From: Alphaproteobacteria bacterium
GTDB lineage: Bacteria; Pseudomonadota; Alphaproteobacteria; M2410
Length of the DNA stretch: 38,415 bases
Assembly (NCBI GenBank): GCA_030614785.1
Contig: JAUWTJ010000035.1
Location: 1-38,415, forward strand
Direction: 5' to 3'
In this document: piece by piece, positions 1 to 38,415 of the stretch
How positions within the stretch are numbered: position 1 is the stretch's first letter
How the letters are laid out: every line of letters starts with the position of its first letter
Program-made: the position numbers and the translations under genes
Notes under the pieces: model-generated
The model's database searches: none
What the model was told of the DNA's origin: nothing
The model's input: only the letters and a program-made list of their open reading frames with translations

Positions 1-60
1 CAGTCGAATTGGGGCGGCTCGAAATGCGTTGCATTTCAAGCGGGTTCGAATCCTCTCGGG
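1..60. repeat. 60-bp direct repeat, left copy
   Basis: Bases 1-60 are identical, base for base, to 2718-2777. The unit contains a perfect short hairpin (7-bp arms at 21-27 and 31-37, loop GTT). It ends in a T-loop-like GTTCGAATC followed by CCTCTCGGG, the 3' part of the tRNA fragment at 2638-2682. In this copy the tRNA-like end continues to GTCGCCA (68), with one extra G compared with 2672-2682. The repeat starts at the window edge, so its true left boundary is unknown. Confidence 0.9.
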
Positions 61-68
61 GGTCGCCA
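44..68 (+). other. tRNA 3'-end-like fragment (T-loop to CCA)
   Basis: This stretch reads as the last part of a tRNA: GTTCGAATC (T loop), the 3' T-stem strand CCTCT, an acceptor-like G-rich strand and CCA at 66-68. It closely matches 2659-2682, apart from one extra G. The 5' strand of the T stem is not conserved here (GCGG instead of AGAGG), so it cannot be a functional tRNA end. It is probably a duplicated attachment-site core or a tRNA-linked repeat. Confidence 0.6.
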
Positions 69-221
69 GTATCAAGAGAGTTCAGTTATTGAGTATCTTG
101 CAGGACCAGCAACGCATTCAGATTTCTTTGTGGACCTTCTCACGGAGGACCCAATGATTGGTTAGTGAAGTTGAATTTTATGCATAAAGCGCGTGTAAAT
201 TTGAGTTACACATCTTTGACT

Positions 222-1037
222 TCACCTTTGCTGCACCCGCCTGGAAGCGCTTCCAAAGAGAATAGGGTGGGGAAACTCATACCCGCTACCTTTCTTGAAG
301 GGCTTGCTGTTGGTGATCGTCGATTGCCTTATATTGTCCTGAGTTTCGTCGGGCAGGGCATTCATTTTCCCCCAGTCCCAAAACCCTTTAAGAATCGGAT
401 CGATCGAATTGGTGCGCCATGTCATGTTATGAATGGAAAGTTGAGGGTCAGATAAGCCGGCTTGCTCAAACATTGGCTCAAAAACACTACTTTGCGTTAT
501 TCCAAAAAGTGGCCCGTGTGGCAGATCAGCCATATCATGGTGGGTTGCAACGGCACCGAAGAAGGCACCCATGCTGCTCTGTTCTTGTGGTGGCCCCCAC
601 ACAGCAAATACGAATCGCCCGCCTGGTTTCAAGACCCTGGTTATTTCCCGAAAGACCTTTTCCGGTTGCGCCAGATGATGCACAACAAAATTGGCGATAA
701 CGGCATCAAATGTTGTTGCTTCGAAAGGGATGTCTTCGGCATCTGCTTGTTTGAAGTCGATCTCGGGATAGGCCCTGGTCGCAATACTCACCATTTCAGG
801 GGAAAAATCTATTCCGACGACTTCTGCGCCAGCGCGCGCCAATGTGTCTGCAACATGGCCCGGGCCGGACCCGATCTCAAGCACTTCAGTGCCACTTTTA
901 ATCTTTGCCATGTCTATCAGTAAGGGGATAGTTTCCTGTGTTATGCCTGCAAAAGTGTTCGCGTAACTCTCGGCACAACGGCCCCAGGTTTCGCGCTCAA
1001 ACTCTGTGACGATATTGGGATCAAAACTGACTTCCAT
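222..1037 (-). CDS. class I SAM-dependent methyltransferase
   Basis: This 271-residue protein is a Methyltransf_11/UbiE-like enzyme that would transfer the S-adenosylmethionine methyl group to a small molecule. Motif I is VLEIGSGPG (residues 52-60), the acidic ribose-binding end of strand 2 is VVGIDFSP (73-80), motif II/III is near ADAEDIPF (98-105), and VLKPGGRFVFAVWG follows at 135-148. The ATG at 1037 has an AGAAGGA ribosome site 7 bases upstream. The C-terminal third is variable and would set substrate choice, which cannot be predicted. It lies downstream of the cupin gene on the same strand, both divergent from the LysR gene, so the LysR protein is the likely regulator. Codon use looks more AT-rich than in the genes beyond 3.1 kb, fitting an acquired islet. 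Confidence 0.85.
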   Translation of the reverse strand: MEVSFDPNIVTEFERETWGRCAESYANTFAGITQETIPLLIDMAKIKSGTEVLEIGSGPGHVADTLARAGAEVVGIDFSPEMVSIATRAYPEIDFKQADAEDIPFEATTFDAVIANFVVHHLAQPEKVFREITRVLKPGGRFVFAVWGPPQEQSSMGAFFGAVATHHDMADLPHGPLFGITQSSVFEPMFEQAGLSDPQLSIHNMTWRTNSIDPILKGFWDWGKMNALPDETQDNIRQSTITNSKPFKKGSGYEFPHPILFGSASRRVQQR

Positions 1038-1142
1038 TTTCGTGTCCTTCTTTTTCAGTTATGGGTTCTTTTTTCAACGAGCTGGTTGATGGAAAAGATG
1101 GTGCCTTCAAAATCAGATGGGCATTGAAATTAGTGTCACCGT

Positions 1143-1499
1143 TTAGTCGTTCAGTTCGTCTTCTTTGCGTTGTTTCAGGAAATCCTCTGGTCCAAGTGGT
1201 TCAGGCACTGCAATCAAATAGACAATGCCTCCATCGACTTTGCCTTCAGCGTGGAGCGTCCGGGCTGGAACAGTGATCTTGTCGCCCGGCATAACACGGT
1301 GGCGCTTTCCTGACTCGGCATCAAAGAAGTCCGTCTGCCCTTCCATCACGTAGACGTGCACGTCTTCGGCGTGCCAGTGTACCTCTGCTGCTGTTGCCGC
1401 TTCGGCCTTGTATGTTGTGGGCCACATCCTGTTTCCTCGAATGTCGTCCAGCGCTCCGCTCAATCCATTGAAGAGCCCTCTTTCAACCCGTATTCCCAT
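1143..1499 (-). CDS. cupin-domain protein
   Basis: This small single-domain cupin has 118 residues from this start. Motif 1 carries HWHAED (H41, H43, E45) and ends at G54. Motif 2 carries PGD (71-73) and H83, giving the usual 3-His/1-Glu metal site of a beta-barrel dioxygenase, isomerase or sensor protein. The ATG at 1499 is preferred because a GGGAG ribosome site sits 7 bases upstream; an in-frame ATG at 1532 would add 11 residues and has a weaker GGAAG. No signal peptide is seen. The gene lies 105 bp upstream of the methyltransferase and diverges from the LysR gene across about 100 bp, so the three probably form one regulated unit. The substrate is unknown; a metal-dependent or purely ligand-binding role is equally possible. 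Confidence 0.75.
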   Translation of the reverse strand: MGIRVERGLFNGLSGALDDIRGNRMWPTTYKAEAATAAEVHWHAEDVHVYVMEGQTDFFDAESGKRHRVMPGDKITVPARTLHAEGKVDGGIVYLIAVPEPLGPEDFLKQRKEDELND

Positions 1500-1602
1500 T
1501 TTTGATCTCCCGATGCCTCGTAGTGACTTCATTCATCGTGCCACTTCCAGTTCGATGAAAAAAGGGTCGCAATTTCATTAGTTTCATGCAAGTATTACAC
1601 GA

Positions 1603-2502
1603 ATGGAAATTGAAACTATCGCCTTGTTCATTGATGTGGCCCGGATTGGCAGCTTTGCGGATGTCGCTCGTCGGGCAGACATTGATCCGTCACTTGTTTC
1701 GCGTCGGATCTCGAGTCTTGAAAAAGAACTCGGATTCCGACTGTTTCAAAGGACGACACGCACGATAACTCTGACCGAGGCCGGAACAGAGTTTCTTCGC
1801 CGAGTGGAAACACACGTCGCTGCGATTGCAGATGCCAGGACATTTGGCCGCGACTTGGTGGAACAGCCCACAGGACTGTTGCGGATAACGGCATCTTCGT
1901 CATTTGGCTATGAGGTTCTTACACCAGTGTTGCCAGGATTTCGGGAGCTCTACCCCAATTTACATCTGGACCTCCTGCTGACGGACCGGCGTGTTCACCT
2001 GGTCGAAGAAGGCATTGATCTTGCCATTCGCCTCGGGCGTCTTCATGACAGTCAACTGATAGCCAGGAAGCTCATGCCTATCGAATTTCGCCTTTACGCG
2101 AGCCCTGAGTATTTAGAGAAGCAAGGCAAAGTCTCCCACCCGCGTGAGATGGAAGACCGGGAGTGTCTCCTTTATCCCGGCGGCAGTTATAGTGGAAAAG
2201 TGTCACTGTCCGCACCAGGAAGAAAACGCATTGATCTCGAGCTTTCCGGAACGGTCTCTATTTCGAATGCGCTATCTATGAAACAATGCGCCATTTATGG
2301 GATGGCCCCGGCCCTTTTGCCCAACTGGATAGTGAGCTCGGAGGTTGAGGATCGGCGTCTGATCGATCTTTTTCCACATTATACTTATCGTAGCGACGAT
2401 CCGGATCCGGCCGCCTGGATGGTCTACCCCAGCCGCCAATATTTACCAGCAAAAGTTCACCAATTCATGGAGTACATAGGCCGGGAAGTTCTGCAGACCT
2501 GA
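1603..2502 (+). CDS. LysR-family transcriptional regulator
   Basis: This 299-residue protein has the typical LysR architecture. The N-terminal winged helix-turn-helix (residues 1-60) includes SFADVARRADIDPSLVSRRI and LGFRLFQRTTRTITLTEAG. The effector-binding domain runs from about residue 90 to 295, with the hallmark TGLLRITASSSFG start. LysR proteins usually control a divergent neighbour in response to a small ligand, and here the divergent neighbours are the cupin and methyltransferase genes. The 100-bp gap holds a repeated TTTCAT (1575-1589) that could be part of an operator, but this is weak. No strong ribosome site precedes the ATG. It belongs to the AT-richer islet. Confidence 0.9.
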   Translation: MEIETIALFIDVARIGSFADVARRADIDPSLVSRRISSLEKELGFRLFQRTTRTITLTEAGTEFLRRVETHVAAIADARTFGRDLVEQPTGLLRITASSSFGYEVLTPVLPGFRELYPNLHLDLLLTDRRVHLVEEGIDLAIRLGRLHDSQLIARKLMPIEFRLYASPEYLEKQGKVSHPREMEDRECLLYPGGSYSGKVSLSAPGRKRIDLELSGTVSISNALSMKQCAIYGMAPALLPNWIVSSEVEDRRLIDLFPHYTYRSDDPDPAAWMVYPSRQYLPAKVHQFMEYIGREVLQT

Positions 2503-2637
2503 GGACCTGGGTGGTTCATCAATCGGCATGTCTTTATGTGTAAACCCGTGTGTATTTACTCTCTATTAAGACTATTAGGAGTTACAATACATTGAATTCA
2601 TTGACGTATTAGGATGCATCCCCATACATCCACACTA

Positions 2638-2682
2638 TTCCTAATCTGGGGGCCAGAGGTTCGAATCCTCTCGGGGTCGCCA
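2638..2682 (+). other. tRNA-Arg(CCT) 3'-half fragment, probable att site
   Basis: The segment reads as the 3' part of a tRNA from the anticodon loop onward: loop TTCCTAA (2638-2644, anticodon CCT), 3' anticodon-stem strand TCTGG (2645-2649), a 5-nt variable loop, T stem AGAGG/CCTCT (2655-2659 and 2667-2671) around TTCGAAT, acceptor 3' strand CGGGGTC (2672-2678), G and CCA (2680-2682). The bases before 2638 do not pair with TCTGG, and no D arm or 5' acceptor strand is present, so the gene is cut at the anticodon loop. Tyrosine integrases often recombine there and leave a 3' tRNA copy at the far end of the island. The intact gene and the integrase would lie left of the window. Confidence 0.65.
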
Positions 2683-2687
2683 CTAAA

Positions 2688-2706
2688 GCATTTGCAGAGC
2701 AAATGC
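2688..2706. repeat. perfect 8-bp hairpin next to the tRNA fragment
   Basis: GCATTTGC (2688-2695) and GCAAATGC (2699-2706) are perfect inverted copies around a 3-nt loop. The hairpin starts six bases after the CCA of the tRNA fragment. Its arm is related in sequence to the hairpin in the 60-bp repeat just downstream (2738-2754), so the two look like parts of one compound repeat. Confidence 0.7.
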
Positions 2707-2717
2707 GTTCTTTGTGC

Positions 2718-2777
2718 CAGTCGAATTGGGGCGGCTCGAAATGCGTTGCATTTCAAGCGGGTTCGAATCCTCTCGGG
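2718..2777. repeat. 60-bp direct repeat, right copy
   Basis: This is identical to 1-60. It contains the same hairpin (2738-2744 and 2748-2754) and tRNA-like tail, but the tail breaks off after CTCTCGGG (2777) and runs into unrelated sequence, so this copy lacks the GTCGCCA end. Together with 1-60 it brackets the methyltransferase-cupin-LysR islet. Bases 2778-3014 show no gene. Confidence 0.9.
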
Positions 2778-3013
2778 CTCAGGGGGCCCGTGGCAGCGGG
2801 ATCTGGTGGATTGTAGCCCTGCCTGTGTCTTATAAGCATGGTATTCTCAAGGTGCGATTAATCGGGTAATGAAAATTCGATTTTAATTTTTGGATCGCGC
2901 GTGGTGGGGGAGCTGCAGCCAATACTGACTGGTTTTGGCAAATGTGCCGCACACATCAAGAAAACCGTGCGTCGCGCGGCAAATCTCTAAGGAAACCATG
3001 GCTCCGTCGTGAG

Positions 3014-3041
3014 CTTGTGCCCTGCCAGGCTCTTGTATAGT
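3014..3041 (+). promoter_or_regulatory. possible promoter of the phnA-like gene
   Basis: TATAGT (3036-3041) is close to a -10 box. CTTGTG (3014-3019) lies 16 bp upstream as a weak -35. The start codon at 3102 is about 60 bases further on. This was judged by eye only. Confidence 0.3.
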
Positions 3042-3101
3042 TTTAATGTGAAAGTTTTATGACAAACCCACGACACACCAGTGCGATACAAGGACATGAC
3101 C

Positions 3102-3311
3102 ATGGACGTAAAAGACAGTAACGGGGCGGCGCTCAGTGACGGGGATGCGGTGATGACGATCAAGGATCTCAAGGTCAAGGGAACCTCGTCGACCTTGAAG
3201 CGCGGCACGACCATCAAGAAGATCCGTCTGACGTCGAACGACGGGCAGGTCGAGTGCCGCATCGGCAAGAGCACTATTGTGCTCAAGACAGAGTTTTTGA
3301 AAAAGGCCTGA
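3102..3311 (+). CDS. PhnA-like protein, short form
   Basis: This 69-residue protein matches the C-terminal domain of the PhnA/YjdM family: VKDSNGAALSDGD, then TIKDLKVKG and KRGTTIKKIRL, ending in LKTEFLKKA. E. coli PhnA has a zinc ribbon before this domain; the zinc ribbon is missing here, as in many short alphaproteobacterial homologues. Despite the name, the family's biochemical role is not established. The ATG at 3102 is chosen because an AAGG ribosome site sits about 8 bases upstream; upstream in-frame GTG (3081) and ATG (3096) starts are less well placed. The stop overlaps the next start (TGATG at 3309-3313), so the next gene is probably translationally coupled. Confidence 0.8.
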   Translation: MDVKDSNGAALSDGDAVMTIKDLKVKGTSSTLKRGTTIKKIRLTSNDGQVECRIGKSTIVLKTEFLKKA

Positions 3312-4027
3312 TGGAAAGTTCAGCGGATGAGATCAGTAAAGATGTGACGCAGCGATTGCTGACCTGCGGGCTGGACCTGGTGCAGGTCTTTGATATCGCG
3401 CGCTACAATGATCTCATTGCAGACCATGAAACCCTTGCGCCCTTGCCGCTGTTTGGCAGGCGCGGGGCGCTGGCCTTGCTTGTTGGTAATACGAAAGCCC
3501 TGTGGCCTGTGTTTACGCAGGTTTATCACACCGATGCGGATTTGCAGATTTGTGCTGACCCTCTGGATGCCTGGGTCGGACATGTCCTGAAAGCCTGCCT
3601 GAAACATATCCCGGCAGAAAGTGTTCTACGCTTTTCACATGATCCGGGCGAAGGGCTTGTCTCGATGCTCCACCTGGCGCAGGCCAGCGGCCTGGCTCAT
3701 GTTGGTCCGGCTCACCTTGCAGTCCACCCGGAGCATGGAACCTGGATAGGGCTGCGCGGCGTCATCGTAATTGATGCGGAGCCACCGGTTTTGCCGTCGG
3801 GCTCTGTGACGCGGCCGTGCGATGGCTGCGATGCTCCGTGTGTCCTGGCTCTGGAGACGGCGCTGGCAAAGACATCGGCTTCCGAGATCGCTTCGTCGTG
3901 GCCGATCTGGGTTGCCGTCCGCGATGCCTGTCCGGTCGGCAAGGCAAGTCGCTACAGTGAGGCACAAATTTGCTATCACTACACAAAGGATCGAGCTGTG
4001 CTCCATCCCGAACCATCCAACGTCTGA
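3311..4027 (+). CDS. MMACHC/CblC-like cobalamin-processing protein with a Cys cluster
   Basis: The 238-residue protein resembles human MMACHC (CblC), which binds cobalamin and removes its upper ligand. By-eye matches are ARYNDLIADH against AWYNELLPPA, ADPLDAWVGH against TDPVDQCVAY, VHPEHGTWIGLRGVIVI (138-154) against the MMACHC IHPRFGGWFAIRGVVLL segment containing the B12-site His122 (here H139), and VRDACPVGKASRYSEAQ against YRDAVTPQERYSEEQ. The human enzyme lacks the cysteines seen here: C170, C173 and C177 (CDGCDAPC), C207 in ACPVG, and C221. The spacing C-x2-C-x3-C...CP recalls 4Fe-4S ferredoxin motifs and the B12/Fe-S enzyme QueG. It could therefore be an Fe-S-assisted cobalamin reductase or decyanase, or another B12 protein. 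The ATG overlaps the phnA-like stop. The MMACHC-fold call is fairly firm; the Fe-S role is inference. Confidence 0.7.
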   Translation: MESSADEISKDVTQRLLTCGLDLVQVFDIARYNDLIADHETLAPLPLFGRRGALALLVGNTKALWPVFTQVYHTDADLQICADPLDAWVGHVLKACLKHIPAESVLRFSHDPGEGLVSMLHLAQASGLAHVGPAHLAVHPEHGTWIGLRGVIVIDAEPPVLPSGSVTRPCDGCDAPCVLALETALAKTSASEIASSWPIWVAVRDACPVGKASRYSEAQICYHYTKDRAVLHPEPSNV

Positions 4028-4037
4028 GAGGGTTGCC

Positions 4038-4331
4038 ATGTCCAGAGTTTACGGATTTGCACAGATCACCATTCGCGATCCCGAGGGCTACAAGGCCTAT
4101 GAGGAAAACTTCATGGCCATCCTGACTGAGCATGGCGGACGGTTCATTGGCTTTGCCCAGCCGCCGGAAGTTGTCGAAGGATCGTTTGAAGCGACACGGG
4201 CTGTGCTGCTTGAGTTTGACACGCGCGGGGATTTTGACGCCTGGTACGGCTCCGACGCCTATCAAGGCATCATGAAACATCGGCTCGCCTCGTCGGAAGG
4301 AAGTGTTGTTCTGCTGAATGGAACCGGGTGA
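4038..4331 (+). CDS. DUF1330 domain protein
   Basis: This 97-residue protein has the dimeric ferredoxin-like alpha/beta-barrel (Dabb) features of DUF1330: GFAQITIRDPEGYKAYEE at the N terminus, then HGGRFIGFAQPPEVVEG, LLEFDTRGDFDAWYGSDAYQ, and a short C-terminal strand. No enzymatic function is established for the family. The ATG at 4038 follows a GAGAGGGTTGCC ribosome region. It lies 10 bp after the CblC-like gene on the same strand, so it is probably the last gene of that operon, ending at the hairpin 4342-4377. Confidence 0.8.
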   Translation: MSRVYGFAQITIRDPEGYKAYEENFMAILTEHGGRFIGFAQPPEVVEGSFEATRAVLLEFDTRGDFDAWYGSDAYQGIMKHRLASSEGSVVLLNGTG

Positions 4332-4341
4332 AGGCCACAAG

Positions 4342-4377
4342 GGGCGGTCAGCGGAGGTTTATCTCCGACAACCGCCC
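4342..4377. terminator. hairpin between converging genes
   Basis: GGGCGGT (4342-4348) pairs with ACCGCCC (4371-4377), with an inner CGGAG/CTCCG stem. It lies between the ends of the converging DUF1330 and nitronate monooxygenase genes. There is no long T run on either strand, so it may act as a bidirectional, imperfect terminator or mRNA end-stabiliser. Confidence 0.5.
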
Positions 4378-4384
4378 GTCCTGG

Positions 4385-5359
4385 TTACGCCGCGAATTTA
4401 GCCAGACGATCCCGGATAATCTCTTCAGCGCCGAACACAATGCGCTCGATGAGCTCCTTGCAGGTGGGGATGTCGTGGATGAGGCCCGCGACCATGCCGC
4501 AGCTCCAGGCGCCGGCTTCGACGGTGCCTTCCTGCATCACCTTCGGGTAAACGCCGCCGACAAGTTCCATGATATCTTTGATGTCCGTGTCGGCACCCTT
4601 TTCTGCTTCGATCGCCATAATCTTCTCTACCGCAGGATTGACGAGAACGCGTTCGGTATTGCGCAAGGGGCGCATGATGAGGCGCGTGTCGCGTTCATCT
4701 GCGGCAACCAGCGCGTCCTTGACGTTCTGGTGCACCGGCGCTTCTTGTGTTGCAATGAAACGGGTGCCCATATTGATACCTTCCGCACCCAGAGCAAGCG
4801 CTGCAACAAGGCCCTGCGCATCGCCGAAGCCGCCCGAGGCAACAATCGGAACCGTCAGTTCTTCATGGGCGCGCGGCAGCAGCACCAGTGCCGGGATGTC
4901 ATCCTCGCCGGGGTGCCCGCCGCATTCAAAGCCATCAACACTGACCGCATCACAGCCAATTTTTTCGGCCTTCACTGAATGGCGCACCGAAGTGCACTTG
5001 TGGATGACCTTGATACCGGCGTCTTTCAGCGCTGGCAGATAGGCTTCCGGGCTGCGCCCTGCAGTTTCCACGATTTTCACGCCGCCCTTGACGATGGCTT
5101 CGATATATTCGGGATAGGGCGGAGCGGAAAAGCCGGGCAGGAATGTCAGATTTACACCAATTGGTTTGTCGGTCATATCCCTGCAGCGGGCGATTTCATT
5201 GGCAAGGTCTGCCGGTGTCGGCTGCGTCAGGGCTGTAATAATACCAAGGCCGCCGGCGTTCGAGACGGCGGCTGCCATTTCAGCCAGGCCAACAAAGTGC
5301 ATGCCGCCCTGGATGACAGGGTGTTCAATGCCGAAGAGTTCTGTGATTTTTGTTTTCAT
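4385..5359 (-). CDS. nitronate monooxygenase / 2-nitropropane dioxygenase family flavoenzyme
   Basis: This 324-residue FMN TIM-barrel of the NMO family also resembles FabK. The N-terminal HPVIQGGMHFVG (13-24) and NAGGLGII (34-41), the GFECGGHPGEDD segment (143-154) with the active-site His149, the phosphate-binding VASGGFGD (173-180) and GAEGINMGTRF (191-201) are all present. The enzymes oxidise alkyl nitronates, but many relatives are reductases in ring or acyl-CoA catabolism, so the substrate is open. The ATG at 5359 has GGGAG 6 bases upstream. It diverges from the LLM flavoenzyme gene at 5587, which suggests shared control; a perfect inverted repeat lies in its leader (5379-5403). Confidence 0.85.
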   Translation of the reverse strand: MKTKITELFGIEHPVIQGGMHFVGLAEMAAAVSNAGGLGIITALTQPTPADLANEIARCRDMTDKPIGVNLTFLPGFSAPPYPEYIEAIVKGGVKIVETAGRSPEAYLPALKDAGIKVIHKCTSVRHSVKAEKIGCDAVSVDGFECGGHPGEDDIPALVLLPRAHEELTVPIVASGGFGDAQGLVAALALGAEGINMGTRFIATQEAPVHQNVKDALVAADERDTRLIMRPLRNTERVLVNPAVEKIMAIEAEKGADTDIKDIMELVGGVYPKVMQEGTVEAGAWSCGMVAGLIHDIPTCKELIERIVFGAEEIIRDRLAKFAA

Positions 5360-5378
5360 TGTCTTCTCCCGATATGTG

Positions 5379-5403
5379 AAATCCGCTCGGTGGCGGCGGA
5401 TTT
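5379..5403. promoter_or_regulatory. perfect 8-bp inverted repeat in divergent promoter region
   Basis: AAATCCGC (5379-5386) and GCGGATTT (5396-5403) are perfect inverted copies separated by 9 bp. They lie 20 bp upstream of the flavoenzyme start, inside the 227-bp gap to the divergent LLM gene. The size and symmetry fit a dimeric repressor operator, but it could equally be a leader hairpin. Confidence 0.35.
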
Positions 5404-5586
5404 TCCTGCGAGGCCCAGGGCCTTCTGTTGTTGTCTTGTCCTGCTAACCCGCGCAGCATAACCCGGAGAAGTCGTTTCAGATAGGGCTTTGTTGAGGCCG
5501 GCTGAGCTTTGGCAGGAATAGGTCTTTCAATGGCTTATGCCGGTGTCTACACTCCCTGGAAAAGACCGATAAGAGGATGCGATGCC

Positions 5587-6618
5587 ATGAAAGTTTCAAT
5601 ATCTGTAGGCGGTTATGCGGGCGTTGACCCGGCAGGGATCACCGAATTTGTTCAGGCGGCCGAGAAGCTGGGCGTCGATACGGTTTGGACCGCCGAGGCC
5701 TGGGGGCAGGACGCGATCACGCCGCTTGCCTTCCTTGCGGGCCAGACGTCGAAGATCAAGCTTGGCACCGGCATCATGCAAATCTCCGCGCGTGCGCCAT
5801 CGATGACGGCGATGACCGCGATGTCGCTTAACAAACTCTCCGGCGGGCGCTTTGTCCTCGGGCTCGGAGCAAGCGGGCCGCAGGTCGTCGAAGGGCTTCA
5901 CGGCGTGGCGTATGAAGGCCCGCTGACGCGGCTACGCGAGACCGTCGAGATTGTCCGGATGGCGTTTCGCGGCGAGAAACTCAAGTATGATGGCAAGTAT
6001 CATGTGCTGCCGCGCCCGGGCGGTGAAGGCAAGGCGATCCGGATTGATCAACCGCCTGTCAATATCCCGATCTTTCTGGCGACGCTTGGACCGAAGTCGC
6101 TGGAATATACCGGGGCGGCGGCGGACGGTTGGCTCGGCACCTCGTTTTCTCCGGACCATGCGGGCGCACATCTTGATCACATCAGACAAGGCGCTGAAGC
6201 GGCGGGGCGCCCGATGTCTGCCATTGATCTCCATGTGGCCTGCGGCGTGGCCATTGGCGATAATGTGCGTGAGCTGATTGATGCGCGCAAGCCGCAGGTC
6301 GCCTTTTCCATGGGCGCCATGGGCTCCGCCAAAACGAACTTTTACAATGAGGCCTTCCAGAGAGCCGGCTATCAGGATGATGCGCTGGCCATTCAGAAAC
6401 TATGGATTGACGGCAAGAGACAAGAGGCCGCCGAGCGTGTGCCCGATGAAATGGTGACGCAGTTTGGCGCGGTCGGTACCGAGGATATGGTGCGCGAGCG
6501 GTTTGCAAAATACAAAGAAGTCGGCATCTCGACGCTCAGCCTTGGTATGGGCGGCGGCTCGCACCGGGACCGTATGGCCGAACTTGAGCGGATCGTTGAT
6601 CTGGCACAATCGGTGTAG
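5587..6618 (+). CDS. LLM-class (luciferase-like) flavin-dependent oxidoreductase
   Basis: This 343-residue protein is a bacterial-luciferase-like TIM barrel. It opens with MKVSISVGGYAG, then LGVDTVWTAEAWGQDAITPL (28-47), KLGTGIMQISARAPSMTAM (58-76) and GRFVLGLGASGPQVVEG (87-103). These match the F420/FMN oxidoreductase branch that includes methylene-H4MPT reductase and F420-dependent enzymes. Whether it uses F420 or FMN cannot be told from sequence. The ATG at 5587 is chosen because the protein start aligns with the family; the upstream in-frame TTG at 5509 adds 26 unrelated residues. An AGAGGA lies 9 bases upstream. The P450 gene begins 34 bp downstream on the same strand, so the two are likely co-transcribed and act on related substrates. 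Confidence 0.85.
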   Translation: MKVSISVGGYAGVDPAGITEFVQAAEKLGVDTVWTAEAWGQDAITPLAFLAGQTSKIKLGTGIMQISARAPSMTAMTAMSLNKLSGGRFVLGLGASGPQVVEGLHGVAYEGPLTRLRETVEIVRMAFRGEKLKYDGKYHVLPRPGGEGKAIRIDQPPVNIPIFLATLGPKSLEYTGAAADGWLGTSFSPDHAGAHLDHIRQGAEAAGRPMSAIDLHVACGVAIGDNVRELIDARKPQVAFSMGAMGSAKTNFYNEAFQRAGYQDDALAIQKLWIDGKRQEAAERVPDEMVTQFGAVGTEDMVRERFAKYKEVGISTLSLGMGGGSHRDRMAELERIVDLAQSV

Positions 6619-6652
6619 CAGACGATTTAACAGGTAATTCAGGGAGAACGAC

Positions 6653-7972
6653 ATGTCAGATGCAGGTGGTCAAAAACCGGAAACACTGTCGAACCGCGAG
6701 GCCGTCGCGGCGTGGCCGATTGATGTCAATCAGGACCCTTATAAGATCCCGCTGGACGCCATGAACCCGGCGCATAATGACCTGTTTGAGGCGAACAGGA
6801 TGTTGCCGTGGTTTGAGCGCCTGCGCGCCGAAGCGCCGGTTCACTATTGTGCGGACAGCCAGTTCGGCCCCTATTGGTCTGTGACCACCTACGACGATAT
6901 CCAGTATGTCGATTCTCACCATGAAATCTTTTCGTCGGATATCGTCAACGGCGGCATTCGCCTTGGCGGACAGATCATGGAGAAAGAACCCGACGCCCTG
7001 ACCCACCTGCCGATGTTCATCATGCAGGATCCCCCCGTCCATGATGACCAGCGCAAGGTTCTGGCGCCGAAGTTTACCGGTCCTGTGCTTGCCGAGTTTG
7101 GCGAGCTCATCAGGGGCCGTGCCGCAGATATCCTTGACGGGTTGCCGCGCGGTGAAACCTTTAACTGGGTCCGCGAGGTCTCGGTCGAATTGACCGGGCG
7201 CATGCTGGCGACGCTGTTTGGTATCCCGCAGGAAGACCGGCACAAACTCATTCACTGGTCAGACACCGTCGAGCGTCTTGGCGACCCGGATTATTTTGAA
7301 ACGCCGGAAGAAGGCTTTCAGGAATTGTGGAAGTGTTTTGAATATTTCGATGCGGTCTGGAAACAGCGTGCGGCGGACAAGGTGCCCGGCTCTGATCTCA
7401 TCTCGATGCTGGTGCACGGCGAGGCAACGAAGAACATGTCGCCCAATGAGTATCTCGGCAATGTGCTCCTGCTCATTGTTGGCGGCAACGACACGACCCG
7501 CAATTCGATCACCGGCGGCGTGCTGGCTCTGAACGAGCACCCGGCGGAGTTTGCCAAGCTGAAGGCCAACCCCGGGCTCATTCCCAATATGGTGTCGGAG
7601 ATTATTCGCTGGCAGTCGCCGGTGGCTCATATGGCGCGCACGGCGATGGAAGATACTGAACTTGGCGGGCAATTGATCAAGAAGCACGACCGGGTCGTGA
7701 TGTGGTATCTGTCAGGTAACCGCGACACGACAAAAATTCCCGATGCGGACAAGTTTATCATTGATCGGGCCGGCGCACGGCGGCATCTGTCGTTTGGCTT
7801 TGGCATTCACCGCTGTATGGGCAACCGTCTGGGAGAAATGCAGCTCACCATCATCTGGGAAGAGATCATGAAACGCTTCTCCAGCATCGAAGTGGTTGGC
7901 GAGCCGAAGTATCTCAAGTCGAGCTTTATTCGCGGCATTACGGATTTGCCGGTTCGGCTGCATGAGAAGTGA
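6653..7972 (+). CDS. cytochrome P450
   Basis: This 439-residue soluble class I-type P450 would hydroxylate a hydrophobic substrate using O2 and electrons from a ferredoxin. Diagnostic motifs are the I-helix VGGNDTTRN (276-284), ExxR as EIIR (316-319) and the heme loop FGFGIHRCMG (381-390) with ligand C388. GGNDTT in place of the more common AGxxTT resembles the CYP families that attack terpenoids and steroid side chains, but family assignment needs alignment. The ATG follows an AGGGAGAACGAC ribosome site. No ferredoxin or ferredoxin reductase lies next to it; FdxA at 16821 is a different ferredoxin class, so the redox partner must be encoded elsewhere. Confidence 0.92.
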   Translation: MSDAGGQKPETLSNREAVAAWPIDVNQDPYKIPLDAMNPAHNDLFEANRMLPWFERLRAEAPVHYCADSQFGPYWSVTTYDDIQYVDSHHEIFSSDIVNGGIRLGGQIMEKEPDALTHLPMFIMQDPPVHDDQRKVLAPKFTGPVLAEFGELIRGRAADILDGLPRGETFNWVREVSVELTGRMLATLFGIPQEDRHKLIHWSDTVERLGDPDYFETPEEGFQELWKCFEYFDAVWKQRAADKVPGSDLISMLVHGEATKNMSPNEYLGNVLLLIVGGNDTTRNSITGGVLALNEHPAEFAKLKANPGLIPNMVSEIIRWQSPVAHMARTAMEDTELGGQLIKKHDRVVMWYLSGNRDTTKIPDADKFIIDRAGARRHLSFGFGIHRCMGNRLGEMQLTIIWEEIMKRFSSIEVVGEPKYLKSSFIRGITDLPVRLHEK

Positions 7973-7984
7973 GAGTTTCTTTTG

Positions 7985-8115
7985 TCCCTCTCCCTCCGGG
8001 AGAGGGTGGCATGCGAAGCATGACGGGTGAGGAGCGGTGCCTCTTCAGTTTCAGGACTTTGCAACTCCGCCCCTCATCCGGCGCTGCGCGCCACCTTCTC
8101 CCGGAGGGAGAAGGA
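7985..8115. repeat. head-to-head intergenic palindromic repeat
   Basis: The segment 7985-8010 and the reverse complement of 8090-8115 match at 24 of 26 positions, and similarity continues inward for about 20 more bases on each side. Each arm is itself a hairpin (CTCTCCC/GGGAGAG around TCC). The structure sits between the P450 stop and the converging Nudix gene. It looks like a REP/BIME-type element of the kind common between alphaproteobacterial genes, and it may also end both transcripts. No second copy was seen in the window. Confidence 0.7.
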
Positions 8116-8129
8116 CAGGATGTAGCCCC

Positions 8130-8795
8130 CTACTTCTTCCCCAACACGTCAAGCATGCCCATGTCCAGCCACCGCGCCAGCTCTTCCTCGCGCCCCGCGC
8201 CGCGGCTCGAAGGCTCGCCCTTGAGCCAGAGCAGCAGCTCATAGAAGATATCAGCGGACAGGCCTGTGAGGTTGGCGCCGGGCAGTTCATAGTAATGCGA
8301 GGTAAAGGTGCGCCCGTTGTGGGTGACCTCGCGCGGCAGCCGTGCCGCCGGGTCCATCAGGGGTTTAAGGTCGGCCACAATCGCCCTCTCGACTTCATGC
8401 GGGTTGGCGATGATCTCGGGCACACCGTCGATCCAGCCAACATGGGGGATGAGGTGAAACTTTCCCATGGCCCAGGCATCGTCGAGACGCCCGAAGACAT
8501 GGACATCTTCCGGCGGGATGCCCACTTCCTCATGGGTCTCGCGCAAGGCTGCCGCCTCGGCATGCTCATCAGTGTCATCGATGCGTCCGCCGGGAAAGGC
8601 AACCTGGCCCGCATGGGTCGGCGCAGAGGACGAGCGCAGGATACAGGCCATCTTGATGGTGCCGCGTTCTTCCCAGAACGGCATCAGAACCGAGGCATAG
8701 CGGAACGTCTCGGGGACCGAGCCTTCAGGGAACTCGTGCGGGACGCGGGCGTGCAGCGCATGAAGGCGGGTTTTGATGTCATCGACGAAACTCAT
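8130..8795 (-). CDS. Nudix hydrolase, CoA pyrophosphatase type
   Basis: This 221-residue protein carries the family signature THAGQVAFPGGRID (60-73). It is followed by a Nudix box whose core is E77...LRETHEEVGI (84-93), with the catalytic REXXEE carboxylates present. The first part of the box has one extra residue (G70-x6-E77), as in CoA/acyl-CoA pyrophosphatases (NudL/YeaB type), which cleave CoA to 3',5'-ADP and phosphopantetheine. The ATG at 8795 is preferred because it aligns with the family start and has AAGGGGG just upstream; an ATG at 8873 adds 26 residues of no recognisable content. It converges on the P450 gene across the palindromic element. Confidence 0.85.
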   Translation of the reverse strand: MSFVDDIKTRLHALHARVPHEFPEGSVPETFRYASVLMPFWEERGTIKMACILRSSSAPTHAGQVAFPGGRIDDTDEHAEAAALRETHEEVGIPPEDVHVFGRLDDAWAMGKFHLIPHVGWIDGVPEIIANPHEVERAIVADLKPLMDPAARLPREVTHNGRTFTSHYYELPGANLTGLSADIFYELLLWLKGEPSSRGAGREEELARWLDMGMLDVLGKK

Positions 8796-8864
8796 GCCCC
8801 CTTGATGCGCGGGTTTGCGGGGAAATGCAATGGCAGGTGTGACCACAAAGGCGCACTCATAAAG

Positions 8865-8893
8865 TTGACGCAATTTTACGTTGGGTCTAGGCT
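8865..8893 (+). promoter_or_regulatory. sigma-70-type promoter of the SIMPL gene pair
   Basis: TTGACG (8865-8870) and TAGGCT (8888-8893) are separated by 17 bp, the standard spacing. They lie 25 bp upstream of the ATG at 8918, which is itself preceded by GGAGGG. The -35 is strong; the -10 is less typical. Confidence 0.45.
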
Positions 8894-8917
8894 GGGCTCA
8901 AAGCGGAGGGATATTTC

Positions 8918-9682
8918 ATGGGTAGAAAACTGGCTATTGGCCTGGTTATCGTTGTGGTGATCGGCGCAGGGCTTTACTTTAGTGGTGCGCAAGTGAAGCT
9001 GAAGATCGGGCGGGAGAACGGTAATGTGACCGGCACACTTCACGACCGAAAATCAGACAGGACCGTTACTGTTGACGGTGTTGGCGAGGTTGCCGTTTAT
9101 CCAGATCGTGCTCGCATTACAATTAGCATCAAGTCTATCGGCAGCAATGCAGCGCGCGCGATTGAGGTCCACAACTCAAAAATTGCGAGAATCTCGAAAG
9201 GTCTCCAGGGTTTGGGGGTTGGTCCTCGGGATATTCGAACTTCGAAATTCAAGCTGCGTCGAAAGAAGGGAAGCCGTTCGAGGCAATCTGTCGGGGAATC
9301 AGAGTCCTTCGAGGTTGAGATCGATAATTCAATCAGTGTGGATACTGATAAAGTCAATCAAGTTGGAAATATTCTCGATCAGGCCATCGAGTGGGGTGCG
9401 GCTGACGTTGGCAACTTGACCTTTCATGCGAGTGACAAGGGAAAATATGAAGCGATGGCAAGAGAGCTTGCTGTTGAACACGCACGTATGAAAGCATCGA
9501 ACTTGGTGGGCGCTTCCGGTCACAGATTGGGAAATGTCAGTTTGATTTATGATACGGGAACCCGCCGAGGAAATGGCGGTAAGAATTCAGTATCGTTACT
9601 TGAAGCAGGAGAGGACTATCCAATCTTTATAAATCCGGTTTATGCAGTTGCCAGTGTTAAAGTCTCCTTTGAGATCAAATGA
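8918..9682 (+). CDS. SIMPL (DUF541) domain membrane-anchored protein
   Basis: This 254-residue protein has an N-terminal hydrophobic segment (residues 5-22) that should anchor it to the membrane, with the rest in the periplasm. The SIMPL/DUF541 domain begins at RTVTVDGVGEVAVYPDRARI and extends to the C terminus, including VGNILDQAIEWGAADVGNLTF. The family is linked to oxidative stress and quorum-related phenotypes, and the structure is a multimeric scaffold; no enzyme activity is established. The gene overlaps the next SIMPL gene by 4 bp (ATGA at 9679-9682). Codon use is visibly less GC-rich than in the flanking Nudix and MFS genes, which suggests separate ancestry. Confidence 0.8.
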   Translation: MGRKLAIGLVIVVVIGAGLYFSGAQVKLKIGRENGNVTGTLHDRKSDRTVTVDGVGEVAVYPDRARITISIKSIGSNAARAIEVHNSKIARISKGLQGLGVGPRDIRTSKFKLRRKKGSRSRQSVGESESFEVEIDNSISVDTDKVNQVGNILDQAIEWGAADVGNLTFHASDKGKYEAMARELAVEHARMKASNLVGASGHRLGNVSLIYDTGTRRGNGGKNSVSLLEAGEDYPIFINPVYAVASVKVSFEIK

Positions 9683-10398
9683 TGAGTTGGGGGCGTTCGA
9701 CAGTTTCTGCGACTTTGACTTTCTGTGCTTTGTGGCTTGTATCGTCTTTGGTCCACCAAGAAGTTGAGGCTGCTGAGCCTAGAATCTATAGTATTGTTGG
9801 CAAGGCCCAGTTGAAAGTCGCCCCGGATCGGCTGGCTATTGTATTCGACATCAGCTTCAAGGGCAGATCGACAGCTGACTATTTGGGGAGATACAGGGCA
9901 AGCTACGATCAGCTGCTAGTCGCATTGGCTCCTTTTGACTTGAGCGATCAAGATGTAGGAGTTTACGGCTTTAGAGTTACTTCAGATTCCGGATTTTGGC
10001 ATGGAGAAATGGGGTCAATTGAGGTCAGGAGCAGCGTCACTGTTACTGTTTCGGAGCTGGGTGAAGAGGGTGATATTCTTGCTGCAATCCAAAGAGTCCC
10101 AGATGTAAGTCGCGTTCGTTCAGTTTACTCCCGACATGATGCGGAAAAGATCCGACGCAAGGTTGATGAGATGGCAGTGCGCGATGCGGTTGAACGCACT
10201 CGGTCAATGGCGAAGGTGTTAGGGCTGGTTGCCGCCGGGATTGTCAGCATCGGAAGAGAACCAACCGAGGCGGAGTTGGTTGGTGCGGCGGAACTCATTG
10301 AGTCTGCTTCTGTGAATACGGTGAGGTCATCCATCTATGAAGAAATGGTCTTTAATTCGGAAATCACAGTTGCGACTGAGCTAAAAAAAGTGGATTAG
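9679..10398 (+). CDS. second SIMPL (DUF541) domain protein, secreted
   Basis: This 239-residue protein has a signal peptide (about residues 1-31, ending near VEAAEP). The SIMPL domain follows: IYSIVGKAQLKVAPDRLAI, YRASYDQLLVALAPFDLSDQ, and the helix-rich MAVRDAVERTRSMAKVLGL. It overlaps the first SIMPL gene by ATGA, so the two are probably translated as a pair and may assemble together. The two proteins are clearly divergent relatives. The gene shares the less GC-rich composition of its partner. A short GC-rich hairpin (GGAGGGG/CCCCTTCC, about 10400-10417) follows the stop and may terminate the pair. Confidence 0.75.
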   Translation: MMSWGRSTVSATLTFCALWLVSSLVHQEVEAAEPRIYSIVGKAQLKVAPDRLAIVFDISFKGRSTADYLGRYRASYDQLLVALAPFDLSDQDVGVYGFRVTSDSGFWHGEMGSIEVRSSVTVTVSELGEEGDILAAIQRVPDVSRVRSVYSRHDAEKIRRKVDEMAVRDAVERTRSMAKVLGLVAAGIVSIGREPTEAELVGAAELIESASVNTVRSSIYEEMVFNSEITVATELKKVD

Positions 10399-10468
10399 GG
10401 AGGGGCTTCCCCTTCCGCCCCATCTGTGCCAACCTCCTTGCAAAACAAGAACTTGAGGGAGGTCGAGG

Positions 10469-11815
10469 ATGAGTGAAGTTGAGGCTACGGTCGGTGAAGT
10501 TTCCGGGGGCGAGGTGTCAGCTGTTGCTGCCGAAAAAGTTTCGGCGCGGCACTATACGTTTCTGGTGTTTCTGACGATCCTCAATGTAATGAACTTTGTT
10601 GACCGACAGCTTCTATCGAGTTTTTCCAATTTTATCGTGCCGGACCTCGGGCTGACCAATACCCAGTACGGGCTTTTGACCGGCCTCGTTTTTATCTGCT
10701 TCTACGCCTTCATGGGGCTTTTCATGGGCGTGCTGGCCGATACGGTGCACCGACCACGCCTTGTGGCCGCGGGCCTTCTGCTGTGGAGCGTGCTGACCGC
10801 AGCCTCGGGGGCGGCGCGCGGCTTTGCCTCTCTAGCCTTGCCGCGCATGTTTATCGGCGTTGGCGAAAGCGTTTTGACGCCGACCTCGATGTCGATGCTG
10901 TCGGACCGGTTTCCCGCTTCAAAGCTCGGCTTTGCCTCAGGCTTTTATTACATGGGCGTGCCGATCGGGGTCGCGATCTCGCTGCTTGTTGCGGGGTACC
11001 TCGGCCCGGCGATTGGCTGGCGCAATTGCTTCTATGCCCTTGGCGTCATTGGTATCGTGCTTGCGGTCGTTATGGCCTTCATCAAGGAGACGCCGCGCCG
11101 GCATCATCAGGAGGCTGAGGAAAAAGGCGAGGCTGTTGCCAAACAATCGATTGGTCAGATTGCAAGCACTCTCTTCAAGGCCCTTGGGCAGTCACCGGCG
11201 CTTTGCTACACAATAGCCGGCGGTGTCGCGATCCATTTCGTTCTTGGTGCTGCGGCCTTTGACCAGCTGTGGTTTGTCCAGGAGCGCGGCTTTGAACGCG
11301 CTCATATTGCCCAGATGTCCGGCTGGATCGGCGCGGCGGGCGGTGTGCTTGGCATTCTCGCCGGTGGCTATGGCAGTGACTGGTGGCAGGAGAACATGAA
11401 AACCGGGCGTCCCATGTTCCTGTTCTGGACGCTGATCCTCCTGATGCCGCTGGGACTTGTTTATCGTATGGTTGATCCGTCCAGCGTTCTCTTCTGGGCC
11501 GGCATCTTCTTTGGCTTCTTTCAGCTCGGCATCTTCTATGGTCCGACCTTCTCGACCATTCAGGAATTGGCGCCGCCACAGATTCGCTCCACTGCGGTTG
11601 CGTTTTACCTGTTGACCCTCAACTTCGTTGGTCTGGGGATCGGGATAACCGCAAGTGGTTTCTTCATTGATATGATGATGGAAGCTGGTGTCTCAGAACC
11701 TTACACAAAAGTGCTGATCGGCTTCACCGTGCTGTCGGCGAGTGCCATTCCGCTCTTTTATCTTGCCGGCAAATACTTCCACCGGGACCGGGACAAGCTG
11801 GCGGCAAACGCCTAA
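10469..11815 (+). CDS. MFS transporter, spinster-like
   Basis: This 448-residue integral membrane protein has about 12 hydrophobic segments in two groups of six, separated by a hydrophilic loop (near ETPRRHHQEAEEKGEAV). The first helix region contains FVDRQLLSSF, the signature of the spinster-like subfamily, and the MFS loop 2-3 motif appears as GVLADTVHRPRLVAAG. Relatives carry organic acids, lipids or aromatic compounds across the inner membrane by proton coupling; the substrate here is unknown. The ATG has a GAGGGAGG region 10 bases upstream. It stands alone on its strand between the SIMPL pair and the cytochrome c gene. Confidence 0.88.
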   Translation: MSEVEATVGEVSGGEVSAVAAEKVSARHYTFLVFLTILNVMNFVDRQLLSSFSNFIVPDLGLTNTQYGLLTGLVFICFYAFMGLFMGVLADTVHRPRLVAAGLLLWSVLTAASGAARGFASLALPRMFIGVGESVLTPTSMSMLSDRFPASKLGFASGFYYMGVPIGVAISLLVAGYLGPAIGWRNCFYALGVIGIVLAVVMAFIKETPRRHHQEAEEKGEAVAKQSIGQIASTLFKALGQSPALCYTIAGGVAIHFVLGAAAFDQLWFVQERGFERAHIAQMSGWIGAAGGVLGILAGGYGSDWWQENMKTGRPMFLFWTLILLMPLGLVYRMVDPSSVLFWAGIFFGFFQLGIFYGPTFSTIQELAPPQIRSTAVAFYLLTLNFVGLGIGITASGFFIDMMMEAGVSEPYTKVLIGFTVLSASAIPLFYLAGKYFHRDRDKLAANA

Positions 11816-12031
11816 GGCCCTGCATTCAGAAGGCTTTTCGGAACAGGGAATTCTGTCTTCCTTTTGCCACGTTCTTCGTGTACCCAGACGCAGAACTGGC
11901 GGGGTCGCTTGCGCATTCATCAAAGGCGGGGCGTCGGTTTGTCACATTGCCTTGTGGCTGTGTTTTGCGCATTGGTCGCAGGTGAATGTGCCTGTTACGG
12001 GTATCATACGGGGTAGAATTTTGCGGGCTAT

Positions 12032-12068
12032 CGGGTGTCCTGCTGCGTGAAGCAGCACTGGACGCCCG
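12032..12068 (+). promoter_or_regulatory. strong leader hairpin upstream of the cytochrome c gene
   Basis: CGGGTGTCC (12032-12040) pairs with GGACGCCCG (12060-12068, one G-T pair). TGCTGC (12041-12046) pairs with GCAGCA (12052-12057), with a GTGAA loop and a 2-nt bulge. It ends 25 bp before the ATG at 12094, just ahead of the AAGGAG ribosome site. There is no T run, so it is more likely a 5' leader structure or mRNA stabiliser than a terminator. The rest of 11816-12031 shows no gene. Confidence 0.5.
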
Positions 12069-12093
12069 AAGCATAATTAAGGAGCTACGATAG

Positions 12094-12477
12094 ATGAGCA
12101 TAAAAGTAACAAAGGCTGTCTTTGGCGCAGTCATGGCGGTTGGTCTTTTGACTTCTGCCGCCCAGGCTGGCGACGCGACTGCCGGCAAGAAGGTCTACAA
12201 CAAGTGTAAGGCCTGTCACACCACAGAAGAAGGTGGCAAGCACCGCGTCGGGCCAAATCTTCACGGCGTCATTGGCCGGACGGCTGGTACCGCCGAGGGC
12301 TTCAAGTTTTCTTCGGCCATGAAAGAGTCCGGCATTGTCTGGGACGAAGCCATTCTTGGAGAATATCTCACCAAGCCAAGAGCCGTCGTGCCAAAAACCA
12401 AAATGGCATTCCCGGGCATCAAGAAGCCTGCGGATCTTGAAAATCTGATGGCCTATCTCAAGGAAGTAACGGCTTAA
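12094..12477 (+). CDS. periplasmic class I cytochrome c
   Basis: This 127-residue protein has a Sec signal peptide cleaved after AQA (residue 25). The mature protein binds one heme through CKACH (C38, C41, H42), with the sixth ligand Met104 in PKTKMAFPG. The PNLHGVIGRTAG segment (54-65) and length match mitochondrial-like cytochrome c2 of alphaproteobacteria, which carries electrons between the bc1 complex and a terminal oxidase. An AAGGAG ribosome site lies upstream. It is a single-gene unit ended by the strong terminator at 12509-12544. Confidence 0.93.
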   Translation: MSIKVTKAVFGAVMAVGLLTSAAQAGDATAGKKVYNKCKACHTTEEGGKHRVGPNLHGVIGRTAGTAEGFKFSSAMKESGIVWDEAILGEYLTKPRAVVPKTKMAFPGIKKPADLENLMAYLKEVTA

Positions 12478-12508
12478 GCAGAGTTTTCCTCTCTGAACCT
12501 GATACTGG

Positions 12509-12544
12509 CGCCCGCCTCATGTAAAGTGAGGCGGGCGTTTTTTT
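12509..12544 (+). terminator. rho-independent terminator after cytochrome c
   Basis: CGCCCGCCTCA (12509-12519) pairs perfectly with TGAGGCGGGCG (12527-12537) around a 7-nt loop and is followed by seven T residues (12538-12544). Confidence 0.95.
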
Positions 12545-12610
12545 GTTCCCTTTGCGCTGCATACAGGTAAGCTTGAGGCTGGTTGCAACCTTGAAGCAGG
12601 GCGGCGCGAT

Positions 12611-13477
12611 ATGGCGGGGCGGTGGTCGGCCAGATTTGTAAAGACGGGGTTTGCGGCAACGCTGGCAATCCTCAGTTTTGCGAGCGGCGCGCAGGCGGAT
12701 GTTGTTGATGCACTGCGCAGCTGCGGGCTCACTGCGGGCGAGACGGGTGTCGTCTCAAAGGTCGTGGACGGCGACACGCTCATCCTGAAAACTGACCCCC
12801 GAAAAACCTTGAGCCAGGTTGCCGAGAGACAGGTTCGCCTTGTCGGTATTCAGGCGCCGAAACTGCCGCTGGGGCGCAAGGATTTTGAACCCTGGCCGAT
12901 GGGCGAGGCGGCAAAGGCTGTGCTGGGGAAAATGGTGCTGCATAAGGAAGTTCAACTTTTTTATGGCAAGACTCGCGAGGATCGTCACGGGCGGATCCTG
13001 GCGCATGTTGTTGTGCGCAGCAAATCGGGGTCCCGTCAGTGGGCGGAAAAGGCGTTGCTGGAGCGAGGGTTCGCCCGGGTCTATTCGTTTGCTGACAACC
13101 GGCTTTGTGTCGAGGCCATGCTCGGGTTTGAGCGAAGTGCGCGGGCCAGCCGGACCGGCATCTGGAGTCAGAATTTCTACGCCATCCGGCCGCAACACCA
13201 GGCCGGGCGCTACCTGGGATCCTTTCAGCTGGTGGAGGGACGGGTTCTTGATGTCGCCGAGGTGCGCACCGGAGTTTATCTGAACTTCGAGGAAAACTGG
13301 CGCGAGGATTTTACAATCTTTGTGGCCAAGCGCGATCTTCGCCGGTTTGGCGGGAAAGAGCATGAACTCGGGCAGATGGAAGGACAGACCATCCGGGTTC
13401 GGGGCTGGCTCAAACTCAGAAATGGTCCTATGATAGACGTTACGCATCCGGAACAAATAGAAATCGTGGATGGCTGA
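12611..13477 (+). CDS. secreted staphylococcal-nuclease-like protein with altered active site
   Basis: This 288-residue protein has a signal peptide (1-29, ending AQA-D) and an SNase/TNase OB-fold domain at about 44-175. The metal-site motif VVDGDT (51-56) and the arginines of VRLVGI (R76) and DRHGR (R128) match SNase R35 and R87. The segment that in SNase reads DTPE is QAPK here (81-84), so the positions of the calcium ligand D40 and the catalytic E43 are Gln and Lys. Nuclease activity is therefore doubtful. A C-terminal region (about 195-288) follows, with GYLG-like strands and VRGWLKLRNGPMIDV resembling a second OB-type domain. It lies upstream of the M48 protease gene (32-bp gap), probably in one operon. 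Confidence 0.8.
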   Translation: MAGRWSARFVKTGFAATLAILSFASGAQADVVDALRSCGLTAGETGVVSKVVDGDTLILKTDPRKTLSQVAERQVRLVGIQAPKLPLGRKDFEPWPMGEAAKAVLGKMVLHKEVQLFYGKTREDRHGRILAHVVVRSKSGSRQWAEKALLERGFARVYSFADNRLCVEAMLGFERSARASRTGIWSQNFYAIRPQHQAGRYLGSFQLVEGRVLDVAEVRTGVYLNFEENWREDFTIFVAKRDLRRFGGKEHELGQMEGQTIRVRGWLKLRNGPMIDVTHPEQIEIVDG

Positions 13478-13509
13478 TTGCGGCGGTCACAAAGGGAAGA
13501 TGTTCACTC

Positions 13510-14979
13510 ATGGAATTGCACACACGGGTTTCTGTAAAATTCATTTCTGTAACGAAACGAGCCGTGGAATGCTGCGCAATTGGTCTCAGTCTGTTTCTTG
13601 TCGGCTGTATGACGCCGCAAGGCGCTGCCCAGCTCGGGCGCAGTCAGCACCCCAAGGTGGTTGCCTCCTATGGCGGGGTCTATGAGGACCCTCAGGTGAC
13701 CTCTTACGTAACATCGGTGGGCCGCAAAGTGACTTCAGGGGTGACAAATAACGGTGCTCCCTTTCAATTCACAACCCTCGACACGCCTGTGGTCAATGCC
13801 TTTGCCCTTCCAGGAGGATATACCTATGTGACGCGAGGGCTGCTTGCCCTTGTCAATGATGAGGCCGAGCTTGCTGCGGTGCTTGGTCATGAAGTGACGC
13901 ACATAACGAAGGCGCACACCGCCGAGCGCTATAACAGGGCACAGGTTGCCGGCGTCGGCGCGCTTCTGGTCGGGCTTGCGACGGGATCTCAGGACTGGAT
14001 GGAGGCCGTCGGATACGGCGGCCAGCTTTTCCTGCTTGATTATTCCCGGGATCAGGAATTTGAAAGCGACCGCGAGGGGGTCAAGTTGCTCGACCGGGCT
14101 GGCTATGATCCTTTTGCCATGGGCGATTTTCTCAGTGCCATGGGCGGGCAAAGTGCGCTCAGCGCTCGCATGGCCGGGAAAGGATATAACCCGGGCCGCG
14201 TCGACTATTTTTCAACCCATCCGAATACGGCAGAACGTGTCTCACGTGCACATAACCTGGCCCGAAAGCGCGGCGCCGTTCGCGGGCAGAAAATGCGCGG
14301 ACGCGATACCTATTTTGGTCATATTGATGGAATGCTTTATGGCGACAGTCCGGACCAGGGCTTTGTGCGGGGCAGGCGGTTCTCTCACCCCCGGATGAAG
14401 TTTGAATTCCGTGCCCCGGATGGCTTCAGGCTGCAAAATACGGCGGTTGCGGTCGTTGGTCATGGCCCTGATGGCGTATCATTTCAGTTTGATGCCGCGC
14501 CCGACTATCGCCCGGGAACTCTGCTTGCTAATTATATTTCCGGCGTCTGGGCGCCAAAATTGAAGCTTCGGGCGGGCAGCATCCGCCAGACCCGTGTCAA
14601 CGGGATCGCCATGGCGAGCACAACAGTTGCAGTTCAAACGCGCAGCGGACCTGTCAGTGTTCGGCTTGTGGCCATCGCGCAAACCCCCGACAAGGTCTTT
14701 CGGTTCATGATTGTGATACCGTCGCAGGCGGTCCGTGCCATGGGCCCGAGGGTTGACGCCATGGTGGCCGGTTATCGCAGATTGTCAGATGCCGAGGCGG
14801 CGGCTTTGAAGCCGCTCTGGCTGCGCGTGGTGACCGTCAAGCGCGGCGATACCATTGCCGGACTTTCACGCCGGATGGCGTTTGATGATTATCGCGAAGA
14901 CAGGTTCCGTGCCCTGAATAACCTGACCGGGACAAACCAATTGCGTGCGGGTCAAAAGGTCAAGATTGTAACGGAATAA
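13510..14979 (+). CDS. M48-family metalloprotease lipoprotein with LysM-like tail
   Basis: This 489-residue protein has an N-terminal signal with lipobox LVGC (C33), so it is probably anchored in the outer membrane facing the periplasm. The M48 domain has HEVTH (127-131) as HExxH and the downstream EFESDREG (183-190) providing the third zinc ligand, as in BepA/LoiP-type proteases that clear misfolded outer-membrane proteins. After a middle domain (about 290-430), a LysM-like segment follows: VKRGDTIAGLSRRMAF...FRALNNL...LRAGQKVKIV (about 443-487), which could bind peptidoglycan. It converges on rpoH with only 8 bp between stops, fitting a stress-related neighbourhood, although the two are transcribed in opposite directions. 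Confidence 0.9.
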   Translation: MELHTRVSVKFISVTKRAVECCAIGLSLFLVGCMTPQGAAQLGRSQHPKVVASYGGVYEDPQVTSYVTSVGRKVTSGVTNNGAPFQFTTLDTPVVNAFALPGGYTYVTRGLLALVNDEAELAAVLGHEVTHITKAHTAERYNRAQVAGVGALLVGLATGSQDWMEAVGYGGQLFLLDYSRDQEFESDREGVKLLDRAGYDPFAMGDFLSAMGGQSALSARMAGKGYNPGRVDYFSTHPNTAERVSRAHNLARKRGAVRGQKMRGRDTYFGHIDGMLYGDSPDQGFVRGRRFSHPRMKFEFRAPDGFRLQNTAVAVVGHGPDGVSFQFDAAPDYRPGTLLANYISGVWAPKLKLRAGSIRQTRVNGIAMASTTVAVQTRSGPVSVRLVAIAQTPDKVFRFMIVIPSQAVRAMGPRVDAMVAGYRRLSDAEAAALKPLWLRVVTVKRGDTIAGLSRRMAFDDYREDRFRALNNLTGTNQLRAGQKVKIVTE

Positions 14980-14987
14980 GGCAAGGA

Positions 14988-15875
14988 CTATCTGCCGGTG
15001 AGCCCTGCCTCGACAGGATCTCCGACCTTGTCCTCGATCGAGATGCGAACTTTCTGCAAGGCAAGAGTTTCGATCTGGCGCACGCGCTCCTTGGAAATGC
15101 CAAGACGATTGCCCAGAGCCTGAAGTGTGATGGCCTGATCAGAAAGCCTTCTTTCCCGGATGATCGTGGATTCCCGCTCGCTCAGTTCGTCAAGCGCCTG
15201 TTCGATCAGCCGGTGATGGATCTCGCCATCGACCTGGGCCATGACGATGTCCTCTGGCAAGTCCCTGTCGTCAACCAGTATATCCTGCCATTGATCATCC
15301 GAGCCCTCGGCAATGTGCGCATTGAGGGATCGATCGGCGGCAGCCATGCGGCCTTCCATATTTTCAACGTCGGTAACTGACACTTTGAGCTCTTTGGCAA
15401 TGAAGGCGCGTCCGTCTGATGACAGGGATTGTGCCGTGCCGTCCTGAATGGCCGCGCGCAGACGGCGTAAATTGAAAAACAGGGTCTTTTGGGCGCGAGT
15501 GGTACCTGTCCGGACAATTGACCAGTTTCGCAGCACATAGTCCTGTATGGCGGCGCGGATCCACCACGTCGCGTAGGTGGAAAAGCGAAGCTCTCTTTCC
15601 GGCTCGAAGCGGGCTGCAGCTTGCATCAGACCGACGTTGCCCTCCTGCACAAGATCTCCGATTGGCAGCCCATAGTTGCGAAAGCGTGATGCCATTGAAA
15701 TCACAAGCCTCATATAGGATTTGGTCAGTTCGTGCAGCGCCGCCTCGTCGCGCTCTTCGCGCCACAATCGGGCAAGCTTGAGCTCATGATCCTGTTCAAG
15801 CAAAGGGGCTTTCATCGCCGATTTGATAAATCGACGATTGGCCTTTTGGGTCTCCGGAGTGTCAAGAACCGCCAT
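14988..15875 (-). CDS. rpoH: RNA polymerase sigma-32 factor (RpoH)
   Basis: This 295-residue sigma-70 family protein has region 2 with DLVQEGNVGLMQAAARFEP (74-92) and FSTYATWWIRAAIQDYVLRN (98-117). The RpoH box QKTLFFNLR (129-137) is the hallmark of heat-shock sigma factors. Region 4.2 is TLQALGNRLGISKERVRQIE (about 254-273). It directs RNA polymerase to heat-shock promoters. Alphaproteobacteria often have two RpoH copies, and this context (next to carD and fdxA) fits the RpoH2-like copy. The ATG has GGGAG 5 bases upstream; a 12-bp palindrome lies at 15891-15902. Confidence 0.93.
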   Translation of the reverse strand: MAVLDTPETQKANRRFIKSAMKAPLLEQDHELKLARLWREERDEAALHELTKSYMRLVISMASRFRNYGLPIGDLVQEGNVGLMQAAARFEPERELRFSTYATWWIRAAIQDYVLRNWSIVRTGTTRAQKTLFFNLRRLRAAIQDGTAQSLSSDGRAFIAKELKVSVTDVENMEGRMAAADRSLNAHIAEGSDDQWQDILVDDRDLPEDIVMAQVDGEIHHRLIEQALDELSERESTIIRERRLSDQAITLQALGNRLGISKERVRQIETLALQKVRISIEDKVGDPVEAGLTGR

Positions 15876-15890
15876 TATCTCTCCCGCTGG

Positions 15891-15902
15891 TAGAAGCTTC
15901 TA
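15891..15902. promoter_or_regulatory. 12-bp palindrome in the rpoH leader
   Basis: TAGAAGCTTCTA is a perfect palindrome 16 bp upstream of the rpoH start codon. A further half-site, TTCTA, lies next to it (15908-15912). It could be an operator or an mRNA structure; there is no direct evidence for either. Confidence 0.3.
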
Positions 15903-15946
15903 GTTACTTCTACGCAAGCGAGTGCGATCCGGATGTCACAAAGTGC

Positions 15947-15974
15947 AAAAAAACCCGGTAAAATTTCGCCGGGT
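15947..15974 (-). terminator. rho-independent terminator of carD
   Basis: On the minus strand, ACCCGG and CCGGGT (plus-strand 15969-15974 and 15953-15958) form a stem around a 10-nt loop, followed by a T run (plus-strand A's at 15947-15953). It lies 60 bp after the carD stop and 70 bp before rpoH, so it separates the two transcripts. Confidence 0.8.
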
Positions 15975-16034
15975 CCAATTGTACTCTATGCGTGCGAGTT
16001 CGGCTGTCTCTGCCAAACAGCCAAAAAGGCGGCC

Positions 16035-16559
16035 TCAGGCGGCTTCTCTGGTCAGGACAGTCTCGAGTTGGGCAACGGCCTGTTCTTCCTCGATATTGCC
16101 GACAGCGGCGACTTCGCGCGCCATGCGGTCAAGGGCTGCCTCATAGAGCTGGCGTTCGGAATAAGACTGTTCGGGTTGACCATCGCCGCGATAAAGGTCA
16201 CGGACGACTTCGGCGATCGAAATGAGGTCGCCGGAATTAATCTTGGCCTCATATTCGGCGGCCCGGCGGCTCCACATGGTGCGCTTGACGCGGGCTTTGC
16301 CGCGCAGAGTGGTCATCGCACTTTCAACCACGTCGGTGCTTGAAAGCGGGCGCATTCCTATGGATATGGCCTTTCCGGTCGGAACGCGCAGGGTCATTTT
16401 TTCTTTTTCGAAGTTGATCACAAAGAGCTCAAGTTTGGTCCCTGCAACTTCCTGGGTTTCCACCCTGGAAACTTTACCGACACCATGCGACGGATAAACA
16501 ACAAATTCGTTTGTTTTGAAAGCCAGGGCTTCCTTTTTGGTCGTTTTCTTTGCGGTCAT
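16035..16559 (-). CDS. carD: CarD/CdnL-family RNA polymerase-binding regulator
   Basis: This 174-residue protein starts MTAKKTTKKEALAF. The CarD RNA-polymerase-interaction domain follows as NEFVVYPSHGVGKVSRVETQ (17-36), with LFVINFEKEKMTLRVPTGKA. The C-terminal helical DNA-binding domain includes KRTMWSRRAAEYEAKINSGD and QLYEAALDRMAREVAAV. CarD binds the RNA polymerase beta subunit and stabilises open complexes, mainly at rRNA and growth-related promoters. The ATG at 16559 is preferred over an in-frame ATG at 16643, because the extra 28 residues have no family match. Gene order fdxA-carD is conserved in many alphaproteobacteria. Confidence 0.92.
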   Translation of the reverse strand: MTAKKTTKKEALAFKTNEFVVYPSHGVGKVSRVETQEVAGTKLELFVINFEKEKMTLRVPTGKAISIGMRPLSSTDVVESAMTTLRGKARVKRTMWSRRAAEYEAKINSGDLISIAEVVRDLYRGDGQPEQSYSERQLYEAALDRMAREVAAVGNIEEEQAVAQLETVLTREAA

Positions 16560-16643
16560 ATTTTCTGTCTCAATCCTGCTTTTGTCGGCCTTTTGGCAGT
16601 GTGCATTTCCATGCTGCAGCACCGCAAAAAAAGGATGCCACAC

Positions 16644-16672
16644 GCGTTAAAACTCGCAGCACCCTCGGTCAA
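16644..16672 (-). promoter_or_regulatory. possible carD promoter
   Basis: On the minus strand, TTGACC (plus-strand 16667-16672) and TAACGC (16644-16649) are separated by 17 bp, 85 bp upstream of the carD start. The -35 is good; the -10 is poor. Confidence 0.25.
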
Positions 16673-16772
16673 ATTTATCAATATTTCTCGCTATTCAAGA
16701 GATACCATACCACAAAAATCCAAAGATTTCAAATCACTCGCCGGAACCGGGGTGAAAATGCTGCAGTGCAAC

Positions 16773-16808
16773 AAAAAAGGTCAGGGTTTCTGCCAATCTT
16801 TCGACCTT
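16773..16808 (-). terminator. possible terminator after fdxA
   Basis: On the minus strand, AAGGTC (plus-strand 16803-16808) pairs with GACCTT (16777-16782), with a 20-nt loop, followed by a run of T's (plus-strand A's at 16773-16778). The large loop makes this a moderate candidate only. It lies 13 bp after the fdxA stop. Confidence 0.4.
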
Positions 16809-16820
16809 CCAGGGTCTGGA

Positions 16821-17159
16821 TCAGTCGCCTTGGCCGGGCTCCGCCGAGAAATATTTCTCGAACTTGCCTTCCACGTCCTTGAATTTATCGGCGTCTGCAG
16901 GCGCCTCTCGATTGGCTGTAATGTTCGGCCAGAGCGAGGCGAATTTGGTGTTCAGTTCGAGCCACTTCTCGAGCCCGTCCTCGGTGTCCGGCCTGATGGC
17001 TTCGGCCGGACATTCCGGCTCGCAGACCCCGCAATCAATACATTCATCGGGATGAATGACGAGCATGTTTTCGCCCTCGTAGAAGCAATCGACGGGGCAG
17101 ACATCGACGCAGTCCATGTATTTGCATTTGATGCAGGCATCTGTGACGATATAGGTCAT
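16821..17159 (-). CDS. fdxA: 7Fe/8Fe ferredoxin FdxA
   Basis: This 112-residue ferredoxin starts [17 protein letters not shown]. The first cluster motif has C9, C12, C17 and C21, with a further cysteine in VCPVDC. The second cluster motif is [11 protein letters not shown] (40-50). The pattern and the C-terminal extension ([18 protein letters not shown]) match the alphaproteobacterial FdxA with one 3Fe-4S and one 4Fe-4S cluster. It is a cytoplasmic electron carrier; its partner is unknown. The ATG has GGGAG 9 bases upstream. It lies between carD and the TerB-like gene on the same strand. Confidence 0.93.
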
Positions 17160-17198
17160 TCAAAATACTCCCGGTTTTCTCTTTTTCTTTTTGCTTCT

Positions 17199-17663
17199 TC
17201 AGGCTTCCGGGCCGAGGCCCAGTTTTTGTCTTACACGCTTGCGAGCCTCTCCGCTCTGGCGATCCGTGACATGCAAGAGCCCGGTGACACGCCGCAGCAG
17301 GTTGGCCTCATAGGCATCGAGGACATTGTCGGCATAAACGACCTCCCACAACATTTCAATCATCTCAATGCGCTGGTCTTCATCGAACTTGTTTTTGATC
17401 ACATTTGTAAAGCTGAATATCTCGACAGATTGCTCATGTTTTGCATGAGCAGCTTCAAACAGGGCTTCCGCAGTTTCCCCGGAGATATCGAACCGTTTGA
17501 CCAACAGCACAGCGATGCGCTGGCGTTCGCGGTCATCAAAGTGATCGTCAAGCCGCGCGGCCTCAATGAGAAGGACGGCGGCTGCGACAAGATGCACCTC
17601 GTGAGCAGCTTCGGGCCTGGTATCCTCGCCGGAGGAAAAAAGTGACTTCAGTTTTTCAAACAT
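17199..17663 (-). CDS. TerB-family tellurite resistance-like protein
   Basis: This 154-residue all-helical protein has the TerB fold signature. It contains AAAVLLIEAARLDDHFDDRERQ in two overlapping parts (acidic D-x-x-D metal-site region), FEAAHAKHEQSVEIFSFTN, and EMIEMLWEVVYADNVLDAYE with the second acidic pair. The family is common in alphaproteobacteria near fdxA. Direct tellurite resistance is not shown for such stand-alone members. The ATG at 17663 has GGAGG 5 bases upstream; an earlier in-frame start at 17762 would overlap the divergent FAD-enzyme gene. Confidence 0.85.
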   Translation of the reverse strand: MFEKLKSLFSSGEDTRPEAAHEVHLVAAAVLLIEAARLDDHFDDRERQRIAVLLVKRFDISGETAEALFEAAHAKHEQSVEIFSFTNVIKNKFDEDQRIEMIEMLWEVVYADNVLDAYEANLLRRVTGLLHVTDRQSGEARKRVRQKLGLGPEA

Positions 17664-17760
17664 ATGTGCCTCCATATCATGAGGTGCGCGACAGGAATAG
17701 TCCAAAAACCGGGGATTTTCTGTACCGGGCAAATGAAAAGACTTGAGAGGGAGATCGTCC

Positions 17761-19473
17761 ATGACCAGCCAGCACTCTGTGGTACCTGCAGGCCCGAAAC
17801 GGAAATTTTGGGGATGGGGGCTTGCAAACGAGGGTGTGAGCGCTGCGGAGCGAAAATCTCTCGGCGCGGCGGTTGCCGGGCGGTATGACGGGGCCTCGCT
17901 CAGGGAGGTTGCGCCGCCCGAGGTCAGTGACTTTGATTTGCGGCCCTCGCGGCTGGCAATCCCTTCAACGCTCAGATCTATAGTGACCGACGATCCTGAG
18001 GAGCGCCTTATCCATGCCTATGGCAAGTCCTTTGCTGATTGCGCTCGCATGCTGATGCGCCATGTGCCGAACCCGCCGGACCTCATTGCCTATCCACGCA
18101 GCGAGGAGGATGTCAGCGCCTTGCTCGACTGGGCCGATGGAAAAAACGTTGCTGTCATTCCCTTTGGTGGCGGATCAAGTGTTTGCGGCGGGGTTGAGCC
18201 TGACGTTGGCGATGATTATGCCGGAACGCTGGTCATCGACATGCTGGCGATGAACCAGATCCTTGAGATCGATAAAACCAGCCGGGCTGCCCGGTTCCAG
18301 GCCGGCATCTATGGGCCACAGCTTGAAGCCGGGCTGAAACCGCACGGATTGACCCTGCGGCATTTCCCCCAGAGTTTTGAGTTCTCGACGCTTGGCGGCT
18401 GGATCGCGACTCGCGGCGGCGGTCACTACGCCAGCCTCTATACCCACATTGACGATTTCGTCGAGGCGACCCGGATGATCACGCCGCAAGGCCTGCTGGA
18501 GACACGAAGGCTTCCGGGCTCCGGCGCCGGTCCCAGCGCAGATCGGATGATTATCGGTTCAGAGGGGACGCTCGGTCTCATCACCGAGGCGTGGATGCGG
18601 CTGCAGGACCGACCGACCTTCAGGGCGTCTGCGGCGGTCGGGTTTGCCACGATGGAGAAGGGCGCCGAGGCGGTGCGGGCGCTTTCCCAGTCGGGATTGT
18701 TCCCGACCAATTGCCGTCTTATCGATGCGGCAGAGGCGAAAAATTCCGGTGCCGGGGACGGGACCAGCGCATTGCTGGTGCTCGGGTTTGAATCAGCTGA
18801 CCATCCGCTGGCCCCCTGGATGGAGCGAGCGCTGGAGCTTGTCAGTGATCATGGCGGGATCTTTGACCGGGAGGCGGTCAACCGGTCTATGCAACCCAAA
18901 GAGGCGGCCGACGAAGCGGCGGAGCATCGCCAGGGGGCAGCGGGACAATGGCGCAATGCGTTTATCCGTGCGCCCTATTACCGGGAGGTCCTCGTCGGGC
19001 TCGGCATTATCGTCGACACGTTTGAAACGGCCATCACCTGGGACAGGTTCGCTGATTTCTATAAGGGTGTCACCGGCCAGATGCACGATGCGATCAAGCG
19101 CATAACGGGACAGGAGGCAACAGTGACCTGCCGTTTCACCCATATTTATCCTGACGGGCCGGCGCCTTATTTCACGTTCCAGGTACTCGGCGCGGAGGAC
19201 GGCAACCTGGCCTTGATGCTTGAACGATGGCGCGAGATCAAGATCGCGGCCAATGCTGTGGTAACAGATCTCGGCGGGACGGTGACGCACCACCATGCGG
19301 TTGGCCGGGACCACAGGCCAGGCTATGAGACCCAGACATCGCAGCTTTTCCGCGAAACTCTTGCGGCGGCCAAGCACAGACTGGACCCGGGAGGTCTTTT
19401 GAACCCGGGCGTTCTGATTGACCCGGTCGGGCGTGCGGTGGGGCAAAGCGGAATTCTTCGCAAGGGGAACTGA
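17761..19473 (+). CDS. FAD-linked oxidase, alkyldihydroxyacetone-phosphate synthase-like
   Basis: This 570-residue protein has a VAO/PCMH-type FAD domain with PFGGGSSVCGGVEP and later SEFSTLGGWI-like and GSEGTLGLITEAW segments. Its C-terminal FAD_oxidase_C domain contains THHHAVGRDH (His triplet at about 510-512). The His triplet, and PDLIAYPRSEEDV at the start of the FAD domain, resemble AGPS, which exchanges the acyl chain of acyl-DHAP for a fatty alcohol in ether-lipid synthesis. Bacterial relatives are often called alkyl-DHAP synthase or D-lactate/glycolate oxidase-like; the reaction is not proven. The ATG at 17761 has AGGGAG 8 bases upstream. The stop abuts that of the converging hslR-like gene with no gap. 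Confidence 0.8.
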   Translation: MTSQHSVVPAGPKRKFWGWGLANEGVSAAERKSLGAAVAGRYDGASLREVAPPEVSDFDLRPSRLAIPSTLRSIVTDDPEERLIHAYGKSFADCARMLMRHVPNPPDLIAYPRSEEDVSALLDWADGKNVAVIPFGGGSSVCGGVEPDVGDDYAGTLVIDMLAMNQILEIDKTSRAARFQAGIYGPQLEAGLKPHGLTLRHFPQSFEFSTLGGWIATRGGGHYASLYTHIDDFVEATRMITPQGLLETRRLPGSGAGPSADRMIIGSEGTLGLITEAWMRLQDRPTFRASAAVGFATMEKGAEAVRALSQSGLFPTNCRLIDAAEAKNSGAGDGTSALLVLGFESADHPLAPWMERALELVSDHGGIFDREAVNRSMQPKEAADEAAEHRQGAAGQWRNAFIRAPYYREVLVGLGIIVDTFETAITWDRFADFYKGVTGQMHDAIKRITGQEATVTCRFTHIYPDGPAPYFTFQVLGAEDGNLALMLERWREIKIAANAVVTDLGGTVTHHHAVGRDHRPGYETQTSQLFRETLAAAKHRLDPGGLLNPGVLIDPVGRAVGQSGILRKGN

Positions 19474-19908
19474 CTATTCGTCCGTGTCCTGCAAGTCGTC
19501 GCCTTGCAGTTTGTCCAGCGCGCGCCGATCTCTCTTGGTCGGGCGTCCTTCTCCTCTGGGGCGCGACGGTGCAGTGTCGGAGATCTTGATCTCTTCTTTT
19601 GTCGGCATGGGAGGCGAAAGGTCGTTGTAGAGTTCCTGCGCCTCGATTGCCGGACCACGGCGCTTGCCGGGTGCCTTCACTTCGAAGACACGAATCCGGT
19701 TGCCATGGGGAAAGGTCAGGATGTCGCCGACCCGAACCGGTTGGGCGGCCTTTTGCAACTTCGCCCGTTGCCCACCACTCTTCACACGGATTTTCCCGGT
19801 CTCGACAAATTTGGCGGCAAGAGAGCGGCTCTTGAAGATCCGGGCATACCAGAGCCATTTGTCGATGCGTTGGGCGGGCAGGTGATTGGGACTTTTGGCA
19901 TTCATCAT
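19474..19908 (-). CDS. S4-domain RNA-binding protein (HslR-like)
   Basis: This 144-residue protein starts with an S4 domain (about 14-65): QRIDKWLWYARIFKSRSLA, then FVETGKIRVKSGGQRAK and VRVGDILTFPHGNRIRV. It ends in a charged tail (TAPSRPRGEGRPTKRDRR). HslR/Hsp15 and RqcP bind 50S subunits carrying stalled nascent chains and help recycle them. The start codon overlaps the helicase stop by 4 bp (ATGA at 19905-19908 on the minus strand), so it is translated from the same mRNA. This helicase-hslR pairing is common in alphaproteobacteria. Confidence 0.9.
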   Translation of the reverse strand: MMNAKSPNHLPAQRIDKWLWYARIFKSRSLAAKFVETGKIRVKSGGQRAKLQKAAQPVRVGDILTFPHGNRIRVFEVKAPGKRRGPAIEAQELYNDLSPPMPTKEEIKISDTAPSRPRGEGRPTKRDRRALDKLQGDDLQDTDE

Positions 19909-22814
19909 TTTTTGTCGCGCAGGGCCTGAAGAGCCGCGAAGGGACTGTCAGAGTAGTCGCGTTGCTTTTGCGGTGCTGACTTTTGTGCCGGGCGAGGGGG
20001 CTGGTTCTTGCGCTTTGCCCCTGTGTCCTTGTTTCCAGTCTTGTTCCCGACCTTGTTTTCAGGAGCACCGGCTCTCGGTTTGCCTCTGGCGGTTTGTGGA
20101 CGGCTGTCCTTGCCAGCCTGCCCGGGTTTGCCCTTGCCTGCCTTATAGTGTCCGCCGCTATGGCTCCTTGTTGCCTCCTGGGTCTGGAAGCGCCAGAAGA
20201 AATGCTCTTCGCCGGCATGTTTGACGGTGAGGCGGCGATAGCCGAGGGCACGCAGAATATCTTCAAAGGGCTCACCGCTGCAGCCCACGAGCGACATCAT
20301 ATCAGGTGTCACCGAGAAAGCGCCGCGCGGTGCCTTGATCTTTTTGGGTGGCTTGAAACTCGGGAATGTCCAGAAGACTATGGGCTGGCGATCTTCGGTC
20401 TTGCGCGCCTCGATCTGCGCCGCCTTTTGCTCGCGAATGACACCGGCGAGGCGCTCCAGCATATCGAGGCGTACAATGCGTTGACCACAGCGGCGAAACC
20501 CTGCTGCGTTGTAGGTCGCGTTGGGAACAGACCGGTCGCCTTCCAGAGACGTCAGACCTGCGGGCATCGGCTCATGCGGCGCGCCGTCCTTTTGTCGTTC
20601 ATCGGCGACCGCGCGCAGGACAACAAGAACTTTGGCAGCAGCGGGTTTGATGAGCGCCGGCATGAAAATTGAAAACTCACCGAAGCGGATGCCCAGGCGG
20701 CGCAACTGGCCCCGGGCGGGCTGGTCGAGCGCCTTGATATCATCGGCCACAGCTGTTCGATCGAGAAAGCCAAGAGCCTCGATGAGCCGGTAACCGACCC
20801 CGCGAGCGAGGCCGGAGACCTGACCTTCGGCATGGCGCGCATTGGCATTGACGGCTGTTTCAAGAGCTTTTAGCGGTTGGAGGTGTGCCGCGAGGTAGTC
20901 GCCGAACCATGCCGTCAGCCGAACCAGGACACCGTCGCGCAAATTGGCGGGCATCAGGGTATCGGAAATAAGTTCAATGTCCGGAGCAAAGGCGCTCTCG
21001 CTTTTTTGTAACCGGGCAATCTGACCACCCTCCCACCGGATGGTTCCGTCAGATTTAAGCTCGATGGTGTCATCGGCGGCGCTGGCGAAGCGTGTGGCGC
21101 GGTTGATAATTTCCGGTTCGATGGCTCTTGTTGCCGCGGTGCGAAGCGCCTTCATTTCAAGCGCGCTGCCCGACTGGATGCGCGGATCGGTGATAAACCG
21201 GAAGCCGTTGATGCGCCCGACGAATTCGCCCTCGACTGTTACTTCACCTTCATTGTTGATGGCTGCCATCAATGCCTCGTCACTTTTTAAACGGCGGATC
21301 AGATAATTGGTCCGTCGATCTATAAATCTTTGGGTTAATCGCTCGTGAAGAGCGTCAGATAGTCTGTCTTCTACAGCGCGGGTGCGCTCTTGCCAATGCA
21401 AAGGATCACGGAGCCATCCGGCGCGGTTGGACACGAACGTCCAGGTGCGCGTATGGGCGATCCGATTTGACAGGGTATCAAGGTCCCCTTGCGTCTTGTC
21501 CTGCCGGTCGACATGTCCCGCAAGCCAGTCCTCGTCAATGACGCCGTCATGGCTCATGAGATGGCCGAACACGGTGCCCAGCAAACTGGCATGTTCATCC
21601 GCCATGACCTTGCGGAAGTCCGGGATCTGGCAAACATCCCAGAGCTTTTTGACAGCGGCGGGGCCAGGGACAAGATCGGTGATTTCGGAATTGGCCATGA
21701 GGGCGCGCAGGGCGACCATATCATCGGCATCGCGGGCCCGCGAGAGGCCATGCTCCTGCGACCGTGTTTCGAGGCTGCGCAGCAGATTTTGGAGGGACGA
21801 ATAGTCGAGCTGGCTATTGCGCCATTGCAGCGTCCTGACGGGCTCGAACTGGTGTTCCTCGATCTGTTCCACCAGATCCTGACCAAGGGCCCCACAGTCG
21901 GCTGTGGTGCCGAATGTGCCGTCATTCATGTAGCGACCGGCCCGACCGGCAATCTGGGCCAGCTCGCTGGCTCGCAGGTCCCGATAGCCACGCCCGTCAA
22001 ACTTGCGAATATCGGAAAAGGCAACGTGGTCAATGTCGATGTTGATCCCCATCCCGATGGCATCGGTTGCGACAAGAAAATCGACTTCGCCGGACTGGTA
22101 AAGCTCAACCTGGGCGTTCCGGGTGCGCGGCGACAGGGCCCCGAGGACCACGGCGGCACCGCCTCTCTGGCGGCGGATCAGATCGGCAATTGCGTAGACG
22201 GAATCGGCAGAAAACCCGACTATTGCCGATCGTCTGGGCAGGCGGCTGATCTTCTTTGAGCCCATAAACGTGAGATGCGAGAACCTCGGACGGGTTTTGA
22301 ACGATATGTTGGGAAAGAGCGCGGTCAGCTTCGGGCGCATGGTCTCTGCGCCAAGGAAGAGCGTTTCCTCCTCGCCGCGCGCATGGAGCAGCCGGTCAGT
22401 GAAGATATGGCCGCGCTCCGGATCGGCGGCCAGCTGGATTTCGTCAATCGCCAGAAAGGCAACCGGCTTGTCGCGCGGCATCGCTTCCACGGTACACACG
22501 AAGTAGCGCGCCCGAGGCGGCAGGATCTTTTCTTCACCGGTGATGAGGGCAACCAGCCCGACGCCCTTTTGGGTCTTTATCTTGTCATAGACCTCGCGGG
22601 CCAACAGGCGCAGGGGCAAGCCAATGATGCCGCTGTCATGGCCCATCATGCGTTCGATCGCGTAGTGCGTCTTTCCGGTGTTGGTGGGGCCCAGAACGGC
22701 GATTATATGCCTGTCTCGATCGGAGCCGTGTTTTCCTGTGCTTCCGCGAGAACCGGGAGATGCGTTGCGCGGGGGGCTTTTGAGGTTTGGAGATTGACGC
22801 ATGACCGGGCCCAT
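19905..22814 (-). CDS. SUV3-like superfamily 2 RNA/DNA helicase
   Basis: This 969-residue protein has the helicase core at about 35-330. Motif I is GPTNTGKT (42-49), motif II is DEIQ (124-127), motif V contains VATDAIGMGINIDIDHV (248-264), and motif VI is QIAGRAGR (287-294). The order and DEIQ match mitochondrial SUV3, the helicase of the RNA degradosome; bacterial copies are probably RNA helicases as well. The C-terminal tail after about residue 885 is basic and low-complexity (Lys/Pro/Gly/Gln), which fits nucleic-acid binding. ATG at 22814 has GAGG 4 bases upstream; a second ATG at 22802 is possible. Confidence 0.93.
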   Translation of the reverse strand: MGPVMRQSPNLKSPPRNASPGSRGSTGKHGSDRDRHIIAVLGPTNTGKTHYAIERMMGHDSGIIGLPLRLLAREVYDKIKTQKGVGLVALITGEEKILPPRARYFVCTVEAMPRDKPVAFLAIDEIQLAADPERGHIFTDRLLHARGEEETLFLGAETMRPKLTALFPNISFKTRPRFSHLTFMGSKKISRLPRRSAIVGFSADSVYAIADLIRRQRGGAAVVLGALSPRTRNAQVELYQSGEVDFLVATDAIGMGINIDIDHVAFSDIRKFDGRGYRDLRASELAQIAGRAGRYMNDGTFGTTADCGALGQDLVEQIEEHQFEPVRTLQWRNSQLDYSSLQNLLRSLETRSQEHGLSRARDADDMVALRALMANSEITDLVPGPAAVKKLWDVCQIPDFRKVMADEHASLLGTVFGHLMSHDGVIDEDWLAGHVDRQDKTQGDLDTLSNRIAHTRTWTFVSNRAGWLRDPLHWQERTRAVEDRLSDALHERLTQRFIDRRTNYLIRRLKSDEALMAAINNEGEVTVEGEFVGRINGFRFITDPRIQSGSALEMKALRTAATRAIEPEIINRATRFASAADDTIELKSDGTIRWEGGQIARLQKSESAFAPDIELISDTLMPANLRDGVLVRLTAWFGDYLAAHLQPLKALETAVNANARHAEGQVSGLARGVGYRLIEALGFLDRTAVADDIKALDQPARGQLRRLGIRFGEFSIFMPALIKPAAAKVLVVLRAVADERQKDGAPHEPMPAGLTSLEGDRSVPNATYNAAGFRRCGQRIVRLDMLERLAGVIREQKAAQIEARKTEDRQPIVFWTFPSFKPPKKIKAPRGAFSVTPDMMSLVGCSGEPFEDILRALGYRRLTVKHAGEEHFFWRFQTQEATRSHSGGHYKAGKGKPGQAGKDSRPQTARGKPRAGAPENKVGNKTGNKDTGAKRKNQPPRPAQKSAPQKQRDYSDSPFAALQALRDKK

Positions 22815-23230
22815 TAAGCCTCAATCGGGCAAATTTTCAACGATAATTGTGGTGACATTTATGGTGGAGCGCCAGCGCCCTTTTGAGGTTTCGCGAGAGT
22901 CTTGATTATCGGCCATTCGTGGTTTGGCAGGATTATGAAAGTCTGCATATCTCTTATGGCAAGGTCTGATTAACACTTCAGAACAGATGCGGGACGAAAC
23001 GGAAACGAATCACTGACTCTCCGGAATTGCCTGTTTGTTCACGCACAAAATGTTGTGGTTTCAATATGTTAGGACGCAAGAGCAATGCAGTGGATGAATG
23101 GATCCGGAGGCGATTTCGGAAAGTCATAGACATCCAGGTGCCACGGGATCCTTGTTTAAAGGGCATCCGGCAGAATCAGGTCGATGACCTGCTATCCGGC
23201 CTATCCGGCGACTTTTCCGCCGCGGCCCGC
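22815..23230. other. intergenic region with no recognised gene
   Basis: These 416 bp separate the helicase and HAD genes. A possible 61-codon plus-strand ORF starting at 23066 (MLGRKSNAVDEW...) has no good ribosome site and no family I recognise. A short tandem CTATCCGGC repeat lies at about 23190-23207. No tRNA, terminator or convincing promoter was found. It must contain the promoter of the helicase gene. Confidence 0.5.
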
Positions 23231-24124
23231 CTACCAACTCAACCACGGTAGTACTGCCCTGGGCCGTTCGCCGGCCTGTTCGGCGACCTGGTGCACCTTA
23301 TCGGGATGCAACTGGCCATCCGGCCCCATATCCAATGCCTCGGCATGAATGCCGCCGCCGATCCATATGGCATCAATCCCCGACTGTCTGGCACCACGGA
23401 CGTCGGTGGCCAGGCTGTCGCCGATCATCACTGCCCGGGAGCGTGGAATTTCCGGGCTTTGCGCGAACAGGCGATCAAAAATAATGGGGAAAGGTTTGCC
23501 AAAGCGCTCGACCGTCCCGCCCAATTCCTCGTAGAGGGCTGCCACCGCACCCGCACAAGGGAAGATTTTTCCGGCTTGCTTGACGACAATGTCAGGATTG
23601 ACACAGATCATCGTCAGGCCGCGCGCCACGGCGGATGTTAGCAGTTCGGTATAATCCTCGGCCTGCTCCGTTTCGGCATCAAATAATCCGGTGCAAATGA
23701 TCAACTCCGCCGCGTCCAGGGCGACTTCCCGGCCGCCGCAGGCATCCAGAGTGGGCCGACAACGCTCCGGGCCCAGATGGAACCAGGCCGGACCGGCATC
23801 GTCGTCGTGGCCATCTGCTCCGGGGGCGGCTCTGGCGGCCCGAGCAGAAATGGCGTCGGCCGTTGCATCACCTGACGTCAACAGCCAGTCGTACATGTCC
23901 GCTTCCACCCCCAGGTCCTCCAGTTGAGCAGCGACGTCTGTACTGAGCCTGGCCGCGTTGGACAGCAGGACCACCCTTGAGTCTCGCTGGCGCAGGCGGC
24001 GCAGACAATCGGCGGCGCCGGGAAAGACCGTCACGCCGTCATGCACCACACCCCAAAGATCAAGGATGAAAAGGTCGTAGTCATCGGCCAGTCCGGCCAA
24101 ACCGGTCAGAATTGGAATATTCAT
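23231..24124 (-). CDS. HAD-superfamily class IIA hydrolase, TIGR01459-like
   Basis: This 297-residue protein has the nucleophile loop FILDLWGVVHDG with D22 in place of the standard DxD (D22, W24), and the cap region runs over about 80-190. The second motif is VLLSNAAR, and the third is the C-terminal GDSLATDVRGARQSGIDAIW. These match the TIGR01459 group (NagD-like subclass IIA), found mainly in alphaproteobacteria and of unknown substrate. The Trp in the DxW loop, instead of Asp, is typical of this group. An acidic insert with DGHDDDAGPAW lies in the cap. The preceding ribosome site is weak. Confidence 0.85.
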   Translation of the reverse strand: MNIPILTGLAGLADDYDLFILDLWGVVHDGVTVFPGAADCLRRLRQRDSRVVLLSNAARLSTDVAAQLEDLGVEADMYDWLLTSGDATADAISARAARAAPGADGHDDDAGPAWFHLGPERCRPTLDACGGREVALDAAELIICTGLFDAETEQAEDYTELLTSAVARGLTMICVNPDIVVKQAGKIFPCAGAVAALYEELGGTVERFGKPFPIIFDRLFAQSPEIPRSRAVMIGDSLATDVRGARQSGIDAIWIGGGIHAEALDMGPDGQLHPDKVHQVAEQAGERPRAVLPWLSW

Positions 24125-24264
24125 CCGACATTTCCCGGGTAATCTTCAAATTCAACAAAATCATACATGGCCGCACCGTTTTTGACGACCTTGCGGCGTA
24201 CTGATGGAACTGACCCGTCCAGCCTACCGTGACAGGTTGGTAACGATGAAGCCGACACCGGGGT

Positions 24265-25374
24265 TTAGTTATCAGGATTGAGCCGGGTTTGTTCGGAGGT
24301 CACGGGATCTGTGATTTGCGGTCCGGTGGCGGCTTTGTCGTATCCGGCGACGAGTTTTGTTGCCCGTGCGACTACAGACCCAAGTCTGGTTTCAGCATAG
24401 AACCTGACGGGCATGTGAACCACAGTGTCTGCACCCTTGACCGGCGCCAGCCACATATAGATGTCAGGCCACTCACTGAGGCCATCAGTGCGATCCGTGC
24501 GCTTTGGCGTGCGCGGTTTATACCCGGCGACGCGTTTGAATCCGATCCAGCATTTGAGAGCCTGGCCTTCGAATGCCGCGCCCCTGCCTGTGGAAACTTC
24601 CTCAACCCCGCGCGGTTCCATTATCAGATCAAACCGCCGTCTGCCGTCATAGACGGGGATCGTGCCGCCGCACGGGTTAGTTTCAGCGTTGTCGCTCTTG
24701 TTGGAGGCCGCCAGGATGATCTGCATGATGGCGCTCATGGGGTCGGCGCTGCGCTGGCGCTCCTGTTCGGAAACCGGATATTTTTTCAAATTGTACTCCG
24801 GGAAGGACAGGATTTCTGCTGATTCAAGGATACCGTCAGCCCTTGGCCAGGAAATCGCCACCAGCTGGCGCTGTTTTTTGTCGGTAATGTCGGAATTATA
24901 GAGGAAGGGTCTTGCCCGAGACTCTATGAATTGCCCTTTCGCGCCGATCACTGCATCGGTCTTTACCACCCAGTCGACAATGCCCTCGGTCTGGACGTTT
25001 GATCGGATCTCATAGCCTGTCCCACTGAAGGCTGTGGTGATGGCCAGCGTGGACAGGTGAAAGCCGCCCATATAGACGACAATTTCTACATCGACATGAA
25101 AATCGGCGGTGGCTGTGGCGGGAAAGCCCGGATCAGCCAGCATGGCTGTCATTGTCGGGGCAAGCTCGGCGGCTTTGGCGGCTTTTTCCTGTTTGGTCAA
25201 CTTGATCTTTGGCTCAGCCTCTTCAGAGGCGGGGGTCCCGGCAGTGTTTGGATCATCTGCGTATGACGCGGTGGAACCGGCCAGCAATGGCCAGACAAGG
25301 AGTGCTGCTGTTGCGGCTGCAGCAAGCACTTTTCCCGATTGTGTGGGTGTTCTGCCAGTCTTAGACGTATTCAT
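24265..25374 (-). CDS. DUF3108 periplasmic/outer-membrane protein
   Basis: This 369-residue protein has a long signal peptide (about 1-40, hydrophobic AAAATAALLVWPLLAGS, then SYADDP). A low-complexity KLTKQEKAAKAAELAP linker follows. The beta-rich DUF3108 domain starts at about residue 88 and contains the conserved NPCGGTIPVYDGRRRFDL and the C-terminal RTPKRTDR and MPVRFYAETRLG segments. The domain is thought to be a beta-barrel or LolA-like lipid-binding fold in the envelope; function is unproven. It is divergent from rpmB and downstream of nothing on its strand; the HAD gene follows it after 140 bp. Confidence 0.85.
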   Translation of the reverse strand: MNTSKTGRTPTQSGKVLAAAATAALLVWPLLAGSTASYADDPNTAGTPASEEAEPKIKLTKQEKAAKAAELAPTMTAMLADPGFPATATADFHVDVEIVVYMGGFHLSTLAITTAFSGTGYEIRSNVQTEGIVDWVVKTDAVIGAKGQFIESRARPFLYNSDITDKKQRQLVAISWPRADGILESAEILSFPEYNLKKYPVSEQERQRSADPMSAIMQIILAASNKSDNAETNPCGGTIPVYDGRRRFDLIMEPRGVEEVSTGRGAAFEGQALKCWIGFKRVAGYKPRTPKRTDRTDGLSEWPDIYMWLAPVKGADTVVHMPVRFYAETRLGSVVARATKLVAGYDKAATGPQITDPVTSEQTRLNPDN

Positions 25375-25565
25375 ACCGATTACCCTACTAACTCAGGACC
25401 TGATTTTACAGTCATAGTTCAAATGAACCGTCACCATAAGCGGGAAATATGGCTTCATCGGGACCTTTTGAGGGCGTCCTGTGGGACCAGCAACGGCGCG
25501 CCGTCTCTAATGGCATGTTTCGGCAGGAATTTGCCGGAAACGGGCGTCTTTGACCTATTATGGGC

Positions 25566-25594
25566 TTGACGTGGACAAGGTGCACTCTTATAGC
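25566..25594 (+). promoter_or_regulatory. sigma-70-type promoter of rpmB
   Basis: TTGACG (25566-25571) and TATAGC (25589-25594) are separated by exactly 17 bp. They lie 63 bp before the rpmB start at 25657. Confidence 0.65.
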
Positions 25595-25656
25595 TGCGCG
25601 CTCGGAATTAAAGGCTTGATTGAGGGCACGTCTCTCAGGAGAAGAAGGGTTTCAAA

Positions 25657-25956
25657 ATGTCTCGGCGCTGCGAATTGACCGGTAAGGGTGTGATGACCGG
25701 TAACAATGTGAGTCACGCGAAGAACAGAACACGTCGGACCTTCCGTCCCAATCTGTGTAATGTCACGCTGGCAAGCGATGTTCTTGGACGGTCGTTCAAA
25801 CTGAAGGTTAGCGCTGGCGCCCTCAGAAGCGTTGATCACAACGGTGGTCTGGACGTCTTCATTGAAGGTACCCGCGACGATAATCTGTCGCTGCGTGCGC
25901 GGCGCATCAAGCGCGATATCCTGAAAGCGAAAGCTGTAGAGGTTGTCAGCGCCTAG
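25657..25956 (+). CDS. rpmB: 50S ribosomal protein L28
   Basis: This 99-residue protein has the L28 signature [20 protein letters not shown] and [17 protein letters not shown], ending in a short basic region. L28 binds 23S rRNA near the E site and is essential or nearly so. GGAGAAGAAGGG precedes the ATG, giving a strong ribosome site. Promoter and terminator on either side show it is a single-gene transcript. Confidence 0.97.
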
Positions 25957-25982
25957 CCGAAGATCCGGAATCAGTTTCTGAA

Positions 25983-26011
25983 GAGCGCATCCCGCCCGGG
26001 GTGCGCTTTTT
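25983..26011 (+). terminator. rho-independent terminator of rpmB
   Basis: AGCGCATCCC (25983-25992) pairs with GGGGTGCGCT (25997-26006) around a 4-nt loop, followed by a T run (26006-26011). It lies 26 bp after the rpmB stop. Confidence 0.9.
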
Positions 26012-26043
26012 TGTTGGCCGATGTTGCTGATATTGAAAGCCGT

Positions 26044-28212
26044 CTAAAACCTGAAGGTATGGCTCATTTTCAGGACGAGTTCGGTTTCGCGTGAGCGAAC
26101 CGTTCCTTCCTCGTCAATGTCGGCACCGTAATTGACGACCAGAAAAACTTCCTTGCCCGGCTCCGGCGTCCAGCGCAGGCGGCTGTTGAGGGAGGCGGTG
26201 TCAGAAAAATTGTCGTATTGAACGAGGCTCAGGACTGCCCATTTTGAGTTGATCGCGACATCGGCCCTGAGTGAGGCCACGCGGCTGATAAAGTCGCCGC
26301 CGGGCAGTTTGACATCCTTGTGGTCGAGGCCAGCCGCAAGAAAGAGGTGCCTGTTGGCGCGCCATTGCACATCAGCGGCAAGGGCCGTCTGATGGCCTCC
26401 GAAAAAGTCTCCGATGCTGATCGTTCCTGTCGCCGAGACAAGCCGCGAAGTTGTCGTCTCGAACCACAATTCCTGCCGGTTGAAAACGTAGGATCCGGTC
26501 GGGATCACAACCCCGTCACTGATTTCGTAGTCATACCTCAATCGCTCCTTGATGCGCTTGATGCGCAGGCGAACCTTGTCGCCCGCCTGGGTTTCGATCT
26601 CGAAGGGCTGGATCGAACGAAATCGTGTGAGGAGCTCATCGTCAGTGCTCGTAACATCCTCAAAAAAGAAACTGGGTCTGACGTACCGGATCAAGGAGCC
26701 ATGGGGACGGATCGTGTAGAGGCTCCAGAGGGAGAACTGGTCAATGCCGGTCCGGTTAACAAAGCCGAGCGCGGGATTGAAGTTGTCTTCAATGTGCCGG
26801 TAGCTGAAATTGCTGGCAAATCCGGTCTTTGCGAACAGACCGATGCTGGCTCCGATCGCCTGATTGTCACCGTCGAGGCCGTCGGTTTCGGTCATTTGGT
26901 ACCAGGCCGTCGCCTCCAGCGCCTTGTTGCCGACAAGCGATGTGTTCCGCCAGGTGACGTCAGTGCCGACGAGCATGTTATCACTGTCAGACTGTGGGTC
27001 GCCGCTGGTCAGGATGAAGCCAGCATTGGATTCTTTGGAAATATTGGCTGAGGCGCGGGCAACCAGAAGATTGGACTGATCGACGCCTGGTTGTTCGCCT
27101 TGAAGCACATCCAGGATACCAAGGTTCCAGCGTCCGATACGCCCTGTTGCCTTGAGCCCCGCTCGAATGTCGACGGCCTCGCCGTCTTCACTCAATCCGA
27201 TCTTGCGGGAGAAAAATGGCAGGCCATTTTCCTCAATGTTCGAAAAGGCGAAGATATCTGAATCCTGCAGAAAGAAGCCACGTTTCTCCGGAAAGAAAAC
27301 CGAAAAACGAGACAGGTCGACTACGCGATCATCAACATCGGTCGCGGAAAAGTCCGTGTTCAGTGTCAGGACTGTCGTGAAGGACGGTGTCAGCTTGTAA
27401 AAAATGTCCATGGACGGGACGGCTTCAAAACCAAAATCGTCCGTGTCATTTCTGTAGTCACCCTTGAGGGCGACGGACGGGATGATATCGAGGCCCAGAC
27501 CCTGGTCTACGCCATTGATGCCTGAAATGACGCCTGCGCTGCTGGGGTCGCTCTGGCGATTGTGGGAGGTCCAGGAAACGCGCTCTTCCTTGCGCTTGAT
27601 CTTGCGGCTGACGGAAAAGCCCCATTCATCCAGTGATGTATCGAAATTGATGGTTTTGAAGGGGATCTTGATCTCTGCCGTCCAGCCATCTTCCACAATC
27701 CTCGCATCGCCATACCAGATACCGGTCCAGTCCCGGTTCATTTGATAGGGCTTTTCGTAAAGGCCCTCACGGCGGATACCGTTGGGGTTTATGAAAAAGG
27801 AATAGCCGGTGCGACGATTGAGAAACGGGTCAAGAATGACCTGGATCATGTCGTCGGCACGGATTGATTTGTTCTGAGCGAGCTGGGTTGCCCTGATCTT
27901 GTCCGGCTCGCTGTCAAAGGCATGAACGCCGATGTAAAGCGCGTCATCATCAAACAGGACGTAGACTTCCGTGCGCTCGGTCGGCTCGCCGTGGTAAACT
28001 GGATCGACCTGGTGAAAATCGTTGAAATGCGCGGCTTCTTTCCATGCAGGATCGTCCAGCACACCATCGATTTTCGGGGCCGAGCCATTGCGGACCAGGT
28101 TGACCGATTTCCCTTCTGCCGCCGCGTGCTCGGCCATACCCGGCGATGTTGCGGTCAGAATCGCAATTACGGCAGTCGCTGCTATGTTGGCCTTCGAAAC
28201 AAACTTAAGCAC
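26044..28212 (-). CDS. DUF5916 protein: CBM9-like domain plus outer-membrane barrel
   Basis: This protein has about 722 residues from this start. It has a signal peptide (LKFVSKANIAATAVIAILTA...PGMAEH). A CBM9-like carbohydrate/ligand-binding domain (about 45-230) opens with APKIDGVLDDPAWKEA and contains ALYIGVHAFDSE. The DUF5916 region follows to the end; it is rich in alternating strands and ends in an aromatic residue (KMSHTFRF), as in outer-membrane beta-barrels. It includes FSVFFPEKRGFFLQDSDIF, a segment typical of the family. Function is unknown; uptake or binding of large ligands is plausible. GTG at 28212 is chosen because AAGGG lies 8 bases upstream; an in-frame GTG at 28227 has no ribosome site. 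Confidence 0.82.
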   Translation of the reverse strand: MLKFVSKANIAATAVIAILTATSPGMAEHAAAEGKSVNLVRNGSAPKIDGVLDDPAWKEAAHFNDFHQVDPVYHGEPTERTEVYVLFDDDALYIGVHAFDSEPDKIRATQLAQNKSIRADDMIQVILDPFLNRRTGYSFFINPNGIRREGLYEKPYQMNRDWTGIWYGDARIVEDGWTAEIKIPFKTINFDTSLDEWGFSVSRKIKRKEERVSWTSHNRQSDPSSAGVISGINGVDQGLGLDIIPSVALKGDYRNDTDDFGFEAVPSMDIFYKLTPSFTTVLTLNTDFSATDVDDRVVDLSRFSVFFPEKRGFFLQDSDIFAFSNIEENGLPFFSRKIGLSEDGEAVDIRAGLKATGRIGRWNLGILDVLQGEQPGVDQSNLLVARASANISKESNAGFILTSGDPQSDSDNMLVGTDVTWRNTSLVGNKALEATAWYQMTETDGLDGDNQAIGASIGLFAKTGFASNFSYRHIEDNFNPALGFVNRTGIDQFSLWSLYTIRPHGSLIRYVRPSFFFEDVTSTDDELLTRFRSIQPFEIETQAGDKVRLRIKRIKERLRYDYEISDGVVIPTGSYVFNRQELWFETTTSRLVSATGTISIGDFFGGHQTALAADVQWRANRHLFLAAGLDHKDVKLPGGDFISRVASLRADVAINSKWAVLSLVQYDNFSDTASLNSRLRWTPEPGKEVFLVVNYGADIDEEGTVRSRETELVLKMSHTFRF

Positions 28213-28228
28213 AAGACTACCCTTCACA

Positions 28229-28242
28229 GGCCCGGGCGGGCC
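28229..28242. promoter_or_regulatory. GC-only hairpin between small ORF and the DUF5916 gene
   Basis: GGCCC (28229-28233) pairs with GGGCC (28238-28242) around a 4-nt loop. It lies a few bases after the stop of the small ORF (28246) and just upstream of the DUF5916 ribosome site on the minus strand. This position could let it control translation of the larger gene. Confidence 0.35.
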
Positions 28243-28245
28243 CAG

Positions 28246-28350
28246 TTAAAATACTTTCACGGTGGAAGTGGATGAGTACTTACAGAAGGCTGCGCTCAAC
28301 GCCAAGAGCCAATTGACCGAATCACGGCTGGTTCGTTTGTGTTTTTCCAT
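28246..28350 (-). CDS. possible 34-residue leader peptide upstream of the DUF5916 gene
   Basis: A short ORF starts ATG at 28350 with an AAGGA ribosome site 5 bases upstream, better than that of the large gene it precedes. The 34 residues (MEKHKRTSRDSVNWLL...STVKVF) begin basic and have a short hydrophobic LLALSAAF stretch. It matches no family I recognise. It is on the same strand as the DUF5916 gene, with about 33 bp between its stop and that start, holding a GC hairpin. It may be a leader peptide, a small membrane protein, or chance. Confidence 0.35.
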   Translation of the reverse strand: MEKHKRTSRDSVNWLLALSAAFCKYSSTSTVKVF

Positions 28351-28417
28351 AGTGTTCCTTCGTGAGAGGGTACTGCCTGGCGCGCCCTTCTGAAGGCGCG
28401 AGAGTTGGAGATTTGTT

Positions 28418-28840
28418 ATGAAAGCCGCTGGCACAGAGGAAGCAAAAGGCTCTTATGTATTGCTGATCCGCCTCGCGAGCCCTTGCGATGTCTTGCTGCG
28501 CGGCGAAAACCACATGCTGGAGCCTGGCCTTTATGCCTATTGTGGCAGTGCGATGGGACCAGGAGGGCTGAAAGCGCGGATCGCGCGGCACAGGCGCCGG
28601 GACAAGACGGTGCACTGGCACGTGGATCAGGTGACGACGCGGGCGCCCGTTCTCAAGGTCGGGGTATCCTTTGACAAGAGCGAATGCGATCTGTTGGGCC
28701 AGCTCTTGCACCAGCCCGGGGTTTGCATCCCTGTTGCCGGCTTTGGATCCAGCGATTGCCGGATCTGCGACAGTCACTTTCTCAAGCTGGAGGACGAGGC
28801 ATGCTTCGAGAGCCTTCGGCTTCGCTCCTTTGAGGCTTGA
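28418..28840 (+). CDS. GIY-YIG / DUF123 family protein
   Basis: This 140-residue protein has the DUF123 form of the GIY-YIG nuclease core: GLYAYCGSAMGPGGLKARI (37-55), where GLY and YCG take the GIY and YIG places, with R54 in the position of the catalytic Arg. H58, then KTVHWHVDQV (63-72), follow. C-terminal GVCIPVAGFGSSDCRICDSHF has several Cys/His and is seen in archaeal/bacterial DUF123 homologues. The family's function is not known; nucleic-acid binding or cleavage is suggested. GGAG lies 8 bases upstream of the ATG. It is probably co-transcribed with the lipoprotein gene 67 bp on. Confidence 0.85.
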   Translation: MKAAGTEEAKGSYVLLIRLASPCDVLLRGENHMLEPGLYAYCGSAMGPGGLKARIARHRRRDKTVHWHVDQVTTRAPVLKVGVSFDKSECDLLGQLLHQPGVCIPVAGFGSSDCRICDSHFLKLEDEACFESLRLRSFEA

Positions 28841-28907
28841 GACACTATGCCTGCTTGTGAAGGTGGCAGTGGTTGAACATACTTTCAAAGAACGAGAGGT
28901 AACTGAA

Positions 28908-29396
28908 ATGCACCGATTATCGGGCCGCCCGACCTTGTTGTTGATTATGGGATCGCTGTTTTTGATGTTCGCTTCAGCCTGCTCGGACGCAGCGCCGCAA
29001 GCGAAAGCGGAGGATCTTGTCGGCAAATGGCGCTTTGTCACCACCGGTGACTATGAAGGCTATATCAACGGTTCCCTGAAGGTGGCGGCTGGCGAAGATG
29101 GCCAGATAAGCTGCAAGCTGACGGTCTATCAAAGTGAGTTTGGCAGTGCAGTCGAGAGGTGCCGTATCACGATGAGCGGTGAGGAGATCCTGATCGATAT
29201 TGAAGAGATCGTCTCGAGCTCGGTTCCCAACTGGCGCAAGGAGGCCTTCAGGCTTTCGCGGAGTGGAGACGAGATGGCGCGGACCGGAGACGAGATGGCG
29301 CGGAACGGAGACGAGATGACGCCGAGCGGCGACGAGATGACCGGCCAGGTCAGGATTGTCGTGGATTTTCCGGTACGCTTTACGCGGAAGAAATAG
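28908..29396 (+). CDS. predicted lipoprotein with 7-residue repeats
   Basis: This 162-residue protein has a signal peptide LLLIMGSLFLMFASACSD with a lipobox-like ASAC, so the mature protein probably begins at Cys with a lipid anchor. The middle part (VGKWRFVTTGDYEGY...) is a small beta-type domain with no family I recognise, similar in style to lipocalin-like proteins. At the C-terminal side, four near-perfect units of 7 residues occur: SGDEMAR, TGDEMAR, NGDEMTP and SGDEMTG, encoded by a 21-bp tandem repeat (29262-29345). The ATG at 28908 has GAGAGG 9 bases upstream; an earlier in-frame start would overlap the GIY-YIG gene. Repeat number may vary between strains. Confidence 0.65.
   Translation: MHRLSGRPTLLLIMGSLFLMFASACSDAAPQAKAEDLVGKWRFVTTGDYEGYINGSLKVAAGEDGQISCKLTVYQSEFGSAVERCRITMSGEEILIDIEEIVSSSVPNWRKEAFRLSRSGDEMARTGDEMARNGDEMTPSGDEMTGQVRIVVDFPVRFTRKK
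29262..29345. repeat. 21-bp in-frame tandem repeat
   Basis: Four units of 21 bp lie inside the lipoprotein gene (full units at 29265-29285, 29286-29306 and 29307-29327, then a partial one), each containing GAGACGAGATGG or a close variant. Units 1 and 2 differ by one base or so, showing recent expansion. Length is a multiple of 3, so unit changes keep the frame. Confidence 0.8.
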
Positions 29397-29400
29397 CCGG

Positions 29401-30210
29401 TCATACGAAGTTGCCGTCTTTTACGACGAAGAAGTGGCGATCTTCTGCCGTCTGAGGCACGCCCGGATCATCGCGCGTTTGTCTCACGTGGATGCCGTCG
29501 GGTGCGTATTGCAAAATATAGGCCTTGCGAGTCTCGTCGGTGAGGTTGGGGCCTGTCTTGTGCGGTGTGAGCGAAGAGAAGACGACAATGTCTCCCGCCT
29601 TTGCCGGAATGGCGACTTCTTCGGGATGATCCACAAACAGTTCATAGCCCAGTGCGACGGTCTTGTGGGTCAGGGTGCCGAGGCGGTGCAAGCCTGGTAC
29701 GACCCACGGGCAGCCGTTCTCCTCGTCCACATCGACCAGCGGAATCCAGCAGGTGAGGTAAATTTGTGGCTCAACGAAATTGTAGCCGTTGTCCTGATGA
29801 TAGGGGAAGGGTCTCGGGTTCCCCGGCTTTTTATAAACGGCCTGATCCCAATAGAGCCGGACGTTGTCGCCGAGCAGGTCCCGGGCGATCCGGGCCAGCA
29901 CGGGATGACGGGCAAAGGCTTTGACTTCAGGGGATTTGGTGACAAAGTGAGGCGCGAAGGTTATCGAATCAACTTTGGAAATGAAGCGCTCTCCGTTTTC
30001 CTGCGTACGAAGAATGTCTTCGAACTCTTGCTCAAGGGGGTCGACCGCAGCCGTAATGGCCGCAATCTCGTCCCTCGTCAGAGCATCCCTGACGAGGAAA
30101 AACCCGTCGCGGTCGTAGGCCGCGCCTTGTTCGGCGGTCAGAAAATTGAAGGGGCCCTTGTGATTAATCCAGTCAAAGTCGTCGTTGAGCTCATGAAGCG
30201 GGTAGGTCAT
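29401..30210 (-). CDS. phytanoyl-CoA dioxygenase (PhyH)-like Fe(II)/2OG enzyme
   Basis: This 269-residue protein carries the PhyH double-stranded beta-helix. The iron site is HQD (H138, D140 in PYHQDNGYNF) and the distal H217 in SLTPHKTGPN, and R228 in ETRKAYILQY binds 2-oxoglutarate. PhyH-family enzymes hydroxylate branched-chain acyl-CoA or related substrates using 2-oxoglutarate and O2. The ATG at 30210 has GGAG 9 bases upstream; the TTG at 30225 adds five residues only. It is divergent from the SDR gene at 30335, fitting alpha-hydroxylation followed by dehydrogenation of a branched substrate. Confidence 0.88.
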   Translation of the reverse strand: MTYPLHELNDDFDWINHKGPFNFLTAEQGAAYDRDGFFLVRDALTRDEIAAITAAVDPLEQEFEDILRTQENGERFISKVDSITFAPHFVTKSPEVKAFARHPVLARIARDLLGDNVRLYWDQAVYKKPGNPRPFPYHQDNGYNFVEPQIYLTCWIPLVDVDEENGCPWVVPGLHRLGTLTHKTVALGYELFVDHPEEVAIPAKAGDIVVFSSLTPHKTGPNLTDETRKAYILQYAPDGIHVRQTRDDPGVPQTAEDRHFFVVKDGNFV

Positions 30211-30334
30211 GCCCAGGGTCTCCAAAATCCAGACTGCGGTATCCCGGCAGACTATTGTCTTTCACAAAAAGGGCTATAGTCGCCCAGGACGAGTGTGGCG
30301 TAGAATCACTTCAATGAAAAGAGGGTGCAGGACT

Positions 30335-31138
30335 ATGAGCCAGGTTGTTGCGATTACCGGAGCGGCTGGCGGCATTGGTGCCGCGCTTGCACATTGCTAT
30401 GCCCGGGAGGGGGCGAGACTTGTCTTGCTCTACCTTGACGGGGATGCTGTCGAGCGGCTGGCCGAAGTGCTTGTCGGTGCCGGTGTTGAGGTGCTGAGCA
30501 TGCCCTGCGATGTCACGGATCTGGACGCTTGCAACGCGGCTGTGGCGAGGATCGAGGTTCAATTTGGCCGTCTTGATGTTCTGGTCAATAATGCGGGGAT
30601 CACTCATTTTGGCGCGTTTGAAAATACCGACATTGAGGTCCTGCGCCGGGTGATGGATGTGAATTTGTTTGGTTCGATCAATATGACCAAAGCTGCGCTT
30701 GCGCCGCTTCTGGCATCTCGGGGGCAGGTTATAGCCATCTCCAGCGTCGCCGGGTTTTGTCCGCTGCCACTGCGGGCCGGGTATGCGGCTTCAAAACATG
30801 CCATGCGCGGGTTTTTCGATACGCTGCGCTGCGAGGTTCAAAGCCGTGGGTTGAAGGTTATGATTGCCTGTCCGTTTTTTGTTGAATCAGATATCGCGCG
30901 CAATGCCCTGTCGGGCGACGGCCGGGGCCGGGCGCCTGAGGTCGAGGCGAGCCGGTTAAAGGGCATGGTGACGGCCGAGCATGCCGCCAGGGAGATCGTG
31001 CGCGGTGCAAAGGCGGGGCGCCGGTTTCTGCCTGTCGCCCGAGGTGCGAAGCTGGCGTGGGTGCTGTCACGCCTCGCGCCGGGCCTGCTTGCCAAATTGT
31101 CTGCGGATCGTGTCTACAAGGACGAGGGTGTCGGCTGA
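30335..31138 (+). CDS. short-chain dehydrogenase/reductase
   Basis: This 267-residue classical SDR has the NAD(P)-binding TGAAGGIG (8-15), NNAG (85-88), catalytic Ser in ISSVAG (135-140) and YAASK (Y150, K154). It would oxidise or reduce a hydroxyl/ketone of an unknown small substrate. The ATG at 30335 has AGAGGG about 9 bases upstream; an upstream in-frame ATG at 30314 has no ribosome site. It is divergent from PhyH (125-bp gap) and convergent with the enoyl-CoA hydratase gene (stops 1 bp apart). Confidence 0.9.
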   Translation: MSQVVAITGAAGGIGAALAHCYAREGARLVLLYLDGDAVERLAEVLVGAGVEVLSMPCDVTDLDACNAAVARIEVQFGRLDVLVNNAGITHFGAFENTDIEVLRRVMDVNLFGSINMTKAALAPLLASRGQVIAISSVAGFCPLPLRAGYAASKHAMRGFFDTLRCEVQSRGLKVMIACPFFVESDIARNALSGDGRGRAPEVEASRLKGMVTAEHAAREIVRGAKAGRRFLPVARGAKLAWVLSRLAPGLLAKLSADRVYKDEGVG

Positions 31139-31139
31139 G

Positions 31140-31949
31140 CTATATGTTTGCCGCCTTTTCGTCGAGCCAGGCCTGGCGCTCTTCAAACGGAATGGCGACA
31201 TATTCTTTCATCGCGGCCAAAGCCTCTTCGGAGCTCATGCAGTCAATGAAGCCTTGCCCTTCCAGAAGGAGGGCTTCATCGAAGGAGCTTTCGGCGCCTT
31301 CATAGATGGCTTTTTTGATGACCGCCATGGCGGTAGGAGACTTGGCGGCGAGGCTTTGCGCTATTTCAAGTGCACGGGCGCGCGCGTCATCGACGACTTC
31401 GTGCACCCTGCCGAGGCGCAGGGCCTCATCAGGTTTAAAGACAAGGCCGCGCAGGATAATATTGATGGCATTTGAGGCGCCGATGAGGCGTGTGAGGCGC
31501 GTAAGGCCGGTGCCGCCGGGCAGGATGCCCAGATTGGCTTCCGGCAATCCGATACGATAGTCACCGCGTTCGGCAATGCGGATGTCACAGCCCAGTGATT
31601 GCTCATAGCCGCCGCCCATGGCGGAGCCGGTAAGGGCCGCGACGACAGGCTTGGACAGTTTTTCGAGGGCGCTCCAGCGTTGGTGGCCCTGCGTCATGAT
31701 GCTGGCATCGGCGCCCTTCATGGCTCCTGCCTCGCTCATGGCGAGTAGTTCTTCTACCGAGAAATGGGTCATGAACAGGCCTTTGGGCTTGCCTTGCAAA
31801 ACAATGGCGCGGACCGACGGGTCCTCACAAGCTGGCATGAGCTCTTCCTGGAACTCCTGAAAGGCTGCTCCAACGAGATAGTTCATAGGCGGATTGTTGT
31901 AGCTGACAACAAGCACCGCGCCCTTTTGTTCCATTTCCCAATAGGCCAT
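31140..31949 (-). CDS. enoyl-CoA hydratase/isomerase family protein
   Basis: This 269-residue crotonase-fold protein has oxyanion-hole segment ALTGSAMGGGYE (105-116), with E116 at the catalytic E144 position. LPEANLGILPGGTGLTRL (135-152) holds E137 at the E164 position, so both catalytic glutamates are present. It is expected to hydrate a 2-enoyl-CoA. AGAGGGG lies 8 bases upstream of the ATG. It is the last gene of the minus-strand acyl-CoA operon. Confidence 0.92.
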   Translation of the reverse strand: MAYWEMEQKGAVLVVSYNNPPMNYLVGAAFQEFQEELMPACEDPSVRAIVLQGKPKGLFMTHFSVEELLAMSEAGAMKGADASIMTQGHQRWSALEKLSKPVVAALTGSAMGGGYEQSLGCDIRIAERGDYRIGLPEANLGILPGGTGLTRLTRLIGASNAINIILRGLVFKPDEALRLGRVHEVVDDARARALEIAQSLAAKSPTAMAVIKKAIYEGAESSFDEALLLEGQGFIDCMSSEEALAAMKEYVAIPFEERQAWLDEKAANI

Positions 31950-32004
31950 GGGTTATTCCCCTCTTTTGAAAGTGCCCTGACTGGTTTCATCCAGGCCGTG
32001 GGAA

Positions 32005-33603
32005 TTACTCAGTATAGATGCCGTCACCATCGGTCGTAAACCGGTCGAGCAGGAAGCGTTCCTGGGGTTTTTCCGATGCGGTCTTGGGGATCTCGTCAAC
32101 GACTTGCAGGTAGGTCGGGACGAAGTTGCCTTCCATTTCCTTGCGACATTTGGCAAAGACGGCCGCCGGACTAAAGCTTGCTCTGTCGACTGCAACGATG
32201 GCGGCGACGACGTCCTTTTCGCCAGGTGCGCCCGACGCTGCGGGGACACCGTAGATGAAGACATCATCGACCTCGTCGGATTCAGCGACAACGCCCTCAA
32301 CGAAACCGGGATTAATGAAATCGCCGTTGTGCCTGATGCCGCCGCCCTTGCGATAGTCGAAATAGAACCAGCCGTCCTCGTCGGTGTGGCAGACATCGCC
32401 GGAGCGCAACCAGCCGCCACGGGTCTTTTCTTCCGAGGCGTCTTTCTTGCCGAAATATTCCACCGTCGGAGCCTCGCCGGAGGCGGGCCGCGAAACCAGT
32501 TCACCCATGACGCCGGGAGCACATTCATTGTCGTTTTCATCGACGACGCGCATTTCGCTATTGGCGGGCGGCTTGCCAAACGAGCCAATCGGACCTTCGC
32601 CAATTGGACGCACGGCCATGCCGCCTTCGATGGCGCCGTAACATTCCAGAATATCGACGTTGAAGCGTTTTTCGAATTTTTCCCAAATGGCGATGGGCAT
32701 GCCAGCCGAGATCACACGTTCGACGGGGTTGTCGCCATCATTCGGTTTTTCGGGCTCCGAATAGATCGCTGTGGCCATGCCGCCAAGGAGATTGAAATAG
32801 GTGCAGCCATATTTGCGGGTGATGTCCCACAGGCGCGACTTGGTGAACTTGCGTGAGAAGACCCCTCTGAGGCCTTGGCCGAGGATGGGCCCCAGAGTCA
32901 TGAATTGCGCGTTGCCATGGGTGAGCGAAAGACCGGTATAGGGGCGATCCCCCTCTTTGGAACCGATGAGCGCGCCGAACATGGTTGCGCCGCCATATTG
33001 TTCGTTGGAGCGCACGACGCCCTTGGGGTCGCCGGTCGTGCCCGAGGTGTAGATAATTTCAAAGGGGTCAGTGCCGCCGGTGAGCCGGTCATTGTCGGTT
33101 GTGACGGGCGTGTCATAGATCGCGGCAATGTCCTCGCCGTGCTTTATATCGGCAACTGTCATGCCGGTGCCTTCGTCGGTGCCCAGAACCCAGACCCACT
33201 CAAGGCTCGCCACGTCGGCCTGAATATCGCCAAGGTTTTCAAGGGCATAGTCGGCGGCGATGACGCCCTTGCAGTTGGAGTTGTTGAGTGTGTAGGACAG
33301 CTTTTGACCCTTGGTGCGCGGGTCGATGGGGACAAAGACGCAGGCCGAGAGAGAGGCGCCGACCATGATGTCGATAAACTCGGGATGATTACGAATGAGA
33401 ATGGCAAAGCGATCCCCGGGCTGCATGCCGCGCGCGATGAGACCGGCGGCGATCCGGTTGCCGTTTTCCCAGAGATCCTTGTAGGTCCGGATTTCATCGT
33501 CGCGCACACCGGCGCCTTCGAAAGTGAGAATATCACGGTCCGGTAATTCTTCGGCTTTAGTGGCGATCAGATCGGCCAGGATAAATGGACTGCGGTCTCT
33601 CAT
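32005..33603 (-). CDS. AMP-forming acyl-CoA ligase
   Basis: This 532-residue member of the ANL superfamily has the P-loop motif YTSGTTGDPKG (185-195). The A5-like ECYGAIEGG lies near the middle, and WLRSGDVCHTDEDGWFYF is the A7/A8 hinge. The C-terminal A10 motif is PKTASEKPQERF, with the catalytic lysine. The protein would activate a carboxylic acid as the acyl-adenylate and then the CoA thioester. The substrate is unknown; the operon suggests a cyclic or branched acid. AAGGAG precedes the ATG. The CoA-ligase gene and the thiolase gene are separated by 184 bp holding a pair of palindromic repeats. Confidence 0.92.
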   Translation of the reverse strand: MRDRSPFILADLIATKAEELPDRDILTFEGAGVRDDEIRTYKDLWENGNRIAAGLIARGMQPGDRFAILIRNHPEFIDIMVGASLSACVFVPIDPRTKGQKLSYTLNNSNCKGVIAADYALENLGDIQADVASLEWVWVLGTDEGTGMTVADIKHGEDIAAIYDTPVTTDNDRLTGGTDPFEIIYTSGTTGDPKGVVRSNEQYGGATMFGALIGSKEGDRPYTGLSLTHGNAQFMTLGPILGQGLRGVFSRKFTKSRLWDITRKYGCTYFNLLGGMATAIYSEPEKPNDGDNPVERVISAGMPIAIWEKFEKRFNVDILECYGAIEGGMAVRPIGEGPIGSFGKPPANSEMRVVDENDNECAPGVMGELVSRPASGEAPTVEYFGKKDASEEKTRGGWLRSGDVCHTDEDGWFYFDYRKGGGIRHNGDFINPGFVEGVVAESDEVDDVFIYGVPAASGAPGEKDVVAAIVAVDRASFSPAAVFAKCRKEMEGNFVPTYLQVVDEIPKTASEKPQERFLLDRFTTDGDGIYTE

Positions 33604-33624
33604 TTTTCTCTCTCCTTAGACTTT

Positions 33625-33669
33625 TGTCGTCCCGGATGCGGTGCAACATGCAATGTTGCTCCGCTGGTC
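33625..33669. repeat. palindromic repeat unit, left copy (REP-like)
   Basis: A 45-bp unit forms a hairpin: GCGG...CCGC outer stem, then TGCA/TGC, CAT/ATG around GCA. It aligns with the inverted copy at 33736-33780 over its whole length. Differences are paired across the stem (see the right copy), so the hairpin rather than the primary sequence appears to be kept. Confidence 0.7.
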
Positions 33670-33735
33670 CGGGATCCAAATGTTAGATATCGGCCCCCAC
33701 CTCTCGGGCGTGAAAGGCACGCCCTGCCGGGTAGA

Positions 33736-33780
33736 GACCAGCATTGCATCACTGCGTGCTGCAATGCATCCGGGGTGACA
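33736..33780. repeat. palindromic repeat unit, right inverted copy (REP-like)
   Basis: The reverse complement of this segment aligns with 33625-33669 without gaps. Its stem reads GCATTGCA/TGCAATGC with inner CAC/GTG around GCA. Compared with the left copy, GCGG/CCGC became GCAT/ATGC and CAT/ATG became CAC/GTG: paired substitutions that keep base-pairing. The two inverted units with a 66-bp spacer make a BIME-like element between the CoA ligase and thiolase genes. Confidence 0.7.
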
Positions 33781-33787
33781 ACCTCTA

Positions 33788-35011
33788 TTACCGGCTCAAA
33801 ATCGTGATGCACTGAGCGGCTGCGTCGGTGCCCAAAGAACCGCCGCCGTTGTGGGCCAGACCAAATCTGGCGCCCTCGACCTGACGTTCGCCGGAGCGAC
33901 CCTGAAGCTGTTCGGTAATCTCGACGATTTGGGCAATACCCGTTGCGCCGACCGGGTGGCCCTTGCGCAACAGACCGCCCGAGGTATTGACCGGTATGCG
34001 GCCACCGAGTTTGGTATCGCCATCCGAGATCAGCTTGCCGCCTTCGCCCTTGCCGCAGATGCCAATGGACTCGTAGGCCATGATTTCGGCAGGAGCCGAG
34101 GCGTCATGCAGCTCGATGATGGAAAGGTCGTTCGGACCGACGCCGGCTTCCTCGTAGGCTTCCTTGCAGCACAGATCCGAAACGCTGCCTTCGCCGTCCC
34201 AGCCGGAGCGCAGGACACTTGAGACCGCTTTGACCGGATTGGTGAGGCCAAGCTCGCGGGCTTTCTTTTCGCTGACGATGACAACAGCAGCGGCGCCGTC
34301 GCCAATCGGCGAGCACATCGGCCGTGTCAGGGGTTCGGCAATCATCGGCGAGGCCAGTACGTCATCGATCGTCAGGGCTTCGCGGAATTGTGCCCGTGGG
34401 TTGAGGCTGCCGTGGAAGGAGTTCTTGGCGGAAACGCCGGCGAACTGTTCGACCGTGGTGCCGTAGGCCTTCATGTGATTGCGTGCGGCAGAGGCATAAA
34501 TGTCCATGAACATGGAACGGTTTTTGCCAGCGCCTCCGGAGGCTTTCTTGGCCCCACCTGCCTCGGCGGATTTCTTGAGGTTTTCCATGATCTGGATCAT
34601 GTTTTCAACATCCACAGCACCGGAGAAGGCGGCAAAGGATTTGGCCTTGTCGGTGTGATAGAGTTTTTCAACGCCGACGGCGAGCACGCAGTCATAGAGA
34701 CCGCCCGTGACCATGGCTGCGGCCTGATTAAAAGCGGTTGAGGCCGAGGCGCAGGCGTTTTCGACGTTGACGACCGGGATTTGTCCCATGCCCACGCTTC
34801 TGAGCACGACCTGACCGCGGATACATTCCTGGCCGGTGACGAGGCCAGCAGCTGCATTGCCGACCCAGGCGGCTTCAATGTCTGTTTTTTCGAGACCGGC
34901 ATCCTTGATGGCCGCTTCAACGGCTTCGCCGCCAATCGCCTTCAACCCGAGATCAAGATGTTTGCCGAATTGTGTCATGCCGACACCGGCGATATAGGCG
35001 TTCAGTTTCAT
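33788..35011 (-). CDS. SCP-x-type thiolase / acetyl-CoA acetyltransferase family
   Basis: This 407-residue thiolase-fold protein has nucleophile C87 in ENACASAST (84-92). H352 lies in GHPVGATG (351-358), and HNGGG (387-391) replaces the second-Cys motif of classical thiolases, which is typical of SCP-x and lipid-transfer thiolases. ELHDAS also matches the SCP-x group. These enzymes cleave or form 3-oxoacyl-CoA with bulky or branched chains, including steroid side chains. GGAGG lies 6 bases upstream of the ATG. Confidence 0.9.
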   Translation of the reverse strand: MKLNAYIAGVGMTQFGKHLDLGLKAIGGEAVEAAIKDAGLEKTDIEAAWVGNAAAGLVTGQECIRGQVVLRSVGMGQIPVVNVENACASASTAFNQAAAMVTGGLYDCVLAVGVEKLYHTDKAKSFAAFSGAVDVENMIQIMENLKKSAEAGGAKKASGGAGKNRSMFMDIYASAARNHMKAYGTTVEQFAGVSAKNSFHGSLNPRAQFREALTIDDVLASPMIAEPLTRPMCSPIGDGAAAVVIVSEKKARELGLTNPVKAVSSVLRSGWDGEGSVSDLCCKEAYEEAGVGPNDLSIIELHDASAPAEIMAYESIGICGKGEGGKLISDGDTKLGGRIPVNTSGGLLRKGHPVGATGIAQIVEITEQLQGRSGERQVEGARFGLAHNGGGSLGTDAAAQCITILSR

Positions 35012-35064
35012 GTTGTCCTCCGTGTCGAGACCGGTTCAATCCGTGATCTCATTCTGTTTGGTCT

Positions 35065-35090
35065 CCCGGACAGGCCCTTGCCTGCCCGGG
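35065..35090. other. intercistronic hairpin
   Basis: CCCGG-a-CAGGC (35065-35075) pairs with GCCTG-c-CCGGG (35080-35090) around a 4-nt loop. It lies between the nitroreductase and thiolase genes in the operon, with no T run, so it is probably an mRNA processing or stability element. Confidence 0.45.
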
Positions 35091-35110
35091 AAAGTGTCAA
35101 GTTATTGGTT

Positions 35111-35905
35111 CTACAAGAGCCCGGGCGGTTCGATGCCAAGAGCGCCTTGCAGGAAGTCGAGTTCGGCTTCGCGGTCGGGCAGAGGGGCCGGGGTGGTGAA
35201 CATGCCATCGGCTGTCAGTTCGGCAACGACGCCTTCGTCACGCGGGAACGGATTGTCGAATGTGTTCATCTTGAAGAGATCGCCGAACGGCTGACGTGGA
35301 CGCTGTCCGCCGGCTTCCCAGTGCTCGGCAGGGTAGCCGACCGTCTGAAGCAGAAGAACGCGGGCCTGTTCGGGAAGTTTCATGGCGTCTTTGATCTTGT
35401 CACCATGAGGTGTGCCAAGGCAGCAGGTGCCAAGGCCTTGCTCATAGGCCATAAGTGTTGCCTGGGCGATGCCCTGGCCGCAGTCGAGTTCGTTCAGACC
35501 CGGGGCCTTCATGCCTTCCAGCAGGCTGGAGAAGAATGGAATGAGCTGTTCTTCCAAGGCCTTCTTGCGCAGCTCAATGCCGCCGAAACCAAGAGCGCCG
35601 ACTTCCGTCAATTCGCGCAGGCGGTTTGACTGGTCGTCAACGGCTGCGCCATCGACGTACCAGACGATAACGACCGGGGCGACCTGGATTTGCCAGCCAA
35701 CGACCATGGCGCCGAGGCTGTCGGTGACTTCCTTCGGAGCAGAGTCCTTGAAGACCGCGACCGCGCGAAGCGATTGCACGTTGCCCCAGTGAGAGGCAAT
35801 GCGTGCGGCTTCGAACATCATCTGGATTTTTTCTGGTTCGACCATCTTGTAAGGGCGAACAAATCGGATCGACCGGCGCCGCCCGATAACTTCACGTAGT
35901 TCCAT
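35111..35905 (-). CDS. nitroreductase-family FMN protein
   Basis: This 264-residue protein opens with the nitroreductase signature REVIGRRRSIRFVRPY (4-19) and has ARIASHWGNVQSLRAVAV (34-51) for FMN binding. The C-terminal half has GIAQATLMAYEQGLGTCCLG, the usual helix-loop before the last FMN contact. Such proteins reduce nitro, quinone or enone/diene groups with NAD(P)H. Its place between an acyl-CoA dehydrogenase and a thiolase suggests reduction of a ring or unsaturated intermediate rather than nitro detoxification. AAGGAG precedes the ATG. Confidence 0.88.
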   Translation of the reverse strand: MELREVIGRRRSIRFVRPYKMVEPEKIQMMFEAARIASHWGNVQSLRAVAVFKDSAPKEVTDSLGAMVVGWQIQVAPVVIVWYVDGAAVDDQSNRLRELTEVGALGFGGIELRKKALEEQLIPFFSSLLEGMKAPGLNELDCGQGIAQATLMAYEQGLGTCCLGTPHGDKIKDAMKLPEQARVLLLQTVGYPAEHWEAGGQRPRQPFGDLFKMNTFDNPFPRDEGVVAELTADGMFTTPAPLPDREAELDFLQGALGIEPPGLL

Positions 35906-35942
35906 GTTTTTCTCCTTTGTTTATCGTTCCTGTTTCTGTTCT

Positions 35943-37142
35943 TTATTCTTCGACAAGCTTGTCTGCACAAACAAGTCCGAGGACATCGTTGCAGCCATCC
36001 TCGATCATCGAAATACGGGCGTCCCGGAGCATCTTTTCTATCGGGTATTCTCTGGAAATTCCATTGCCACCAAAAATCTGCAAGGCGTCTGAAGCGACTT
36101 CAAAAGCTGTTTGGGTGGCGGTAACCTTGGCTGCGATTGCCGGCCCGAGATTGCCATTGCCTGCTGCATTGCTCATCGCCACCTTGCGGGCAAGGCAGCG
36201 CGCGGCTTCGACCTTGCGGTACATCTGGAAAATCCGGGCCTTGACGCTTTGATGCTGGATGATCGGAACGCCGCCCTGGACGCGGGTTTTGGCATAGTCC
36301 AGCGCCTCTTCAAAGGCGGCACGGGCCAGACCTGTGAAGGTCAGTGCCATGCCGGTGTTTGCACCGGTCAGGGTTTGATCGATTGCGAATTGATAAAGGT
36401 CAGGACCATAAAGAACATTGTCGGCGGGCACGCGGACTTCGTCAAAGAAAATCTCGCCCTGATTGAGGGCGCGTTGGCCAATTTTCTCCAGCGCCTTGCC
36501 GCGACTGACACCCTTGCTCTTCAAATTGACCAGGATAACGCCGCCGCCTTTCTTGCCGTCGGCTGTTTCCATCGCGCAGTAAAGCGCTGCCTGTTCGGCT
36601 ATGGTGCCATTGGAGACCCATGCGGCCTTCTGGCCCGAGATAACATATTCATTACCATCGGCACGGGCGATGCAATCCGCCCTGCTGCGCGTTGCACCCG
36701 GGGCCATGATAGCGTCGCCGAAGTCAATCATATCTGAGCCGTGATTTGGTTCGGTGATGGCCCAGCAACCATTGGTGCCTTGGGGAAAGCGTGCGGCGAG
36801 TTCGGCATTGCCGGAATTAGCTGCCATGCCGCCTGCCATGGCGCCGGCGCCAAAGGATATGGCAAGGCCCGAATCGCCCCAGCCCATTTCTTCAGAGATC
36901 AGGCAACTGATCCGCGCCTGCTCGATCGGGCTGAGGTCCGGGTCAACCTCGCGCAGGCCAAGATCATTGTACTGCTTGTGGGCATCCCAAAGAAGGCTGT
37001 CTTTGGCGATCACGTCCTCGGCGCTCATTTTGTCGAGTTTATCACCTACGGGGCGCATGACCTCGGTTGCAAACCTGTGAGCTGTGTCGCGCACGGCCCG
37101 CTCGGTTTCATTGAGGTCAAATTCCAGGTCAATAACCGGCAT
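35943..37142 (-). CDS. acyl-CoA dehydrogenase, first of tandem pair
   Basis: This 399-residue protein has the full ACAD fold: EEMGWGDSGLAIS, CWAITEPNHGSDMIDF (FAD-binding segment), YVISGQKAAWVSNG, GGVPIIQHQSVKARIF and FGGNGISREYPIEKMLRDA. The stretch after GGNG aligns gap-free with MCAD, so the catalytic Glu of MCAD (YEG) falls on D382 here (I-E381-D382-G), and the Tyr before it becomes Glu. AAGGA precedes the ATG at 37142. It follows the paralogue on the same strand (82-bp gap) and precedes the nitroreductase (37-bp gap). An alpha/beta pair like FadE/ChsE heterotetramers is possible. Confidence 0.93.
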   Translation of the reverse strand: MPVIDLEFDLNETERAVRDTAHRFATEVMRPVGDKLDKMSAEDVIAKDSLLWDAHKQYNDLGLREVDPDLSPIEQARISCLISEEMGWGDSGLAISFGAGAMAGGMAANSGNAELAARFPQGTNGCWAITEPNHGSDMIDFGDAIMAPGATRSRADCIARADGNEYVISGQKAAWVSNGTIAEQAALYCAMETADGKKGGGVILVNLKSKGVSRGKALEKIGQRALNQGEIFFDEVRVPADNVLYGPDLYQFAIDQTLTGANTGMALTFTGLARAAFEEALDYAKTRVQGGVPIIQHQSVKARIFQMYRKVEAARCLARKVAMSNAAGNGNLGPAIAAKVTATQTAFEVASDALQIFGGNGISREYPIEKMLRDARISMIEDGCNDVLGLVCADKLVEE

Positions 37143-37224
37143 AGTCGTTCCTTCCCTTGGATGCGATCTCGTGAAGACCGCGGTTTTCTAAGCTTTATTG
37201 TTTTTGTTCATATCGCTCGAAAAT

Positions 37225-38415
37225 CTAGTCGCATGCTAACCGCCCTGCGCCTATCAAGCCAAGCATTTCGTTACATCCGTCCTCGATCATCGCGATTCGG
37301 GTATCCCGGAAGATCTTTTCGATGGGATATTCACGGCTGATGCCGTTCCCGCCAAAGATTTGCAGGGCCTCCGAGGCAACATCAAAAGCGGCTTGAGTGG
37401 CAACAGTTTTGGCTGCAATGGCGGCCGCTAGCGCTGGCTGTTCAGAGGTTTCGTTGCTCAAGACGGCCCGATAAGCCAGCGTGCGTGCGGCAATGACCTT
37501 CTTGTACATATTGAAGATGCGCGTCTGGACGCTTTGATGCTGAATGATCGGCACCCCGCCCTGAACCCGGGTCTTTGCATAGTCGAGGGCAAGCTCGAAG
37601 GCTGCTCTGGCAGCACCCGAGAATGTTGTGGCCATGATGCCATTGGCCCGGCAGAGTGTGAGGTCGGTGAACGCCGCATAATCGTCGGGACCTGCGACCA
37701 TGTGGTCGGCGGGAATGCGCAGGCCGTCAAAGAAGATCTCACCCTGGTTTAGAGCACGCTGGCCGATTTTTTCCAGCGCCTTACCTTTTGAAATGGCCTC
37801 GCCTTCAATGCGGGCCAGAAAGACGCCGTTGCCGCGCGTGCCGTCGGGCATTTCCACGGCGCAAAAGAGCGCGGCGGCTGTGGCTGAGGTTCCGTTTGAG
37901 ACCCAGGAGGACTTTTGCCCGGAAACAACAAACTCGTTACCGTCGGCGCGGGCGATAATGTTGGGCGCCTGGCGTTTGCCGCGCGGATCGATCAGCGCGT
38001 CGCCAAAATCGACCATGTCCGATCCGTGATCCGGTTCAGTAATCGCCCAGCAGCCGATCTCGCCGGCCGGGAACTTCTCCATGAGATCTTCACGCTCAAC
38101 CATTGCCGCGATTTCGGAGGGGAAGGCGGCAACACCCAGCGAGATGGCGAGGCCGGAATCGCCCCACCCGAGTTCCTCAAGGACAATGAACTGGAGACGA
38201 GCCTTTTCGAGAGCGGGCATTTCCGGATCGAGGGCATCAAAGCCCAGGCCTTGATACTGTTTGTAGACGTCCCATAGAGCCGACTCGGGGGCGATCACAT
38301 CTCCTGCCGGTAATTTGTCGAGGGCTTCTCCGACGGGGCGCAAGACTTCTGCTGCAAACCTGTGTGCGGTCTTCTGCACTGCGCGGTCTGTTTCAGAAAA
38401 GTCATAGTCCAGGTC
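37225..38415 (-). CDS. acyl-CoA dehydrogenase, second of tandem pair (5' end cut by window)
   Basis: The frame stays open to the window edge (38415), giving DLDYDFSETDRAVQKTAHRF where its paralogue has DLEFDLNETERAVRDTAHRF, so only a few N-terminal residues are missing. Motifs match the neighbour: CWAITEPDHGSDMVDF, FVVSGQKSSWVSNG, GGVPIIQHQSVQTRIF and FGGNGISREYPIEKIFRDT. The same E-D-G occurs at the catalytic position (Asp codon 37279-37281). The two genes clearly arose by duplication; differences cluster in the C-terminal and middle regions. It is the first gene of the operon visible in the window; a promoter would lie outside. Confidence 0.92.
   Translation of the reverse strand, partial: DLDYDFSETDRAVQKTAHRFAAEVLRPVGEALDKLPAGDVIAPESALWDVYKQYQGLGFDALDPEMPALEKARLQFIVLEELGWGDSGLAISLGVAAFPSEIAAMVEREDLMEKFPAGEIGCWAITEPDHGSDMVDFGDALIDPRGKRQAPNIIARADGNEFVVSGQKSSWVSNGTSATAAALFCAVEMPDGTRGNGVFLARIEGEAISKGKALEKIGQRALNQGEIFFDGLRIPADHMVAGPDDYAAFTDLTLCRANGIMATTFSGAARAAFELALDYAKTRVQGGVPIIQHQSVQTRIFNMYKKVIAARTLAYRAVLSNETSEQPALAAAIAAKTVATQAAFDVASEALQIFGGNGISREYPIEKIFRDTRIAMIEDGCNEMLGLIGAGRLACD

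Follow-up and report, generated by a model that had tools for sequence, protein, structure and literature searches.

We describe here two neighbouring acyl-CoA dehydrogenase (ACAD) genes from an alphaproteobacterial genome, which, judged from their sequences, belong to an undescribed ACAD family, and which form with a nitroreductase-fold flavoprotein (NTR), a thiolase and a ligase a conserved and likewise undescribed cassette common to several phyla. The family cassette co-occurs with synthesis of the unusual cofactor F420, and the best explanation of the data as a whole, to which we would give about an even chance, is that the cassette constitutes an F420-linked module for acyl-CoA catabolism.

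The window, that is the whole stretch of DNA analysed, is a complete contig (C65) of 38,415 bases; the draft genome to which it belongs is near-complete and consists of 148 contigs. Its relevant features, together with those of related loci, are collected in Table 1.

Table 1. Location of the genes discussed; positions refer to the window where no other locus is named.
Feature	Location	Strand	Remarks
P0001, ACAD paralogue	35943..37142	(-)	ORF, 399 aa
P0002, ACAD paralogue	37225..38415	(-)	ORF, 396 aa, 5' end cut by contig end
NTR, nitroreductase-fold flavoprotein, 264 aa	35111..35905	(-)	next cassette gene, 37 bp gap from P0001
SCP2/lipid-transfer-type thiolase	33788..35011	(-)	profile matches
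AMP-forming acyl-CoA ligase, CaiC/FadD-like	32005..33603	(-)	profile match
Enoyl-CoA hydratase/isomerase	31140..31949	(-)	profile match; 55 bp gap
LLM-class oxidoreductase, F420_Rv3520c type	5509..6618	(+)	317 bits, below cut-off 335; outside operon
ACAD-A, first of array	L021 (host G000, contig C109), 1566-2762	(-)	one in-frame TAA shortly before IEDG
DUF5938 (PF19362), saccharopine-dehydrogenase-like NAD(P)-binding fold	L118 13109-14215, L119 10284-11414, L120 10282-11415		

The N-terminal, middle and C-terminal ACAD domains are present in the predicted proteins (Pfam PF02771, PF02770 and PF00441, over the cut-off), and SCAD and MCAD are the best matches in a fold search, with TM about 0.8. 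The initial annotation had read I-E-D-G in both ORFs at the column of the MCAD base Glu376, and the alignment with human MCAD and the reading of the codons agree with it: this column is occupied by Asp382 in P0001 (GAT, 35997-35999) and by Asp379 in P0002 (GAC, 37279-37281), each directly preceded by a Glu encoded by GAG (Glu381 in P0001). A Glu at the alternative base site of IVD and LCAD (MCAD Thr255 column) was sought by alignment; this column holds Ala and no carboxylate in both ORFs, which rules out a base on that helix and leaves Asp in the base position. The AlphaFold2 model of P0001 (pLDDT 89.4) places Asp382 in a loop between helices 368-378 and 385-398, which matches the JK loop seen in known ACADs. 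It may be that Glu381 and not Asp382 serves as the base, against which speaks the description of the residue preceding the base as one shaping the acyl pocket (PMC11659651).

The family differs from its relatives in one more position. Asn262 of P0001 sits in the column of MCAD Arg256, an Arg described as conserved across ACADs (R631 in ACAD11, PMC12440821) and typical of them rather than strictly defining. Asn is found there in 86/86 aligned family members, and Gly in two distant plasmid members. Asp in the base column and Glu before it are equally invariant (86/86 each, from six phyla), and since about 51 of these 86 members lack the search peptide MIEDGCND and were recovered by other patterns, the count for Asp is not circular. 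The invariance of the E-D pair is more than a chance effect, and we would regard I-E-D-G combined with Asn at the Arg256 column as the hallmark of the family. In fold, domain order and the JK-loop position of the base it is like MCAD and SCAD (PDB 3mdd, 1jqi), but it has Asp for the base Glu, Glu for the preceding Tyr, Asn for Arg256 and an insertion in the middle domain, at about 25-28% identity.

Asp in the base column is by itself no rarity, as it was found in 4 of the 16 other host ACADs read, these four being unrelated to the family, and in 12/12 aligned relatives of TIGR03207 (cyclohexanecarboxyl-CoA dehydrogenase, AliB/BadJ type) from the host's class. The TIGR03207 relatives share the Asp with the family but read I-G-D-G and keep the Arg. 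Nitroalkane oxidase is also an ACAD-superfamily enzyme, with Asp402 as base; it oxidises nitroalkanes, has no CoA substrate and is likened here by description. Its homology to ACADs is named in the reference list of PMC3509576. The catalytic Asp column is further shared with ACAD10, ACAD11 and LvaC, whose substrate is 4-phosphoacyl-CoA (PMC11342911, PMC12440821). Asp alone is therefore no pointer to rings: the connection with alicyclic substrates drawn in the initial annotation has some footing in that all the aligned TIGR03207 relatives have Asp, but Asp is not ring-specific. Membership of P0001 and P0002 in TIGR03207 (88 and 79 bits, cut-off 575) or NF043006 (141 and 120 bits, cut-off 650) is ruled out by these scores, and membership in AcrC or ACAD10/11 by score or motif. 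The common Asp would also permit chemistry like that of ACAD10, ACAD11 and LvaC, in which proton abstraction is followed by phosphate loss from a 4-phosphoacyl-CoA with no net oxidation; those enzymes, however, possess an HCMR motif and a kinase domain or partner, while the family has neither the motif nor the conserved Arg, its Asn column is invariant, no APH-type kinase was recognised in the cassette, and the ACAD10/11-like proteins of the host (IADGPDEVH) are encoded by separate genes, so that we consider this reading very improbable.

A search of the host genome showed that another contig, C109, carries two further close paralogues together with an N-terminal fragment. The pair that the initial annotation had called tandem is indeed adjacent, but the array comprises four genes, two of them on C109. 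The right end of the window can be aligned with the left end of C109 in an overlap of 307 nt, of which 289 are identical (94%); at the protein level 99 of 102 residues agree, and the start of P0002 is recovered on C109. This is far above the protein identity of roughly 62% that the host ACAD paralogues share with one another, and the simplest reading is that strain variation has divided one gene where the contig breaks. Once the two contigs are joined, the minus strand reads npdG, cofE, cofD, cofC, fbiC, ACAD-A, ACAD-B, P0002, P0001, NTR, thiolase, ligase and enoyl-CoA hydratase; the gaps between neighbours other than the pair ACAD-B and P0002 range from -4 to 184 bp. This order would depend on the join of C65 and C109 at 94% overlap.

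All four host ACADs keep the motifs TEPxHGSD, WVSNG, GQR, R(V/I)QGG and IEDG; the in-frame stop codon of ACAD-A may reflect a pseudogene, a strain variant or an assembly error. The tree unites the four copies of the host in one group with the single copy of a genome of the same family (L024; support 98/89), which indicates a lineage-specific expansion, and most of the 78 related loci have a single ACAD per cassette. A heteromer built from duplicated subunits, as had been proposed from the sequence of the pair, finds little support in these data, and the pattern expected of an alpha2beta2 enzyme, in which every member would encode two different obligatory subunits side by side, is not what is seen; a heteromer in this host is possible at best and not indicated, and the four copies are probably homotetramers for different substrates. 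The broader model of that annotation, a heteromeric ACAD for alicyclic acyl-CoA with Asp as its base, can draw on the Asp of the TIGR03207 relatives, the adjacency of the paralogues and the replacement of the pocket Tyr by Glu; we nevertheless judge it unlikely, in view of the one ACAD per cassette in most relatives, the intact catalytic motifs of all host copies, the scores far under the TIGR03207 and NF043006 cut-offs and the presence of Asp in non-alicyclic ACADs.

The 78 loci with the family, distributed over at least six phyla, come from 84,980 species genomes that were scanned. Of these loci 56 have NTR, 57 the thiolase and 42 the ligase, where many loci end early with their contig, and 46 of 80 NTR genes (from 50 genomes) lie on the same strand within 300 bp of a family ACAD. 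The enoyl-CoA hydratase/isomerase is probably part of the same operon in the host; at the threshold used it was found beside the cassette in none of the 78 related loci, and would thus lie outside the conserved core.

About 30 loci contain the alpha subunit of a type II DMSO reductase, an ethylbenzene-dehydrogenase-like molybdoenzyme, located 3-10 kb from the ACAD in L054, L055, L047, L052, L043, L081 and others, and divergent from it in Chloroflexota loci. Because so many loci carry this molybdoenzyme, the cassette may plausibly act on a branched or cyclic acid that stems from recalcitrant hydrocarbons. As to other neighbours, a CoA-transferase of the PF01144 family, encoded by two genes, is present in nine loci, mostly of Chloroflexota; some related cassettes (L047, L043, L052) have TPP enzymes resembling 2-hydroxyacyl-CoA lyase in their vicinity, and in the window a PhyH-family dioxygenase (29401-30225) is found close downstream of the operon. 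Five genomes of Binatota-like, delta-type and gamma affiliation (G007, G009, G014, G015, G017) show an expansion of the ACAD paralogues: each genome has 5-7 ACADs of the family, and these are often accompanied by an NTR apiece.

In the joined row the cassette of the host stands downstream of npdG-cofE-cofD-cofC-fbiC. These genes are identified by curated models over their cut-offs, namely CofG/H by PRK09234 (1105 bits, cut-off 1018), CofC by TIGR03552 (146/105), CofD by TIGR01819 (300/257) and CofE by TIGR01916 (247/181), and NpdG likewise. Adjacency of the cassette and F420 genes is seen only in this host, with CofD also near the cassette in L082, and in nearly all other cassette genomes the F420 genes are located elsewhere. 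CofH is over the cut-off in 41 of 49 family-bearing genomes. Base rates, measured for the alpha and gamma classes, are 46/288 (16%) in the Alphaproteobacteria, the class of the host, and 8/185 with the centre genome included (about 4%) in the gamma class, where 7/7 tested family-bearing genomes labelled Gammaproteobacteria exceed the CofH cut-off. A literature search found nothing that links F420 with an ACAD-nitroreductase cluster.

NTR itself seems to go together with F420 synthesis. Among 50 genomes, with fragmentary CofH matches scored as positive (an Azonexus draft, G048, has a partial one), CofH is present in 41 and missing in 2 of the NTR-positive genomes, and present in 3 and missing in 4 of the NTR-negative ones (Fisher p = 0.002; this and the preceding counts are uncorrected for phylogeny). 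The two NTR-bearing genomes without CofH (G034, G045) are small and possibly incomplete drafts.

Such co-occurrence can reflect the shared ancestry of uncultured lineages, and it would be quite possible, if somewhat short of even, that the cassette is as we describe it while its F420 link is merely inherited, NTR being an ordinary NAD(P)H-fed FMN enzyme and F420 serving others, for instance the LLM-class oxidoreductase. F420 makers of this kind probably own many F420 enzymes, as the LLM in the window illustrates, and the separation of F420 genes from the cassette in nearly all other genomes fits the same view. Against it stand the co-occurrence in two classes with base rates as low as those of the Alphaproteobacteria and Gammaproteobacteria, and the fact that NTR, too, is lacking from all four genomes of Pseudomonadota that have no CofH (G005, G010, G011, G012). 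The LLM of the window is a possible F420-dependent partner; it lies together with a FabK/NMO-like protein and a cytochrome P450 (4385-7972), over 20 kb away from the cassette, whereas in L028 an LLM 72% identical to that of the window has the cassette at a distance of about 3 kb.

NTR belongs to Pfam PF00881, and its AF2 model (pLDDT 89.8) has the nitroreductase fold, a fold class whose members as a rule work with FMN and NAD(P)H. Among its nearest folds is CLA-ER, a nitroreductase-family enone reductase (17% identity by fold), and a weak profile similarity to FbiB is seen (E = 0.0019). CLA-ER and the C-terminal domain of FbiE/FbiB both reduce C=C bonds, and NTR shares their fold class with only weak similarity to either. 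From the co-occurrence, the gene row with npdG, the exchange of partners described below and the fold shared with CLA-ER and FbiB we infer that NTR would use F420H2 in a reductive role.

NTR could alternatively be the dehydro-F420-0 reductase, the role of FbiE, which would tie the cassette to the synthesis of F420 and not to its use. FbiE is a protein of the nitroreductase superfamily (PMC8498797), and searches of the host and of 26 genomes with the cassette found no FbiE/FbiB C-terminal homologue above the cut-off. But NTR adjoins the ACADs and not the F420 genes, and neither the search of the host genome nor that of NCBIfam matched it with the FbiE model TIGR03553. In the sample of the host's class NTR is missing in 43 of 46 CofH-positive genomes, while 3/3 NTR-bearing ones are CofH-positive, and it follows that NTR is not required for F420 synthesis. 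We regard this assignment as quite improbable.

The place of NTR is taken by other proteins in part of the cassettes. Genomes devoid of both F420 and NTR have another nitroreductase and a ferredoxin instead: in L025 NTR2, a different PF00881 protein, stands after the ligase together with a ferredoxin, and L032 and L033 have homologues of it in the same setting, while L031 ends with its contig. Less in line with the F420 link, L029, whose genome has CofH, and L030 have NTR2 and ferredoxin as well. DUF5938 stands in the place of NTR in L118-L124 and L093. A more remote version of the cassette, made up of ACAD (with I-E-D-G), thiolase, ligase and DUF5938, is carried by cultured relatives, namely Pseudomonas sp. 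MPC6, Azoarcus sp. KH32C and, on a plasmid, P. aeruginosa; our literature search found no mention of DUF5938.

We propose the following sequence of events, in which the roles of ligase, ACAD and thiolase follow from the families to which they belong. The ligase would convert the acid to its CoA thioester, from which the ACAD would take the alpha proton by Asp382, the base assigned from the sequence, and transfer a hydride to FAD, with Glu381 and Asn262 shaping a polar pocket; the ACADs could also run in the reductive direction. NTR, as an FMN enzyme, may perform a reductive step, putatively an ene-reduction, for which F420H2 would supply the electrons; NpdG would regenerate F420H2 from NADPH, and the thiolase would cleave the product. 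In F420-free genomes the slot of NTR would be filled by the other nitroreductase with ferredoxin or by DUF5938.

We may even suggest, tentatively and with more doubt than confidence, that an Asp-base ACAD working with an F420H2-dependent ene-reductase, the latter being swapped where F420 is lacking, is one reason for the synthesis of F420 in uncultured Proteobacteria, Myxococcota and Chloroflexota. A conserved cassette that co-occurs with F420, and in one host appears joined to the F420 genes, offers a concrete enzyme set for this idea. It would define an ACAD family with an altered active site, with Asp as the base, a Glu in the pocket and Asn in the place of Arg, and, if the proposed function is true, it would give an enzyme of the nitroreductase fold a part in the catabolism of acyl-CoA.
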